From: Aneurinibacillus uraniidurans
GTDB lineage: Bacteria > Bacillota > Bacilli > Aneurinibacillales > Aneurinibacillaceae
Reading direction: 5' to 3'
NCBI RefSeq assembly: GCF_028471905.1
Contig: NZ_CP116902.1
Coordinates: 966,501-1,030,500, forward strand
Length of the DNA stretch: 64,000 nt
Below are positions 1 through 64,000 of the stretch, piece after piece. The position numbers and the translations under genes are program-made. The first letter of the stretch is position 1, and every line of letters begins with the position of its first letter. Under the pieces are notes generated by a model, which saw nothing but the letters and a program-made list of their open reading frames with translations, did not search any database and was not told the origin of the DNA.

Positions 1-1
1 G

Positions 2-517
2 CGCGTAACAGGTGGAAAAGGTGTTTCAGCAGCGACGATGATTGTCGGGGCTTCTACCCAGGAGGTTGTAGGTGAGCGTGAGCGTATTGCCCGCGATGCG
101 GCAGCAGCCGTGCAGGCAGCTGTACGATCAGGTTATTTACCCGGTGGGGGCAGTATGGAATTGTTCGCATCCCGTCATCTTGAAGGATGGCGCGACACTC
201 TTCGGGGGCTAGAAGCATTCGGAGTAGATGTAGTGTCGACAGCATTGCGCAGTCCGCTGGCCCAGATGATTCGTAATGCAGGTTTTAGCCCACTTGAGAA
301 AATGGAGCAAGTCAAGGCAGCACAGGTGAAAGAAAATAGCGGCAGTATCGGGCTTGATTTTGACACCGGGGAATGTGCGGATATGCTCGAAGCTGGCGTC
401 GTGGATCCGGCGCTTGTCAAGCTGCATGCACTCAAAACGGCAGGAGAAGTTAGCCGCGCGATTTTGCGCATACATACTATTATTCGTAAAAAATCTTCGC
501 ATCGTGAGGAAGAATAG
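2..517 (+). CDS. GroEL/Cpn60-like chaperonin, C-terminal part (5' end outside window)
   Basis: The frame is open to the left edge, so only about 171 C-terminal residues are visible. They align by eye with the last third of GroEL: the ERIARDAAAAVQAAV helix, the PGGG nucleotide-binding loop, and VVDPALV, matching GroEL ILDPTKV. The Asp corresponding to GroEL D398 (ARDAAAA versus VEDALHA) and the Asp corresponding to D495 are both kept, so ATP turnover is plausible. The usual Gly-Gly-Met tail is missing; the chain ends in a charged stretch, RKKSSHREEE. It lies 11 bp before grpE, where hrcA normally sits, so it is probably co-transcribed with the dnaK operon. It is a divergent paralogue, not the groES-groEL copy. 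Family is confident; function is inferred. Confidence 0.82.
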   Translation, partial: RVTGGKGVSAATMIVGASTQEVVGERERIARDAAAAVQAAVRSGYLPGGGSMELFASRHLEGWRDTLRGLEAFGVDVVSTALRSPLAQMIRNAGFSPLEKMEQVKAAQVKENSGSIGLDFDTGECADMLEAGVVDPALVKLHALKTAGEVSRAILRIHTIIRKKSSHREEE

Positions 518-528
518 GAGGAAGTTGC

Positions 529-1080
529 GTGACAGAAGAAAATAAACAGACGGCAGAAGTAACAGAAGAGACTGAGGCAGTTGAAACAGAAGTAGTGGAC
601 ACTGAGGAAGTAACAGAGGATAATAGCCTCGAAGCACAAATTGCCCAGCTTCAGGCTGAAAAAGATGAGATGTACAACAAGCTCCTGCGTGCGCAGGCGG
701 ATCTGCAAAATTTCCGTACTCGCGTTAATAAAGAAAAGGAACAAATGCTTACGTACTCATCGCAGCGTGTGATCGAAGCATTGCTTCCAGTTGTGGATAA
801 CTTCGAGCGTGCGATTACGGCAAGTCATGGAACGGGTGATACGGAAGCGCTCGCGCAAGGTGTTGAGATGGTATTCCGCCAGCTGCAACAAGTGCTTGAG
901 CAAGAAAGTGTCACGACCGTTCCAGGTGTTGGTTCTCCGTTTGACCCAAACATGCATCAGGCGGTTATGCAGGAAGAAAGCAGCGAGTATGAATCAGGCA
1001 TCATCATCGAAGAGTTCCAAAAAGGCTACAAGTTAAAGGACAGAATCATTCGTCCATCTATGGTTAAAGTAAGCTCTTGA
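529..1080 (+). CDS. grpE: GrpE, nucleotide exchange factor of DnaK
   Basis: 183 residues. An acidic, disordered N-terminus (about 1-35) is followed by the long coiled-coil helix (about 36-85) and the C-terminal beta domain ending in GYKLKDRIIRPSMVKV, the GrpE signature. GrpE releases ADP from DnaK in the cytosolic heat-shock chaperone cycle. The start is GTG, set by AGGAGG about 7 bases upstream. It sits between the chaperonin-like gene and dnaK, the usual operon order. Confidence 0.97.
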   Translation: MTEENKQTAEVTEETEAVETEVVDTEEVTEDNSLEAQIAQLQAEKDEMYNKLLRAQADLQNFRTRVNKEKEQMLTYSSQRVIEALLPVVDNFERAITASHGTGDTEALAQGVEMVFRQLQQVLEQESVTTVPGVGSPFDPNMHQAVMQEESSEYESGIIIEEFQKGYKLKDRIIRPSMVKVSS

Positions 1081-1098
1081 TAGCCCACAATCATCTAG

Positions 1099-2976
<1,878 letters not shown>

Positions 2977-2986
2977 GCAGGATGGA

Positions 2987-3027
2987 CGAAGTCAAAGTCA
3001 GGGCAACTTGGCTTTGACTTTTTTTCT
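2987..3027 (+). terminator. Hairpin and U-run between dnaK and dnaJ
   Basis: Arms AAGTCAAAG (2989-2997) and CTTTGACTT (3012-3020) form a 9-bp stem followed by seven T. It looks like an intrinsic terminator inside the operon and would lower dnaJ-prmA expression relative to dnaK. Confidence 0.75.
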
Positions 3028-3078
3028 CAACCTGTTATGATTGAGGTTATGAATTAAATCGTGCGGGAGTGGACATAG

Positions 3079-4212
3079 ATGAGTAAACGCGATTATTATG
3101 AGGTACTCGGCGTCGCGAAATCAGCTTCGGAAGACGAGATAAAAAAAGCGTATCGCAAGCTTGCCCGCCAATACCATCCGGACGTAAACAAAGAGCCGGA
3201 TGCGGTGGAGAAGTTTAAGGAAGTTAAAGAAGCGTATGATGTGATAAGCGATCCGCAGAAGCGGGCGCAATACGATCAGTTTGGTCATGCTGCAGGACAG
3301 CAAGGTGGTTTTGGCGGGGCTGGTGCTGATTTTGGCGGCTTCGGTGATATTTTTGATATGTTTTTCGGCGGTGGTGGCGGAGGACGACGCAATCCGAATG
3401 CGCCGCGTCAGGGGAACGATTTGCAGTATACGATGTCGATTAGCTTTAAAGATGCCTATTTCGGCAAAGAAGAAGAGATCGAGATTCCGAAAGAAGCAAC
3501 CTGCTCGAAGTGTGACGGTTCTGGTGCAGAGCCAGGAACAAAAGTTGAAACATGTCCGACATGTAACGGTGCCGGTCAGCAGGAAGTTGTACAAAACACA
3601 CCGTTCGGTCGTGTAGTGAACCGCCGTCCATGTCCGTCTTGTAAAGGCAAGGGTAAATACGTACAGACAAAATGCAGCAAATGTCACGGCAATGGTAAGG
3701 AGACGATTCGTCGTAAAATCCGGATCAACATTCCAGCCGGTGTAGATGACGGCATGCAGATGCGAATTTCTGGCGAAGGTGAACTTGGTGTAAACGGTGG
3801 ACCACCGGGAGATTTGTACGTGGTGTTCCGCGTAAAACGTCATGACTTCTTTGAACGGGATGAAGACAATTTGTTCTGCCAGATTCCGATTACCTTTGCC
3901 CAGGCGGCGCTTGGCGATGAGATCGAAGTGCCGACCATGGAAGGCAAAGTCAAAATGAAAATTCCAGCTGGTACGCAGACAGGCAAGACATTCCGCCTGC
4001 GTGGACACGGCATGCCACGAGTGAACCGGGGTGGAGCAAAAGGTGACCAGCACGTCAAAGTAACGGTTGTTACACCGACTAAGCTGAGCGACCGTCAGAA
4101 GGAATTGCTGCGTGAGCTTGCTGAACTTGGCGGGGAAGAAACGCATGCGGCAGGTAGTGCAGAGAAAACATTGTGGGATCGATTTAAAACGATGATGCGC
4201 GGCGATGTGTAG
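3079..4212 (+). CDS. dnaJ: DnaJ, Hsp40 co-chaperone
   Basis: 377 residues with complete type I layout. The J domain (1-70) has the HPD tripeptide (QYHPDVN) that triggers DnaK ATP hydrolysis. A Gly/Phe-rich linker runs about 72-105. Four CxxCxGxG zinc repeats follow ([32 protein letters not shown]), then the C-terminal substrate-binding domains. It delivers clients to DnaK. An upstream hairpin separates it from dnaK; prmA follows. Confidence 0.98.
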
Positions 4213-4269
4213 TCTGCTGCATCTTACACAATAGAACGGGATAGCAATGAGAGGATGGGACAACATACA

Positions 4270-5304
4270 ATGAAATGGTCGGAAATTAGCATCCACACCG
4301 CCGAGGAAGCGGTCGAAGCAGTTGCGAACATTCTGCATGAAGCCGGTGCCACAGGAGTTGTGATTGAAGACCCGGAGATTTTGCAGCGTCAGTGGGAAGA
4401 TAAATTCGGAGAAATTTATCAATTATCGGAGAAAGATTATCCGGAAGAAGGCGTCATTGTTAAAGCGTATCTTCTCGTGAACAGCTATCTCGCAGAAACC
4501 GTTGAGCAAATTAAAGAAGCGGTTAACAATCTTGCTTTATATGATATCGAGGCAGGGCCGGGCACGATCTCACTTGCGGAAGTGCGAGAAGAAGAGTGGG
4601 AAACTGCCTGGAAGAAATATTATAAGCCTGTTGAAGTATCAGATCGGATTACGATTACTCCGACATGGGAGGAGTATAAGCCGAAGCGCGAAGATGAACT
4701 GATCATTGAACTTGATCCGGGCATGGCGTTTGGCACAGGTACACACCCGACGACGGTACTGTGCATTCGAGCGCTTGATGAAGCGATCAAAGGCGGCGAG
4801 ACAATCATTGATGTCGGCTGTGGTACAGGTGTGCTCGCGATTGCGGCGGCAAAACTTGGTGCTTCGTCTGTGCAGGCACTTGATCTTGATGAAGTGGCCG
4901 TGCATTCTGCCCGCATCAATGTGAAGCTAAACCATACAGCGAAGCAGGTTAATGTTGATCAGAACAATCTGCTTGATGGGATCGAAGGCCCGGTTGATAT
5001 CGTGGTCGCTAACATCCTGGCAGAAGTCATCGTTCGTTTTGTAGATGATGCAGCTCGCGTACTTAAGCCGGGGGGACGATTCATTACATCCGGTATTATT
5101 ACGCTTAAAGAAGAAGAAGTGAAGCAGGCGATGGAGTCGGCAGGATTCCGGATTGTCGAGTCTCATTATATGCATGACATGTATGACAGCGAAGATGACG
5201 GTGCGCATTATCCATCAGGTGATACCGTAGCACCGCCGACAATTTTGGACCGGACGGCGATCACATCTGGCTGGGTATGTATTATCGCTGAAAAACTGGC
5301 GTAG
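4270..5304 (+). CDS. prmA: PrmA, ribosomal protein L11 methyltransferase
   Basis: 344 residues from the ATG that begins [10 protein letters not shown]. An in-frame ATG 15 bases upstream (4255) abuts its shine-dalgarno and is less likely. A long N-terminal substrate-recognition domain precedes a class I SAM fold with [13 protein letters not shown] (motif I) and the NILAEVI active-site loop. It methylates ribosomal protein L11. The gene is conserved downstream of dnaJ in Bacillales. Confidence 0.95.
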
Positions 5305-5318
5305 CCGAGGAGGTAAAT

Positions 5319-6053
5319 ATGCAGCGTTATTTTGTAGAACCGATACACATGCGGGAGCATGAGGTGACGATTACCGGAGACGATGTGAACCACATCGTCC
5401 GGGTTATGCGAAATCGTGTCGGGGATGAAGTAATTTGCTGCAACGGTCAGGGACGTGATGTGCGCGGCGCGATTGAGGCGATTGAGCCGGATGCTGTGCA
5501 CATCCGCATCGTGGAAGAAGGCTTGAAAAACCGTGAACTTCCGGTGCAAGTTACCATTGCCCAGGGATTGCCGAAAGGTGATAAAATGGAATGGGTTATT
5601 CAGAAAGGCACTGAGCTCGGTGCTTTTTCTTTTTGCGCGTTTACGTCAAGTCGGACCGTTGTAAAGCTTGATGCAAAAAAAGAAGCCAAGCGTCTGGAAC
5701 GCTGGCAGAAAATCGCGAAAGAAGCGGCAGAACAGTCGCATCGAAGCGTAGTACCGCAGATCGAGAATGTGCAGAGCTGGCGCGAGTTGCTTGCATCTGC
5801 ATCCGGTTTCCATTATGCTGTACTTGCATATGAAAAAGAGGAAAGTGCCACATTTGGCCGTGTGTTGGCGGACATGACACCTGGATCAAAACTACTTGTT
5901 GTCATCGGGCCAGAAGGTGGATTCGATGAGAAAGAAGTAGCAGAAGCCGAAGCGGCAGGCTTCGCAGCTGTGTCGCTTGGCAAGCGTATCCTGCGGGCCG
6001 AGACAGCGCCGCTCTATGCACTATCGTGTGTGTCTTATCGATTTGAACAATAA
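5319..6053 (+). CDS. rsmE: RsmE, 16S rRNA m3U1498 methyltransferase
   Basis: 244 residues. An N-terminal PUA-like domain (HEVTITGDDVNHIVRVMR) is followed by a SPOUT/trefoil-knot SAM domain with VVIGPEGGFDEKEV and LGKRILRAETAPLYAL, the family's knot signatures. It methylates N3 of U1498 in 16S rRNA. GAGGAGGT lies 8 bases before the ATG and 15 bp separate it from prmA, so it is in the same operon. Confidence 0.96.
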   Translation: MQRYFVEPIHMREHEVTITGDDVNHIVRVMRNRVGDEVICCNGQGRDVRGAIEAIEPDAVHIRIVEEGLKNRELPVQVTIAQGLPKGDKMEWVIQKGTELGAFSFCAFTSSRTVVKLDAKKEAKRLERWQKIAKEAAEQSHRSVVPQIENVQSWRELLASASGFHYAVLAYEKEESATFGRVLADMTPGSKLLVVIGPEGGFDEKEVAEAEAAGFAAVSLGKRILRAETAPLYALSCVSYRFEQ

Positions 6054-6106
6054 AACTCGGTTTCGTTTCATCGGGTGATTTTTATAGGTAAGGAGTTGGA
6101 GACAAA

Positions 6107-7447
6107 ATGCCAACTGTTGCGTTTCATACCCTCGGATGCAAAGTAAACCATTACGAGACCGAAGCAATCTGGCAGCTATTTAAAGATGTCGGATATGAGA
6201 AAACGGATTTCGAACAAAAAGCGGACGTTTATGTTATTAATACGTGTACAGTAACGAATACAGGTGACAAAAAAAGCCGTCAGGTCATTCGTCGGGCGAT
6301 TCGTCGCAACCCGGAAGCGGTTATCGCTGTCACAGGTTGCTATGCGCAAACGACGCCGCACGAAATTATGGCGATCCCAGGGGTAGACATTGTTGTCGGA
6401 ACATCGGGTCGTGAGCAATTGACTGACTATGTAAATCAGTATTTGCAGGATCGTCAGCCGATTAATGCGGTATCGAACATTATGAAAGCACGCGAATACG
6501 AAGAACTCGATGTACCAGAGTTTACGGATCGCACACGTGCCTCGCTGAAAATTCAGGAAGGCTGTAACAACTTCTGCACCTTCTGTATTATTCCGTGGGC
6601 ACGCGGCCTGATGCGCAGCCGTAAACCGGAGAGTGTCATTGAACAGGCGAACAAGCTTGTGGCAGCAGGCTACAAGGAAATTGTGCTCACAGGCATTCAT
6701 ACCGGCGGCTACGGAGAAGACCTCGAAGATTACAATCTTGCTCGTCTGCTGCGTGATCTCGATACGAAAGTGCCGGGGCTTGCTCGCATCCGCATTAGTT
6801 CCATTGAGGCGAGTCAAATTACGGATGAAGTAATCGAGATCTTGAATTCATCGGATAAAATGTGCCGTCACCTGCACGTTCCGCTGCAGGCAGGCGATGA
6901 TCAAGTATTAAAACGCATGCGTCGTAAATATACGACAGACGAATACCGTGCGACGATTGAGAAGCTGCATCAGGCGCTTCCAGACGTGGCGATTACAACG
7001 GATATTATTGTAGGATTCCCTGGCGAGACGGAAGAGATGTACGAGAACGGCTTCCGTTTTATCGAAGAGATGAAATTCGCTGAGCTACACGTCTTCCCAT
7101 ATTCGAAGCGCAGCGGTACACCAGCTGCCCGGATGGAAGATCAAGTGGATGAAGAGATCAAAAATCGTCGCGTGCATGAATTGATTGAGCTATCGAACCG
7201 AATGGCAGTTGAGTATTCAAGCAAATTTGTCGGTCAGGTACTTGAAGTTATTCCAGAAGAGCCGTACAAAGAAGCACCGGATAGCGGTCTGTATGTCGGT
7301 CATGCGGATAACTATCTTAAACTAGTATTCCAGGCGAATGAGTCACTCGTCGGCAAGATTTGTATGGTGCGCGTGGACGAGCCAGGCGCAGAAACGTGCA
7401 AAGGCACATTCGTGCGTGTACTGAGCGAAGAAGCGCTTCAGGCATAA
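6107..7447 (+). CDS. mtaB: MtaB, tRNA t6A37 methylthiotransferase
   Basis: 446 residues with the three MTTase parts: an N-terminal UPF0004 domain with cluster cysteines (TLGCKVN, NTCTVT, VTGCYAQ), a radical-SAM core with CNNFCTFC, and a C-terminal TRAM domain (about 375-440). It converts t6A37 to ms2t6A37 in tRNAs decoding ANN codons. It is the last gene of the dnaK-type operon here and is followed by a terminator. Confidence 0.96.
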   Translation: MPTVAFHTLGCKVNHYETEAIWQLFKDVGYEKTDFEQKADVYVINTCTVTNTGDKKSRQVIRRAIRRNPEAVIAVTGCYAQTTPHEIMAIPGVDIVVGTSGREQLTDYVNQYLQDRQPINAVSNIMKAREYEELDVPEFTDRTRASLKIQEGCNNFCTFCIIPWARGLMRSRKPESVIEQANKLVAAGYKEIVLTGIHTGGYGEDLEDYNLARLLRDLDTKVPGLARIRISSIEASQITDEVIEILNSSDKMCRHLHVPLQAGDDQVLKRMRRKYTTDEYRATIEKLHQALPDVAITTDIIVGFPGETEEMYENGFRFIEEMKFAELHVFPYSKRSGTPAARMEDQVDEEIKNRRVHELIELSNRMAVEYSSKFVGQVLEVIPEEPYKEAPDSGLYVGHADNYLKLVFQANESLVGKICMVRVDEPGAETCKGTFVRVLSEEALQA

Positions 7448-7453
7448 GCAGAG

Positions 7454-7500
7454 AAGCTGTCCTAAAAGCCAGAACATGGCGAACGGGACAGCTTTTTGTT
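7454..7500 (+). terminator. Terminator after mtaB
   Basis: AAGCTGTCC (7454-7462) pairs with GGACAGCTT (7486-7494), followed by a T run. It closes the chaperone/RNA-modification operon and marks the left end of the variable region. Confidence 0.8.
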
Positions 7501-7527
7501 GTAGAATCGAAAGCGAGGGGGAATTAA

Positions 7528-9129
7528 ATGCGACTAGATAATTGGCCGATTCGCTGGAAGATCACACTGCTGGCATTCGGTATCGTGTTATTTTCCCTGC
7601 TTATGGGGACGATGATTCTCATTGGAAAAATCGTAACAGTTAAAGTAGAGGATGTAAGTGACCGCTCGCTTCTCATCGCAAAAGTGACTGCCCAGATACC
7701 GGAGATCAAGCGATTAGTGGAATCCGGTGATCCTAATCGTGTTGTTCAAAAGCTGGTTGAGCAAGTGCGGGCGATTTATGGAGCTGATTATATTGTGGTC
7801 GTCAACATGGACGGAGTGCGTTTGTCGCATCCACTGGAGAATCGGATTGGGACGAGGTTCCCGATAAACCAGGCGGCGAAGCCTGCGTTTGCAGAACACG
7901 TATATGTCGATCAGGTACAGGGTGACCTGGGGGATGGTGTACGGGCATATGCGCCAATTATGAACGATGAGCATCAGCAAGTCGGGGTAGTAATGGTAGG
8001 CAATACCGTGCCGCCGCTTAGTGCGATTTTGCATGATTTGAGCGGCGAGATGGTGCTGATTTTATCACTGACGCTTTGTTTTGGTATTTTCGGAGCGTAT
8101 TTGCTCGCAAGCCATATTAAGCAGCAAACATTCCAACTTGAGCCCCAAGAGTTGGCCCGTACCATTGATGAACGAACGGCAGCTTTCCATGCGATTCATG
8201 AAGGCATTATCGCGATTGATGATAAGGAACGCATCACCGTTATAAATGAAGCCGCCAAGCGCATGCTTAAGGTGCACGTGGAAGCAGTCGGGGAAAATAT
8301 TTGGGATGTTATTCCAGATACGCGACTGCCGGAAATTTTGGAACTGGGTTATCCACTTTATAATCGTCAGTTTTATATTGGTGATACGCTTATCGTGAGC
8401 AACCGGGTTCCGATTCAAGTGAAGGGAAAAACAAAAGGGGCGCTTGCCATCTTCCAGGACAAAACAGAAGTGACACGTATGGCAGAAGAGTTGACGGGCG
8501 TTAAATCATTCGTGGACGCGCTGCGTGCCAAAAACCATGAACATAGCAACAAACTCCATACGATCGCCGGGCTTATTCAGCTTGGCAAAGACCAGGAGGC
8601 GCTTCGTTACATTTTCCAACTCGATGAAGAACAGGAGAATGTCGCGCACTACATTGGAGATCGGATTCAGGACGTGAATCTGATGGGCCTGCTCATCGGC
8701 AAAATTAGCCGAGCCAAGGAACTCGATATTACTCTGTACATTGATCCGTACAGTGAATTTCGACGTTTCCCGCAGGATGTGACGTATCATGATCTGGTCA
8801 TTATCATTGGCAATCTGATTGAGAATGCGTTTGACGGTCTTGCAGAAGTAGTAGATCGCGGGAAAAAAATTGATGTCTCAATTGTACAGGATGACAGCTA
8901 TGTGATTATCGAAATAGACGATAATGGCATCGGAATTCCAGAAGAGATGCGTCAGCATATTTTTGAGAAAGGCTTTTCCACCAAGCAAAAAGGTGAGCGA
9001 GGCATTGGATTATATCTTGTTTCGTCCATTGTAGAGCGAAGCGGGGGCGAAATTGAAGTAGACAGTAGCGTAGGTTTCGGAACATGGGTGCGTGTTACGC
9101 TGCCGATGGAGCGGAAGGAGGAAGAGTAA
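7528..9129 (+). CDS. dctS: C4-dicarboxylate sensor histidine kinase (DctS/CitA family)
   Basis: 533 residues. A transmembrane helix near 12-35, an extracytoplasmic Cache/PAS sensor (about 36-170), a second helix (about 172-196), a cytoplasmic PAS (about 213-305, HEGIIAIDDKERITVINEA), then a phospho-acceptor region with NHEHSNKLHTI and a HATPase with GNLIENAFDG, DDNGIGIP and GERGIGLYLV. This is the DcuS/CitA/DctS layout. Context of response regulator, dicarboxylate symporter and periplasmic-type binding protein points to succinate/fumarate/malate sensing. Confidence 0.9.
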   Translation: MRLDNWPIRWKITLLAFGIVLFSLLMGTMILIGKIVTVKVEDVSDRSLLIAKVTAQIPEIKRLVESGDPNRVVQKLVEQVRAIYGADYIVVVNMDGVRLSHPLENRIGTRFPINQAAKPAFAEHVYVDQVQGDLGDGVRAYAPIMNDEHQQVGVVMVGNTVPPLSAILHDLSGEMVLILSLTLCFGIFGAYLLASHIKQQTFQLEPQELARTIDERTAAFHAIHEGIIAIDDKERITVINEAAKRMLKVHVEAVGENIWDVIPDTRLPEILELGYPLYNRQFYIGDTLIVSNRVPIQVKGKTKGALAIFQDKTEVTRMAEELTGVKSFVDALRAKNHEHSNKLHTIAGLIQLGKDQEALRYIFQLDEEQENVAHYIGDRIQDVNLMGLLIGKISRAKELDITLYIDPYSEFRRFPQDVTYHDLVIIIGNLIENAFDGLAEVVDRGKKIDVSIVQDDSYVIIEIDDNGIGIPEEMRQHIFEKGFSTKQKGERGIGLYLVSSIVERSGGEIEVDSSVGFGTWVRVTLPMERKEEE

Positions 9130-9130
9130 G

Positions 9131-9838
9131 ATGAGCAAGCCAATCGAAGTGCTGCTTGTGGAAGATGATCCGATGGTCCAGAACATTAATCGGTCTTTTA
9201 TTGAGCGTGTGGAGGGATTTGCCGTGACGGGGGTGGCCCGTAGCGGAGAAGAAGCATTAGAGAAAATAAAAGAACGTACTCCCGATCTTGTCATTCTTGA
9301 TCTGTACATGCCTGGCAAGGGAGGTCTTGAGACGCTACGCGTTATTCGGCAGGATGAGCAGGATGTGGATGTGATTGCGGTAACGGCAGCGAATGATCGT
9401 GAGACGGTTTTACGTGTGATGCGGCTTGGGGCAGTCGATTATATATTTAAGCCATTTCAGTTTGAACGTATCCAGGCAGCACTTGTACGCTATCGTGAAC
9501 AATTTCTGCGCAATCAGTCGGCAGATACGTTCACGCAGACAATATTTGACCGCACATATGAGAATACTGCGTCCGATACAGGTGGTAATTCGGCACGGGA
9601 CGAAGCAGAATTACATTACCCGAAAGGAATTCAGGCGTTTACGTTGCAACAAGTGGCAGAATGCTTGCGGCAGTCTGACCGAGGGATGTCCGCGGAGGAG
9701 ATCGGCCAGCTGATCGGGATGTCTCGCGTTACCGTTCGCCGTTATCTCGAATACTTGGAGTCAGTTGAGCAAGCCAAATCCATGATGAATTATGGCACAG
9801 TTGGTCGTCCGATGAAAATGTATCACTGGCTTACATGA
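9131..9838 (+). CDS. dctR: Response regulator DctR-like (CitB family)
   Basis: 235 residues from the ATG beginning MSKPIEVLL, placed by GGAAGGAGG just inside the kinase 3' end. The receiver domain carries acidic EDD (11-13), phospho-acceptor D57 (VILDLYMPG) and KPF. The C-terminal helix-turn-helix reads GMSAEEIGQLIGMSRVTVRRYLEYL, typical of CitB/DcuR/MalR regulators. Coding starts one base after the kinase stop, so translation is coupled. It probably activates the symporter gene that follows after a 120-bp regulatory gap. Confidence 0.9.
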   Translation: MSKPIEVLLVEDDPMVQNINRSFIERVEGFAVTGVARSGEEALEKIKERTPDLVILDLYMPGKGGLETLRVIRQDEQDVDVIAVTAANDRETVLRVMRLGAVDYIFKPFQFERIQAALVRYREQFLRNQSADTFTQTIFDRTYENTASDTGGNSARDEAELHYPKGIQAFTLQQVAECLRQSDRGMSAEEIGQLIGMSRVTVRRYLEYLESVEQAKSMMNYGTVGRPMKMYHWLT

Positions 9839-9958
9839 ACAAAAAGAACAAAACGTTTAATAAATACAAAAACTTCTCCTCTCTGTGTGCAAACGTTATC
9901 ATGAATCTATCAGAAAACGACAGACAATGATGAATATTTGCAAAGGAGAGGATACTGA

Positions 9959-11221
9959 ATGAGACTTATAAAAAACTTGACGTTTCAAGTTCTCATAGCG
10001 ATTGTGCTTGGTGTTATCGTAGGGCAAGTATGGCCCAAGTTTGGACAAGATATGAAAGTGGTTGGGGAGACATTTATCAACCTGATCAAGATGGTAATCG
10101 CTCCAATTATCTTCCTGACCATTGTCATTGGTATTTCGAGCATGGGTGACATGAAAAAAGTTGGCCGTGTTGGGGGTAAAGCACTTTTATACTTTGAAGT
10201 TGTAACAACGTTTGCACTTTTCATTGGTATTATCGTAGCAAATCTAGTAAAACCAGGTGCCGGTCTTGATCCGGAAAAACTGAAAAAAGGCGACATCACG
10301 AAATATGTAGACAGTGCAAAAGATATGGATTGGGTGCAATTCTTCACCCACATCATTCCGTCGAATGTATTTGACGCATTCGCGAAAGGCGACATTCTGC
10401 AAATTCTTTTCTTCTCCGTGCTGTTCGGCCTTGGCCTGACGATGCTTGGGAATACAGGAAAACCGGTAATTGACTTCTTTGATAAGCTGTCCAAAATTTT
10501 CTTCAACATACTTGGTATGGTTATGAAGCTTGCTCCGATCGGTGCTTTTGGGGGGATGGCGTACACAATCGGTAAATTCGGGATTGCGACATTGAAACCG
10601 CTCAGCATGCTGATGGTGAGTGTATATGGAACGATGTTTCTGTTCGTGTTCGTTGTCCTTAACATAATCGCCAAACTGTATGGCTTTAGTCTGTGGAAAT
10701 ACTTGAGCTTCATAAAAGAAGAACTACTCCTTGTTCTCGGTACATCGTCTTCCGAGTCTGCACTGCCGGGCATGATGAACAAGATGGAGCGTTTTGGCTG
10801 TTCGAAGCCGGTAGTAGGTTTGGTCATCCCGACTGGGTATTCGTTTAACCTTGACGGTACGACGATTTATCTGTCTATGGCGACAATCTTTTTAGCACAG
10901 GTCTTCCATGTTGACCTGAGCATTGCTCAGCAATTGACCATTATTGCGATCTTGATGCTTACCTCTAAAGGTGCAGCAGCTGTAACAGGCGGTGGATTCA
11001 TCGTCCTTGCTTCTACACTGACAGCGATGCAGGTCATTCCAATTGAAGGTCTTGCCCTTTTGCTTGGTGTAGACCGCTTCATGTCTGAAGCGCGTGCAAT
11101 CGTTAATCTGATCGGGAACGGTGTAGCGACAATTGTTGTGGCGAAGAGTGAGAAAGAGTTTGATGAATCGAAGCATCAGGAAGTACTTGTCGAAATGGCA
11201 CAGCCGAAGTTGAGTGCCTAA
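9959..11221 (+). CDS. dctP: C4-dicarboxylate:cation symporter (DAACS family, DctP/DctA-like)
   Basis: 420 residues with about eight membrane segments plus re-entrant loops. Family motifs visible: [15 protein letters not shown], the serine-rich loop [12 protein letters not shown], and [13 protein letters not shown]. It imports dicarboxylates with Na+ or H+. GAGAGG lies 8 bases before the ATG. The 9839-9958 gap is A/T-rich and likely holds the DctR site, though I cannot name the operator. Confidence 0.93.
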
Positions 11222-11242
11222 TACTTTTTTCGTAATCATTTA

Positions 11243-11275
11243 GAGCGTGGACAGGCTGTTGTCCGCGCTTTTTTG
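11243..11275 (+). terminator. Terminator after dctP
   Basis: AGCGTGGAC and GTCCGCGCT form a GC-rich stem (one G-T pair) around AGGCTGTT, followed by six T. It separates dctP from dctB. Confidence 0.75.
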
Positions 11276-11324
11276 TGCTATGATACACGCAAAGGATTTT
11301 TCAGAGGAAAAAGGGGAAAACAGC

Positions 11325-12380
11325 ATGAAGTCGCTTCGCTGGCTTATTGTATTTCTTATATCTGGTCTTGTGCTTTCGATTGGAATTGGGTTTGGCTTTA
11401 GCTTTACAATGCAAAAGCCGAAATATGAAGATGAAGAACAGGCTGGACTCAACCAGAAAGTAATCATTCGATTCAGCCATGTGGTAGCGGAGAGTACGCC
11501 GAAAGGTCTGGCGGTTGCTCGCTTCGCCGAGCTTGTTCGTCAGAAAACAAACGGCATGGTCGAGATTCGCGTATATCCGAATGCTACTTTGTATAATGAC
11601 GCAACAGAGTTTAATGCGCTTCAGCAGGATCAGGTGGAAATGATTGCGCCTGCCACATCGAAGCTATCCGCTCGCTATCCAGCATGGATGGTGATGGATT
11701 TGCCGTATGCGTTTCGGGATGAGCGTATGGTTGGCGAAGCGATGGATGGTCCGCTTGGGAAGCTTTTATTTCAAGCGATTAATGATCCGAACGTGAAAGG
11801 TCTTGCACTGTGGGACAATGGATTTAAACAAATGACGTCGAATGAGCCGCTGCGCAATCCGGATGATTTCAAAGGAAAGACATTCCGGATTATGGCGAGT
11901 CCGGTGCTGCGTTCACAATTTACAGCACTGGGGGCACAGGCAGAGAGTTACGGTTTTGATGATCTGTACCGGCAATTAGAGATGGGAAGCGTAGAGGGAG
12001 AAGAAAATACACTATCTAATATTTACAGCAAGCGGCTTTATCAGGTACAGAAGCATATGGACGTTAGTAATCACGGGTATTTGGGTTATATTGTATTAAT
12101 AAACAAAACAACCTGGAATCGACTATCAGACAAGCAAAGGCAGGCTATTCAGGAAGCGATGACAGAGACGACTGCCTGGGTACGCCACTATGCACATGAC
12201 ATTAACAACCAGGCATTAGCAGAGATGAAGAACCGTCATCTTATGACGATTCATATGCAGACGGACACAGAGAAACAAGCTTGGCAGCGGGCGTTTTCTC
12301 CTTTGTATGATCAGTATAAAGACATAATCGGAGAACAGGTGCTGACAGAATGGCGAAAGCTGAGCAGTCATCCGTACTAG
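11325..12380 (+). CDS. dctB: TRAP-type dicarboxylate-binding protein, DctB-like
   Basis: 351 residues from the ATG of MKSLRWL, with AAAAAGGGG upstream. One N-terminal hydrophobic segment (about 5-28) without a lipobox cysteine suggests an uncleaved membrane anchor. The rest is a DctP-family binding fold: VIIRFSHVVAESTPKG, then VEIRVYPNATLYND and GFKQMTSN. No TRAP permease genes (dctQ/dctM) are adjacent. In B. subtilis DctB works with DctS and the symporter as a sensor unit, and the same role is inferred here. In B. subtilis dctB precedes dctS; here it is last. Confidence 0.88.
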   Translation: MKSLRWLIVFLISGLVLSIGIGFGFSFTMQKPKYEDEEQAGLNQKVIIRFSHVVAESTPKGLAVARFAELVRQKTNGMVEIRVYPNATLYNDATEFNALQQDQVEMIAPATSKLSARYPAWMVMDLPYAFRDERMVGEAMDGPLGKLLFQAINDPNVKGLALWDNGFKQMTSNEPLRNPDDFKGKTFRIMASPVLRSQFTALGAQAESYGFDDLYRQLEMGSVEGEENTLSNIYSKRLYQVQKHMDVSNHGYLGYIVLINKTTWNRLSDKQRQAIQEAMTETTAWVRHYAHDINNQALAEMKNRHLMTIHMQTDTEKQAWQRAFSPLYDQYKDIIGEQVLTEWRKLSSHPY

Positions 12381-12412
12381 ATAAAAAATGCTTTTTCAAG
12401 GAGGAATACTTG

Positions 12413-12862
12413 ATGGCAAAAGAGATTTCGGCAGGAGGAGTGGTATACCGCAAGACAGAGGACAACCAGATCGAGCTGATGCTGATTGAAGATCGGTATA
12501 TGAAGATATCACTTCCGAAGGGAAAGCAGGAGCCGGGAGAGACGATGGAAGAGACAGCGCTGCGGGAGATTGAAGAGGAGACAGGCATTCATGGTAAGGT
12601 TGTGGAGCCACTGGAGACAATCTATTATCACTACTATAATCCGAAGATCGGTGCCATTAAGAAAGAAGTGCACTACTATCTTGTAGAGGCAATGTCCGGC
12701 ATCCTTACACCGCAGCTGGAAGAAATCAACACGGTAGCCTGGATGACACCGGATAAAGCGTGGAAGAGGCAGCAGGAAAGCGGATACCACAATAATATCT
12801 CCGTGCTGAAAAAGGCATATCGCTTGCTAGGCATTGCAAATGGTCAGGAGGGAATCGGATGA
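12413..12862 (+). CDS. Nudix hydrolase
   Basis: 149 residues from ATG 12413, with AAGGAGG ahead. The full Nudix box Gx5Ex7REUxEExGU is present ([12 protein letters not shown]...REIEEETGI, about residues 36-58). The substrate is unclear; the family hydrolyses nucleoside diphosphates linked to another group. The stop overlaps the deoC start by 4 bases (ATGA), so the pair is translationally coupled and a nucleotide-salvage or sanitation role is likely. Confidence 0.88.
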
Positions 12863-13530
12863 AGCGGGAACTGGCAGCATATATTGACCATACTCTGCTT
12901 GCGCCAGCAGCTTCTGCGGCGCAGATTGATCGACTATGTGAAGAAGCACGTGAGCATGGGTTTTATGCGGTATGTATCAATCCGTACTGGGTGCGCCGGG
13001 CCAAACAGGCGCTTGCGGGAAGTGCTGTGCGGGTCGCAACGGTAATTGGTTTTCCACTTGGGGCTACTTGTACGGAAAGTAAGGTATTTGAAGCAGAAAA
13101 AGCGGTGGAAGACGGAGCGGATGAGCTGGATATGGTGCTTAACATCGGTGCGCTCAAGAGCGGGGCAGATGAAGTGGTTCGCCGTGATATTTCAGCTGTT
13201 GTGGCTGCGGCAGGTACCCATCCCGTGAAGGTCATTATTGAGGCGTACCTGCTTACGGAAGAAGAAAAAATTCGAGCGTGCCGCCTGAGTGAAGAGGCGG
13301 GTGCGCGATTTGTCAAAACGTCGACTGGATTCAGTTCGGGAGGGGCGACTGTCGAAGATGTAGCACTTATGCGTCGGGCAGTTAGCGCGGCGGTATCAGT
13401 CAAGGCTTCAGGTGGCGTCCGTACGTATGAAGCAGCTAACGCGATGATTCAGGCAGGCGCGGATCGCATCGGCACAAGCAATGGAGTAGCCATTGTTACG
13501 GGTGGTCAGGCAGATGCAAATGCGTATTAG
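12859..13530 (+). CDS. deoC: DeoC, deoxyribose-phosphate aldolase
   Basis: 223 residues, standard length. The Schiff-base lysine is K153 in FVKTSTGF; the catalytic Asp lies in [10 protein letters not shown] (D91), and the second lysine in [10 protein letters not shown] (K182). The enzyme cleaves 2-deoxyribose-5-phosphate to glyceraldehyde-3-phosphate and acetaldehyde in deoxynucleoside catabolism. cdd, also in salvage, lies at 53.8 kb. The end is a bidirectional terminator shared with the convergent transporter. Confidence 0.96.
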
Positions 13531-13532
13531 TA

Positions 13533-13567
13533 AATAAAAACGAGCTGCGGCTACGCTCGTTTTTATT
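13533..13567. terminator. Bidirectional terminator between deoC and the Na/Pi gene
   Basis: AAAAACGAGC (13536-13545) and GCTCGTTTTT (13555-13564) form a perfect 10-bp stem with A and T runs on both sides. It overlaps the stop codon of the minus-strand gene. Confidence 0.85.
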
Positions 13568-14489
13568 CATCTCGTATGGACATGCGGGCTAGTCGAGCAA
13601 TCATGTTTACGAATGGCAGGGCTAGTACAGAGCAGATGACGTTAAAGAGTGTTTGAGCGTGAGCGATCTGCACATCCGGGTGATTGGTCAGCATTTGTAC
13701 GAGATCAGCAAGTGGCCCGATGAATGGCCAGAATAAGAGCACACCTGCGACATTCAGAAATACATGCACCCAAGCGACCTGTTTAGCAGCCGCTGAACTG
13801 CCGATGGCGGCCAGTATAGCGGTTATGCATGTACCAATGTTGCTGCCCAGAATGATGGCAATGCCCATCGTGAGCGACAAGATATGCTCGTTCACAAATC
13901 CCATCGTAAGTGCCGTTACCGCCGAACCACTGTGTAAAAGCGCAGTAAACGCAGCTCCAAGAACGATCCCGTTTAAGTTTGAGGCGTGTTCTCCGGTAAG
14001 GGTTGAGAGGAAAAAATGGCTTTCCTGTAGTGGTCCTGTAATGGTCTGCATCATGCGAATCCCAAGAAATATACAGCCGAATCCGGCCAGAGAGGCGCCC
14101 AGTGCCTTCATAAAAGTATGACGGAAAAAGTACAGCACACATCCAATGATAAACAGCGGGAGTGCCAGCTTATGCGGATTTAGGGCAATGAGTTGTGTTG
14201 TGAACGTCGTGCCGATATTCGTGCCGAGGATGATCCCAACCGTTTGCGGAAAGGTCAACAGCCTGGCATTGACAAGTCCGATCGTAATAACGGTAACTGC
14301 ACTGCTGCTCTGAACAAGCATGGTAATAAGCGTTCCAGTGATCATGCCGCGCGATGGTGTGCGGGTGAAAGTAAGCAACCAGCGTTGCAGCTTATCGCCT
14401 GTTATCGCCAATAAGCCAAACCGCATTAGGCGCATGCCGCCGAGGAACAGGCCGAGCCCTGCAAACATGGGCCAGAGAAGCGCTGTCAT
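13563..14489 (-). CDS. Na/Pi cotransporter family protein (YqeW/NptA-like)
   Basis: 308 residues from the ATG of MTALLWPM, chosen for its AAGGGGG ribosome site. Nine or so hydrophobic segments in two inverted repeats: the first holds LVQSSSAVTV and NIGTT, the second LLHSGSAVTAL and NIGTC. The usual QSSSA of the second repeat is changed to HSGSA, which may alter substrate or ion specificity. B. subtilis keeps yqeW between mtaB (yqeV) and rpsU, so this gene is a relic of that order, here inverted. It would import phosphate with sodium. Confidence 0.85.
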   Translation of the reverse strand: MTALLWPMFAGLGLFLGGMRLMRFGLLAITGDKLQRWLLTFTRTPSRGMITGTLITMLVQSSSAVTVITIGLVNARLLTFPQTVGIILGTNIGTTFTTQLIALNPHKLALPLFIIGCVLYFFRHTFMKALGASLAGFGCIFLGIRMMQTITGPLQESHFFLSTLTGEHASNLNGIVLGAAFTALLHSGSAVTALTMGFVNEHILSLTMGIAIILGSNIGTCITAILAAIGSSAAAKQVAWVHVFLNVAGVLLFWPFIGPLADLVQMLTNHPDVQIAHAQTLFNVICSVLALPFVNMIARLARMSIRDE

Positions 14490-14585
14490 AAGACGCCCCC
14501 TTTCTACATGGTTCACTCCACTATATGCAGGGAGAGGGACGGGCATGACAGGCTTACATCATCAAATGAGAGAGAAGGAAACGAT

Positions 14586-14822
14586 ATGGAAAAGAAAAAT
14601 ACATGCAATCTTGACCACACAATAGAAGATGTGCAAAAAAAATACGAGGCAATCAAGCCGTATCTGCCGGAGAATATTATCGCAGCGCTTGCTTTATACC
14701 TCGCACAATCCCGTACACAGGAAGAACTGAATGAAGTGTTTCATTTGCTGAAAAAATATGATCTTGCGGACGCAGCAGAACAGGCACGCCGCAATGCAGA
14801 ATTCGCCCGACTGTTATTTTAG
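14586..14822 (+). CDS. Small hypothetical helical protein
   Basis: 78 residues from ATG 14586, preceded by GAGAGAAGG. No signal peptide or membrane segment; mostly charged and predicted helical (KKYEAIKPYLPENIIAALALYL, LNEVFHLLKKYDLAD). It may be a regulatory or spore-related small protein, but I do not recognise the family. It is divergent from the Na/Pi transporter. Confidence 0.6.
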   Translation: MEKKNTCNLDHTIEDVQKKYEAIKPYLPENIIAALALYLAQSRTQEELNEVFHLLKKYDLADAAEQARRNAEFARLLF

Positions 14823-14850
14823 GTCAGGGCTTTTTTTATGTATGGAGTTA

Positions 14851-15240
14851 TCAAGAGAAGTAATCAACAGGATAAGAAGATGTATAAATAATGTCGTACT
14901 TTCCAGTCAGATAGCGAACATAATAATGTTCTAGCGCGTTCGGACCATTAGAAAAATACAAGTCTCGTCCTTTTTGGGAGCTGAGCGTACAGCCTTCCTC
15001 ATTCATTTTTTCGATAAACGGCTGATAATTTCCTCGGTGTACAACATACGAAATCGTGCCATCTTTCGCCTGAATTTTTGCCATGGATTTTTTTTCGATA
15101 TGAAGTTGATACATGGCGGATGCATACGGAAATGCCCCACCTGCGACCGCTATACTTTCTTTTTTCGCATAGAGAAGAAGTGAGAGACTTACAATACAAA
15201 GAGAGAATAGAAGTACAGTTACTTTTAGAATTCGCTTCAT
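14851..15240 (-). CDS. Hypothetical membrane-anchored protein
   Basis: 129 residues. One N-terminal hydrophobic helix (about 5-25), then an extracytoplasmic domain of about 100 residues with no motif I recognise (YQLHIEKKSMAKIQAKDG, LEHYYVRYLTGKYD). Its start overlaps the stop of the upstream gene by 4 bases, so the two form an operon and probably act together. Confidence 0.65.
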   Translation of the reverse strand: MKRILKVTVLLFSLCIVSLSLLLYAKKESIAVAGGAFPYASAMYQLHIEKKSMAKIQAKDGTISYVVHRGNYQPFIEKMNEEGCTLSSQKGRDLYFSNGPNALEHYYVRYLTGKYDIIYTSSYPVDYFS

Positions 15241-15710
15241 TTGACAGTCCCTTCGTTCGATTTAGTAGAAAGCCTATTCTCGATAAAACGGGCTAGGTCA
15301 CCACTTCTAATATAAAACTGTGATTCGGGGTCAATATGGCTCGGAGCCGTTTCGAATTGAGAGCCGACGTCATCTGGACCCCTTGCGCAAAATGAGAAAG
15401 AAACGTGCCCCTGTTGAAGTTCAAACGAGATAGCCCCATCTGGTGTAGAGCCAAAATGTTCACGATTGCTGCCGGAGAAGGAAGCGTCTTGTAGTATAGC
15501 AATTACCGCCTGTTGCTCTTCGTGAGAGAGAGTGATCGTTTGATCACTTAGGTATTGAATGGATACATGTTTTACGTTATCAGTTGTAAGTGATGTACGA
15601 AGTTCTTTCCAGACGGGACGATCTTTTCTGCCATCACTTGTGGTGTATAGGGCGATAAGAAAGACGACAATCAAGAAGAGAGTCCAAATACGCAGCTTTT
15701 TTTCGGACAT
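15237..15710 (-). CDS. Hypothetical membrane-anchored protein, first gene of a pair
   Basis: 157 residues. An N-terminal transmembrane helix (about 8-24) leads to an outside domain with SIQYLSDQTITLSHEEQQAVIAIL, a pattern seen in short extracellular proteins that gauge a residue-level threshold, but no named family is recognised. It shares the ATGA overlap with the 129-residue gene downstream. The 15711-15902 gap upstream shows an A/T-rich region but no promoter I would defend. Confidence 0.65.
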   Translation of the reverse strand: MSEKKLRIWTLFLIVVFLIALYTTSDGRKDRPVWKELRTSLTTDNVKHVSIQYLSDQTITLSHEEQQAVIAILQDASFSGSNREHFGSTPDGAISFELQQGHVSFSFCARGPDDVGSQFETAPSHIDPESQFYIRSGDLARFIENRLSTKSNEGTVK

Positions 15711-15902
15711 ATATATCCCTCTTTTTAAGGATATTTTACCATATCTATTAAAAAATTACGTGCTACTTTTTCCTGGTCGATTCGTATAAGAAAATGAATA
15801 CGAATGTTACTACTTGGCCACAGGCTTCAGCATGAAAAGGGAAGTATGGGGATTCTTGATAGGTGGAAGTAGTAAGAGTGAAGAGAAACATGGGAGAGGG
15901 CA

Positions 15903-16514
15903 ATGAACCGAATAAAAAAATGGATGCGAAATTTTATGCTAGTCGTTATGATAGCTACAATAGGCTTAACTGGTCTGGTGATTTTTCTATGGGGAGAGGG
16001 AGGAGCCCCTCGACAGATTGACCCGTATGCGCATGTAAAAAAATATGAGCCCGCCCTGCGCAGTGAGCTGGCTCAGTACGGCCTGGAGCAACAAACTGAT
16101 GTCCTGGTAGCACTGATGTATCAGGAAAGCCAGGGCAGAGGAGGAGACCCGATGCAGGCATCCGAATCAGCCGGACTGCCGCCAAACACCATTAAAGATC
16201 CCGAACAAAGCATCAGACAGGGCGTTCGTCATTTTCATAACGTGTATACATATGGTAAGAAGAAGCATGTAGATATGGCGACAATTATTCAGGCGTACAA
16301 CATGGGACCTGGCTATATCGACTTTGTGGCTGCACATGGTCAGAAGCACTCGGAAGAATTAGCTAGACAGTACTCTGCGATCCAAGTCCAAAAAGCACCA
16401 AATGTATACACATGCGGTGATGATCAAGGAAATTTTCGATATCCATATTGCTACGGTGATTTTTCATATACGACAAAAATACTGCGAGTAGAATCGAAAA
16501 TAAAAGGAGAGTGA
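15903..16514 (+). CDS. Lysozyme-like muramidase (CwlT N-domain type), membrane anchored
   Basis: 203 residues. An N-terminal helix (about 11-31) anchors or exports it. The body is a lysozyme-like fold as in the N-terminal domain of CwlT: ALMYQESQGRGGDPMQASES with candidate catalytic E75, SIRQGVRHF and IIQAYNMGPGYIDF. The NlpC/P60 half of CwlT is absent. It would cut peptidoglycan glycan strands. It lies 98 bp before a c-di-GMP enzyme gene, which may be co-transcribed. Confidence 0.82.
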   Translation: MNRIKKWMRNFMLVVMIATIGLTGLVIFLWGEGGAPRQIDPYAHVKKYEPALRSELAQYGLEQQTDVLVALMYQESQGRGGDPMQASESAGLPPNTIKDPEQSIRQGVRHFHNVYTYGKKKHVDMATIIQAYNMGPGYIDFVAAHGQKHSEELARQYSAIQVQKAPNVYTCGDDQGNFRYPYCYGDFSYTTKILRVESKIKGE

Positions 16515-16612
16515 AAATAAATAATTCTTTTTGCCGTTACGGTTGCAAATATATTCCGTTTTGTGGTATTAAAGAGTTAAATGACTTTTTTCCTAAGTTA
16601 AGAGGTGCTTCG

Positions 16613-18787
16613 ATGGATACTGCTTTCGACAATCAATTTATTCTTGAAAAACTACATGCTTTTACCTCATCTATTCCAGAACATGAAGCGCATCAGAACG
16701 AGCATGATGGAAATATGGAGCAGATTCATACGCTTGTGCATAACTTTGCAGATGTATGGCGGGCACTGGATGAATCGACAATTGTGGCGCTGACAGATAC
16801 AGCCGGAAGAATCATATATGCGAACGAAAAATTTTGTGAAATATCGAAATACTCCAGAGAAGAACTGATTGGAAGTACCCATCGTCTGCTGAATTCAGGG
16901 TACCATGGACGAGAGTTTTTTCAACAGATGTGGGCAACGATTGCCAAAGGTGAAGTATGGAGCGAGGAAGTAAAGAATAAAGCAAAAGACGGGACATTTT
17001 ATTGGGTCAAAACCACCATTGTACCGCTTCTTGATGAGGATAGTATACCGTATCGGTATATCACATTTCGTACGGATATTACAAAAGGAAAAATGGCGGA
17101 GGAAAAGCTCCGTGAAGGGTTAAAAAACGATTTTATCCGCACAGTAAATGCTCTTCATAACATCGTATTCAAACTTCATCGCAATGAAAATGGGGTGCCG
17201 GTTTATACCTTATTTGAAGGAAAGCTTGCCAGCCAGCTTGGCCTTCGGACTGGCAATGTACTTGGTAAAACGCCGTATGATGTGTTTCCGATTGAGGCAG
17301 CAGAAGTTATGAATCAGCATAATCTTAAGGCATTTTCTGGCCAGCTAGTGACGTACAATTACCGCTATATGAATCGTGATTTTCATACCACCTTGTCACC
17401 GATCATTGAAAATAACACCGTCATTGAGATCATTGGTTCTACAGGTGAGATTACAGATTTGAAACGCGCAGAGGAAATGATTCGTCGCATGGCGTATCAA
17501 GATTCGTTAACCAAGCTGCCGAATCGCAGGATGTTTACAGAAGATCTGAAACGTGCCTTACAAAACGCGAGTGAAACTGATTGTGAAGTTGCGGTGCTGT
17601 TTATTGATCTGGACCGTTTCAAACAGATTAATGATACGTTCGGTCATACGGTGGGGGACAAGCTGCTTGTGAATGTAGCGGAACGACTGATCAAGCACAT
17701 GATTGGAAATGGACATGTGTATCGCCTGGGCGGAGATGAATTTGTTGTGCTTATCCCGGAAGTAGACGAGGCGACAAGTGCAGAGATTGTTGCGCAGGAG
17801 CTGCTTTATGCATTTCGGACAACCTTTTCGCTTGATCATCATGAATTTTTCATTACATGCAGCATTGGAATTGCCATCTATCCTTTTGCGGGGCTTGATA
17901 TGGAATCATTAATGAAGAATGCTGATACGGCGATGTATTATGCTAAAAATCATGGCCGTAACGGATACCGTTTCTATACACCGCAAATGAACGCGACATA
18001 CGAAGAGCATTTGCGGCTTGAGATTGACCTACGTCGTGCCTTGGAGAATCAGGAGTTTGAACTATACTATCAGCCCAAAGTGGACATCTATACTGGGAAG
18101 TTGACCGGGATGGAGGCTCTCGTGCGCTGGAATCATCCGAAAAAGGGCTATATTTCTCCTGTCTCATTTATTCCGCTTGCAGAAGAGACCGGGCTTATTA
18201 TTCCACTTGGTGAATTGGTGCTTAAAATGGCATGTGCCCAGAACAAAAAATGGATGGAAGCTGGGTATCCGAAACTTTGTGTAGCCGTGAATGTATCGGC
18301 CATTCAGTTTCAACAGCCGGATTTTGTCCTTCTTGTTGAGATGATTTTACAGTCAACCGGGCTTGATCCGGCATATCTTCAACTCGAAATGACAGAGAAC
18401 AGTATGATGAATGATGCGGAAGAAAGTCTGTCTACTCTGCGCAAGTTGCATCAGCTTGGGATTTCGATTGCGATTGATGACTTTGGAACCGGATATTCGT
18501 CGCTTGGGTATTTAAAGCGATTTCCGATCAATGCACTAAAGGTTGATCGCTCTTTCGTCAAAGATGTTACGACGGATACAGGAGATGCAGCGATCGTAAA
18601 AGCGGTGATTCACCTAGCGCACAGCATGGGACTTACGGTGGTGGCAGAAGGGGTAGAAACGGAGGATGTACTCCGCTTTTTGCAAGAACAAGAATGTAAT
18701 GAAGTGCAAGGATATTATTATAGTCGGCCGCTTCCAGAACCGGAATTTACGGCTCTGCTTGAGGGAGGAATCACGTTTACTTCCTAG
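16613..18787 (+). CDS. PAS-PAS-GGDEF-EAL c-di-GMP turnover enzyme
   Basis: 724 residues from ATG 16613 (AGAGGTG ahead); an upstream GTG at 16511 abuts its ribosome site and is rejected. Two PAS domains (about 50-165 and 175-295), a GGDEF domain with intact RLGGDEF, and an EAL domain with MEALVRW, DDFGTGYSS and AEGVETE. Both catalytic domains look intact, so it could make and break c-di-GMP, with PAS domains choosing. No membrane segment is evident. A c-di-GMP-I riboswitch lies 5.5 kb downstream. Confidence 0.92.
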   Translation: MDTAFDNQFILEKLHAFTSSIPEHEAHQNEHDGNMEQIHTLVHNFADVWRALDESTIVALTDTAGRIIYANEKFCEISKYSREELIGSTHRLLNSGYHGREFFQQMWATIAKGEVWSEEVKNKAKDGTFYWVKTTIVPLLDEDSIPYRYITFRTDITKGKMAEEKLREGLKNDFIRTVNALHNIVFKLHRNENGVPVYTLFEGKLASQLGLRTGNVLGKTPYDVFPIEAAEVMNQHNLKAFSGQLVTYNYRYMNRDFHTTLSPIIENNTVIEIIGSTGEITDLKRAEEMIRRMAYQDSLTKLPNRRMFTEDLKRALQNASETDCEVAVLFIDLDRFKQINDTFGHTVGDKLLVNVAERLIKHMIGNGHVYRLGGDEFVVLIPEVDEATSAEIVAQELLYAFRTTFSLDHHEFFITCSIGIAIYPFAGLDMESLMKNADTAMYYAKNHGRNGYRFYTPQMNATYEEHLRLEIDLRRALENQEFELYYQPKVDIYTGKLTGMEALVRWNHPKKGYISPVSFIPLAEETGLIIPLGELVLKMACAQNKKWMEAGYPKLCVAVNVSAIQFQQPDFVLLVEMILQSTGLDPAYLQLEMTENSMMNDAEESLSTLRKLHQLGISIAIDDFGTGYSSLGYLKRFPINALKVDRSFVKDVTTDTGDAAIVKAVIHLAHSMGLTVVAEGVETEDVLRFLQEQECNEVQGYYYSRPLPEPEFTALLEGGITFTS

Positions 18788-18812
18788 TATGCTAAAGGGG
18801 ATATTCGTTCGT

Positions 18813-19400
18813 ATGCGGAGTAGGAAACAAAAAATAAGTAAGCGCGTTCTTTTACTTCTTTTACTTCTTCTGGTGCTTGTGGCTGGATATACCGGATGGG
18901 CCTATACAAAAATGAAAGAGGCGGCAAGTCGTCATGCAGAGCCCGGACTTCCGTATATGATTGTGCTGGGCGCTGCGGTGCGTGGGGAGACGATGTCATG
19001 GACGCTGCAAAACCGGATGGAAACGGCTCTTGCTTACCTGCGTACTAATCCACAGACAAAAGTAATCGTATCCGGTGGGCAGGGAGAAGGGGAAAATGTA
19101 ACGGAAGCGAGTGCCATGCAGAAATTTCTACTTGCCAATGGTATTGCTTCCGAACGGATTTTGCTAGAAGATAAATCAACCTCCACTGCAAAAAACATTC
19201 GCTTTTCACATAAGCTTTTGACAGGAAATCGTGTGGTGCTTGTGACAAGTGATTTTCATGCGTATCGGGCGTTATGGTTAGCTGGTCGGGAAGGGATGCA
19301 GGCAGATATATTGACTGCACCAACGCCGCCGATTGTTCGTATGCAGCTATGGGCGCGCGAGTATATCGCACTGGGTAAGTCATTCTTATTTGATCGTTAA
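18813..19400 (+). CDS. YdcF/SanA-like DUF218 membrane protein
   Basis: 195 residues from ATG 18813; an alternative ATG at 18789 would add 8. A run of leucines (about 11-24) forms the membrane anchor, followed by the DUF218 fold: MIVLGAAVRGETMS, VIVSGGQGEGENVTEA, TSTAKNIRFS and VTSDFHAYRA. The family is linked to envelope barrier function or polyisoprenoid metabolism; substrate unknown. It starts 25 bp after the GGDEF-EAL gene, so the two probably share a transcript. Confidence 0.82.
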   Translation: MRSRKQKISKRVLLLLLLLLVLVAGYTGWAYTKMKEAASRHAEPGLPYMIVLGAAVRGETMSWTLQNRMETALAYLRTNPQTKVIVSGGQGEGENVTEASAMQKFLLANGIASERILLEDKSTSTAKNIRFSHKLLTGNRVVLVTSDFHAYRALWLAGREGMQADILTAPTPPIVRMQLWAREYIALGKSFLFDR

Positions 19401-19440
19401 AAAACGCTGCAAAGCCAGGGGGAGCTATGCAGCGTTTTTT
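19399..19440. terminator. Bidirectional terminator
   Basis: AAAAAACGCTGC (19399-19410) and GCAGCGTTTTTT (19429-19440) form a perfect 12-bp stem that serves both the YdcF-like gene and the convergent secreted protein gene. Confidence 0.85.
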
Positions 19441-19449
19441 CGTGTTGTG

Positions 19450-21150
19450 TTAATTGTCGGATTCGAAGGGAATCGTCATATAGGTGCCGGTTCGGGCATC
19501 CACATAGAAATCGCCTGGAACCGGTCCAGTGATGCGGTAGATCAGAACTGGAGACGGGGCCCGCTGCCCGAAATAATCAGGCCACATGTACTCTAATGTA
19601 AGCTTTGTGTTCTGAGAAAACGTACGGGCTACATCAGCGCGAGATGCGAGAGAAGATGCAGGCGGCAGGCTAGGAGCAGGACGTTCAGGTGATAAAGAAA
19701 AGCTGGTAATTTCGCCTGCTGTATTTACGATAACAAAGCTGGAGCGGTCACGTATCGGAATTCCGTCTTTCTGCTCAGTAAAGCGGAACTCATATTCTTC
19801 CATCCTGTTTTCTTGTACGAAAGACTGGATTTTCGTTTTGTCTGCCCAGAACGGGAGAGGCTCCTTTTCACTGGAATGAAAATAATAGACTTGCATGGAA
19901 TCAGCAGTAGTAGGCACATAAGTTTGGATAAATTGAGTCGCTTTCTCGAACGCTTCTTCTTTTGTGACAATATGATTTTCCTGGCCTGTTTTCGTTACAT
20001 CTACATGTAGAATTTGTTTAGTTGCTTTATCGATCATAACATTAGCAGCGGCATTCGTATCATCGTTCCACCACGTATAAGCTATTGCCGTATTGACATA
20101 TTGAGGATGAACGATCTGCTGCTCTTGCTCATCTACTTTCCATCCGCTTACGTCTACTCCGCATACGTTGAGGAGGACATGGGCTGCTTCTTCCTGAGAG
20201 GAAGCGTGCAGTTTTTGTTTTGTTGGCGCAATAGAAATTTTTTTCCATGGCTCAAAGCGATTTTCTGCTTCGCCTTGTACGTCACCTGTTACAAGGTCAA
20301 CTGGTTTGCCAGTGAACGCGTTTACTGCAACCGGGAGATTCATATCGTAGCGAAGCACGGGTTGAATCGTTTTCATCTGATTCTTTCCTTGCGTATAGGA
20401 AGGCTGCTGTTCCACATAGGAAAGGGACACACGTTCTGGCGTGAACAGATGCTTTTTTAACGTATCCGTTTTTAGTGCATCCTTTGGATCAGGCAACACA
20501 GCCTGTGAAAGGGATGGCGGATTGTATTCAAAGCGTACAACGTGCCCAGTAGCATCGATATCCATACGCGGTCCAACGCCGCCCGTAGACGTTGGAATTC
20601 CATTAATGAGCAGCGGGAATTCGACAGTCCGGTGTGCCCATGTCAATTTAGTCCCATTCGGGTATTGAATAGATGAGGAGCCTCGACCATTTGAGACAGG
20701 GGTTCCGAATTGGGACAGTTGTTTTGAGCCGAACCAATTAAATAGAAACTTCTGTGCTTGTTCTTTGGCGAAGGAAGCGGAAGGTTCTAAAGACGAGCTT
20801 CGATCATGGAATTGGAAAGAAAAGCTTCGTAGTTCGCCTGTCTTACTACGGATATCGATATAGGCACTCGATAAGGGTGTTGGATCCTCGCCTTCGAGCA
20901 TACGAATGGTTGTAATACCAGTCCGATCAGATGTAGAGCAGTTTTTAATATGCAGCTTTTTTAAATTTGGCTCCATTGTAAATAGCCGATCCAGTGTTTT
21001 CTGGACGGCAGGTGTAAGCTGACTTTTGTTTGCAGGCTGTATGGTTAAAGGCATACTTCCTGTGGCAGCCGCCTCGGCCGGAATGGCAGAGAATGTTGTC
21101 CCGAGGCCGGTAAGCAGTAGAGCTGCTGCCAGGCAGGTGTTCCGTTTCAT
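19450..21150 (-). CDS. Secreted protein with YcdB/YcdC-like repeats
   Basis: 566 residues. A clear Sec signal peptide (MKRNTCLAAALLLTGLG, cleavage near AEAAA at about 28). The mature part contains repeated PepSY/YcdB-like modules with alternating propeptide-like sheets: FAKEQAQKFLFNWFG, KEEAFEKATQFIQTYVP and VNAFTGKPVDLVTGDV, DARTGTYMTI. These modules often inhibit or chaperone secreted proteases. No catalytic motif is seen. There is no adjacent partner gene, so the target is unknown. Confidence 0.72.
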   Translation of the reverse strand: MKRNTCLAAALLLTGLGTTFSAIPAEAAATGSMPLTIQPANKSQLTPAVQKTLDRLFTMEPNLKKLHIKNCSTSDRTGITTIRMLEGEDPTPLSSAYIDIRSKTGELRSFSFQFHDRSSSLEPSASFAKEQAQKFLFNWFGSKQLSQFGTPVSNGRGSSSIQYPNGTKLTWAHRTVEFPLLINGIPTSTGGVGPRMDIDATGHVVRFEYNPPSLSQAVLPDPKDALKTDTLKKHLFTPERVSLSYVEQQPSYTQGKNQMKTIQPVLRYDMNLPVAVNAFTGKPVDLVTGDVQGEAENRFEPWKKISIAPTKQKLHASSQEEAAHVLLNVCGVDVSGWKVDEQEQQIVHPQYVNTAIAYTWWNDDTNAAANVMIDKATKQILHVDVTKTGQENHIVTKEEAFEKATQFIQTYVPTTADSMQVYYFHSSEKEPLPFWADKTKIQSFVQENRMEEYEFRFTEQKDGIPIRDRSSFVIVNTAGEITSFSLSPERPAPSLPPASSLASRADVARTFSQNTKLTLEYMWPDYFGQRAPSPVLIYRITGPVPGDFYVDARTGTYMTIPFESDN

Positions 21151-21356
21151 AACCTTTCCCCCTTGATTCTCTCTTTATAAGTTCGTTCAATTTTCCTCGA
21201 TTGTAGGATAGAGGAAGCAATATATTTCAATGATACTTCATAAAAGAAAGATTGCAAGAGAAGCTCTCTCATTTTTCTGCAAAAATAAGTGAAGCGAAGG
21301 TATTCGCCTTTTCTCATCGTATTGTGCAGATGTCTCTCTCCTTATTACATGAACAG

Positions 21357-21366
21357 GCATACGATA
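21357..21366 (+). promoter_or_regulatory. Candidate sigma-K -10 box for the Arg-rich gene
   Basis: GCATACGATA fits the sigma-K -10 consensus gCATAnnnTA. No good -35 AC is seen at the expected 16-17 bases, so this is tentative. It lies 28 bases before the ATG. Confidence 0.4.
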
Positions 21367-21393
21367 AGGAAGAAGGAGAGAGGGGGGAAGCAT

Positions 21394-21522
21394 ATGGATC
21401 CTCGTCGACGTACACGAGTCCGACGTACACGAGTTGTGGTTTTACATCCAGGTCAATCTGTTCGATTTTTGTGTAACGGACGCCGTATTATCGTCCGTTG
21501 CGGTCGCCGCCGTTTATTCTAA
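21394..21522 (+). CDS. 42-residue arginine-rich basic protein, possibly spore-associated
   Basis: Starts at ATG 21394 behind a strong GAGAGGGGGG ribosome site and ends before a perfect terminator, so it is a real gene. Fourteen of 42 residues are arginine, with two cysteines and a hydrophobic middle (VVVLHPGQSVRFLC). A 15-bp tandem repeat (21406-21420 and 21421-21435) encodes RRTRV twice. The composition recalls small basic coat or DNA-binding proteins of spores; a sigma-K-like -10 supports this. No family is recognised. Confidence 0.68.
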   Translation: MDPRRRTRVRRTRVVVLHPGQSVRFLCNGRRIIVRCGRRRLF

Positions 21523-21530
21523 TGACGGAG

Positions 21531-21561
21531 AAAGCGCCTGAGTTGTTGCAGGCGCTTTTTT
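21531..21561 (+). terminator. Terminator after the Arg-rich gene
   Basis: AAAGCGCCTG (21531-21540) pairs perfectly with CAGGCGCTTT (21549-21558), followed by T run. Confidence 0.85.
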
Positions 21562-21677
21562 CAGTTAAGTGGGTTAAGGTTGCTTGTTCCTCTCTCTTAA
21601 AGCAGGATATACCAGAATGAGAGCAGAAAAGAATGAGCAGGCGATGGTAAAAAGAAAATGGTAAGGGGATGAACCAA

Positions 21678-22661
21678 GTGTCAAAACAACGATCCGTGCA
21701 GCTAAAGGAGCAACTCGTATTACCTGTTATAATGGCCCCGATGTTTTTGGTTTCAAGTCCGGAAATGATTATTGCGGGGTGTAAGGCGGGAATTATTAGC
21801 TCATTTCCGCTCCTGAATGCCCGTACGACAGATAGTTTGGAACAATGGATGGAACAAATTACACAAGGGTTAGCGCAGGTGGAGGATGAGAATACAGCAC
21901 AGCAGGTGGCTCCCTGGGCGGTAAATCTTATCGTACATCGGACGAATCAGCGGTATGAAGCCGATCTGGAATTAATTAAGAAGTACAAGCCGCCGATTGT
22001 GATTACATCGTTAGGAAATCCTCAATCCGTTGTAGATGTCGTACATGAATATGGAGGGCTGGTTTTCTCCGATGTGATCAATCTGACTCATGCCAAAAAA
22101 GCGGCTACGACAGGAATTGATGGATTAATTCTCGTGTGCAACGGAGCTGGTGGACATGCGGGAACACTGAATCCAGTTGCTTTTCTTGGAGCGGTCAAAG
22201 AATTCTGGGACGGAATAACGATTGTAGCCGGTTGTATATCCCGTGGACAGGATATTTTGGCGATGGAAGTACTTGGTGCGGATATGGTATATATGGGAAC
22301 GCGCTTTATTGCTACGTCTGAAAGCTTTGCTAGTGAAGCGTATCAGCACATGCTGCTGGAATCTGGTGCGGAAGATTTGATTTATACGGATGCATTTAGT
22401 GGCGTACACGCTAATTATCTCGTGCCAAGCATTCGCAATGCAGGACTTGACCCGAATCATTTACAAAAGAAAGAATCGATGGATTTCTCTTTCTCACAAG
22501 CAGCTGAAACGGAAGCGAAGGCGTGGAAACATATTTGGTCCGCCGGACAAGGAGTAGGCGCGATCAAGCAGATCGCGCCGATTGCTGATGTTGTGGCCGA
22601 GCTGCGAAAAGAATATGAGCAAGCACGGAATTCTCTCATGCCTGCCCCTGACCGACTATAA
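21678..22661 (+). CDS. Nitronate monooxygenase (2-nitropropane dioxygenase family)
   Basis: 327 residues from GTG 21678, which is 9 bases after AAGGGG; an ATG at 21669 overlaps that ribosome site but cannot be excluded. TIM-barrel FMN enzyme: [13 protein letters not shown] at the N-terminus, [15 protein letters not shown] in the phosphate-binding region, [12 protein letters not shown] and [14 protein letters not shown]. It would oxidise alkyl nitronates or propionate-3-nitronate. Its last 6 bases overlap the 3' end of the convergent chemoreceptor gene, and no terminator separates them. Confidence 0.88.
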
Positions 22662-24077
22662 TTTAGTAATAAGATGAGACAATTTTTCTGACATGTTCGC
22701 CATCTCAACGACAGCAGCAGCGGTTTCTTCTGTGCCAGCTGCTGTTTGTTGTGTAACGGCGGCGATGTTTTCAACTGCACCTAGCACTTCTGATGATTGA
22801 GCTGCCTGTTCCTCAGTAGCCGCTGCAATCTCCGACACACGACCGGATAATTCTTGCACAATTGTTTTAATTTGTTCAAACGATTTGCCTGCATTTTGCG
22901 CTTCTTCATCGCCTATTTTCGCACTTAAAACAGCATCTTCTATCCCTTGCTGTATCAATAGGGTTAGTGTTGAAATTTCTTTCGTCTCTTGTCGACTTCT
23001 TTCCGCAAGTTTTCGAACTTCGCCTGCAACAACGGCGAATCCATTGCCTGCTTCCCCCGCATGTGCAGCTTCAATCGCCGCATTAAGTGCTAACAGATTT
23101 GTTTGATCAGCAATCTGACTAATCACCTTAATAATCTCTTGAATTTGCTGGGATTCTTTCTCGAGTTTATCCATTTTTTGTCTAACATCTCTCATTCCTG
23201 TTACGGCTTCTTGAATCACGCCGTTCCCATCGATGGATAGTTCTACAGCCTTCTCGGAAAAAATAGAGGCTTGCTCTGTATTTTTAGCTACCGATTGGAT
23301 CACATTCGTCATTTCTTTTACAAGTTCCGATGAATGACTAGCTGAAGCGGCTTGCTGCTGACTTCCATGGGCAATTTCTTCAGTACTTGCTGAAATTTGC
23401 TGCGAGCTAGCTGCCACATGTTCAGTGAATGTAATGAGTTCTTTTGTTAAGCGTACGATTGAACGGAAGATAATGATAGAAAGAATAATGCCTATTAATA
23501 ATGCGATGGTAGAAAAAATTAAGGTTAATAAATTGGTTCGAGCGCTCTTCTCAGAAGTGGCTTGCTGTGTATCACGAACAACTGTATCAATATTGCTTTT
23601 TAATTGTGTGGACTTTTCTTGCGCTGTTTGTAAATAAACCCTACCTTGCAAGGATAGATTTTTGGCTTTTGCGATATCTCTGTTCTTTCCCGCATCAATG
23701 GAAAGATCAACTATTTTCTCATATTCGCCGCTAGCTGCGATGATTTCTTTGATTAACCGTTGATTTTCTTCGACTTGGGTCATGGCTAATAAGTTTTCTA
23801 TGTTTTTATGAAATTGTTCTTTTGATTTCTGTAACGTATTTAAGTATGTATCATCACCATACGCAACATACCCACGTAAACTTGATGCGATTACTGCCAA
23901 ATTATAATTCATATTTTGTACTTCAACGGCAGCTGGCATGGCTCGATTAATTAAATCATCATATTTTTCTTTCGTTTGAACAGAACCGTGATACCCGATA
24001 AATGAAACCATAAGTAACAGAAGTAGTGTTGCGGAAAAACCAATTAATACGCGTGTCCGAATTTTTAAATCTCTCAC
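22656..24077 (-). CDS. Methyl-accepting chemotaxis protein under c-di-GMP-I riboswitch
   Basis: 473 residues; GTG start with AAGGGGAG ahead. Two membrane helices (about 10-30 and 183-206) flank a four-helix-bundle-like outside sensor (31-182). The cytoplasmic part holds the signalling hairpin tip around [24 protein letters not shown] canonical HAMP is not obvious. It would report an unknown ligand to CheA/CheW. The long leader carries a c-di-GMP-I aptamer and terminator. Confidence 0.92.
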
Positions 24078-24104
24078 GATAATTCTCCCCTTTTTGATTC
24101 TAGG

Positions 24105-24137
24105 AAAAGAAAAAGACTATCCATTTTGGGAATAGCC
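24105..24137 (-). terminator. Leader terminator, expression platform of the c-di-GMP riboswitch
   Basis: Read on the minus strand, GGCTATTCC and GGATAGTC pair around CAAAAT (one bulge, one G-U), followed by TTTTTCTTTT. It sits between the aptamer and the chemoreceptor start and is the likely on/off switch. Confidence 0.65.
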
Positions 24138-24240
24138 TAGTCATCCGATTCTTTTGGGTCATGTACGAATAAATCTCAAGTTAAAAAATATAAAAAGTTG
24201 GATTTATTCTTTGGCTAAAAGAATCATTACGAATATGTGA

Positions 24241-24322
24241 CTTCGGCAACCGGCTGTCATAGTTTATACAAACTTTAGACCCATGGCTTTGCGTCCTTAT
24301 TTTTCAATAAGTTTGCCTTTTT
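24241..24322 (-). ncRNA. c-di-GMP-I (GEMM-I) riboswitch aptamer
   Basis: On the minus strand the order is GGCAAAC, a stem capped by GAAA, GGACGCAAAGCC, then a second arm ending GCCGGTTGCCGA. This matches the known Vc2-type GEMM-I core nearly motif for motif (GGCAAACC, GAAA, GGGACGCAAAGCC, GGTTACCGA). It lies about 165 bases before the chemoreceptor start. The stretch 24078-24474 has no protein gene and is taken up by this leader, its promoter and the next gene's terminator. Confidence 0.9.
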
Positions 24323-24386
24323 CAGAACCTATAGTAATGTTTTACTAGTCCGATGTTACCAGAAATCTTGCCTGTTTTGAATATTA

Positions 24387-24411
24387 CTATCGTAATCTTA
24401 ATAAATACTTA
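24387..24411 (-). promoter_or_regulatory. Candidate sigma-D promoter of the riboswitch-controlled chemoreceptor
   Basis: On the minus strand TAAG and CGATAG are 15 bases apart, resembling the motility sigma-D consensus TAAA-N15-GCCGATAT. It is placed about 65 bases before the aptamer. The match is partial. Confidence 0.35.
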
Positions 24412-24433
24412 AAAGTAGATAAAAGAAGAGTAC

Positions 24434-24471
24434 ACAGACGAAGCCCTTCACAATAGAAGGGCTTCGTCTGT
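24434..24471 (-). terminator. Long perfect hairpin after the second chemoreceptor
   Basis: ACAGACGAAGCCCTTC (24434-24449) and its exact complement (24456-24471) form a 16-bp stem with a 6-base loop. The T run on the minus-strand side is weak (CTTCTTTT), but the place fits a terminator. Confidence 0.7.
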
Positions 24472-24474
24472 AGA

Positions 24475-26166
24475 TTAAAATTTGAATTGGTGTGTAAGTC
24501 GATGTAATTCTTGTGACATGTGATGAAGTTGACTAACTGAGGCGGTTATTTCCTCCATGGAAGCAGTTTGCTCTTCCGTAGCGGCGACAACTTGTTGATT
24601 CATACCAGAACTTTCTTCAGACAAATGTGAGATCTCCGTAATCTGAGGTAACATTGTCTGCGAGTATTCGCTAACCTGAGTCATTAATACAACAACATCA
24701 TTCGTACATGATTTAATTTTGTTGATTGTATCAGCAATACTATGGAAGGCGGAACCGGTTTGTTCTGCCATATGCAAGCCGGTTTCAACGGCCCTCGTAC
24801 CTGTGTGCATGGAGGCAATGGCGTGTTTCGTTTCGTTTTGAATGCCATGAATAACAGACTGAATTTGGTCAGCTGCCGTACTGGATTGCTCCGCTAGTTT
24901 TCGGACTTCATCAGCAACGACAGAAAACCCTTTGCCGTGTTCGCCTGCTCTAGCTGCTTCAATCGCTGCGTTGAGAGCAAGTAGGTTTGTCTGTGCAGCA
25001 ATTTCACTCATGATGCCAATAATTGTGGTGATTTCTTCTGCTTTTTCCCCTAATCCATTTATAACTCCTGCAGTAGCTTGTACACTCTGTTGCATTTGAT
25101 GTAACTGTGTAAGAGTTTGTTGTACCAGATTTGTGCCGCTGCTCGATTTTTCTTCAGCCGATAGGGTAATCTCGGCTACGGTTTCGATTGAATGTGTTGC
25201 TTCTTCTATTGCTTGAGAAATGCCGGATACTGTTTTTACTGCCTGGTCCGCGTTTTCCACTTGTCGGTCAAGGCCAGTGGCGATTTCCTGTACGGCAAGT
25301 GTAATTTGTTCGGTAGCTTGATTTGTTTGTTCCACGCTAGCTGCGACTTCCTGCGAAGTGGAAGCTACAAGATTGGCGTTCTGTTCAAACTGTTGAATTA
25401 AATGTTGAAGATTGCTCACCATTTTATTAAAAGATGCAGCGACATCTCCAAGTTCATCTCGTCTATTTAAGACGATACGTTGAGATAAATCAGCCCCACC
25501 TTCTGCAATCTCACTTAATCGATCCCGTAACACGTATAATGGTTGAATGATAGAGCGTAAGATGACAAATCCGATAATCAATCCGGATACGACTAATACA
25601 CTGATCACACTTCCAAGTAGAATTCTTTGATTAGATTCGATTGTTTGTAATGTTAGAAGATGTTCTTGTGTTTGCTTTTCAGTGGCTTTAACTAGATTGT
25701 CGACGGCCGGATCAAGTCCTTCTTTACGAATGGATCGCTCTTCTTGAAAATGGATCTGGGCTGCTTGCGTTTTATCTCCATGATTATATGTTGAGATCAT
25801 ATGCTCACTTGTGGTTATGTACGCTTGGTACTGTTTCTTTATCTCCTCTATTCCTTGGTTGTTCTCGGAAAGAGATGCTGAAAGGGTATCAAGTTGCATG
25901 AGGTATGTTGTAATATCCGTTGCTTTTTTCTTGATTTCTTGTGGATATTCGGCCTTTCCTGTTAAAAGGAAAGCGCGTTCATCATTAGAAATACCCGTAA
26001 GACGATATTGAATCGATTTAAGCGTAACGCGCATTTGTTCGATTTCTAGCATTTCTTTCGTTTTTTCTTGAATTTTGCTAGATGTAACGAACTGATAGGT
26101 ACCCATACTCATAAGTGCAACTATTAGGACAACGAGTGCCCCAATAAGTTTGGTTCTAATTTTCAA
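24475..26166 (-). CDS. Methyl-accepting chemotaxis protein with HAMP
   Basis: 563 residues; TTG start placed by GGAGG 10 bases ahead. Membrane helices at about 5-27 and 185-208 flank a CHASE3-like helical sensor. A HAMP follows ([25 protein letters not shown], near 208-262), then the signalling domain with [24 protein letters not shown] at the tip. It has no riboswitch, unlike the neighbour. Both genes read in the same direction but are separated by a terminator, so they are expressed independently. Confidence 0.93.
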
Positions 26167-26308
26167 AGCTTAGCCAACCTCCATTTGTAACAAATGTGAA
26201 TGATCATAGTGTTTATATTAGTATAATAGACTTATGTCATAAAAGAAATTTTTTAAATAAACTAATTATTCTGTTTTACTGGTTTGGATTTTTGGGTTAC
26301 ATAAATAG

Positions 26309-26340
26309 TTGACTTTCCCCTTTTGTGGAAGGTTTATAGT
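26309..26340 (+). promoter_or_regulatory. MerR-type promoter with stretched spacer
   Basis: TTGACT (26309-26314) and TATAGT (26335-26340) are 20 bases apart, longer than the usual 17. The spacer holds the imperfect dyad ACTTTCC...GGAAGGT, like BmrR/Mta sites. MerR regulators twist such promoters to activate, so the downstream gene likely controls itself. Confidence 0.72.
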
Positions 26341-26386
26341 AAAGACCAGAATACGTCATGATAAATACTAGGAAAGGAAGATGATC

Positions 26387-27205
26387 ATGTTTAAGATCAG
26401 TGAATTCTCTAAATTGAGTCAAGTTCCGGCCAAAACATTACGCTTTTATGACCAGCTTGAACTACTCAAACCTGCCTATACAGATCAACAAAGTGGCTAT
26501 CGTTATTACACGAGTGATCAGCTGCTTCGTTTGCATCGGATTTTAGCGTTTAAGGATCTTGGCTTTACACTGGAGCAAATTAAGCCGCTTCTGAGTGATG
26601 ATGTGTCTCCTACGGAAATTCGCGGTATGTTTCGACTCAAGCAGGCAGAAGTACAGTCGCTGATTCAGTCGGAAATGGAGCGTTTGAGACGTATAGAGGC
26701 AAGGCTGGAACAGATTGAACGGAGAGGAGACGGTGTGCCCCGTCATGAAGTTCTGGTTAAGAAGGTCGAACCGTTACTGGCTGTATCGATTAGAGAGACT
26801 ACAAGCAGAGCAAATATCCCCAGGTTGTTCGAAGAGATCGATGAATATTTAAAGTGGAATGGGCTACCGTTTCCAGTTTCTTACATGGTGGTATGGCACA
26901 GTTGTCCAGAATGCGAAAGCAGCATCCATCTGGAAATTGCCTGCCAAACTCCACGCACATTGCCGGACACAGCCCGGTTTCAGACAAAAATACTCCCGGA
27001 AATGACCGTTGCGTCAGTGACTCACATGAGTCGTCCAGACTCCGATTCGCCAGTGAGTATTGATCTTGGTTCATGGATTGAGAGGAATGGCTATCAAATA
27101 AGTTCAGAAATGCCAAGCAGGGAAGTTTATTTATCGCCCCAAGAAGGTAGCGAATTTCTGTATGTAACCGAAAGTCAAATGCCGATTGTCGGAGGCAACA
27201 AATGA
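26387..27205 (+). CDS. MerR-family regulator with GyrI-like effector domain
   Basis: 272 residues from ATG 26387. The winged helix-turn-helix (FKISEFSKLSQVPAKTLRFYDQLELLKPA and YRYYTSDQLLRLHRI) is classic MerR; a coiled coil (about 80-120) leads to a GyrI/BmrR-like ligand domain (about 125-270). It would bind a drug-like ligand and turn on the operon. Its stop overlaps the start of the MFS gene by 4 bases, so the pair is a drug-responsive exporter unit. Confidence 0.87.
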   Translation: MFKISEFSKLSQVPAKTLRFYDQLELLKPAYTDQQSGYRYYTSDQLLRLHRILAFKDLGFTLEQIKPLLSDDVSPTEIRGMFRLKQAEVQSLIQSEMERLRRIEARLEQIERRGDGVPRHEVLVKKVEPLLAVSIRETTSRANIPRLFEEIDEYLKWNGLPFPVSYMVVWHSCPECESSIHLEIACQTPRTLPDTARFQTKILPEMTVASVTHMSRPDSDSPVSIDLGSWIERNGYQISSEMPSREVYLSPQEGSEFLYVTESQMPIVGGNK

Positions 27206-28419
27206 TGCCGGGTCAAAGGATCTGTACGACTGACAGGATAAATGATCTTACCAGCCGAGAAAGAACGTTTGCGTTATGGCTCTTAATGCTAGCTGTATTT
27301 GCGATTGGCACCGCTGAGCTGCTCCCGATGGGGCTCTTGTTGCCTATTGCAAACGAGACCGGTGTATCGATTTCGACTACGGGAATGCTTGTTACTGGGT
27401 ACGCACTTGGCGTCGTATTTGGCGGACCGATTTTAACAGCTGTGACCAGCACGCTTCCTCGTAAGACACTGCTGAGCCTGTTTTTAGGTATATTCATTGT
27501 TGGTGGTATCCTTTGTACGTTAGCCCCTTCTTATGAGGTACTGCTAATAGGGAGAATCATTAGTTCTTTCGCACATGGGACTCTTTTCGGCATCATCGTC
27601 GTCACCGCTAAGGACTTGGCTGAGCCCGGTAAGGAGGGAAGAAGCATCGCGATGATTGGAGCAGGGCTGACAGTAGCGGTGATACTTGGTGCTCCGCTCG
27701 GTACGTTCATTGGTCAACAGCTCGGCTGGCGCTTTCCTTTTCTTTTGATCACGTTGCTTTCAGCTGTGGTATTGCTAGGGATTATAAAACAGATTCCAGA
27801 ACTGCCGCGTGCGAGAGGTGTTTCTTTGCAAGAACAAATGGGCATTGTAAGCCGTCCTGCCTTCCTTTTGATTCTTCTGGTGACAGTGTTCGGAACCGGA
27901 GGAACATTTGCTGGGTTTACCTACATTACGCCCATTTTAGAGCGGATATCGGGCTTTTCTAGTGGGTCAATTTCCGTCATTTTGCTTATTTTCGGTGTTG
28001 GCTCTATGATCGGCAACTTACTAGGAGGTAAGTTGGCTGATAGAAAGCTTTTACCCACTTTATTTGGCGGTATGGCATTACTTTCGGTGTCTATGGCGAT
28101 TTTTACTTTGACGAGTCATCACAAAGCCGCTGCTGTTGTCACTGTATTCGTCTGGGGTATTGGCGCTTACAGCATTATTGCGCCGCTCAACATGCGAGTG
28201 CTACAGAAAGCGGGGGACGCACAAGAGCTAGCGTCAACGCTTAATATTTCTGCCTTCAATATGGGTAACGCAATCGGCGCTTTCGTCGGTGGATTGGTGG
28301 TTGATAGTCCTCTAGGGTTATCGGCTATACCATGGTCAGCTTCGCTTATTACGCTCGTTGGTATTATACTGACTGTTTGGAGCGTGATGCTGGATCGACG
28401 TACTGCACGTACGGTGTGA
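27202..28419 (+). CDS. MFS exporter (DHA1/AraJ-like)
   Basis: 405 residues with 12 predicted membrane segments. Typical DHA1 marks: GTAELLPMGLLLPIA in helix 1, ALGVVFGGPILTA, and the helix 5 pattern GAPLGTFIGQQLGWRFPF. Such proteins export drugs, arabinose or purine ribonucleosides. The upstream MerR gene suggests inducible multidrug efflux. The substrate is not evident from sequence. Confidence 0.87.
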   Translation: MMPGQRICTTDRINDLTSRERTFALWLLMLAVFAIGTAELLPMGLLLPIANETGVSISTTGMLVTGYALGVVFGGPILTAVTSTLPRKTLLSLFLGIFIVGGILCTLAPSYEVLLIGRIISSFAHGTLFGIIVVTAKDLAEPGKEGRSIAMIGAGLTVAVILGAPLGTFIGQQLGWRFPFLLITLLSAVVLLGIIKQIPELPRARGVSLQEQMGIVSRPAFLLILLVTVFGTGGTFAGFTYITPILERISGFSSGSISVILLIFGVGSMIGNLLGGKLADRKLLPTLFGGMALLSVSMAIFTLTSHHKAAAVVTVFVWGIGAYSIIAPLNMRVLQKAGDAQELASTLNISAFNMGNAIGAFVGGLVVDSPLGLSAIPWSASLITLVGIILTVWSVMLDRRTARTV

Positions 28420-28440
28420 TTCTCTGAATAAGAATGAGGT

Positions 28441-28490
28441 ATCAGCTATCCTTTTGTGAAGGTTCACAGAAAGGATAGCTGATTTTTATT
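28441..28490. terminator. Bidirectional terminator between MFS and glyA genes
   Basis: ATCAGCTATCCTTT (28441-28454) and AAAGGATAGCTGAT (28470-28483) form a perfect 14-bp stem, with TTTTTATT on the plus side. Confidence 0.82.
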
Positions 28491-29739
28491 ATGATTTGCA
28501 CAGCTCCGTGTATATTGGAAACGTGGCGCAAAGTTCCGTGACATGGTTACGAACGTTATGTTTAATCGTGTCATTACATGGATTCTTAAGAGCTTGCTCC
28601 ATTAAACTAGCAATTTCCTTCATAGCTTGCTTGTTCATTCCTCGTGTTGTTACAGCTGGTGTACCAACACGTATTCCGCTTGTTACGGATGGGCTTAGTG
28701 TATCAAACGGTACTGAATTTTTATTAGTGGAAATCCACACCTCATCTAATATCTTTTCTGCCTCTTCACCTGTGAGGTGGTAGTTTCGTAAATCAATAAG
28801 AATGAGATGATTATCAGTACCTCCAGATACCAAATTAAAATCTCTTCCTGTTAATTCTTCAGCTAATGTTTGAGCATTAACGATGATATTTTTTGCATAT
28901 TCCTTAAAGCTTGGCTGTGATGCTTCGCCAAGTGCAACAGCTTTACCAGCAATGACGTGCATTAAAGGACCACCTTGCATCCCAGGGAAAATAGATTTAT
29001 CAATCGCTTTCGCGTGTTCTTTTTTACAGAGAATCATTCCCCCGCGAGGCCCGCGCAATGTTTTATGTGTTGTGGTTGTTACAAAATCTGCGAAGGGAAC
29101 AGGACTTGGGTGAAGTCCTGCCGCAACAAGCCCAGCAATATGAGCCATATCTACTAGTAAAAGTGCTCCGGATTCTTTTGCGATTGAACCAAATATTTCA
29201 AAGTCAATAATCCGAGAATATGAGCTTGCTCCGGCAACAATTAACTTTGGTCGATGTTTTAGCGCTAAATGTCGTACTTGATCATAGTCGATTCGCATCG
29301 TTTCTGGATGTAGGCCATATTCGATGAAGGTAAATTGCTTACCAGAAAAGTTTACAGGGCTGCCATGTGTAAGGTGGCCGCCATGGGACAAATTCATTCC
29401 TAACACCGTATCTCCTTGTTGTAAACATGCGAAGTAAACGGCCATATTTGCCTGTGATCCGGAATGTGGCTGGACGTTTGCATATTCGGCACCAAACAAA
29501 TCTTTTGCTCTTTCCTGTGCTATATTCTCGATCACGTCTACAAATTCGCATCCCCCATAATAACGCTTGGCTGGATACCCTTCTGCATACTTATTCGTTA
29601 AAATACTTCCTACAGCTTCTAATACAGCTTTACTAACAAAGTTTTCTGAGGCAATTAATTCAATACGAGATTGCTGGCGTTCAAATTCTTTTTGGATGAT
29701 TTCTGAAACCTGTACATCACATGAAGTAAGTGTATTCAT
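28489..29739 (-). CDS. glyA: Serine hydroxymethyltransferase (GlyA paralogue)
   Basis: 416 residues, full length. PLP lysine in [27 protein letters not shown] and [14 protein letters not shown] are family signatures. It interconverts serine and glycine with tetrahydrofolate. It is not in the usual housekeeping glyA context; it is divergent from a MocR regulator across 95 bp, and is more A/T-rich than the core genes. Hence a regulated second copy is likely, although this window cannot show whether another copy exists. Confidence 0.9.
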
Positions 29740-29791
29740 GATTGGCCCCCCTGTTTTGTAGATTTATGTGCAATATAGCATTTGGGGTAGC

Positions 29792-29819
29792 AGAACAGTA
29801 AACTATAAAATAGAACAGT
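29792..29819. promoter_or_regulatory. Direct repeat, candidate MocR operator
   Basis: AGAACAGT occurs at 29792-29799 and 29812-29819, 20 bases apart, so on the same helix face. MocR regulators such as GabR and PdxR often bind direct repeats in the divergent promoter region of their target. Confidence 0.5.
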
Positions 29820-29834
29820 GGTGGGGAGATTACT

Positions 29835-31250
29835 ATGCATATACCTATTAACCGAGAAGACAGTGAATCCCTGATTAGTCAAATTGTATCGGGATTTCAG
29901 GATCGCATTCGATCGAATATGATAGCTCCTGGACAAAAGCTTCCATCAGTAAGACAACTTGCTAAGCAGCTGCATGTCAGTCAGATGACCGTAGTAAACG
30001 CTTATCATCAATTACAAGCGGAAGGCTGGATTGTTCAGCATCACGGAAAAGGCACATACGTACAATCCAATATAGAAGATCGCTCTACGCCTAATGAATG
30101 GGACTGGCAAAGTATGTTGGTAGATTATGTTCCGCGGGCGCAATTTCACAAAACTAGCAGGCTGCTTGTTCCTGATCAATTAATTTCGCTATCTTTTTCT
30201 TCTCTTCATCCTGATCTTCTTCCGTCTGACGATCTGATAAAAGGAGTTCAGGAAGAACTGATACAAAATCCATCCATGTTGTTGTCGTATGGGAATGTTC
30301 AAGGGGAGGAACAGGTTCGAAATATTGTTGGTGATTATTTGAATCAAAATCCGCAAGAAATTATATTAACGGGAGGATCACAACAAGCTATAAATCTTTG
30401 TGCCCGCACATTTGTTGGTTCAGGAGATGTTGTTTTCATGGAGGCTCCGACTTATCCGGCAGCGATCGATGTTTTCCGCGTGCAGGGGGCTAGAATTATA
30501 CAGATCCCTACGGATAACAAGGGGATTCAATTTAATAAATTAATTAAATTATGTGACAAAGTGACGCCGAAGTTATTTTATATCATCCCTTCTTTTCATA
30601 ATCCAACTGGAAGAGTCATGAGTGAAGCTGAACGAGAAAAATTATTACATATTGCTGAATCGTATCAATGCCTCATACTTGAAGACGATCCCTGGAGTGA
30701 TATTTATTATAATGCTCCACCTCCTGTACCTATTTATGAAATGGATACGAGAGGCACTGTTATTTATATTAAGGGCTTCAGTAAAACGATTGCTCCCGGC
30801 GCTCGTATTTCAACCCTTTCGGCGAAGGGGCGAATATTTGATCGGTTATTAGCGATGAAATCACTACATGATTCAGGTACATCATTGTTATCGCAATATA
30901 CATTAGCTGCCTACTTACGATCAGGTTTAGCAGATAAAAATTTCAGTATTGTAAGAGAAAAATTAGGGCAGCGCCTGAAAGTAGCTCTGAATACTTTGGA
31001 TAAATATGGGCCTTGCGATCTGAAGTGGGGAAATGTAGAAGGGGGTCTTAATATTTGGCTAACATTGCCGAAAGGGAAAAATGCTGATGAGGTTGTAAGA
31101 AAATCTTACGAAAAAGGTGTTTCTGTTCTATCTGGTACTGCTTTCTTTCCTAATGAAGTAACACAACAACATATTAGAATGACTTTTTCGTATACAAGTA
31201 TAGAAGATATGAAAACCGGAATTAAAATACTTTGCGATACGGTAATGTGA
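29835..31250 (+). CDS. MocR-family regulator (GntR winged helix + aminotransferase-like domain)
   Basis: 471 residues. The N-terminal GntR helix-turn-helix (about 10-78; GQKLPSVRQLAKQLHVSQMTVVNAY) is joined to an aminotransferase class I-like domain (about 105-465) with the PLP lysine in FSKTIAPGAR. These proteins sense PLP or an aldimine of an amino acid and do not normally catalyse transamination. The divergent glyA, a PLP enzyme, is the obvious target. Confidence 0.9.
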   Translation: MHIPINREDSESLISQIVSGFQDRIRSNMIAPGQKLPSVRQLAKQLHVSQMTVVNAYHQLQAEGWIVQHHGKGTYVQSNIEDRSTPNEWDWQSMLVDYVPRAQFHKTSRLLVPDQLISLSFSSLHPDLLPSDDLIKGVQEELIQNPSMLLSYGNVQGEEQVRNIVGDYLNQNPQEIILTGGSQQAINLCARTFVGSGDVVFMEAPTYPAAIDVFRVQGARIIQIPTDNKGIQFNKLIKLCDKVTPKLFYIIPSFHNPTGRVMSEAEREKLLHIAESYQCLILEDDPWSDIYYNAPPPVPIYEMDTRGTVIYIKGFSKTIAPGARISTLSAKGRIFDRLLAMKSLHDSGTSLLSQYTLAAYLRSGLADKNFSIVREKLGQRLKVALNTLDKYGPCDLKWGNVEGGLNIWLTLPKGKNADEVVRKSYEKGVSVLSGTAFFPNEVTQQHIRMTFSYTSIEDMKTGIKILCDTVM

Positions 31251-31317
31251 ACGTGATTTTTAGAAACGAAGGTGGAAGGCATCTTTAATTTGGATAAGTG
31301 AATGAGGAGGGAAAATG

Positions 31318-31542
31318 ATGCCGTACATAAACATTAAACTGGCTAAAGGCCGAACAGTAGAGCAAAAACAGGCGTTTGCAGAAACAATTACAAGGGAAGC
31401 AGCTCGTTTGCTCGATGTCGCGCCGGAATGGGTAACAGTCGTATTTGATGAATATGATCGGGAGAACTGGGCAACCGGTGGGAAGCTGCATTCAATTAAG
31501 TTCGGTGAGGGATGTGGCAAGCAAGGAACAGCAGGGAAATAA
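31318..31542 (+). CDS. 4-oxalocrotonate tautomerase family protein
   Basis: 74 residues, starting MPYINIKLAKGRT so that Pro becomes residue 1 after Met removal and acts as the catalytic base. GAGGAGGG lies ahead; the preceding ATG (31315) would bury the proline and is rejected. The C-terminal end differs (KLHSIKFGEGCGKQG). It catalyses keto-enol tautomerisation of an unknown substrate. Confidence 0.82.
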   Translation: MPYINIKLAKGRTVEQKQAFAETITREAARLLDVAPEWVTVVFDEYDRENWATGGKLHSIKFGEGCGKQGTAGK

Positions 31543-31654
31543 GGTTACGATTACAAAAGTAGGGATACAATTATTTACAAAGCAACAGGATGCAATAAGG
31601 CTCCATTTATTTTATAATGATTATGACAGAAAACTTTTTTTGGGGGGTGTAAAG

Positions 31655-31747
31655 ATGGCAAATCAGATTAGATTGCCAGAGTCTGCAGCGTCTCATGCAA
31701 AGCCCAGTATTGGAAAGGCGATACTTTGCATGGGGTGGATAAAATAA
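31655..31747 (+). CDS. Possible 30-residue peptide gene
   Basis: An ATG with TTGGGGGGTG 5-8 bases upstream opens a 30-residue frame (MANQIRLPESAASHAKPSIG...). A possible TATAAT (31612-31617) lies about 40 bases before it. The strong ribosome site is the main evidence; no family is recognised. The rest of 31543-31835 contains an A/T-rich hairpin before the CD3324-like gene but no clear promoter. Confidence 0.35.
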   Translation: MANQIRLPESAASHAKPSIGKAILCMGWIK

Positions 31748-31835
31748 AATCGCCCAGGTAAGCTTATATCAAATTTCTAGTATTCGGCTTTGCACCTTAT
31801 TTTTATTCTAAAAAAAGAATAAGGGGCGAGCAGAA

Positions 31836-32099
31836 ATGAAATATGTAAAAGCAACCGCTATTTTACCCGAAAAGCTACTAGTAGAAATTCAAAAGTATGT
31901 TCAAGGACAAACCATATATATTCCTAAACCAGAAACAACTTATCAAAAGTGGGGTGCGCGTTCTGGTGGGAGAAAGTTAATTGATGACAGAAATACCTTG
32001 ATTAAAAGCGCGTTTAAAAGTGGCAGCACGATTCATCAATTAGCGGAGGAACATTGCCTCGCAATCGAAACGATTAAAAAAATTGTTTATTCTAAATAA
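31836..32099 (+). CDS. CD3324-family small protein with helix-turn-helix
   Basis: 87 residues. The start MKYVKATAILPEKLLVEIQKYV and YIPKPE are typical of the CD3324 family. A C-terminal helix-turn-helix-like part (RNTLIKSAFKSGSTIHQLAEEHCLAIETIKKIV) suggests DNA binding. Function is unknown. A perfect terminator follows. Confidence 0.72.
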   Translation: MKYVKATAILPEKLLVEIQKYVQGQTIYIPKPETTYQKWGARSGGRKLIDDRNTLIKSAFKSGSTIHQLAEEHCLAIETIKKIVYSK

Positions 32100-32110
32100 G
32101 TAGGGACTGT

Positions 32111-32150
32111 AGCACTGATGATGTAAGAATAGATCATCAGTGCTTTTTAT
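32111..32150 (+). terminator. Terminator after CD3324-like gene
   Basis: AGCACTGATGAT (32111-32122) and ATCATCAGTGCT (32133-32144) form a perfect 12-bp stem followed by five T. Confidence 0.85.
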
Positions 32151-32233
32151 ATGGTGATTTCATTTCCTAATCATTTTCTACATTTCATAAAATAAGCGAA
32201 TTCGTTAAAGTAAAGTGAATAGGAGTGATGAAC

Positions 32234-32881
32234 ATGGAACCTTTTATTCGAAATCATCAATATAACTTTATTAAGCAACAGACGAAGTTACTACGACATG
32301 CTTCCAATACAGTTCTTGATCCAGCGGTAATTGAAGCAGTAAAGTCTAGTGCAGGGTCTAAAATAGTACAATTGTTTCCTGATGCTACGGATATCCAAAA
32401 ACAAATGATGGAGAAAATTTCTACATTAAAGATCGAGGAAGAGTTTCGGGAGTATCTAGGCTCCTTAGTACCATATTTGGTAGAATTTCCACGAGTTACA
32501 GAGAAACAGATCAAGAAATTATTCCCCAAGAATAAGAAACTAAAGATGCCAGATTTAGGAACGATCGATTTCCGTTCGTTAACGTACCTTGGTTGGATAG
32601 ATATATCTACAAACAAATTGTTCATTATTTATAACTTGAATGGAGAAATAATTGGTGTGGAGGGTAAATACACCCTCACAAATAGGAAAGACATGTGCTC
32701 GTTATGTAAAGGATACGGAGAAGTTGCTTTAGTCTCAGCGATATCCAAAGCAAGAGTATCTAATTCGCCTGATTATTATAAAGCCGTTGGTAATTATATG
32801 TGTATTAACAGTCATGAATGTAACAAGAATATTACCGATGTTACTGATTTAGAAAGATTTATTCAGAATGTGTTAGGGTGA
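32234..32881 (+). CDS. FusB/FusC-like EF-G-binding protein
   Basis: 215 residues from ATG 32234, with AGGAG ahead. It follows FusB in layout: N-terminal helical domain beginning with HQYNFIKQQ, then SSLTYLGWIDI-like FVGW equivalent (LTYLGWIDIS), IIYNLNGEIIGVEG and a C-terminal four-cysteine treble-clef zinc finger (CSLCKGYG ... YMCINSHECN). FusB proteins bind EF-G and free it from fusidic-acid-stalled ribosomes. Whether this one protects against fusidic acid or serves normal recycling cannot be told by sequence. Confidence 0.87.
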   Translation: MEPFIRNHQYNFIKQQTKLLRHASNTVLDPAVIEAVKSSAGSKIVQLFPDATDIQKQMMEKISTLKIEEEFREYLGSLVPYLVEFPRVTEKQIKKLFPKNKKLKMPDLGTIDFRSLTYLGWIDISTNKLFIIYNLNGEIIGVEGKYTLTNRKDMCSLCKGYGEVALVSAISKARVSNSPDYYKAVGNYMCINSHECNKNITDVTDLERFIQNVLG

Positions 32882-32913
32882 AAAGGATCTGCGTTTGCAG
32901 GTCCTTTTTTTAT
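32881..32913 (+). terminator. Terminator after the FusB-like gene
   Basis: AAAAGGATCTGC and GCAGGTCCTTTT pair (one G-T) around GTTT, followed by T run. The stem starts right after the stop codon. Confidence 0.78.
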
Positions 32914-32966
32914 GAAAATTCTGCATGATCAATGAGAGTAAATTTATTTAGCTTCGTTATATAAGG

Positions 32967-32982
32967 TGTAAAAGCTTTTACA
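32967..32982. promoter_or_regulatory. Perfect 16-bp palindrome before the ECF sigma gene
   Basis: TGTAAAAGCTTTTACA reads the same on both strands and lies 21 bases before the ATG, just before the ribosome site. It suits a dimeric repressor or a leader hairpin. Confidence 0.5.
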
Positions 32983-33003
32983 AAGAAGAAGGGGAACTGT
33001 TAC

Positions 33004-33570
33004 ATGAGGTCTAATGAAACGAATTTCATAAAACGATTGCAGCTCGGAAAAGAAGATGCTCTAGAGTTTATCGTGGATAAGTATTTACCCTTAGTAAAGG
33101 GAGTTACGCACAAGATCCTCTTTCCCATCAAACAGGATGGTGTCATAGAGGAGTGTATCAACGACGTCTTTCTCTCCATTTGGAACAATGCGAACAAGTT
33201 TCACGGAGATGCCACCGATTTCAAAAAATGGGTATGTGCCATCACAAAATTTAAGGCAATTGATTACTACAGAAAAGCGACGAAACGCGTAGAGTTGATT
33301 TCAGAGCATGTTGAGACAAGTGAAGCAGCATCCATTGAGGACGAGTTGATTGAGCGCGAAGATCGCACCGAGCTTATTCGGCTCATTAACCAGATGGAGC
33401 CCGTGGGTCGGGACATTTTTATCATGAAGTATTTTTTAGGATTAAAATCTGAAGAAATATCTGCAAGGCTTGGACTGACAGTCGCTTCTGTGCATAACAG
33501 AATCTATCGAGGTAAAAAGAAATTAAAGCAAGAAATCACCAATTTTAAGATGGGAGGCCATCTCGCATGA
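33004..33570 (+). CDS. ECF-type RNA polymerase sigma factor
   Basis: 188 residues. Region 2 (about 20-90; ECINDVFLSIWNNANKF and FKKWVCAITKFKAIDYYRKA) and region 4 (about 120-180; QMEPVGRDIFIMKYFLGLKSEEISARLGLTVASVHNRIYRGKKKLK) are present; region 3 is absent, as in ECF factors. It overlaps the anti-sigma gene by 4 bases. The signal and regulon are unknown. Confidence 0.9.
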   Translation: MRSNETNFIKRLQLGKEDALEFIVDKYLPLVKGVTHKILFPIKQDGVIEECINDVFLSIWNNANKFHGDATDFKKWVCAITKFKAIDYYRKATKRVELISEHVETSEAASIEDELIEREDRTELIRLINQMEPVGRDIFIMKYFLGLKSEEISARLGLTVASVHNRIYRGKKKLKQEITNFKMGGHLA

Positions 33571-34673
33571 AAGACATTTATGAATTACTGAATAATATCG
33601 ATCTCAACGATCAGGATTTTGAAGAGATGGAAGTTAGCGAACTTGAAAAGGCGAAGGTCAAAAAAGCTTTAAGAAGTTCAATCCATAAAAAGCAAACAAT
33701 TTGGAAGAAGAAGGCTGCAATTGCTTCCATCGCGATGACTCTTTCCGCAACTTTGGCCTGCTTTGCCTATCCTACTTATGCTGAGCGTATTCCATTGATC
33801 GGGAATATTTTTAAATTCTTGGACGAGGGGCGGAGCGGTTTATACGACAACTATCAAGAGAATGCACATGAAATGAATATGACTAAGGAAAGAAACGGTA
33901 TTGGCATCACGATCAAGGATGCTGTTTTTGACGGAAAAACTGTATTTGTAACATATTCCATTGAGAGCGATAGAGATTTAGGCGAGCATCCAAATCTTCT
34001 AAATCATTCAGAGATAAAGGGTGCAAATGGAATGACAGGAAGCTCAAAGGTTTCAAGGGTTGATAAGAATTCTTATGTTGGTATAGATACCTACACGAAT
34101 CAGAACAGTGAGGAAGATAAAGAGATCCATCTTAATTGGAATGTAGAGGGGATCATACCAGATACACAGACAAAGGCCGATGAAATTAAAGGTCCTTGGA
34201 ACTTCAATCTCTCCGTAAAAGCAAGTCAGAAGAAGATACAACTGGTAAACGATAGCGCTGAGCAAGCTGGCATAAGAGTTAATATTGAAAAGGTAGCCGT
34301 GACGCCAATGTCCTTCACTGTGTATTATGACCAAAAAGTCCAACAAGAGATGCAGAGGGATTGGGATGATGTGTATGTGGACTTGACCGTTACAGATGAT
34401 TTGGGCAACGTTTATGCGGGTCAGGGAAATGGCGGAGGAGGAAAAAGCAAATATGATTTGGCCTGGACAAAAACGTTTCAAAAGCTTGATGAAAAAGCAA
34501 CAAAACTTATTGTTACTCCTCATATCGAGCTACGGAACTACACCCCTGAAAATCATGGGGAATGGAGAGAGTCAGGAGAGTCCATGGAAAAGAGTGCAAC
34601 CTCTTCAGCTAAAATACCTGGCGCAGTGAAAAATATTACGTTGCCGGAAATTAAGATTCCGTTGGAGAAATAA
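33567..34673 (+). CDS. DUF4179 transmembrane anti-sigma factor
   Basis: 368 residues. A cytoplasmic N-terminus (1-48) with a helical sigma-binding segment, one membrane helix (about 50-68; AAIASIAMTLSATLACFAYP), then an outside DUF4179 domain and a C-terminal DUF5643-like beta domain. It would hold the sigma factor until an envelope signal releases it. The signal cannot be read from sequence. Coupled by ATGA with the sigma gene. Confidence 0.85.
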   Translation: MKDIYELLNNIDLNDQDFEEMEVSELEKAKVKKALRSSIHKKQTIWKKKAAIASIAMTLSATLACFAYPTYAERIPLIGNIFKFLDEGRSGLYDNYQENAHEMNMTKERNGIGITIKDAVFDGKTVFVTYSIESDRDLGEHPNLLNHSEIKGANGMTGSSKVSRVDKNSYVGIDTYTNQNSEEDKEIHLNWNVEGIIPDTQTKADEIKGPWNFNLSVKASQKKIQLVNDSAEQAGIRVNIEKVAVTPMSFTVYYDQKVQQEMQRDWDDVYVDLTVTDDLGNVYAGQGNGGGGKSKYDLAWTKTFQKLDEKATKLIVTPHIELRNYTPENHGEWRESGESMEKSATSSAKIPGAVKNITLPEIKIPLEK

Positions 34674-34699
34674 TCTTCTCATAAGTACAGAACGAGCCA

Positions 34700-34739
34700 A
34701 TAATAAAAGAACGCCTGAAACCAGGCGTTCTTTTATTAT
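34700..34739. terminator. Bidirectional terminator between anti-sigma and cotX
   Basis: ATAATAAAAGAACGCCTG (34700-34717) and its complement (34722-34739) form an 18-bp stem with A and T runs at the ends, serving both convergent genes. Confidence 0.85.
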
Positions 34740-34768
34740 AAGTTGGATACAAAATCCACGTTGGATGC

Positions 34769-35269
34769 TTATAAGATATTCAGTTTTGCAATAAGAGCAG
34801 CCAGGATTTGTGCGAGCAGTTGGATGTTAACTGAGATATCGGTATCGATTGTATGGACAGTTACCCCTTTGGAATTTTCAACGAGTGTTCTGTGGTGGCT
34901 TGCTTGCTTCATGAATGATTTCTGGAACAGCTCTTGCGAGATTTCGTTCGCTACATTACCATCTGCGATTGATACACTAAGGACAGCTGCGATCGCGAAT
35001 TGGAGAGAGGCTTGCAGGTTGAGAGCGGCTTTTGTGTCGCGAGTTGTTACTTTAACATCGCAGGAATTGCGGACGACAATCACTTCATCAGATGTTTGAA
35101 TCGTATCGGATTCCTGAACAGCCGCCTGCTCTACTTCTGCTCTTTCACGCTCAAGCGGGTGGAAGCAGTCGCGAAGTGCATTGAATCTACAATCACGTAC
35201 TACCTCTACAGAACGAATAGCGCGACGATGGCGACGACGGCGGCAAACCGCTTTACGTCTTCTTTTCAT
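34769..35269 (-). CDS. cotX: Spore coat protein CotX/CotV family
   Basis: 166 residues. A highly basic N-terminus (KRRRKAVCRRRRHRRAIR) is followed by two CotX/V repeats: VVRNSCDVKVTTRDTKAALNLQASLQFAIA and LVENSKGVTVHTIDTDISVNIQLLAQILAALI. CotX is a structural protein of the insoluble outer coat or crust. A candidate sigma-K promoter lies 32-60 bases upstream, consistent with late mother-cell expression. Confidence 0.88.
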   Translation of the reverse strand: MKRRRKAVCRRRRHRRAIRSVEVVRDCRFNALRDCFHPLERERAEVEQAAVQESDTIQTSDEVIVVRNSCDVKVTTRDTKAALNLQASLQFAIAAVLSVSIADGNVANEISQELFQKSFMKQASHHRTLVENSKGVTVHTIDTDISVNIQLLAQILAALIAKLNIL

Positions 35270-35300
35270 TTTTTATCTTCCTCCTTGTTTGGATTTGTTA

Positions 35301-35328
35301 TATCCTATGGGAGTTTTATAGAGTTGGT
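35301..35328 (-). promoter_or_regulatory. Candidate sigma-K promoter of cotX
   Basis: On the minus strand ACC, 16 bases, then CATAGGATA fits sigma-K mACm-N16-17-gCATAnnnTA. It lies in the right place for this coat gene. Confidence 0.6.
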
Positions 35329-35391
35329 ATAGACAAACAGACTGAGGAAAACGCACAAAAATTACTAGAGTTTACGAAGCAGGGTAATGAG

Positions 35392-35432
35392 AAAAGCCAG
35401 ACCTATCAAATTTGATAAGTCTGGCTTTTTTC
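35392..35432. terminator. Terminator after cotW-like gene
   Basis: AAAAGCCAGAC and GTCTGGCTTTT form a stem whose loop also contains TATCAAATTTGATA. On the minus strand it follows the CotW-like gene. Confidence 0.78.
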
Positions 35433-35433
35433 A

Positions 35434-35649
35434 TTAGGTAGTCTTGTTGTTTGCTTCTTTTTCTTTCTCGATAAACTCGTTAACTTGCTGCTGTAGAACT
35501 TCCACCATCCGCTTCATCTGCTCTTTTTGTTCATCCGGAATTTCTCGGTCCGGGCGAATGCCATGCCTCTTGAATATATCTGTTACAAGCAGATCAGCGA
35601 TCGAGCGTGTAAAATCCATATTCTCGCCTGACGGTTTCTGTTCGTCCAT
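35434..35649 (-). CDS. cotW: CotW-like spore coat/crust protein
   Basis: 71 residues from the ATG of MDEQKPSGE (GGGAGG ahead). The segment LLVTDIFKRHGIRPDREIP followed by a helix ending VLQQQVNEFIEKEKE resembles CotW of the B. subtilis cotVWXYZ crust cluster (IFSKHG and a long helix), as I recall that sequence. The neighbouring cotX and a sigma-K-like promoter support this. Identity is moderate only. Confidence 0.62.
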   Translation of the reverse strand: MDEQKPSGENMDFTRSIADLLVTDIFKRHGIRPDREIPDEQKEQMKRMVEVLQQQVNEFIEKEKEANNKTT

Positions 35650-35680
35650 ATCGATTCCTCCCTGCATTCGTGTACTACTG

Positions 35681-35708
35681 TCACGATATGCGAGAGCAGG
35701 CAAGAGGT
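35681..35708 (-). promoter_or_regulatory. Candidate sigma-K promoter of cotW-like gene
   Basis: On the minus strand ACC, 15 bases, CATATCGTGA (with G before CATA) is near the sigma-K consensus. It lies 32-59 bases before the ATG. Confidence 0.5.
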
Positions 35709-35734
35709 GAAGAGAATAGGCCAGTGCGGAATAC

Positions 35735-36118
35735 TTAGTTGTATTCTACTTCGCCATGCTTCATATCAATCAAAGAGCCGCGGGATAATGACATCATAAG
35801 AACAGCGATCATTTCGTGCATAATAATCGTGTGATTGTTGTTAGATTCCTGCATAAAGGTGCGAAGCTGTTCGCGTACAGCAGGAACGCCGGTTACTTCA
35901 ATAATAATATCCACTTCTTCTCCGCGTGCTACAAGGTCCATAAAGTTCGTTGTAGTCGGGATGTTTTGATTGCGAGCAAATACGATGCCTGGTGCATCTT
36001 CTTGCAGGTCTGCCACGCCAAGTACTGTAACAAATGGAGCTTCGGCAAGTTGTTTTAAAAGTGGACTCCCTGTTTCTCCGCCTCCGATGACTACAATGTT
36101 AATTTTCCCGTTTTTCAT
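35735..36118 (-). CDS. Small Rossmann-fold NAD-binding-like protein
   Basis: 127 residues, AGGGGAGG ahead. It opens with INIVVIGGGETGSPLLKQL, a dinucleotide-binding GxGxxG-like loop, and continues with VTVLGVADLQEDAPGI and IIIEVTGVPAVREQL, as in the N-terminal domain of homoserine-dehydrogenase-like proteins. The catalytic domain is absent, so it may be a sensor of NAD(P) rather than an enzyme. A terminator is not obvious downstream. Confidence 0.65.
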   Translation of the reverse strand: MKNGKINIVVIGGGETGSPLLKQLAEAPFVTVLGVADLQEDAPGIVFARNQNIPTTTNFMDLVARGEEVDIIIEVTGVPAVREQLRTFMQESNNNHTIIMHEMIAVLMMSLSRGSLIDMKHGEVEYN

Positions 36119-36194
36119 TTTGTTTCCTCCCCTGTAAGTACCTATCTAAATCCCTAAAACATTATATATCCAAGAAGTACCATGCGCAATATGC

Positions 36195-36236
36195 AAAAAG
36201 CGGGTGAGACTCCTAAGAATCTCACCCGCTTTTTTA
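36195..36236. terminator. Terminator after the cold-shock gene
   Basis: AAAAAGCGGGTGAGA (36195-36209) and TCTCACCCGCTTTTT (36220-36234) pair perfectly over 15 bases with runs on both sides. Confidence 0.88.
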
Positions 36237-36260
36237 TAATCTGCTATCGCAGATATACAA

Positions 36261-36461
36261 TTACAGTTTTACAACGTTAGCTGCTTGTGGTCCGCGGTTG
36301 CCTTCAACGATGTCGAATTGAACGCTTTGACCTTCTTCAAGGGATTTGAATCCTTCGCCTTGGATCGCAGAGAAGTGAACGAATACATCGTTGCCACCTT
36401 CAACTTCGATAAATCCAAAACCTTTTTCAGCGTTAAACCATTTTACTGTACCTGTATTCAT
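36261..36461 (-). CDS. Cold-shock protein (CspA/CspB family)
   Basis: 66 residues from the ATG of [10 protein letters not shown] with TTTGGAGG ahead. RNP1 (KGFGFIEV) and RNP2 (DVFVHFSA) are both intact. It binds single-stranded nucleic acid and melts RNA structure. The leader is about 150 bases long and contains a strong hairpin followed by a U run (36522-36583), so self-regulation by RNA structure is likely. Confidence 0.97.
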
Positions 36462-36521
36462 GTACAAAACCTCCAAAGTGATAACTAGTAGTATGTAGTT
36501 CTTTTATCTACCGGAGCAAAT

Positions 36522-36583
36522 AAAAAATTCACATACTTATAAAGAGTGTCTTCCCAAAAATCTCACCCTTTATAAGATGTGAA
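36522..36583 (-). promoter_or_regulatory. Leader hairpin with U run before the cold-shock gene
   Basis: On the minus strand TTCACATCTTATAAAGGGTG pairs with CACTCTTTATAAGTATGTGAA (one bulge, one mismatch), then TTTTTTATTT. It looks like a transcription attenuator or thermosensitive structure in the leader, 60 bases or more before the ATG. Confidence 0.6.
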
Positions 36584-36619
36584 TTGGAAACTTCATCAAC
36601 TGTTATTCAAGATGAATTC

Positions 36620-36648
36620 ATTATATCATGCCATAACTGGAAATGCAA
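36620..36648 (-). promoter_or_regulatory. Sigma-A promoter of the cold-shock gene
   Basis: On the minus strand TTGCAT, 17 bases, TATAAT. Predicted transcript start near 36613 gives a leader of about 150 bases. Confidence 0.75.
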
Positions 36649-36724
36649 TGTATGAATGTAGAGAGGAATGCAAGGAGCGGGTAAGATATGATAAGCTAGA
36701 AAAAAACACGGAAGAGGATGGGGC

Positions 36725-37975
36725 ATGAAGAAAGAAGCAAAATATATTGCAGGCATCTCGCTGGGGATTATGGGAGCGGGTTTTGCCGCAACGCTCCCCT
36801 TTCATGATCGGTTGGTGAGCGGAATTATAAATGGGGGATTCGAAGCCGGGTTGGTCGGTGGGCTGGCAGACTGGTTTGCTGTCACAGCACTGTTCCGCCA
36901 TCCGCTGGGACTTCCGATCCCACATACGGCGCTTTTACCGCGTAACCGTAAACGAATTACGGATGCGCTTGTTCATACACTGGAGAATGACTGGCTTACA
37001 AAGGAAAGTATTGAAGCTAAAATTCGTGAAGTTCATATGGTGGACAAGCTGCTTGATTTGCTGGAGAGTGAAATGACAGGTTCAGCCTTTCGGGAAGCTG
37101 TGCAAACAATTGCCGTTCGGGTGATTCGCTCGATAGACACAGCGATATTTGTACCGATACTTGCACAGATGGGACGCGACTATATCCGCAGCATCGATAC
37201 GAAGCAGCTGCTGGATCGCCTGATTGAAGAAGCCATTGCAGGTGAGTATGACAGTAAGCTATTTGATTTTGCTTTAAGTCGGGCGTCGGATTGGGCGGTG
37301 CGCACAGAAACAAAGCATAAGCTCGGCTCGATGGCACTTTCTGCGCTGAACAATCTAGAACTTGATGGATTCATGCAGTTCGCACTTAAATCATTTGCGG
37401 GCATGGTAAATGAAGAAAAGCTCGGTAGTATTTTACAGACCTTGATTGTACACGGATGCGATAATTTGCGTCGTTCGGGAAACAAAAATCGGCAGGCTGT
37501 TCTTCTATATATACGGGAAGAATTAGCGCGAGCAGGCGAGCATGAAGGATTGCAAAAAGCAGTTGAGAATGCGAAGGAAGTGATGGTAACCCGTATTAAT
37601 CTAGAAGAAAAAATTGCAGATATGCTTACCCAGCTTAAGGAACGGGTTCTTGCGTATGTGCAGACCGAGGCATTCCTGGATAGACAAGCATTGCCTCTTT
37701 TATCCTGTCTACTCACGGATATAAAACAAGATCAGGGGCTATGTGATCGCCTCGAAGGGTGGATGAAGCGTCAGCTTGTCATGCTTATTAACCGCAATCA
37801 TTCTAAAATTGGCACGCTTGTGCGTGAAAATCTGGATCGGCTCACTGATGAGACATTAATTGAGATGATGGAAGATAAAATTGGGAAAGATATTCAATGG
37901 ATTCGTGTGAACGGGGCTGTATGTGGCTTTTTGATTGGTCTTGTACTAGCGAGTGTCCGCGCATTGGCATCTTGA
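36725..37975 (+). CDS. DUF445 family membrane-associated protein (YjiN-like)
   Basis: 416 residues. Hydrophobic ends: an N-terminal segment (about 8-48, GISLGIMGAGFAA and GLVGGLADWFAVTALFRHPLG) and a C-terminal one (about 394-412, GAVCGFLIGLVLASV). The middle is helical. The FRHPLGLPIPHTALLP stretch is the family signature. Function unknown; it may span or tether to the membrane at both ends. Confidence 0.85.
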   Translation: MKKEAKYIAGISLGIMGAGFAATLPFHDRLVSGIINGGFEAGLVGGLADWFAVTALFRHPLGLPIPHTALLPRNRKRITDALVHTLENDWLTKESIEAKIREVHMVDKLLDLLESEMTGSAFREAVQTIAVRVIRSIDTAIFVPILAQMGRDYIRSIDTKQLLDRLIEEAIAGEYDSKLFDFALSRASDWAVRTETKHKLGSMALSALNNLELDGFMQFALKSFAGMVNEEKLGSILQTLIVHGCDNLRRSGNKNRQAVLLYIREELARAGEHEGLQKAVENAKEVMVTRINLEEKIADMLTQLKERVLAYVQTEAFLDRQALPLLSCLLTDIKQDQGLCDRLEGWMKRQLVMLINRNHSKIGTLVRENLDRLTDETLIEMMEDKIGKDIQWIRVNGAVCGFLIGLVLASVRALAS

Positions 37976-37978
37976 CCG

Positions 37979-38006
37979 AAGAAGCTCCGGATGGAGCTTC
38001 TTTTTC
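37979..38006 (+). terminator. Terminator after the DUF445 gene
   Basis: AAGAAGCTCC and GGAGCTTCTT form a perfect 10-bp stem around GGAT, then T run. Confidence 0.82.
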
Positions 38007-38029
38007 TGCAACAAAGGAGGCTATATACG

Positions 38030-39349
38030 GTGAAAAGCAAGTTTTCCATGATTTTGTTGCTGGTTGGCGCCACAATGCTGTTCGGAGAGCTCAAGTTTCA
38101 GCCATTCCATAGTGAATTTCGTATTAGTTTTGGTAGTGCCTTTTTCTTTTTTGCGCTTATCTGGGTTCGTGAAATTCCGATTTTGCTGACGTCTGTGTTG
38201 ACAGGAAGTGCCGTAGTCGGATTCCGAATTTTTCTTGATTTTATTTTTCCCGCTCATCCGTTCTCTGTGCACGACAGTGTGCTGACTCATCTGCCTACCC
38301 TGGCATTTTATATGGCGTTTGGATTGATTATGTGGTTCGGTCGGGCCTGGCGTTATTTGCAGCAGCCGATTCGTCTAGCTATGATCGGGGTTGCGGCTGA
38401 TTTTTTAGGAAATGTGACCGAATTAATCGTCCGCAAGAGTTTGACGTACGGCTATTTTTATGTGCCGGTTGTCTGGCAGGATGAATATTTTCTCCTCATT
38501 TTGGCTTTTGTCCGTAGTTTTCTCATTGTTGGTTTCTTTAATATTATTGAAATCCGGCATTTGCGAGAAATTCACGAAGAGCAGCAGCTTCGGTTTGAGA
38601 AATTGCTGATGATTGGGAGTGATCTCCATGTGGAAGCGCTCTATCTAAAGAAAATGATGGGTCACATTGAACAAGTGACCCGCAACGGCTATCATCTGTA
38701 TCGCGACGTAAAGCAGTACGAAGCATATGGTGTGCTGCCAAAAGAAGAGCTTCCACTATCACGCCGTGCATTATTTATTGCCGAAGAAGTACATGAGATT
38801 AAAAAAGACTCTCAGCGCATCTTAAGCGGCATGAGTAAAATCATTCAACAGGAAGAAGCAGCAAGCAGGCTCGGATTGCGGGATATTCTTCGTCTTGTGC
38901 TGAATGCCAATGATAAATATGCTCGTATGTTAGGGAAAAAAATACAGTTTTTTGCAGATATTCAAGTTGCGCTCGTAACAGAGGAAGTATACTCCCTTCT
39001 ATCAGTGCTAAATAATTTGTTATCCAATGCAGTCGAGGCCATTGAAGAGGAAGGGCGGATTATGCTTCGGATACGACGTGAGGGAAATATGTTTATGTTC
39101 GCTGTAACGGACAGTGGGAGTGGGATTGCTGAGGGAGAGGAAGACTATATTTTTAATCCAGGCTATACGACAAAATATGATGAACAGGGCAATGCATCTA
39201 CAGGGATTGGACTCGCTCATGCCCGACATATTGTCGAGCAGCTTGGTGGTACGCTCACAGTGAACCGTGGACAGGCCCCTGAAGTTACGACATTTATTGT
39301 ACGCCTTCCAGTTGAAGTGCTGCGCAAAAGAGAGGAAGAAACCGTATGA
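38030..39349 (+). CDS. Sensor histidine kinase, GlnK/YcbA-like
   Basis: 439 residues from GTG 38030, fixed by AAAGGAGG. Six or so hydrophobic segments (about 5-175) form the membrane sensor. The kinase part has the N box NNLLSNAVEAI, the G1 box DSGSGIAEGE and TGIGLAHARHIV. The next gene encodes the YcbB/GlnL-type regulator. B. subtilis GlnK senses glutamine, but no glutaminase or transporter gene lies beside it here, so the ligand is uncertain. Confidence 0.82.
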   Translation: MKSKFSMILLLVGATMLFGELKFQPFHSEFRISFGSAFFFFALIWVREIPILLTSVLTGSAVVGFRIFLDFIFPAHPFSVHDSVLTHLPTLAFYMAFGLIMWFGRAWRYLQQPIRLAMIGVAADFLGNVTELIVRKSLTYGYFYVPVVWQDEYFLLILAFVRSFLIVGFFNIIEIRHLREIHEEQQLRFEKLLMIGSDLHVEALYLKKMMGHIEQVTRNGYHLYRDVKQYEAYGVLPKEELPLSRRALFIAEEVHEIKKDSQRILSGMSKIIQQEEAASRLGLRDILRLVLNANDKYARMLGKKIQFFADIQVALVTEEVYSLLSVLNNLLSNAVEAIEEEGRIMLRIRREGNMFMFAVTDSGSGIAEGEEDYIFNPGYTTKYDEQGNASTGIGLAHARHIVEQLGGTLTVNRGQAPEVTTFIVRLPVEVLRKREEETV

Positions 39350-40242
39350 GATTTCGTTTTTTTATTATCGATGATGATCCATCTTCACGTAAGATGCTGC
39401 ATAACGCGATTGAGTACGAAGATCTGGGTGACATTGTCGGGGAGGCCGAGGATGGATTTGGGGCAGAACCTACAATTTTAATGAAAAAGTGTGACATTGT
39501 CCTCATTGATTTGCTTATGCCCAAGCAGGATGGCATTGAAACGATCGAACGTTTGCGGGAAATGGGCTATGAAGGTAAGTTCATTATGATTTCGCAAGTC
39601 GAGCATAAAGATATGGTGGCGGAAGCGTACAGCAAAGGGATCGAATATTTTATTCATAAGCCGATCAATCGGATTGAGGTGCTATCTGTCATTAAAAAAG
39701 TGATGGAGCACATTAAGCTTGAACGCTCACTGCAAGGCATTCGGCATACGCTTTCATTTCTGGATATGTCATCGCAGCAGGGTGAACCAAGTCGCAAGGA
39801 GCGAGGCGGTCGTTCGTTTACCCAAAGTGTGCTTGCAGATTTTGGAATAGTTGGAGAATCTGGCAGCCGCGATCTTGTTAATTTGATTGAATATTTACTC
39901 AAGAAGCATAGACAGGAGAGCATCAGGGATTTTCCGGCACTTAAGGATATGTTTACAGAGTATGCGACCTATATAGAAGCAGAGGATGTGCAGCGGGAAG
40001 TAAAGGCGATGGAGCAGCGTATTCGTCGCGCTGTCGCACGGGCACTGCAGAATCTCGCTTCGCTTGGGCTTGAAGATTATAGCAATCCGAAATTCGAGCT
40101 GTATGCATCGAAATATTTTGATTTTACCGATGTGCGTCAGAAGATGCGGGAGATTGAGCAGAACGAAGAAGGATCGCGCGTCCGACTGAATGTGAAGAAG
40201 TTTATTTTCACGTTATATTTAGAGACAAAAGAGAATGTGTAA
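39346..40242 (+). CDS. Response regulator, GlnL/YcbB-like
   Basis: 298 residues. Receiver domain (1-120): IIDDD, phospho-acceptor D55 (VLIDLLMPK) and HKP. The C-terminal YcbB-type domain (about 150-295; RIRRAVARALQNLASLGLEDY and KFELYASKYFDF) is the B. subtilis GlnL type. It overlaps the kinase gene by 4 bases. Its targets cannot be read from this window. Confidence 0.85.
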   Translation: MRFRFFIIDDDPSSRKMLHNAIEYEDLGDIVGEAEDGFGAEPTILMKKCDIVLIDLLMPKQDGIETIERLREMGYEGKFIMISQVEHKDMVAEAYSKGIEYFIHKPINRIEVLSVIKKVMEHIKLERSLQGIRHTLSFLDMSSQQGEPSRKERGGRSFTQSVLADFGIVGESGSRDLVNLIEYLLKKHRQESIRDFPALKDMFTEYATYIEAEDVQREVKAMEQRIRRAVARALQNLASLGLEDYSNPKFELYASKYFDFTDVRQKMREIEQNEEGSRVRLNVKKFIFTLYLETKENV

Positions 40243-40425
40243 AAGCAGTATTTGTCTGTCGTTTGTACGATTTCTGTGAATTCCTTGCCCCCATACATCG
40301 AAAAACTGGTATGATAAATACGCAACGAATGTGATTGTTGATATCCATTCGCCCAATCGTTACATACGATGAAGAAAATAGGCACAGGCGTAACCTTGTC
40401 CTAGACGTTTAAGGAGGCAATACCC

Positions 40426-41502
40426 TTGGCAACGAAACAAAGAGTAGGAATCATCTACGGAGGCAAGTCAAGCGAGCATGAGGTGTCGATTCATACGGCG
40501 CATTCGATCATTCAAGCGGTCGATAAGGAACGATATGAGGTGTTGCCGATCTATGTAGATGTGACGGGGAAATGGGTGCAGGGACCATGGGTGACGGATG
40601 TGCCGGAGAAGGCAGAAGAATTGCGCTATACACTTGATCAGCATCAAGCGCCAGATGTATTTACCCTGGCAGAACAGGTAGACGTAATTTTTCCGGTTAT
40701 TCACGGCCCGAACGGAGAAGATGGTACGCTACAAGGGATGCTTGAGCTGCTTGATGTACCATATGTTGGTTCTGGTGTTCTCGGTTCTTCCCTTGGTATG
40801 GATAAAGTAATGATGAAAGAAGTATTTGCGAGTGCGGGTCTACCGCAGGGCGCATACCGTAGTTTTCTGCGCAGTGAGCTTCATGCAGATATGGACGGTA
40901 TTTGCGACCGTATCGTAGAAGAACTTGGTCTGCCGTGCTTTGTGAAGCCAGCCAATATGGGATCAAGTGTCGGCATTAGCAAGGCAAAGGACCGGGATGG
41001 CTTGATTGAGGCATTGAAATTTGCCGCACGTTTTGACCGGAAAGTGATTGTCGAGGAATTCATCGCTGGCCGCGAATTGGAAATTGCCGTGCTTGGCAAC
41101 GACAATCCAGCAGCTTCTGTTGTCGGGGAGATTATTTTCGGCAATGAATTTTATGATTATGAAGCGAAATACAAAAGTAACAATACCCGCCTTGATATTC
41201 CAGCACTTGTGCCGGATTCAGTGGTGACACGCATGAAGGAGCTGTCTGTGAAGGCGTTTCTTGCTCTTGATTGTAGCGGGTTATCCCGTGTTGATTTCTT
41301 CTGGAATGAAGAACGCGATATGCTTTATATTAATGAAATTAATACGCTGCCAGGCTTTACGCCATTCAGTATGTATCCGATGATGTGGAAGGCGGCAGGC
41401 GTAGAATATGCTGAACTGATTGATCGTCTGATCGGGTTTGCGATTGAGCGTTATACCGAGAAGAAAGAAAATGAACTGGTAGCTGAGAAGTTTATGGAAT
41501 AA
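40426..41502 (+). CDS. ddl: D-alanine--D-alanine ligase
   Basis: 358 residues from TTG 40426 with AAGGAGG ahead. ATP-grasp signatures: VIFPVIHGPNGEDGTLQGML, PCFVKPANMGSSVGI, IVEEFIAGRELEIAVLG and YINEINTLPGFTPFSMYPMMW. It forms D-Ala-D-Ala for peptidoglycan. In many Bacillales murF follows directly; here murF is 2.3 kb away and reversed. Confidence 0.97.
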   Translation: MATKQRVGIIYGGKSSEHEVSIHTAHSIIQAVDKERYEVLPIYVDVTGKWVQGPWVTDVPEKAEELRYTLDQHQAPDVFTLAEQVDVIFPVIHGPNGEDGTLQGMLELLDVPYVGSGVLGSSLGMDKVMMKEVFASAGLPQGAYRSFLRSELHADMDGICDRIVEELGLPCFVKPANMGSSVGISKAKDRDGLIEALKFAARFDRKVIVEEFIAGRELEIAVLGNDNPAASVVGEIIFGNEFYDYEAKYKSNNTRLDIPALVPDSVVTRMKELSVKAFLALDCSGLSRVDFFWNEERDMLYINEINTLPGFTPFSMYPMMWKAAGVEYAELIDRLIGFAIERYTEKKENELVAEKFME

Positions 41503-41514
41503 TTGTACACGGGT

Positions 41515-41552
41515 AAAAAGAGGAGCGGACATCTGTCTGCTCCTCTTTTTTT
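41515..41552. terminator. Bidirectional terminator after ddl
   Basis: AAAAAGAGGAGCGGACA (41515-41531) pairs with TGTCTGCTCCTCTTTTT (41534-41550) with one G-T; T run follows. It separates ddl from the convergent LysR gene. Confidence 0.85.
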
Positions 41553-41555
41553 AGG

Positions 41556-42452
41556 TTACGAGCATGTCGATTGCTCATGAAGTTCCTGCTTGAGAAATTG
41601 ATAAAGTTTCAAGCCTGCCGATGTCAACGGATATTCTGATGTGTTACAGAGGATACCGAAAGTCATGTCGATAAAACTGCCGCTTATCGTCCGTACCGTG
41701 GTTCCTGGAGGAATTCGTTGCAAAATGATTTTTGGAACAAGGGCGATACCTAATCCACTTGCGACGTAATATTTCAAAGCGGTCATACTTCCTACTTCCA
41801 TCGTATTTAGTGGCATATTCCCTGATTCCTGTAATGTCATTTCAAGTTTTCGGCGGTACGGGCAGGTTGCTGACGTAATGAGCAGACGATGTTCTTGAAT
41901 ATCATCGGGCACTATCACTGCTTTTTGAGCAAGCGAATGGTTTTCTGGCAGTACGATCGCAAACTCTTCTTTAAATAAAGGTTCAAAATGGAGAGGAGCT
42001 CCTAGATCGGGTGTAGAGCATAGTGCTAAATCAATATCACCATTGAGAAGTCGATCGCTTAATGTTGATGTGTTTGCAAAATCAACATCGACACGTATTT
42101 TAGGAAAATGAGATAAAAATCGTTCTAAAATACTAGGCAATCGATAGCTGCCAGTTGGCTCCGTCACCCCTAAACGAATATTTCCTGCTTCGCCCAATTG
42201 CAAATCCGATAGGTCTGTTTGTAATTGCTCCATGTTCTTAATAATTTGTAGACTTTTTTCATGAAACAATCTGCCAGCTTCCGTTAATCGAATTTTTTTT
42301 CCGCGCTCGATCAACTGAACACCTAGGCTGGATTCTAGTTTTTGAATTTGCATCGTGACGGTAGATTGAGCATAATTCATTTCTTCGGCTGCACGATTGA
42401 AACTTCCATAATTCACGATCATTTGAAAAGTTTTTAATGTCTTGAGATCCAT
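41556..42452 (-). CDS. LysR-family transcriptional regulator
   Basis: 298 residues from the ATG of MDLKTLKTF. Winged helix-turn-helix: FNRAAEEMNYAQSTVTMQIQKLESSLG, then a periplasmic-binding-protein-like effector domain (about 90-290; RLGVTEPTGSY and GIALVPKIIL). Divergent from the SDR gene with a 126-bp gap holding A/T-rich DNA; that gene is its likely target. Ligand unknown. Confidence 0.9.
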   Translation of the reverse strand: MDLKTLKTFQMIVNYGSFNRAAEEMNYAQSTVTMQIQKLESSLGVQLIERGKKIRLTEAGRLFHEKSLQIIKNMEQLQTDLSDLQLGEAGNIRLGVTEPTGSYRLPSILERFLSHFPKIRVDVDFANTSTLSDRLLNGDIDLALCSTPDLGAPLHFEPLFKEEFAIVLPENHSLAQKAVIVPDDIQEHRLLITSATCPYRRKLEMTLQESGNMPLNTMEVGSMTALKYYVASGLGIALVPKIILQRIPPGTTVRTISGSFIDMTFGILCNTSEYPLTSAGLKLYQFLKQELHEQSTCS

Positions 42453-42578
42453 CGTAGTACCTCTAGTATTTAGTTCATTTTTTTTGAACAAAACATTTCA
42501 TTAGTTCAATTATACAAATTAGATATGACGATATACAATCATTTATATCAAGTTACAATAGTAGGGAGATGATTGAAA

Positions 42579-43319
42579 ATGATGTTAAACAACAAAGTAG
42601 CCCTCGTTACCGGTGGTGGTACAGGGATTGGTAGAGCAACATGCCTTGCACTGGCTAAGCGTGGTGCAACTGTTGTAGTGAATTATTCGCGCTCTACTGT
42701 CGATGCAGAAGAAACCGTACAAATTATCAATAACGAGGGTGGGCGAGCGATAGCCATACGAGCCGATGTTTCCAAAGATAAGGAAGTACGGGAGATGGTC
42801 GGTATAATTATCGAAAGATTCGGAACAGTAGATTTGCTTGTGAATAATGCGAGCATCACGCGGCACATTCCGTTAGACGATATGGAGGCGGTGACAGAGG
42901 AAGCGTGGGATGAGCTTTATAATGTTAATGTCAAAGGAATGTTTTACTGTGCGAGAGCTGTTGCTCCTTTTATGAAGAACAACAAGCAAGGAGCAATCGT
43001 CAATCTTGGCAGCATAGCTGGACAAACAGGAGTAGGCTCTTCGCTTCCATATGCGGTATCCAAAGCCGCTGTTCACGGTCTCACTAAATCATTAGCTCGT
43101 GCTTTAGCTCCGGACATTAGAGTTTGCTGCATTGTGCCAGGAGCTGTTGCGACAAGATGGTGGGCTGGCAAGGAAGAACAAATGAAGCAGTTAGCACCTA
43201 ATCTTCTGCTGCAGCGCATTGCATCACCTGAAGATATTGCACAAATGATCTGTGCGGTCCTGGAGCAAGAGGCGATGACAGGTCAAATCATTACAGTAGA
43301 CAGCGGGCAAACATTGTAA
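42579..43319 (+). CDS. SDR-family oxidoreductase (FabG-like)
   Basis: 246 residues. NAD(P)-binding TGGGTGIGRA, NNAS motif (VNNASIT), catalytic Ser in LGSIAGQTG and YxxxK (YAVSKAA), so the catalytic set is complete. A C-terminal VDSGQTL closes it. It is likely a ketoacyl reductase or a reductase of another carbonyl; the substrate is unclear. Start ATG 42579, 10 bases after GGGAG. Confidence 0.9.
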   Translation: MMLNNKVALVTGGGTGIGRATCLALAKRGATVVVNYSRSTVDAEETVQIINNEGGRAIAIRADVSKDKEVREMVGIIIERFGTVDLLVNNASITRHIPLDDMEAVTEEAWDELYNVNVKGMFYCARAVAPFMKNNKQGAIVNLGSIAGQTGVGSSLPYAVSKAAVHGLTKSLARALAPDIRVCCIVPGAVATRWWAGKEEQMKQLAPNLLLQRIASPEDIAQMICAVLEQEAMTGQIITVDSGQTL

Positions 43320-43360
43320 CCTAATAGTAGGTTGCAAAAGTCTGGTAGAGGGGAGACAAC

Positions 43361-43771
43361 ATGAACGAGCAAGAGGGACATCCGGTTATTTTGTTTGATG
43401 GTGTGTGTAATTTGTGTGAGGGTAGTGTCCGGTTTATTATTCAGCGCGATCCAGGGGCCGTGTTTCGATTTGCAGCGCTGCAGTCGAAGGCAGGTACAAG
43501 GCTTTTGCAGGCATATCATTCAGATGCTGCTATGCCGGATAGTGTAGTTGTAATCGAGAGCGGGAAGGTGTATACGCATTCGACAGCAGCTCTGCGAATT
43601 TGCCGTCATTTATCAGGTCTATGGCCACTTTTGTATGGGTTCATGATTGTTCCCCGAGTATTGCGCGACGGTGTATATCGATGGGTGGCACGCAATCGCT
43701 ATCGATGGTTTGGCAAAAAAGAAGCGTGCCTGATGCCGACACCGGACATACAAGCACGCTTTCTGGAATAA
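43361..43771 (+). CDS. DCC-family thiol-disulfide oxidoreductase-like protein
   Basis: 136 residues. The DxxCxxC motif is present (FDGVCNLCEGSVRFI), along with RFAALQSKAGTRLL and VYTHSTAALRICRHL, characteristic of DCC (YuxK-like) proteins. Function is poorly known; redox role is inferred. AGAGGGGAG precedes the ATG. Confidence 0.85.
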   Translation: MNEQEGHPVILFDGVCNLCEGSVRFIIQRDPGAVFRFAALQSKAGTRLLQAYHSDAAMPDSVVVIESGKVYTHSTAALRICRHLSGLWPLLYGFMIVPRVLRDGVYRWVARNRYRWFGKKEACLMPTPDIQARFLE

Positions 43772-43779
43772 GTAGATCG

Positions 43780-45162
43780 TTAGCGGAGTGCGTCGAGCAG
43801 CGTCTCCATTTTCATGCCGCGCGATGCTTTCAGGAGCAGTGCATACTGATCGCTTTTGAAGGCTTCAAGGTAGGTGGCAGCATCTTCCTTGGATGCAAAA
43901 TGATGAGCTTCTTCGCCGTATCCTTCTGCCAGATAGCGGGCAGCATCCCCGATGGCAACGAGTGTGAATGAGGTACCAAGCGAGCGAAGCTTCTCACCTA
44001 CTTCGCGATGGTAAGCCGTACTTTGTGCACCAAGCTCAAACATATCGCCAAGCACAAGCACCTTCTTCCGTTCTGGATAAACGGATAAGAACGTTTCGAC
44101 AGCTGCCATCATCGAAGATGGGCTGGCGTTGTACGCATCGTTAATAATAAGCAGCCCATTTGCACCCTCGTTCCGTTCAAAACGCATAGCAGAGATAGAC
44201 AGATTTGCCAACTGGCGGGTAATTTCGCTTTCGCTTAGACCGAGTTGAAGGGCAATGAAGATGCCAGGAAGTGCATTGGATACATTATAATCGCCAAATA
44301 AAGGCATGAAGCAGCGGAACTGGCCGCCCGCGTATGTGACCGTAAAGTGAGTGCCTTTCTCATCAAAAGAAAGGTTAGACGCAGTAACATCCGCTACAGT
44401 TGTATCCTCACTATCGCGCTGCACATGATAAAAATAGGTTTTGCCCGGATTAAGAGGGGCGAGTGCGGCTACGAGAGGATTATCCATATTTAAGCAGGCG
44501 AAGCCATCCGGGTTGGTATGACCGAGCAGTTCTCCTTTTGCCTGAGCGATTGCTTCGCGTGATTCAAAAAATTCAATATGAGCATCATTCACATTCGTGA
44601 TGACACTGAATGTCGGGCGTACGATGCCTGCGAGCAGATCAATCTCTCCTGCATGATTCATGCCGAGTTCGAGCACGGCTGCTTCCGTATCCGGTGTGAT
44701 TTGCAGCAGGGAGAGGGGAACACCGAGATGATTATTGAAGTTTTTGTATGTTTTATACACATGTTTGCTGCCTGATAGCAGATGGGCAAGAATATCTTTA
44801 GTCGTTGTTTTTCCGTTGCTACCGGTAATTGCAGCAATCGGGATAGAGAGGCGATTGCGGTAAATACGTGCTAGCTGCTGAAATGCTTTTTCCGTATCCG
44901 GCACAAGAATAAGAGCGAATGAAGCTGGTACATCAGCGGCTTTAGCAAGCTCGCGATTGGACACGAATGCGGCAGTCGCGCCTTTTTGGGCGGCAGCAGC
45001 CAGGAATTCGTGACCATCGCGCACGCCACTTGTCAGTGCGACAAATAGCGAATGGTTTGTAAGCTGACGTGAATCAAAATGAACGGACGTGATCAGGATT
45101 TCGTCATTTCCCTGGATAAGTTCGCCTTCCGTAATGGCTGTGATTTCTTTCACTGTGAACAT
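43780..45162 (-). CDS. murF: MurF, UDP-MurNAc-tripeptide--D-Ala-D-Ala ligase
   Basis: 460 residues from the ATG of MFTVKEITAI, behind GGGAGGG. ATP-binding GSNGKTTTKD, HxNNHLG-like FNNHLGVPLS, LELGMNHAGEI and NDAYNASPSSM are the Mur ligase signatures. It joins D-Ala-D-Ala to the UDP-MurNAc-tripeptide and so consumes Ddl product. Convergent with the DCC gene and divergent from rpsU. Confidence 0.96.
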   Translation of the reverse strand: MFTVKEITAITEGELIQGNDEILITSVHFDSRQLTNHSLFVALTSGVRDGHEFLAAAAQKGATAAFVSNRELAKAADVPASFALILVPDTEKAFQQLARIYRNRLSIPIAAITGSNGKTTTKDILAHLLSGSKHVYKTYKNFNNHLGVPLSLLQITPDTEAAVLELGMNHAGEIDLLAGIVRPTFSVITNVNDAHIEFFESREAIAQAKGELLGHTNPDGFACLNMDNPLVAALAPLNPGKTYFYHVQRDSEDTTVADVTASNLSFDEKGTHFTVTYAGGQFRCFMPLFGDYNVSNALPGIFIALQLGLSESEITRQLANLSISAMRFERNEGANGLLIINDAYNASPSSMMAAVETFLSVYPERKKVLVLGDMFELGAQSTAYHREVGEKLRSLGTSFTLVAIGDAARYLAEGYGEEAHHFASKEDAATYLEAFKSDQYALLLKASRGMKMETLLDALR

Positions 45163-45256
45163 AAATGTCCCTCCCGCATCAAGTTTCCTTCCCATGCTAT
45201 CACCATACGGAAGGGGGGGCAAGAATCTATTTTCGCAGAAAAGTAGCACTCAAATA

Positions 45257-45285
45257 TTGACCTGCTCGGATGTGTGTAATATAAT
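45257..45285 (+). promoter_or_regulatory. Sigma-A promoter of rpsU-yqeY
   Basis: TTGACC, 17 bases, TATAAT, a near-consensus pair 75 bases before the rpsU ATG. Confidence 0.85.
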
Positions 45286-45360
45286 GTTTTTTGACGACTT
45301 TTCCAGTGCGTTTTTGTGCTGTGTCGTTGTTTATGGTTAAGGCGGAGGGAGGGGAAACAA

Positions 45361-45534
45361 ATGGCAGAAGTTCGTGTACGTAAAAACGAGTCGTTAGACC
45401 AAGCGTTGCGCCGATTCAAACGTGACTGCTCCAAAGATGGCGTTCTTGCTGAGGTTAAAAAGCGCAGACACTATGAAAAGCCTAGTATCAAACGCAAGAA
45501 AAAGTCCGAGGCAGCTCGTAAGCGCAAGTTTTAG
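45361..45534 (+). CDS. rpsU: Ribosomal protein S21
   Basis: 57 residues, full size. [17 protein letters not shown] and a basic tail [17 protein letters not shown] match bacterial S21. GGAGGGAGGGG precedes ATG 45361. In the small ribosomal subunit. yqeY follows after 12 bp, as in B. subtilis. Confidence 0.97.
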
Positions 45535-45546
45535 GAGGAATAAGTA

Positions 45547-45990
45547 ATGAGACTCGTCGAACGTCTTACTGATGACATGAAGCAAGCGATGAAAAGCAAA
45601 GACAAGCTTAAACTTTCCGTTATCCGCATGGTGAAATCCGCGATCAAGAACGAGGAAATCAACCAGAGCAAGGAATTGTCTGACGATGAAGTTTTAACGG
45701 TCTTGACTCGCGAGCTCAAGCAAAGACGCGATTCCCTCCAAGAATTCGAAAAAGCTGGTCGTGACGACCTTGCAGCAGCCTCACGTGATGAGATTGCTGT
45801 ATTAATGGAATATATGCCTGAACAGCTTGGAGAAGAGGACATTCGTAAGCTAGTCGCGGAAGCGATCGAGCAGACAGGTGCTTCTTCTAAGAAAGACATG
45901 GGTAAAGTGATGGGCGTTCTAATGCCGAAGGTTAAAGGACGCGCGGATGGTGCACTTGTCAATAAAGTCGTTCAGGAACTCTTACAGTAG
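45547..45990 (+). CDS. yqeY: YqeY, GatB/YqeY-domain protein
   Basis: 147 residues matching the YqeY family: LTDDMKQAMKSKDKLKLSVIRMVKSAIKN and EYMPEQLGEEDIRKLV. The domain resembles the tail of GatB, which contacts tRNA; the precise role is unknown. AGGAGG before ATG; co-transcribed with rpsU. Confidence 0.95.
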   Translation: MRLVERLTDDMKQAMKSKDKLKLSVIRMVKSAIKNEEINQSKELSDDEVLTVLTRELKQRRDSLQEFEKAGRDDLAAASRDEIAVLMEYMPEQLGEEDIRKLVAEAIEQTGASSKKDMGKVMGVLMPKVKGRADGALVNKVVQELLQ

Positions 45991-46000
45991 GACGAACTGT

Positions 46001-46036
46001 TCAAAAAGCCTTCCCAATTTTGGGGAGGCTTTTTGA
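46001..46036 (+). terminator. Terminator after yqeY
   Basis: TCAAAAAGCCTTCCC and GGGAGGCTTTTTGA form a stem around AATTTTG, followed by T residues. Confidence 0.8.
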
Positions 46037-46127
46037 ATATTGTCGAAGATTGCCGTAGAATGTCATTCTACTATCTATTATAATTGATAGGTAATAAAAA
46101 GGAATGTAAGGAGAGGGTTACAGAGAT

Positions 46128-47144
46128 ATGATGGAAGCCCAACAGAAGGCATATACGCAGAAGGAGGCTCCTTTGCTCCGTACGCAGAAAAAGCCGAAGC
46201 GGGTTCTGCGTACGATTGCGGGTTTGCTCTTGATGCTATTTTATTTTACCCTGTCATCGTTTGCACTTGTCCTATATGGTCCGTTTGAGAATATGCGCCG
46301 GGCGGTTGTCGGTGCTGTATTGACAAGTCGCCATCCTCAATACATCGAACCGTTCTATTCAGCGGAGACGCTGAATAAATATCGTCCAATTTCCATGGAG
46401 ACTATGAGCGAAGGAACGATGCATGCAGGGAACTTCTCGCAGGTTCACGATGACGGGATTGATGTGATCCCGATCACGACAACGAAGTATTCCGGTTCAC
46501 TGCTAGTCATTAAGGACCCGAAGCGGGTGCATGTGGCTGTGACGAAAGAACTTGGCAATGTCGGTGAAACCGTGAGCAGCATGGTGAAGCGGGAGAATGC
46601 AATTGCCGGCATTAATGCTGGTGGATTTTATGATGTTAAAGGAAAAGGGACAGGTGGTATGCCGCTTGGTGTTACCTTATCACGTGGCAAATACATCGGT
46701 GGTTATCAAGGAGTTGCACAGCCGATGATTGGCTTGACTAAAGAGGGAGCGCTTGTGGTCGGCAAATACAAATATGAAGACTTGCAGAAGCTTGGCGTAC
46801 AGGATGCTGTATCATTCGGGCCGCAGCTTGTGCGCGATGGGCAACCGTTCCTGAAAGAGGAAGATGATTCATGGGGGATTGCACCGCGCTCGGCGATTGG
46901 TCAGCGTGAGGATGGTGCGATTCTTCTGCTGGCTCTCTCAGGACGAGGAAAGAACGGAATTGGCGCGAGCCTAATTGATTGTGAAGAAGTGATGCTTGAG
47001 AACGGTGCGACTGTTGCTGCGAATCTGGACGGAGGATACAGTACCGAGTTGTATTATAATAATGAATTTCTTGTTGAGCCATCCAACCCGCTTGGAGAAC
47101 GCTATGTGGCTACCAGCTTTATTGTGGATGGGGTGAAAAAATAA
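46128..47144 (+). CDS. Phosphodiester glycosidase family protein (NAGPA domain)
   Basis: 338 residues. One N-terminal membrane helix (about 28-52) places the catalytic domain outside. INAGGFYD, GVTLSRGKYIGG, SFGPQLVRDG, APRSAIGQ and NLDGGYSTELYY are NAGPA-domain marks. Such enzymes hydrolyse sugar phosphodiesters, for example GlcNAc linkages in teichoic acid or exopolysaccharide. Coupled by 1-base overlap to the next gene, so the pair acts together. The B. subtilis yqeZ-floA-yqfB genes normally found here are absent. Confidence 0.86.
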   Translation: MMEAQQKAYTQKEAPLLRTQKKPKRVLRTIAGLLLMLFYFTLSSFALVLYGPFENMRRAVVGAVLTSRHPQYIEPFYSAETLNKYRPISMETMSEGTMHAGNFSQVHDDGIDVIPITTTKYSGSLLVIKDPKRVHVAVTKELGNVGETVSSMVKRENAIAGINAGGFYDVKGKGTGGMPLGVTLSRGKYIGGYQGVAQPMIGLTKEGALVVGKYKYEDLQKLGVQDAVSFGPQLVRDGQPFLKEEDDSWGIAPRSAIGQREDGAILLLALSGRGKNGIGASLIDCEEVMLENGATVAANLDGGYSTELYYNNEFLVEPSNPLGERYVATSFIVDGVKK

Positions 47145-48136
47145 TGCAGCAGAAAAAAAATTCAGGCTTCAAAAGATGGGGAATCGCCTTCGTTGTACTC
47201 AGTGTACTTCAGTTTGGATCAATGTATGGCATTGACCTCTTTTTAAAGCCACCATCGCTTGAAGCTGCTATGAAAAAAGCAGGCGGTGCAGTATCGGCTA
47301 CCGCTACACCTGCTGAAAGTAGGGTTAGTGTCCCGGGGTCTGCTGTGCTCTCGGCACTGACAGAAGATCAGAGACATGTCGCTTACACGACAGCAGATAA
47401 TCGGCTGCAAATTGAAGATAAAACAGGTCTTCTTTTCGATCAGGACGTTGGGGATGTCACATTTATGAAGTGGCTTGAGCCGTCTGATACGCTGATTTAT
47501 TTTGTCAAAGGAAAATCGACGCTGACTGGCTATCTCATACGAGCAGGTGCTAACAGTGAGGTGAAGCCGGTAGAGATACACCAGTGGTCTTCGAAACAAC
47601 GGGAAGTAGAAGCGGTGTATTTCTCGCCGTATCTTGAGTTCGTCTATATCGAGATGAACAATGGTAGTTATGACGAAGTGTATAAATACAAGGCGAGTAC
47701 AGGGATTCATCGTCTCTCGCTTGCGAATGTTGTGATTGATCACATCGATTACAATCCGACAGAGGACAAGCTAGTGATCACGACCGATAAAGGGAAGGTA
47801 TGGACATATGAGGGTGACCGTCTTCGCCGTCCAGATGGTTCGAAGGTAATCGACAAAGCCGAACCAACTACTACGGAAAAGAAAAAGTCGTCTTCACAAG
47901 TGGATGAACCGAAACGCACGAGTGGGAAGAAATCGGATAGTACGAAGGATGAGCATAAAAAGTCGCGTGAGACGAATGAGAAGTCAACAAATGAATCGCA
48001 GAAATCTGACAAATCGAGTAAATCAGATAAATCAAAAACAGAAGAACAGCAGCCGCAGCAGGAGCCAGCCGTGAATGGGGGGGGCGATCCTGCGCCTGTT
48101 GAACAAAATAATAAAGTAGGGAGCGAGGCGAAATAA
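47144..48136 (+). CDS. Membrane-anchored protein with charged, disordered tail
   Basis: 330 residues. A single membrane helix (about 11-31), then a beta-rich outside domain that looks like a propeller fragment (about 65-240; HVAYTTADNRLQIEDKTG, MKWLEPSDTLIYF and YNPTEDKLVITTDKGKVWTY). From about 240 on, a lysine/serine/glutamate-rich tail carries repeated KSDKSSKSDKSK. No family is recognised. Coupled with the phosphodiester glycosidase, it is likely its scaffold or surface partner. Confidence 0.72.
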   Translation: MQQKKNSGFKRWGIAFVVLSVLQFGSMYGIDLFLKPPSLEAAMKKAGGAVSATATPAESRVSVPGSAVLSALTEDQRHVAYTTADNRLQIEDKTGLLFDQDVGDVTFMKWLEPSDTLIYFVKGKSTLTGYLIRAGANSEVKPVEIHQWSSKQREVEAVYFSPYLEFVYIEMNNGSYDEVYKYKASTGIHRLSLANVVIDHIDYNPTEDKLVITTDKGKVWTYEGDRLRRPDGSKVIDKAEPTTTEKKKSSSQVDEPKRTSGKKSDSTKDEHKKSRETNEKSTNESQKSDKSSKSDKSKTEEQQPQQEPAVNGGGDPAPVEQNNKVGSEAK

Positions 48137-48152
48137 GCCTCGCTCTTTTTTT
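48121..48152 (+). terminator. Terminator overlapping the stop of the tailed protein gene
   Basis: GAGCGAGGC (48121-48129) and GCCTCGCTC (48137-48145) pair perfectly, then eight T. The stop codon lies within the loop. Confidence 0.85.
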
Positions 48153-48167
48153 TAGCTGTGTTTCCTC

Positions 48168-48196
48168 TCATATTTTGCCTTGCTCACTCATAACGT
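48168..48196 (+). promoter_or_regulatory. Candidate sigma-E promoter of yqfC
   Basis: TCATATT (48168-48174) fits the sigma-E -35 kmATATT exactly; after 14 bases CATAACGT fits 6 of 8 of CATACAnT. yqfCD is under sigma-E in B. subtilis. Confidence 0.7.
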
Positions 48197-48253
48197 GAAG
48201 AGTAAGAACGAACGACGTTCCTCTTCTGGACGCGAAGAGAGGGGGCCTGGCGC

Positions 48254-48535
48254 GTGAAAAAATGGAGCGAAAAATGGCGGCGATTTGCAACCGGTGTGCT
48301 CGATATGCCGAGTGACCTTACGATGGAAATGCCGCGCATTACCATGATCGGACAGCTGCAGATGTATATTGAGAATCACCGCGGAGTTCTGTGGTTCAGC
48401 AATCAGGAACTCCGTTTGCTTTTGACGAAAGGACAACTGCTCATTCGCGGGGAGAATCTTGTAATCCGTGCCATTTTGCCAGAGGAAGTTCTTGTTGAAG
48501 GGATCGTCAGCCAAGTGCTATTTATCGATGAATAA
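48254..48535 (+). CDS. yqfC: Sporulation protein YqfC
   Basis: 93 residues from GTG 48254 with GAGAGGGGG ahead. The YabP/YqfC fold: LDMPSDLTMEMPRITMIGQLQMYIENHRGVL, RLLLTKGQLLIRGENLVI. Made in the mother cell; role in spore formation is inferred from family knowledge. It is the first gene of the yqfC-yqfD pair. Confidence 0.93.
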   Translation: MKKWSEKWRRFATGVLDMPSDLTMEMPRITMIGQLQMYIENHRGVLWFSNQELRLLLTKGQLLIRGENLVIRAILPEEVLVEGIVSQVLFIDE

Positions 48536-48556
48536 TAGACGGAAGGGAGATAGACG

Positions 48557-49756
48557 ATGAAAAACGGAGTCAGCTGGTTTCAAGGCTATCTCGTGTTATG
48601 TGTACGTGGACGACGCCTGGAGCGTTTTTTGAACCGGGTTGTGGGAGATGGCATACATGTATGGGATATTCAGCGTACAGGCGAAGAAGCATATATGAGT
48701 GTACCGCTGGCTAGCTTCTTTGCACTTCGCCCGTTTCTTCGGGAGACAGGCTGTCGGGTGCATGTCGTGCGTCGGGTTGGTCTACCATTTGTGCTGCGCA
48801 AATTGCGCACCCGGTTTATGTTTGGCATAGGGATTATTTTGTTTGTTCTCGGTGTGTACATGCTCTCTCAGGTTGTCTGGCGTGTTGATGTGGTGGGAAA
48901 TGAACGCATTCCTGCGTTTCAAATTCAGGAGATGGCAGCTCGGGCGGGAGTGAAACCGGGCGTATTCACATTCCGCATTCCCGAGCCAAAAGAGATGCAG
49001 CGCCGTCTGCTGCTTGATATGCCAGATGTTTCCTGGGTCGGATTTGAGATGAAGGGAACGACCGCGATTATTCGCGTCGTGGAGAAAGTGATGCCAACAC
49101 CGCGTGACACATCTGGGCCTCGTCATATTATCGCCACCAAAAAAGCAATTGTTCATTCGATCTTCGCAGAAGCTGGGCGCCCCCTTGTACGTCCGCAAAG
49201 TTGGGTACAAAAAGGAGATATCCTCATCTCCGGTGCACTGGGCAATGAGGAGCAGACACAGCTTGTGGCAGCGAGGGGCACGGTTGAAGGTGAAACATGG
49301 TATGAGTCGGAGGTGACGGTGCCACTCAAGCAGCAGCATCCAGTGCTGACGGGTGAATCGTATACAAGCCGCTATCTCATGCTTGGAACATATCAAGTTA
49401 AGATTCAAGGATTTGATGTTCCAGAATATAAGCAGTCTGTTAGAAGTGAGAACACAGACTGGATTCATGCGGGCGATTATATTTTTCCGCTTGGGATGAA
49501 AACGGAAGTTGTGCGGCAAAATGAAAGTATTACGAGTACGCTCACAAACAAAGAAGCGCTAGAAATCGGCAAGAAATACGCTAGGGAAACCTTATTAAAA
49601 AGCCTGAAAAAGGGTGCGTATATCAAAACGGAAAAAGTTTTGCACGAAAACCAAGAGAATGGTAAAGTTTATATGAAGCTTCATTTTGTTGTAGTAGAAG
49701 ATATTGCGGCAGAACAGCCGATTACAGAGCAGCCTATTACGAACGAAGGGGACTGA
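48557..49756 (+). CDS. yqfD: Sporulation protein YqfD
   Basis: 399 residues. A cytoplasmic N-part (1-90), one membrane helix (about 93-112; FGIGIILFVLGVYML), and an extracytoplasmic domain (VVGNERIPAFQIQEMAARAGVKPGVF and VLHENQENGKVYMKLHFVVVEDI). It is SpoIVA-era mother-cell specific in B. subtilis and needed for efficient sporulation. It is followed by phoH with 6 bp. Confidence 0.93.
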   Translation: MKNGVSWFQGYLVLCVRGRRLERFLNRVVGDGIHVWDIQRTGEEAYMSVPLASFFALRPFLRETGCRVHVVRRVGLPFVLRKLRTRFMFGIGIILFVLGVYMLSQVVWRVDVVGNERIPAFQIQEMAARAGVKPGVFTFRIPEPKEMQRRLLLDMPDVSWVGFEMKGTTAIIRVVEKVMPTPRDTSGPRHIIATKKAIVHSIFAEAGRPLVRPQSWVQKGDILISGALGNEEQTQLVAARGTVEGETWYESEVTVPLKQQHPVLTGESYTSRYLMLGTYQVKIQGFDVPEYKQSVRSENTDWIHAGDYIFPLGMKTEVVRQNESITSTLTNKEALEIGKKYARETLLKSLKKGAYIKTEKVLHENQENGKVYMKLHFVVVEDIAAEQPITEQPITNEGD

Positions 49757-49762
49757 GGTCTT

Positions 49763-50734
49763 TTGCATGCAGAAGAGACAAGCAAAACGATACGCCTAGA
49801 AAGTGCGGAAGAAGCAAGCCTGTTATTTGGACCGCACGACTCACATCTGAAAGAAATTGAAAATACGACTGCTGCCCACATTTTTGCACGCAGTGAAGAG
49901 ATTACGATTACAGGGCCTGCTGATGAAGTAGAGCGCAGCGTGAAGTTGTTCGGTGTGCTAGCAGGACTTCTCCGGCGAGGAAGTCAGCTTTCGCTACAAG
50001 ACGTGATGTATGCAATCGAGCTTTCCAAAGAAGATGCATTAGAAGAACTCATCGAATTGTATGACCAGCCGATTGCGATGTCGCTTAAGGGCAAGCCGAT
50101 TCGCGTCAAAACGCTTGGACAGCGCTATTACGTGACATCGATTAAGAAGAACGATATCGTCTTTGGGATTGGACCAGCTGGTACAGGGAAAACGTACCTG
50201 GCCGTAGTAATGGCTGTTACGGCGCTGAAAGCAAATAAAGTGAAACGGATTGTCTTGACACGTCCGGCTGTAGAGGCTGGAGAGAACCTTGGATTTTTAC
50301 CGGGTGACCTTCAGGAGAAGGTCGATCCGTACTTGCGTCCACTGTATGATGCGCTCGAAGATCTTCTAAGTGCGGAGCAGGTGACGAAGTATAGAGAGCG
50401 CGGCATCATTGAAGTAGCCCCGCTTGCTTATATGCGAGGGCGGACACTGGATGATTCCTTTATTATTCTTGATGAAGCGCAAAATACAACACCGGAACAG
50501 ATGAAGATGTTTCTGACCCGCCTTGGCTTTGGCTCGAAAATGGTGATTACCGGGGATGTAACACAGGTTGATTTACCGCGTGGCAAAAAGTCAGGCTTAC
50601 AGGAAGCAGCCCGTATTCTGGAAGGATTGAAAGGGATGTCCTTCGTTTACTTAACCGGGCTGGATGTCGTTCGCCATCCGCTCGTACAAAAAATTATTAC
50701 TGCGTATGAACAGGAAAGCGAAGCATCCCGCTAA
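49763..50734 (+). CDS. phoH: PhoH-family ATPase
   Basis: 323 residues from TTG 49763 (GAGGT ahead). Walker A GPAGTGKTYLAV, PhoH-specific VLTRPAVEAGENLGFLPGDLQEKV, and Walker B IILDEAQN. It has a role linked to RNA metabolism and phosphate or stress; details unknown. Operon with pgpH and ybeY, as in other Firmicutes. Confidence 0.94.
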   Translation: MHAEETSKTIRLESAEEASLLFGPHDSHLKEIENTTAAHIFARSEEITITGPADEVERSVKLFGVLAGLLRRGSQLSLQDVMYAIELSKEDALEELIELYDQPIAMSLKGKPIRVKTLGQRYYVTSIKKNDIVFGIGPAGTGKTYLAVVMAVTALKANKVKRIVLTRPAVEAGENLGFLPGDLQEKVDPYLRPLYDALEDLLSAEQVTKYRERGIIEVAPLAYMRGRTLDDSFIILDEAQNTTPEQMKMFLTRLGFGSKMVITGDVTQVDLPRGKKSGLQEAARILEGLKGMSFVYLTGLDVVRHPLVQKIITAYEQESEASR

Positions 50735-50749
50735 AAGGGGTGGTACAAG

Positions 50750-52867
50750 ATGAAAGCGAAATTGCGGCAGTTGTTCCGCGCCGTTCCAGATACATGGAAG
50801 ACAAGTGCTACAATTCGCAGCTTGTTATTTATAGTGCTTGGTCTGTTGATTTATTTGCCGATCATGAGTGACGTTTTGCCGAAAACATTCGATTTGAATG
50901 TGAATACGGTGAGCGGTGTTACTTTGACGGCTCCTGTTACGGTTGAGGATACGGAAGCAACCGAACAGGCTCGTGCTAAGGCAGTCCGAGATATGAGGCC
51001 TGTGTATGCACGTAATGATGCTGTTACCGTCCATCAGCTAAAGCTGGTGAACTTTGTTTTTAAGAAGGTGACAGATCTACAAGGGCAGACGGAAACCACG
51101 CCGGATGCAAAATTGAAGGATTTGAAGGAAAGCAGCCCGTTCGCACTCCCAGGCGATACAATGCCTGCCTTGCTTGCGATGCCAGCTGCTTCTCTTACTG
51201 CAGCAGCACAAGAGACGAATAAAGTTGTAACGGCAGTGATGCAGAAGGGGATTGATCAGAACGTAGCGCGTGAAGAAATACAGCAGCAGGTCAATCAGCA
51301 GCTGGTGTTGGCAGATTTAGATAGCCGAACGCGTAAAATCGTGCGGGAAATCGCTATAGCAAGCATTGTACCGAATGTAACGATTGATGAAGAGGCGACA
51401 AACGCCCTGAAAGAAACGGTACGCCGCTCAGTCAAGCCAACAATGATTTACAAGGGAGAGGTGCTTGTTGAGAAGGGACAGTACATTTCTGAGCAAGTAT
51501 ACCACAGGCTGGATGCAGCGGGTTTGCTAGAGCGCAACGCCAGCTATCTACCGTTTTTTGGATTAGCAATGTGCGCCGGCTTTTTTGTTTTGTTTCTGGC
51601 GTTTTATTTATCACAGGCGCATCGGGATGTGTATTGGGATAATTCTAAAATTTTACTTTTGAGTTCGATTATTTGCCTGACCATTATCGTGATGAAAATC
51701 ACAAGTATGGGAAAAGGAATAAACTTTTTCCTGCCGGGATATGCTGTGCCGATCGCACTCGGCTCGATGTTGATTGCGATTTTGTTAGATACACAGCTAG
51801 CGGTTATATGTAGTGTCCTGTTTGCGTTTATATCTGGAATCGTATTTAACTATGAGAGTCTTCTGCCCGTTGATTTTCGTTATGTGCTGTACGGATTTGT
51901 TACCGGGGTTGCAGGTGCGTATTCACTTGGTAAGGCAACCAAACGCACCCGTATTTTGCAGGCGGGCTTTCTGGTAGCGATTATTAATGTGCTTACGATC
52001 GTGGCACTGTACCTGCTTCTATCCTCGTCAACTGGCTGGCGGGATGTGCTTAATCAGTCCGTATTCGGCATATTAAGCGGGATGCTTGCAGCTATATTAG
52101 CGATTGGGTTTTTACCGTTGTTCGAAGGGATATTCGGGATTTTGTCCCCGATGCGCTTAATTGAGTTGTCCAATCCAAATCAGCCATTGATGCGTCGCCT
52201 ATTGATGGAGACACCCGGAACGTATCATCATAGCATGATGGTAGCAAATCTATCAGAAGCAGCCTGCGAGGCGGTAGGTGCAGACGGGCTGTTGGCTCGC
52301 GTTGGGGCTTATTATCATGATGTGGGGAAAATGAAGCGGCCGCATTTCTTTGTCGAAAATCAAATCAATCGAGATAATCCGCATGATACATTAGCGCCGG
52401 GATTGAGCAAGCGCATCATTATTGCGCATGTGGAAGATGGCGTGAAAATGTTGAAGGAATATAACATTCCGAAGCAGATTATCGATTTTGCCCAGCAGCA
52501 TCATGGTACGACCTTGCTGAAGTTTTTTTATCATAAAGCCTCTCAGTTGTCTGAAACACCAGTTTCTGAAGAGGAATATCGGTATCCGGGGCCGAAAGCG
52601 CAGACGCGCGAGACGGCGATTGTCGGTATATGCGATAGTGCGGAGGCGGCTGTGCGTTCGCTTGCAAGTCCTACACCAGAGCGCATCGAGCAGCTCGTGC
52701 GGCGCATTATTGCGGATCGGCTTGAAGACGGTCAATTTAACGAGTGTGATCTGACAATGCAGGAACTTGAGAGGGTAACGAAATCAATTTGTGAAACGCT
52801 TCAGGGCTTTTTCCATAATCGGATTGAGTATCCTGATGATAAACAGGTGGCGGTGAAACAGGCATGA
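50750..52867 (+). CDS. pgpH: 7TM-HD domain protein PgpH (c-di-AMP phosphodiesterase type)
   Basis: 705 residues. A membrane helix at about 25-42, a 7TM-HDED outside domain (about 45-265), seven membrane segments (about 270-460), then a cytoplasmic HD domain with HHSMMVANLSEAA and YYHDVGKMKRPHFF. The HD pair and metal residues look intact. PgpH hydrolyses c-di-AMP, which regulates potassium and turgor. Overlaps ybeY by 4 bases. Confidence 0.93.
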   Translation: MKAKLRQLFRAVPDTWKTSATIRSLLFIVLGLLIYLPIMSDVLPKTFDLNVNTVSGVTLTAPVTVEDTEATEQARAKAVRDMRPVYARNDAVTVHQLKLVNFVFKKVTDLQGQTETTPDAKLKDLKESSPFALPGDTMPALLAMPAASLTAAAQETNKVVTAVMQKGIDQNVAREEIQQQVNQQLVLADLDSRTRKIVREIAIASIVPNVTIDEEATNALKETVRRSVKPTMIYKGEVLVEKGQYISEQVYHRLDAAGLLERNASYLPFFGLAMCAGFFVLFLAFYLSQAHRDVYWDNSKILLLSSIICLTIIVMKITSMGKGINFFLPGYAVPIALGSMLIAILLDTQLAVICSVLFAFISGIVFNYESLLPVDFRYVLYGFVTGVAGAYSLGKATKRTRILQAGFLVAIINVLTIVALYLLLSSSTGWRDVLNQSVFGILSGMLAAILAIGFLPLFEGIFGILSPMRLIELSNPNQPLMRRLLMETPGTYHHSMMVANLSEAACEAVGADGLLARVGAYYHDVGKMKRPHFFVENQINRDNPHDTLAPGLSKRIIIAHVEDGVKMLKEYNIPKQIIDFAQQHHGTTLLKFFYHKASQLSETPVSEEEYRYPGPKAQTRETAIVGICDSAEAAVRSLASPTPERIEQLVRRIIADRLEDGQFNECDLTMQELERVTKSICETLQGFFHNRIEYPDDKQVAVKQA

Positions 52868-53346
52868 AAATCGATGTAGAATTCATTCAGGAATATGAGC
52901 CGGAAGTGTCGGACGAGCTGCTTGCAACGCTTGCACGCGTGCTTGAGGCAGCGGCGGAGTTAGAGGAAGTAGATGGGGAAGTGACGGTTACGTTTGTGGA
53001 CAATGAAAGCATTCATGAACTAAATCGTGACTATCGCGGCATCGACCGCCCGACAGATGTGCTTTCCTTTGCGATGAATGAAGAAGGGGAAGACGAGATG
53101 GAAATCATCCTCGATGAAGAGATGGATGAGCTGCCAAATATGCTCGGTGACATTGTGATTTCCATTCCGAAAGCTCGTGAACAGGCTGAGGAGTATGGTC
53201 ATTCCTTTGAGCGCGAGATGGGCTTTTTGGTGGCGCACGGATTTTTGCATTTGCTTGGCTATGACCATGAGACTGAGGAAGATGAGAAAGAAATGTTTGC
53301 TCGCCAGGATGAGATTTTGAACCGGGTGCGCCTTGTGCGTGAATAG
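52864..53346 (+). CDS. ybeY: YbeY, rRNA maturation RNase
   Basis: 160 residues. Zinc motif HGFLHLLGYDH (H-x3-H-x5-H) and RGIDRPTDVLSFAMNE are the family hallmarks. It matures rRNA ends and takes part in ribosome quality control. 4-base overlap with pgpH and adjacent dgkA and era fit a conserved operon. Confidence 0.95.
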   Translation: MKIDVEFIQEYEPEVSDELLATLARVLEAAAELEEVDGEVTVTFVDNESIHELNRDYRGIDRPTDVLSFAMNEEGEDEMEIILDEEMDELPNMLGDIVISIPKAREQAEEYGHSFEREMGFLVAHGFLHLLGYDHETEEDEKEMFARQDEILNRVRLVRE

Positions 53347-53355
53347 GACGAATGG

Positions 53356-53757
53356 ATGATGAGAGAGTGGCAGCGATTCATACGAAGTGTTGGGTATGCC
53401 ATCGCAGGACTCATCTATACAGTAAAGACTCAGCGAAACATGCAGATCCATGTAGCCGCAGCTGTAGCTGTGCTCGGACTCGGATGGTGGCTCGCCATTC
53501 CGAAGCGGGATGTTTTGCTGGTCTTTTTTTGTATTTTCTTAGTCCTGGCATTTGAGACGATGAATACGGCGATTGAGAAATGTGTGGACTTGACGGTAGG
53601 GGATCGCAGGCATCCGCTTGCACGCATTGCTAAAGACACCGCTGCGGGTGCCGTTCTGTTGACCGCTATTCTTGCAGTGATCGTCGGTCTGGCTGTATTT
53701 GCAGAACCACTCTGGTACTGGCTGACAACCGGACAACGGACGTATAATATGAAATAG
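53356..53757 (+). CDS. dgkA: DgkA, undecaprenol/diacylglycerol kinase family
   Basis: 133 residues. Three membrane segments; RNMQIHVAAAVAVLGLGWW and the family signature FETMNTAIEKCVDL followed by ARIAKDTAAGAVLL. Gram-positive members phosphorylate undecaprenol to recycle the lipid carrier. The exact start may be 53356 or 53359. Confidence 0.92.
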   Translation: MMREWQRFIRSVGYAIAGLIYTVKTQRNMQIHVAAAVAVLGLGWWLAIPKRDVLLVFFCIFLVLAFETMNTAIEKCVDLTVGDRRHPLARIAKDTAAGAVLLTAILAVIVGLAVFAEPLWYWLTTGQRTYNMK

Positions 53758-53777
53758 GGATGAGGGGGGGCATTACA

Positions 53778-54182
53778 TTGAATAACCATACATTGTTGCA
53801 GGAGGCGATTGAGGCGCGGGAGAATGCATATGCGCCGTATTCCCGGTTTAAAGTCGGTGCTGTCGTTTTCACGGAAGACGGAGAACTGTTTCATGGCTGT
53901 AACATTGAGAACGCAGCCTACCCGCTTTGTAACTGTGCCGAGCGAACTGCATTGTTTGCTGCCTATGCGGCGGGGAAATGTCGCATTAAAAAGCTGGCAC
54001 TTGTTGCCGATACACCAGACCCGATTACACCATGCGGCGCATGCCGTCAGGTAATTGCCGAGCTTTGTCCACCAGATACGCCGGTTATCATGGGCAATCT
54101 ATTGGGCAAAATTCGTATTATGACAGCGTCTGAGCTACTACCAGGCGCATTTTCGCAGGAGGACTTGAACCATCATGAATAA
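53778..54182 (+). CDS. cdd: Cytidine deaminase
   Basis: 134 residues from TTG 53778; an upstream ATG (53760) lies within its ribosome site (GAGGGGGGG). Zinc site in [11 protein letters not shown] and PCGACRQV. It deaminates cytidine or deoxycytidine. Overlaps era by 8 bases. Confidence 0.95.
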
Positions 54183-55086
54183 CAATGGATATAAATCAGG
54201 ATTTGTGGCGATTATTGGTCGCCCGAACGTTGGAAAATCAACATTGATGAATCACATCGTGGGACAGAAAGTGGCGATTATGTCAGATAAGCCGCAGACA
54301 ACACGGAATAAAATTCGCGCGGTATATACGTCAGAAGAAGGACAAATTGTCTTTCTAGATACCCCAGGTGTACATAAGCCGAAATCTAAGCTCGGTGATT
54401 ATATGAACAAGATGGTGGAGACTGCGCTTCGTGAAGTGGATGTCATTTTGTTCCTGGTAGATGCGTCTGAGAAGCTTGGGCCTGGCGACGAATTTATCAT
54501 CGAGAAACTGAAGCAAGTAAAAACACCTGTCTATCTTGTTATTAACAAAATCGATAAAGTACACCCAGAAGAGCTGCTGCCGTTTATTGACCGGTATAAA
54601 GACTTGTATGATTTTGCCCAGATTATCCCGGTATCGGCACTTGAAGGCAACAACGTTAACCGTCTGATGGACACGCTTGTGGACGAAATGCCAGAAGGAC
54701 CACAGTATTATCCAGCGGATCAAATTACCGATCACCCGGAACGTTTTGTAGTGGCCGAGCTGATTCGTGAGAAAGTGTTGCACCTGACACGCGAGGAAAT
54801 TCCACATTCGATTGCCGTTGTCATCGATCAGATGAAGCCACGAGACGAGCGTAAAACGTTGATTGATATTTATGCAACGATTTATACAGAGCGTCCGACA
54901 CAAAAAGGGATTCTTGTGGGCAAGCAAGGTGCGATGATGAAAGAGATCGGTCGCTTAGCGCGGGAAGATATTGAACGTCTTCTTGGTACGAAGGTGTACT
55001 TGAATCTATGGATCAAAGTCAAGAAAGACTGGCGCAATCAAGAAAACTTATTCCGTAACTTCGGATTTTACGAAGATGAGGAGTAA
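54175..55086 (+). CDS. era: GTPase Era
   Basis: 303 residues. G1 [12 protein letters not shown]3 DTPG, G4 NKID, and a C-terminal KH domain ([24 protein letters not shown]). It binds 16S rRNA and helps assemble the small subunit. Same order as in B. subtilis. Confidence 0.98.
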
Positions 55087-55188
55087 AGCACTCTGGTAAA
55101 AGTTCCAATGGATAACGTATTTTATCCGGGGTCATGCTAATGGTAAGTTGTCGCTCATGCTCTATCTCTTCCGAAAGGATGGATACAA

Positions 55189-55341
55189 ATGACGAGAGAT
55201 TTTTATTGGAGTTATTTCACCCGTACAGGCAATATCGAGGCGTATATGTTGTACGCACAAGAGATGGGTGCTGCGGGTGAAGTGCAACATACCGATTCTT
55301 TTGAAGATGCTGGCATGGAGGACGCTTTGCGCTTGCCATAA
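55189..55341 (+). CDS. yqzL: YqzL-family small protein
   Basis: 50 residues, MTRDFYWSYFTRTGNIEAYM..., behind GAAAGGATGG. The pattern WxxFxxTGNIxxYxL matches YqzL, and the place between era and recO is its conserved site. Function unknown. Confidence 0.8.
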   Translation: MTRDFYWSYFTRTGNIEAYMLYAQEMGAAGEVQHTDSFEDAGMEDALRLP

Positions 55342-55374
55342 AAAAATGACGACCCGGGCAGAGGAGAGTAGCAT

Positions 55375-56154
55375 ATGATTGGAAAAGCGGAAGGCATTGT
55401 AGTCCGCACAACCGATTATGGGGAAGCGAATAAAATCGTAACGGTTTATACGCGCGAAGCTGGAAAGATCAGCCTCATGGCCCGTGGCGCCAAAAAAACG
55501 AAAAGTCGTTTTACAGCCGTATCGCAGCCTTTTACATACGGCTATTTTCTTTATCATGCCAGCTCAGGAATGGGCTCCCTTCAGCAGGGAGAGTTAATTA
55601 GCTCATTCCGGACGATTCGCGAAGATTTAGCGAAGACAGCATACGCTGTGTATCTTATGGAACTGCTTGACCGATTGACGGAAGACAAAGAGGCAAATAG
55701 TTATTTGTTTGATATGCTGCTGCATGCACTCAAATGGATTGAAGAGGGGAAAGACCCGGATATTATCGCCAGGCTCTTTGAAATGAAAATGCTGTATGTA
55801 GCCGGATGTCATCCGCAGTTTAATGCTTGTGTGTCGTGCGGGGTGCATGATGCACCGTTTTACTTTAGTGTAGTAGAAAATGGATTGATTTGTCCGGCAT
55901 GCACACGGGATGATCGCTCGCTTATGGCAGTTGGCCCTGGTGCGGTCAAGCTGTTGCGCGTGTTCCAACATATTCATATGCCGCAGCTAGGGAACATTAA
56001 CGTTAAGCCAGAGACAAAACAGCAACTGCGGCACATTATGTACGCACTGTTAGAAGACTGTACCGGGCTGTATCTTAAATCCCGCCGCTTTCTTGATCAG
56101 CTCGAAAATCTTGGCTTTACCACGCCACCGGAGCGTTCCGGGGACGAGAGTTGA
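55375..56154 (+). CDS. recO: DNA repair protein RecO
   Basis: 259 residues. N-terminal OB fold (KAEGIVVRTTDYGEANKIVTVYTREAGKI) and zinc-binding cysteines CVSCG and CPACT. RecO loads RecA with RecR during gap repair. Its stop lies under the -35 box of the glyQS promoter. Confidence 0.94.
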   Translation: MIGKAEGIVVRTTDYGEANKIVTVYTREAGKISLMARGAKKTKSRFTAVSQPFTYGYFLYHASSGMGSLQQGELISSFRTIREDLAKTAYAVYLMELLDRLTEDKEANSYLFDMLLHALKWIEEGKDPDIIARLFEMKMLYVAGCHPQFNACVSCGVHDAPFYFSVVENGLICPACTRDDRSLMAVGPGAVKLLRVFQHIHMPQLGNINVKPETKQQLRHIMYALLEDCTGLYLKSRRFLDQLENLGFTTPPERSGDES

Positions 56155-56180
56155 CAACAGGCAGTACAATCCTTTATAGT
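56151..56180 (+). promoter_or_regulatory. Sigma-A promoter of the glyQS T-box leader
   Basis: TTGACA, 18 bases, TATAGT. The -35 overlaps the recO stop codon. Confidence 0.78.
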
Positions 56181-56184
56181 ATGT

Positions 56185-56412
56185 AACAAATTCAAGTATG
56201 TGCAATGACGGAGAAAAGTACTCAGGTTAGATGCCCTTTATGCAAGCGAGTCGGGGATAGTGGAAGCCCGGTGGCAGCCCCTGACGAATGGCACTCCCGA
56301 GCGCTTAGAACGTATGAGTGGACAGGCATATGCCTGTCAAATAGGGTGGAACCGCGGGATCAGCTCCCGTCCCTATGTGCAGAACTTCTGCATATAGGGA
56401 CGGGAGTTTTTT
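56185..56412 (+). ncRNA. Glycine T-box leader with terminator
   Basis: The T-box core AGGGTGGAACCGCGGG (56343-56358) is exact. Specifier candidate GGC (Gly) at 56290-56292 lies in the expected 3' side of stem I. A terminator (CTCCCGTCCCTAT ... ATAGGGACGGGAG then T6) ends the leader. Uncharged tRNA-Gly would turn transcription on. The entire gap 56155-56455 is leader. Confidence 0.93.
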
Positions 56413-56455
56413 GCGTTCCTCGCTACAATATCGAACAAGGAAAGAAGGTAAAAAC

Positions 56456-57331
56456 ATGAACTTCCAGGATATTATCCTAACCCTGCAGAATTTTTGGGCG
56501 AAGCAGAACTGTCTCATCGTCCAGCCATATGATACGGAGAAAGGCGCAGGTACGATGAACCCGATGACATTTCTCCGCTCGATTGGTCCTGAGCCGTGGA
56601 ATGTTGCGTATGTAGAACCGTCTCGTCGTCCGGCAGACGGACGTTACGGAGAAAACCCGAACCGTCTGTATCAACACCATCAGTTCCAGGTTATTATGAA
56701 GCCGTCTCCAGACAACATTCAAGAGCTATACCTTGAGAGCCTTGAGCAGCTGGGCATTAACCCTCTTGATCACGATATTCGCTTTGTAGAAGATAACTGG
56801 GAATCACCGACACTCGGTGCCTGGGGACTCGGCTGGGAAGTGTGGCTTGACGGCATGGAAGTTACACAATTTACGTACTTCCAGCAAGTAGGTGGCATTG
56901 ACTGTAATCCGGTTGCGGTTGAGATCACATACGGCTTAGAGCGTCTTGCATCGTACATTCAAGAAAAAGAGAACGTATTCGATCTGGAATGGGTGACAGG
57001 CGTGACATACGGTGACGTGTTCAAGCAGCCAGAATACGAGCATTCTAAATACACATTTGAACTATCTGACGCGAAAATGCTATTTGATTTGTTTAGCACA
57101 TACGAAACAGAAGCGAAACGCTGCATGGAGCAGAAACTTGTGTTCCCGGCGTATGATTACGTATTGAAATGTTCGCACACCTTTAACTTGCTTGACGCAC
57201 GCGGTGCGATTAGCGTAACAGAGCGGACAGGCTATATCGGACGTGTGCGCAACCTAGCGCGTGAAGTGGCACACACATACTACCAGGTGCGGGAAGACCT
57301 CGGTTTCCCGATGCTGAAAAAGGGGGAATAA
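56456..57331 (+). CDS. glyQ: Glycyl-tRNA synthetase alpha subunit
   Basis: 291 residues from ATG 56456. [44 protein letters not shown] and the class II core are clear. Forms the alpha2beta2 enzyme with GlyS. The T-box controls it. Confidence 0.98.
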
Positions 57332-57334
57332 CGC

Positions 57335-59416
57335 ATGAGCGCAACAAGAACATTGCTGCTTGAAATCGGAACAGAAGAAATGCCAGCCCGCTTTGTAGCA
57401 GGGGCATGTGAACAGCTAAAAGACAAGGTTGAAAAATGGTTAGCAGCGAATCGTATCGCATATGGAGAAGTTGTTGGCTATGAAACACCGCGTCGTTTTA
57501 CCGTTATGGTAACAGATGTAAGTGAAGCACAGGCGGATATTAATGAAGAGCTGCGCGGTCCAGCTAAAAAAATCGCAGTCGATGAAAACGGAGAATGGAC
57601 CAAAGCAGCGCTTGGTTTTGCACGTGGTAAAGGGCTAAGCCCGGAAGATCTGTACATGCAAGAAGCAGGTGGTGTGGAGTATGTATTTGCTCGCAAGCAT
57701 CAAGCAGGTGGTGCAACAGCAGATTTACTTCCGCAACTACAAGATGTTATCGCGGGCCTGTCTTTCCCGAAAAACATGCGCTGGGGTGCGTATGATCTCA
57801 AATTCGTTCGTCCAATTCGCTGGATGATTGCTCTGTTTGGCGGCGACATCATTCCAATGGAACTGACAGGCATTAAAACAGGTCGTCAGACAGAGGGACA
57901 CCGCTTCCTCGGCAAGTCTGTTGCAATTGAGACACCAGAGCAGTATGTATCGGCTCTGGCTGAGCAGTTCGTACTCGTTGATCCAGAAGAGCGTAAAGAG
58001 CGCATTCTGCGTCAGATGAAAGAACTGGAAGCTGAAAAAGGCTGGGTCATTCCAGTGGATGAAGACTTACTTGATGAAGTTATTCATTTGGTCGAATATC
58101 CGACTGTGTTATCCGGCAGCTTCGAAGAAGAATATCTGCATATCCCACGCCAGGTGCTTGTTACATCGATGCGGGAACACCAGCGCTACTTCCCGGTGGA
58201 AAACGCGTCAGGAGAACTTCAGCCGCATTTCGTAACAGTGCGCAACGGGGATGCAAGAAGCATCGATGTCGTAGCGAAAGGAAATGAAAAAGTACTTCGT
58301 GCACGCTTATCTGACGCTCGCTTCTTCTATGAAGAAGACCAGAAAATGAAAATTGACGATGCACTTGCTCGTTTAGAAAATGTCGTATTCCACGAAGAAC
58401 TTGGCACAATTGGCGACAAGATTCGCCGCATTCAAGATGGGGCTGCGCAAATCGCGGCGAAAGCCGGTCTGTCCGCTTCGGAAACAGACAAGCTTGCTCG
58501 TGCGGCTGCGATCAGCAAATTCGACCTCGTAAGCCAGATGGTATATGAATTCCCAGAACTGCAAGGTATCATGGGAGAACGTTATGCCCGTCTTGCCGGA
58601 GAAGATGAGACAGTCGCACAAGCGATTTTTGAACATTATTTGCCGCGCTTTGCTGGTGATATTTTGCCGCAGACAAACGAAGGGGCTGTACTGAGCATGG
58701 CAGATAAGCTGGATACAATCGTTGGCTGCTTTGCGATCGGCATCGTGCCAACTGGCTCGCAGGACCCGTATGCACTGCGCCGTCAGGCTTCCGGTATCGT
58801 GCAGATTCTGCTCGACAAAAAGCTTGCTGTGTCTCTATCTGACCTGTTTGCAGTGGCGCTTGATATTCTTGCTAGCAAATCACTTCTTAAGCGCGACCGC
58901 GCCGAAATCGAGCGTGATCTGCATGACTTCTTTGCGCTGCGCCTGAAAAACATGCTTCAAGAACAGGGTGTACGCTATGATGTCATTGATGCGATTCTAA
59001 CAGCAGATGCATCACGTGTCACAGAAACACTTGCTCGTGCTGCTGCGCTTATGGCAGACGTAGAAAAAGAGGCGTTCAAAGGCATTGTTGAATCGTTTAA
59101 CCGCGTGAATAACCTGGCGCAAAAAGCAGCTGGAAGCGAAGTGGATACCGGCTTGTTTGAAACAGATGCGGAGCGCAATCTGTGGAATTCGTTCCAAAGC
59201 ATCGAAGAGAAAACGGCACCGATGCTGACAGACGGTCAGTTTGCAAATGTGCTTGCGACGATGGCTGAACTGAAACCGGCGATTGATGCGTTCTTTGATC
59301 AAGTAATGGTTATGGTTGATAACGAAGCTGTGAAACAGAACCGTCTCGCGTTGCTTGCTACGATTGCGACATTTGTATTTGGCTTTGCTGACTTCAGCAA
59401 GATTGTATTTGCTTAA
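57335..59416 (+). CDS. glyS: Glycyl-tRNA synthetase beta subunit
   Basis: 693 residues. LLLEIGTEEMPARFV at the N-terminus, RFPKNMRW-like LSFPKNMRWG, HQRYFPV and a C-terminal anticodon-binding (DALR-like) domain. It recognises tRNA-Gly and also contains HD-like parts. Starts 3 bp after glyQ. Confidence 0.98.
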   Translation: MSATRTLLLEIGTEEMPARFVAGACEQLKDKVEKWLAANRIAYGEVVGYETPRRFTVMVTDVSEAQADINEELRGPAKKIAVDENGEWTKAALGFARGKGLSPEDLYMQEAGGVEYVFARKHQAGGATADLLPQLQDVIAGLSFPKNMRWGAYDLKFVRPIRWMIALFGGDIIPMELTGIKTGRQTEGHRFLGKSVAIETPEQYVSALAEQFVLVDPEERKERILRQMKELEAEKGWVIPVDEDLLDEVIHLVEYPTVLSGSFEEEYLHIPRQVLVTSMREHQRYFPVENASGELQPHFVTVRNGDARSIDVVAKGNEKVLRARLSDARFFYEEDQKMKIDDALARLENVVFHEELGTIGDKIRRIQDGAAQIAAKAGLSASETDKLARAAAISKFDLVSQMVYEFPELQGIMGERYARLAGEDETVAQAIFEHYLPRFAGDILPQTNEGAVLSMADKLDTIVGCFAIGIVPTGSQDPYALRRQASGIVQILLDKKLAVSLSDLFAVALDILASKSLLKRDRAEIERDLHDFFALRLKNMLQEQGVRYDVIDAILTADASRVTETLARAAALMADVEKEAFKGIVESFNRVNNLAQKAAGSEVDTGLFETDAERNLWNSFQSIEEKTAPMLTDGQFANVLATMAELKPAIDAFFDQVMVMVDNEAVKQNRLALLATIATFVFGFADFSKIVFA

Positions 59417-59427
59417 TGTTTAAATAA

Positions 59428-59479
59428 AGAGAGGCTGTCTCGAACGTCATTATATGACGATGAGGCTAGCCTCTTTTTC
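59428..59479 (+). terminator. Terminator after glyS
   Basis: AGAGGCT (59430-59436) and AGCCTCT (59468-59474) enclose an inner hairpin CGTCAT-TAT-ATGACG; T run follows. Confidence 0.75.
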
Positions 59480-59644
59480 TTTGCGGGTGAGCTTGTCGGG
59501 GTTTCGGAGCGTACAGCTAGTCTATGCTCAGTGAAGTGTAACAAAGTAAACGTTTTCTCTTTTTTCCGCTCTTACTTTCCCATGTTACGAATTTCACTAA
59601 ATTACTTTATCCGTATAAAATCCACTTGCAGGATCAGATGAATT

Positions 59645-59666
59645 TTATATAGTATATACTATATAA
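59645..59666. promoter_or_regulatory. Perfect 22-bp palindrome upstream of ccpN
   Basis: TTATATAGTATATACTATATAA reads the same on both strands. It contains TATAGT and TATACT, which could be -10 elements; a TTGCAG lies 16 bases before TATAGT. It may bind CcpN itself or be a leader hairpin. Confidence 0.55.
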
Positions 59667-59710
59667 GAAAAAAACGAAGGTATAGTATAACACTTTATCT
59701 CCGGATGGGG

Positions 59711-60361
59711 GTGAGCGATATCGAACTCACAAAAAGACAAGAACATATTGTCGAAATCGTAAAAAGCGAAGGGCCAATTACCGGAGAGCAAATTGCAGAA
59801 CGGTTGTCTCTTACACGCGCGACATTGCGTCCGGATCTCGCCATTCTAACAATGGCAGGTTTTTTGGATGCACGCCCGCGTGTCGGATATTTTTATACGG
59901 GAAAAGATAGTAACCAGCTGATTAAAGAAGAAGTCAGCCGCAAAATCGTGAAGGACTACAAAGCACCTCCGATTATCATTCAAGAATCGAGTTCCGTATA
60001 TGATGCGATCTGTACACTGTTTCTCGAAGATGTCGGCACATTGTTTGTTGTAAATAGCAAAAATCATCTGGCCGGAGTCGTCTCCCGTAAAGATTTGCTT
60101 CGCGCAGCACTCGGTAAGCAAAATCTTGAGGATATGCCGGTCAGTATCATCATGACTCGGATGCCGAACATTGTAGTGAGTCTGCCGGAAGACAGCTTGC
60201 TTGATGCGGCTAAGAAATTGATTGATTACCAGATCGATTCCTTACCGGTTGTTCGTCCAGTACAGGATGGTAGTCGAAGCGCATATGAAGTGGTAGGAAG
60301 GGTGACGAAGACGACAATCACACGCGGCTTTGTCGAGTTTGGCAATGAAGTGAGCGTGTAA
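59711..60361 (+). CDS. ccpN: CcpN, helix-turn-helix/CBS repressor
   Basis: 216 residues from GTG 59711 (MSDIELTKRQ, matching the family start); ATG 59705 is possible. Winged helix (about 8-62; ITGEQIAERLSLTRATLRPDLAIL) and two CBS domains (about 80-210). In B. subtilis it represses gluconeogenic genes and responds to ATP/ADP. ppsR follows by 16 bp. Confidence 0.93.
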   Translation: MSDIELTKRQEHIVEIVKSEGPITGEQIAERLSLTRATLRPDLAILTMAGFLDARPRVGYFYTGKDSNQLIKEEVSRKIVKDYKAPPIIIQESSSVYDAICTLFLEDVGTLFVVNSKNHLAGVVSRKDLLRAALGKQNLEDMPVSIIMTRMPNIVVSLPEDSLLDAAKKLIDYQIDSLPVVRPVQDGSRSAYEVVGRVTKTTITRGFVEFGNEVSV

Positions 60362-60377
60362 AACGTAAGGAGGATGT

Positions 60378-61208
60378 ATGTTTTCCCCATTCTTCAATGA
60401 AACGACTGTATACGTTGTATCTGACTCTGTAGGTGAGACAGCTGAATTTGTTGTCAAGGCGGCTGCCAGCCAGTTTGCCAGTGAATCGTTACATATTCGC
60501 AAGTTTCCATATATTGAGGACGAAGGCACACTGAACGAAATCGTTCGTGCCGCTGTTGAGACGAAAGCGATCATTGTATATACCATTGTGATTCCGCACC
60601 TGCGTGCGTATATCGAGCAGAAGGCGGCGGAAGCAGGAATAACAGCGATTGATATTATGAGTCCGATTGTTGGATCTCTTGCGAAGCATTTGCATCAGGA
60701 ACCGAGCTGTAAGCCGGGATTGGTCCGTCAATTGGATGAAGATTATTTTCGTAAAGTGGATGCCATCGAGTTTGCGGTTAAGTATGATGATGGTCGCGAC
60801 CCGCGCGGTATTTTGCGAGCGGACGTTATTTTAATCGGGGTATCTCGCACATCCAAGACACCGTTGTCGATGTATCTTGCCAATAAGCGTTACAAGGTGG
60901 CGAACGTACCACTTGTGCCGGAAGTAGCACCGCCTGAGGAGCTTTTTCTTGTTCCGAAAGAACGATGCATTGGGTTGATCATTGAGCCCGATCAATTGAA
61001 TATGATTCGAGCGGAACGGCTGAAGTCACTTGGCCTTACAGCGCAGGCGAACTATGCGAGTATGGAGCGTATCAAGGTGGAGCTGGCGTATTCCCGGACG
61101 ATTTTGGAGAAGGTTGGCTGCCCGGTACTGGACGTGTCGAATAAAGCTGTCGAAGAGACGGCTGCTTTGATTATTAGTATGCTGAAGAAAAATCAGCAGG
61201 GTTCATAA
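60378..61208 (+). CDS. ppsR: PPDK/PEP-synthase regulatory kinase-phosphorylase (YqfL/PpsR)
   Basis: 276 residues. P-loop GVSRTSKTPLSMYLANKRYKVANVPLVPE is the DUF299 signature, and VYVVSDSVGETAEFV opens it. It switches PPDK or PEP synthase by threonine phosphorylation using ADP. AAGGAGG before ATG. Next to ccpN, both on central carbon control. Confidence 0.94.
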   Translation: MFSPFFNETTVYVVSDSVGETAEFVVKAAASQFASESLHIRKFPYIEDEGTLNEIVRAAVETKAIIVYTIVIPHLRAYIEQKAAEAGITAIDIMSPIVGSLAKHLHQEPSCKPGLVRQLDEDYFRKVDAIEFAVKYDDGRDPRGILRADVILIGVSRTSKTPLSMYLANKRYKVANVPLVPEVAPPEELFLVPKERCIGLIIEPDQLNMIRAERLKSLGLTAQANYASMERIKVELAYSRTILEKVGCPVLDVSNKAVEETAALIISMLKKNQQGS

Positions 61209-61240
61209 AAAGAACGCAGCTTGCCTGCGTTTTTTGTTTT
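61207..61240 (+). terminator. Terminator after ppsR
   Basis: AAAAAGAACGCAG and CTGCGTTTTTT form a stem around CTTGC, with more T after. Confidence 0.8.
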
Positions 61241-61442
61241 TTCTGTATTGACAAACTTATTTACCGTGAGCAGGAAAAATAAATAATCATGTAGAATACT
61301 ACGTTTTATACCACAGACACTGTATAGAGTGCGTTACACGCCTGCTCAACCGGGTATACTAGGGGAAACGGGCGATTTCGACAAAATACGCGAAAAGTTT
61401 TAGAGAAACGGCAGGAGAATGCAGAATTTTGCCGAATACTAT

Positions 61443-61480
61443 TATCTCGTTGCTTAAATCCGGTATCAGGTAACGAGATA
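61443..61480. promoter_or_regulatory. Inverted repeat just before dnaG
   Basis: TATCTCGTT (61443-61451) and AACGAGATA (61472-61480) are perfect complements. No run of T follows, so it is an operator or a leader hairpin. The rest of 61241-61442 shows TTGACA (61249-61254) but no clear partner -10. Confidence 0.45.
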
Positions 61481-61499
61481 GAAAGTACAGGTGAAGAAC

Positions 61500-63320
61500 A
61501 TGGCTGGACGAATTCCGGAAGAAATCATTGAACAAGTACGCACAAAAAGCGACATTGTAGATGTGATCGGACAGTATGTTCATTTAAAAAAGACTGGGCG
61601 CAATTATTTCGGTCTCTGTCCGTTCCATTCAGAGAAAAGTCCTTCCTTTGCGGTGCATCCTGATAAGCAGCTGTTTCGTTGTTATGGGTGCGGGGAGGCT
61701 GGCAATGTTATTTCTTTTGTGATGAAGGTAGAAGGTCTAGAGTTCCCGGAAGCAGTACGCCAGTTGGGGAGTCGAGTTGGAATTGAAGTTTTACACCAGC
61801 AGGACAGACCTGAAGACGACCGGATACGACGCAAGAAAGATGTGATGCTTTCTGCCCACGATTTTGCAGCAAAGCTATATCATCATCTTTTGCGGAATAC
61901 GGATCATGGTGAGAGCGCACGGAATTATCTCTTGAACAGACAGATACAACTTGCTACAATTGAGGAGTTTGCTTTAGGATACAGTCCGGATAGCTGGAAT
62001 ACGCTTCTGTACCAGCTTGAGAAGCGTGAATATCCCCTGCCCCTAATGGAGGAAGCCGGCCTCCTCGGCCGCAGTGAGAATGGTGAACGGTTATTTGATA
62101 AATTTCGGGGCCGCGTCATGTTCCCGATTCATGATTCGCAGGGACAGGTTGTAGCATTTGGCGCTCGTGCGCTTGGGGATGCTCAACCGAAATACTTGAA
62201 TAGTCCAGAAACCCCTTTGTTTAACAAAAGTCAGCTTTTGTTTAATTTGCATCGCGCCCGTTCGTTTATTCGAAAGCAGCAGGAAGCGGTGCTGTTTGAA
62301 GGATATGTCGATGTCATCTCGGCATGGCAGGCAGGCATTCAAAACGGAGTGGCGTCTCTAGGGACATCCCTTACCGAGCAGCAAGCCCGAATTATTCGCC
62401 GGAACACGGAGCATGTGATCATCTGTTATGATTCCGATCAAGCTGGGATTGACGCAGCGTTTAAAGCGGCTGACCTACTTGAGAAAGCGGGCTGTATTGT
62501 AAAGGTTGCCCAGATGGCAGGCGGGATGGATCCCGATGATTATATTCGTGAGCATGGCGGGGAGCGATTCCGGAGTGACATTCTTTTGAATGCATCGTCC
62601 GTCATAGCATTTCGTCTGCAGGTACTTCGCAGTCGTTATGCACTTCAGGATGAGACTGAACGGATGCAGTATATTCATGAAGCACTTACGGAAATTTCAC
62701 ATCTTTCAAGTGCGGTTGAGCGCGACCACTACATGCGACAGCTTGCTGAAGAATTTCATCTTTCTCTAGATGCCCTTAAACTTGAACAAAAGAAAGTGTT
62801 CAAAACGCAAAAAAAGCCCAATAACAGGGATAATCTCAAAGAGGGATGGAATAATAGTATAGATAATAGCAGACATGTGGCGGCAAAGCCGCTTCTGCCG
62901 GCGTATTTGACTGCAGAGAAACACTTGCTAGCGCTTATGATGCAGAGTGCGGAGATTACGGAGCAGGTACAGGCTCAGATTGGAGCGGACTTCGCGGTGG
63001 AAGATCACGCAGCACTGGCTGCACATCTGTACCGCTATTACGCTCAAGGATATGATCCTGATACAGCTCGCTTCGTTTCGTTCTTACAGGACAGACGGCT
63101 GATTGACCGGGCTTCTGAGCTGGCCTTACTTGATATGGATGCTTCGGCTGTCACGGCTCGTCAGCTTGCCGATTATGTGCGGCAAGTGCTTACGTATCCA
63201 AAACGGATGCAGCTAGAGGAATTAAACAGAGAGAAAATTACACAAGAACGTGCAGGGAATGCGCTTGAGGCAGCACGGATCGGAATGGAAATCATCCGGC
63301 TGCAGCAATCTCTAAAATAA
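61500..63320 (+). CDS. dnaG: DNA primase
   Basis: 606 residues from ATG 61500; GTG 61491 is possible. Zinc finger CPFH...CYGCG (about 40-65), the TOPRIM core with LFEGYVDVISAWQAG and YDSDQAGIDAA, then the DnaB-binding C-terminal part. Makes RNA primers for replication. Pairs with rpoD in the macromolecular-synthesis order. Confidence 0.97.
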   Translation: MAGRIPEEIIEQVRTKSDIVDVIGQYVHLKKTGRNYFGLCPFHSEKSPSFAVHPDKQLFRCYGCGEAGNVISFVMKVEGLEFPEAVRQLGSRVGIEVLHQQDRPEDDRIRRKKDVMLSAHDFAAKLYHHLLRNTDHGESARNYLLNRQIQLATIEEFALGYSPDSWNTLLYQLEKREYPLPLMEEAGLLGRSENGERLFDKFRGRVMFPIHDSQGQVVAFGARALGDAQPKYLNSPETPLFNKSQLLFNLHRARSFIRKQQEAVLFEGYVDVISAWQAGIQNGVASLGTSLTEQQARIIRRNTEHVIICYDSDQAGIDAAFKAADLLEKAGCIVKVAQMAGGMDPDDYIREHGGERFRSDILLNASSVIAFRLQVLRSRYALQDETERMQYIHEALTEISHLSSAVERDHYMRQLAEEFHLSLDALKLEQKKVFKTQKKPNNRDNLKEGWNNSIDNSRHVAAKPLLPAYLTAEKHLLALMMQSAEITEQVQAQIGADFAVEDHAALAAHLYRYYAQGYDPDTARFVSFLQDRRLIDRASELALLDMDASAVTARQLADYVRQVLTYPKRMQLEELNREKITQERAGNALEAARIGMEIIRLQQSLK

Positions 63321-63353
63321 CAAAAGTCAAGCCCGTTGGAAGGAGGGAACACC

Positions 63354-64000
63354 ATGACGAAAAAAACAGAAAGCAAGCCTGAGGTGGAATTAACCCTCGA
63401 CCAGGTAAAGGAACAGTTGATTGGCCAGGGTAAAAAGCGGGGCACGCTTACGTATAAAGAAATCATGGAACGCCTCTCTACCTTTGATCAGGATTCGGAT
63501 CAGATTGATGAATTTTTTGAATATTTAACTGATCAAGGTATTGAGGTCAGCAATGAAACAGAAGAAGATGAAGAACCGATCATCCCACGCGATGAAGAGA
63601 ATGAGGAAACCGAAGATTATACATTTGATGACTTATCTGTACCACCTGGTATTAAGATTAACGATCCAGTTCGGATGTATTTGAAAGAAATCGGCCGCGT
63701 TCCTCTTCTGTCTGCCGAAGAAGAGATTCAACTGGCAAAGCGTATTGAAGATGGTGATGAAGAAGCGAAGCGCCGTCTGGCGGAAGCGAACCTTCGTCTT
63801 GTTGTTAGTATTGCGAAGCGTTATGTAGGTCGCGGTATGTTGTTCCTTGATTTGATTCAAGAAGGCAATATGGGTCTGATTAAAGCCGTAGAAAAGTTTG
63901 ATTACCAGAAAGGCTACAAGTTTAGTACGTATGCAACCTGGTGGATTCGTCAAGCTATTACGCGTGCAATTGCAGACCAGGCCCGCACCATCCGGATTCC
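63354..64000 (+). CDS. rpoD: RNA polymerase primary sigma factor, N-terminal part (cut by window)
   Basis: 215 residues visible from ATG 63354 (AGGAGGG ahead); it runs off the right edge. Region 1.1 ([27 protein letters not shown]), region 1.2 ([16 protein letters not shown]) and region 2 ([29 protein letters not shown] and [20 protein letters not shown]) are exact SigA signatures. Housekeeping sigma-A. Follows dnaG by 33 bp. Confidence 0.98.

Follow-up and report, generated by a model that had tools for sequence, protein, structure and literature searches.

A 42-residue arginine-rich peptide gene with a sigma-K-like promoter in Aneurinibacillus uraniidurans, a candidate for a spore coat component

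The stretch of Aneurinibacillus uraniidurans DNA that we analysed, called the window here (64,000 nucleotides; NZ_CP116902.1, positions 966,501 to 1,030,500), contains an open reading frame of only 42 codons. Its product, MDPRRRTRVRRTRVVVLHPGQSVRFLCNGRRIIVRCGRRRLF, holds 14 Arg (33%), two Cys, one Ser and no Lys, and carries a net charge of +13. The question that this locus raises is whether so short and so biased a frame is a gene at all and, if it is, what its product might do. A preliminary description, made from the letters alone, had suggested a small nucleic-acid-binding or coat peptide of the spore that grew by duplication.

A short gene and its signals

The elements of the locus, all on the plus strand, are the following.

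21331 to 21341: TGTCTCTCTCC, resembling a -35 and a degenerate version of the family's TTGTCC..ACC; 16 nt separate its last C from the -10
21358 to 21366: sigma-K-type -10 CATACGATA, an exact CATANNNTA that begins 36 nt 5' of the ATG
21380 to 21387: ribosome-binding site GAGGGGGG, read from the sequence, 6 nt 5' of the ATG
21394 to 21522: coding sequence of the 42-aa arginine-rich peptide, with a TAA stop and then an in-frame TGA
21406 to 21434: tandem copies (RRTRV twice), two identical 14-nt copies with a period of 15
21457 to 21498: predicted beta-hairpin, residues 22-35, in which an NG turn joins strands 22-27 and 30-35 (AlphaFold2)
21531 to 21561: intrinsic terminator, a stem-loop and U-tract (RNA fold)

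The preliminary description had reported the same arginine content, a strong ribosome site, a perfect terminator and a sigma-K-like -10, and all four are borne out. The nearest relative, in genome G004, reads GAGGAGGT at the position equivalent to the ribosome-binding site. The terminator folds at -24.5 kcal/mol (z = -6.0 against 200 shuffles); it is absent from the list of a simple terminator scan. A longer in-frame GTG start at 21289 (77 aa) was rejected because that frame would enclose both the -10 and the ribosome-binding site. The gene lies between a divergent DUF4901 gene (19450-21150, minus strand) and a nitronate monooxygenase-like gene (21669-22661, plus strand), and the same two neighbours are present in G004. 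The region 21240-21390 is almost identical in G004 (L002) and is more conserved than the coding part, which hints at a further regulatory constraint, perhaps one in common with the divergent gene.

A family of small basic peptides

We compared ten proteins (the peptide itself, five core relatives and four longer ones) with Pfam and NCBIfam, and none scored over the cut-off; as far as these two collections go, the statement that no known family fits the peptide stands. The sole match listed is a weak overlap of residues 10-29 with DUF5999 (PF19462; E = 0.016), which differs in that the 42-aa peptide scores 15.6 bits against a gathering cut-off of 27.5. A profile search of PDB sequences returned just titin and opioid-binding cell adhesion molecule chains (E 0.033 to 0.59). 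No match was found by tblastn with the 42-aa peptide against plasmids and phages or with a 28-aa relative against plasmids, searches in which the low-complexity filter could mask some matches, and a first pattern scan of genome contigs gave 42 pattern matches of which 0 were confirmed. A literature search, with most subscription papers outside its coverage, found no paper on the peptide family. We rate the family as uncatalogued: probably a small basic late-sporulation surface protein, of very small size.

Profile searches gave a different result. The peptide itself as query matched its own genome and G003, G004 and G005 of the genus, as well as G007 of another genus of the same family. A wider profile added two short forms in G002, so that five of the seven genus genomes, our own included, have a member; G001 gave weak matches that were not accepted, and this search yielded no accepted match in G001, G006 or G008-G014. 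The preliminary description had made its case depend on conservation in close relatives, and this is what we found in those five genomes, with two of the seven lacking an accepted relative. Across the class, a first profile, at E <= 0.01, matched 18 of 398 genomes, false matches among them, and the core profile matched 29 of 398 at E <= 0.005. After the matches were read, 26 of the 398 Bacilli genomes were retained, with 29 genes; the three dropped were G030 and G208, which have longer proteins, and G226, which is LysM-like by eye. A search of the phylum at E <= 0.001 matched 4 of 398 genomes, namely our own plus three that belong to a single further family outside the class. These counts leave out weak matches (L032-L036 and L038-L040, E 0.09 to 0.4) and a second match in G047. 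Judged by eye to be non-members were L005-L008, L020, L022, L023, L043 (from a Deferribacteraceae MAG) and L068, which resembles a LysM-type protein. Six longer proteins (L017, L018, L024, L025, L069 and L070) were set apart as merely possible relatives.

The members have a shared anatomy, which the 42-aa peptide fits: a basic arm, the motif [IV]xLxxGQ, a hydrophobic stretch that usually ends in Cys, and a second basic arm. The L, G, Q and C are invariant across the 15 rows of alignment A4; among the 29 core peptides, 7 have no Cys, and net charges range from +9 to +18. Most short forms (27-36 aa, the smallest being 27 aa) end after the second basic arm. Our own branch (G000, G003, G004, G005, G007) and three genomes of genus g82 (G153, G163 and G182, the last with the sequence of Tumebacillus avium) have a further stretch ending in IVRC or VVRC. 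Pooled comparisons gave pN/pS = 0.16, from 27 non-synonymous changes over 469 sites and 60 synonymous changes over 170 sites, uncorrected for multiple hits; the pool comprises 7 of 12 pairs, two of them copies within one genome and two represented by the gap-free aligned part only. One left-out pair, G074/G121, runs the opposite way (pS 0.02, pN 0.05). The pooled ratio supports purifying selection on the family.

Several members stand out individually. The homologue in G007 (A. tyrosinisolvens; L012/L041) has ATA in place of its relatives' ATG, with ribosome-binding site and reading frame intact; the ATA may serve as an unusual start, reflect a sequencing error or mark a gene in decay. Two genomes hold two short-form copies each, about 2.6 kb apart in G293 (L016/L027) and about 0.27 kb apart in G204 (L021/L026), and every copy has its own CATANNNTA. 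The relative L019 of G047 has 26 Arg among its 54 aa, and its tail is first rich in RE repeats and then poly-Arg. Among the longer proteins, L018, L070, L017, L024 and L025 (81-111 aa) have several strand units of the LxxGxxVxVxC kind, and some are rich in Cys and His; they are perhaps elaborated relatives. L018, L017, L024 and L025 gave no Pfam or NCBIfam match.

The internal tandem duplication noted earlier is real, with exact 14-nt copies at 21406-21419 and 21421-21434 (0 expected in shuffles). Growth by duplication does not account for the family, however, because the exact duplication is seen in our own genome only: G004, the closest relative found, has a single copy and one codon fewer there, and the duplicated segment is missing from G003, G005 and G007.

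An AlphaFold2 model built from three sequences has a mean pLDDT of 75.2, with ten-residue blocks of residues 11-40 at 81-87, and a pTM of 0.38. The modelled strands, 22-27 and 30-35, correspond to the second half of the shared part plus the extension of our own branch, and residues 22-35 are missing from shorter relatives. Because the model has no strand N-terminal of GQ, it gives no support for a hairpin in the short forms; the strand character of the family-shared part is read from the sequence pattern and not from the model.

A promoter type in common with cotX

CATANNNTA is the sigma-K -10 consensus. Since the relatives had been found from the protein alone, with upstream regions examined afterwards, we could ask how often this element precedes them. 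An exact CATANNNTA lies 28-45 nt 5' of the start in 16 of the 29 genes, whereas dinucleotide shuffles (300 rounds) gave a mean of 0.18 and a maximum of 3. Within the same span, CATANNATA occurs in 14 of 29 (shuffle mean 0.07, maximum 2) and CATA in 24 of 29 (shuffle mean 2.5, maximum 8), leaving five genes without it. Among 47 control open reading frames of the window, CATA was found in 6 and CATANNNTA in just one, which is cotX. The 29 genes are related and so are not independent tests. Three phylum genes found later have CATA 41, 42 and 39 nt 5' of the start, with two exact CATANNNTA by eye. Position and conservation are what make the shorter element meaningful, because CATANNATA occurs in the window at chance frequency (8 occurrences against 7.9 expected).

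The wider motif of the family is TTGTCC..ACC-N16-CATANNATA, with TTGTCC at -27 to -22 and ACC at -19 to -17, followed by 16 nt. It comes from 27 rows aligned by hand on CATA (without G074, G043, G088, G121, G336, G030 and G103), with the G077 row positioned by TATATAATA. The conservation of the -10 in the profile is therefore by construction, whereas the shuffle count is unanchored. The TTGTCC box could be a SpoIIID site, a lead suggested by the SpoIIID consensus. The gap of 16 nt between ACC and CATA equals the spacing of the SigK-dependent bclA and bclB promoters, of which bclA reads CAC-N16-CATATGTTA, according to the accessible text of PMC4750369; a gap length of 14-16 nt is given for sigma-K promoters in the accessible text of PMC517825. 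Our own -35 reads TCC-N16, weaker than the family consensus ACC-N16-CATA.

We scanned both strands of the window with a promoter profile of 23 rows, which additionally left out G000, G004, G203 and G146 and retained other genomes of our own genus. The two features that bear on the best match are both on the minus strand.

35301 to 35336: cotX promoter TTGTCTATACC-N16-CATAGGATA, built like those of the family; the profile's best match in the window (20.9) and an exact match of the strict pattern
34769 to 35269: cotX-like gene with a basic N-terminus (PF07552 Coat_X, E = 9.6e-35)

The site upstream of a D-Ala-D-Ala ligase gene scored 18.7, and our own promoter ranked fifth at 14.0, behind two sites inside coding regions, at 28621 (plus strand, 15.8) and 55010 (minus strand, 15.2). 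The peaks of five simulated windows reached 12.7-14.6. Taken alone, our own promoter thus appears borderline by the profile, and its assignment therefore rests on the perfect, positioned -10. Leave-one-out scores of the members run from -6.3 to 34.5, the low ones being G003 (-6.3), G217 (1.1) and G212 (1.9).

The basic N-terminus of CotX, to which the preliminary description had drawn attention, is indeed present, and the link to this gene extends to the promoter. Of the CotX/CotV domain coat proteins (PF07552), the one in this window has its promoter architecture in common with the 42-aa gene; it differs in that the peptide has no Coat_X domain match and is a quarter of the length of CotX (42 against 166 aa). 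With one mismatch allowed, the strict pattern gave 10 sites in 15 genomes, against 5 for a reversed control. Three of them belong to our own cotX, to a Coat_X gene in G007 and to a G004 gene judged by eye to be cotX-like. Others precede a YmaF gene (G006), a protein with a sub-threshold DUF1036 match and two near-identical 95-aa proteins (G007), and L074 and L077 have no clear gene. Behind another such site lies L079 (G004), a peptide of 67 aa that is rich in Arg and Cys; its N-terminal half is acidic, and it has no Pfam match.

Two more places in the window deserve mention. The profile's second-best site, 40336-40371, lies upstream of the D-Ala-D-Ala ligase gene (40426-41502), for which late-sporulation expression is possible, judging by this site. 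At 32186-32194, CATAAAATA directly precedes the gene for an EF-G-binding protein (PF07299, PF16571); the profile score of this site is low (rank 26).

We conclude that the frame at 21394-21522 is a real gene. The gene, its family, the purifying selection on it and the shared promoter type are computationally supported, and the sequences upstream support a family promoter that is probably of sigma-K type and common to cotX.

A possible role in the spore coat

A small spore peptide, as the preliminary description had proposed, is probable given the sigma-K-like -10 and the promoter link to CotX. From the promoters we infer expression under sigma-K and a probable location in the coat or at the spore surface. 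Our preferred explanation, to which we give a probability of roughly 0.45, is that the mother cell makes a coat peptide late in sporulation and that its Arg arms bind polyanions at the surface. The gene, with its own promoter and terminator, would be switched on in the late mother-cell (sigma-K) programme and the peptide synthesised while the outer spore layers are assembled. The product would be a minimal cationic peptide in which a short hydrophobic core lies between two Arg-rich arms; in our own branch the core gains the stretch ending in IVRC, and the two together are predicted to form the beta-hairpin. The core would associate with itself or with other coat proteins, the Arg arms would attach to polyanions in the coat or at the spore surface, and Cys-bearing forms would be locked in through disulfides. 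Polyanion binding and cross-linking by the peptide are hypotheses, and cross-linking cannot be general because 7 of the 29 core peptides have no Cys.

The obvious comparison is with the CotG-like coat proteins of Bacillus, which resemble the peptide as positively charged coat components (accessible text of PMC9765600). They differ in composition: CotG has Ser/Lys-rich repeats phosphorylated by CotH (accessible text of PMC7821199), whereas the peptide has Arg, a single Ser and no Lys. Our own genome (G000) has 0 CotH matches, so that a CotH-phosphorylated partner is not evident. CotH genes occur in 2 of 15 genomes of the order, G002 and G007, both of which hold a member of the peptide family. 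The accessible text of PMC9765600 further describes the CotG repeats as spacers, with differently charged replacements not affecting spores as deletion did; since positive repeats could be replaced in this way, the analogy of charge is weakened. The CotG/CotB/CotH system is thus no direct parallel to the 42-aa peptide. This replacement result, and the fact that no hairpin is predicted for the part present in the short relatives, lower our confidence in the coat-peptide explanation and in its wider extension below, and make nucleic-acid binding slightly more likely.

Could the frame still be a chance one? Arginine content alone is no evidence of a gene, because 4 of 716 open frames of the window (42 or more residues), the 42-aa gene included, hold a 42-residue stretch with at least 14 Arg; a chance Arg-rich frame next to a chance CATANNNTA would also be in keeping with the window frequency of CATANNATA. 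Homologues, purifying selection and positioned promoters make this explanation extremely improbable. The peptide could also bind nucleic acids, for instance RNA or DNA freed at lysis, either in the coat or late in the mother cell, which would suit its 14 Arg in 42 residues and net charge of +13. There is, however, no Pfam or NCBIfam match over the cut-off to bear this out, a mother-cell promoter would speak against protection of forespore DNA, and the promoter type seems to favour a coat peptide; we consider nucleic-acid binding unlikely.

We give still less weight to two further explanations. Beta-hairpin antimicrobial peptides have a secretion leader and cross-strand disulfides, and the size, charge, hairpin model and two Cys of the peptide are akin to those of the animal forms, so that one can imagine a cationic peptide which the mother cell makes as it dies and which is set free when the cell lyses. 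Against this stand the purifying selection (pN/pS 0.16), the Cys-less forms, the promoter type in common with cotX and the peptide's lack, by eye, of a hydrophobic leader. Nor was a common immunity or export gene seen in the 1.5 kb that flank the family genes to either side, because neighbours there are common only inside genera; the one exception is a downstream product that G176 and G336, which belong to different families, have in common (44% identity). Such an antimicrobial seems very unlikely. Only a little less so is a coat peptide that organises silica or another mineral, with the Arg arms serving as nucleation or binding sites for silica at the spore surface like the cationic tail of B. 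cereus CotB1. According to the accessible text of PMC11818168, spore silicification needs the zwitterionic C-terminus of CotB1, Arg-rich peptides bind or form silica, and Salp1 is Arg-rich with two Cys; the G047 relative ends in a zwitterionic RE-rich part and then a poly-Arg tail. Many polyanions are bound by Arg-rich tails, however, so that the likeness is a chemical one only. CotB1, likened here by description and not by sequence, is a spore coat protein with an Arg-rich cationic segment, but that segment is the tail of a 171-aa protein (accessible text of PMC11818168), whereas the 42-aa peptide stands alone.

Returning to the coat peptide, we can ask what the family would mean more widely. 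Knowledge of coat biology largely rests on Bacillus, and elsewhere very short, low-complexity surface components can go unnamed: tblastn of large collections came back empty and profile searches recovered the family. A short protein core and a positioned promoter together serve to recognise it, in 29 listed genes down to 27 aa. It is a tentative and somewhat doubtful extension that, in many spore formers other than the model species, these cationic peptides of 27-54 aa are a routine spore-surface component, represented also in one family outside Bacilli, and act as a generic polyanion cross-linker that replaces CotG-like proteins; the 81-111 aa proteins, with their several similar strand units, would then be elaborated forms. 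If the coat role is true, the peptide would offer a very small unit for studying how the spore surface is constructed.
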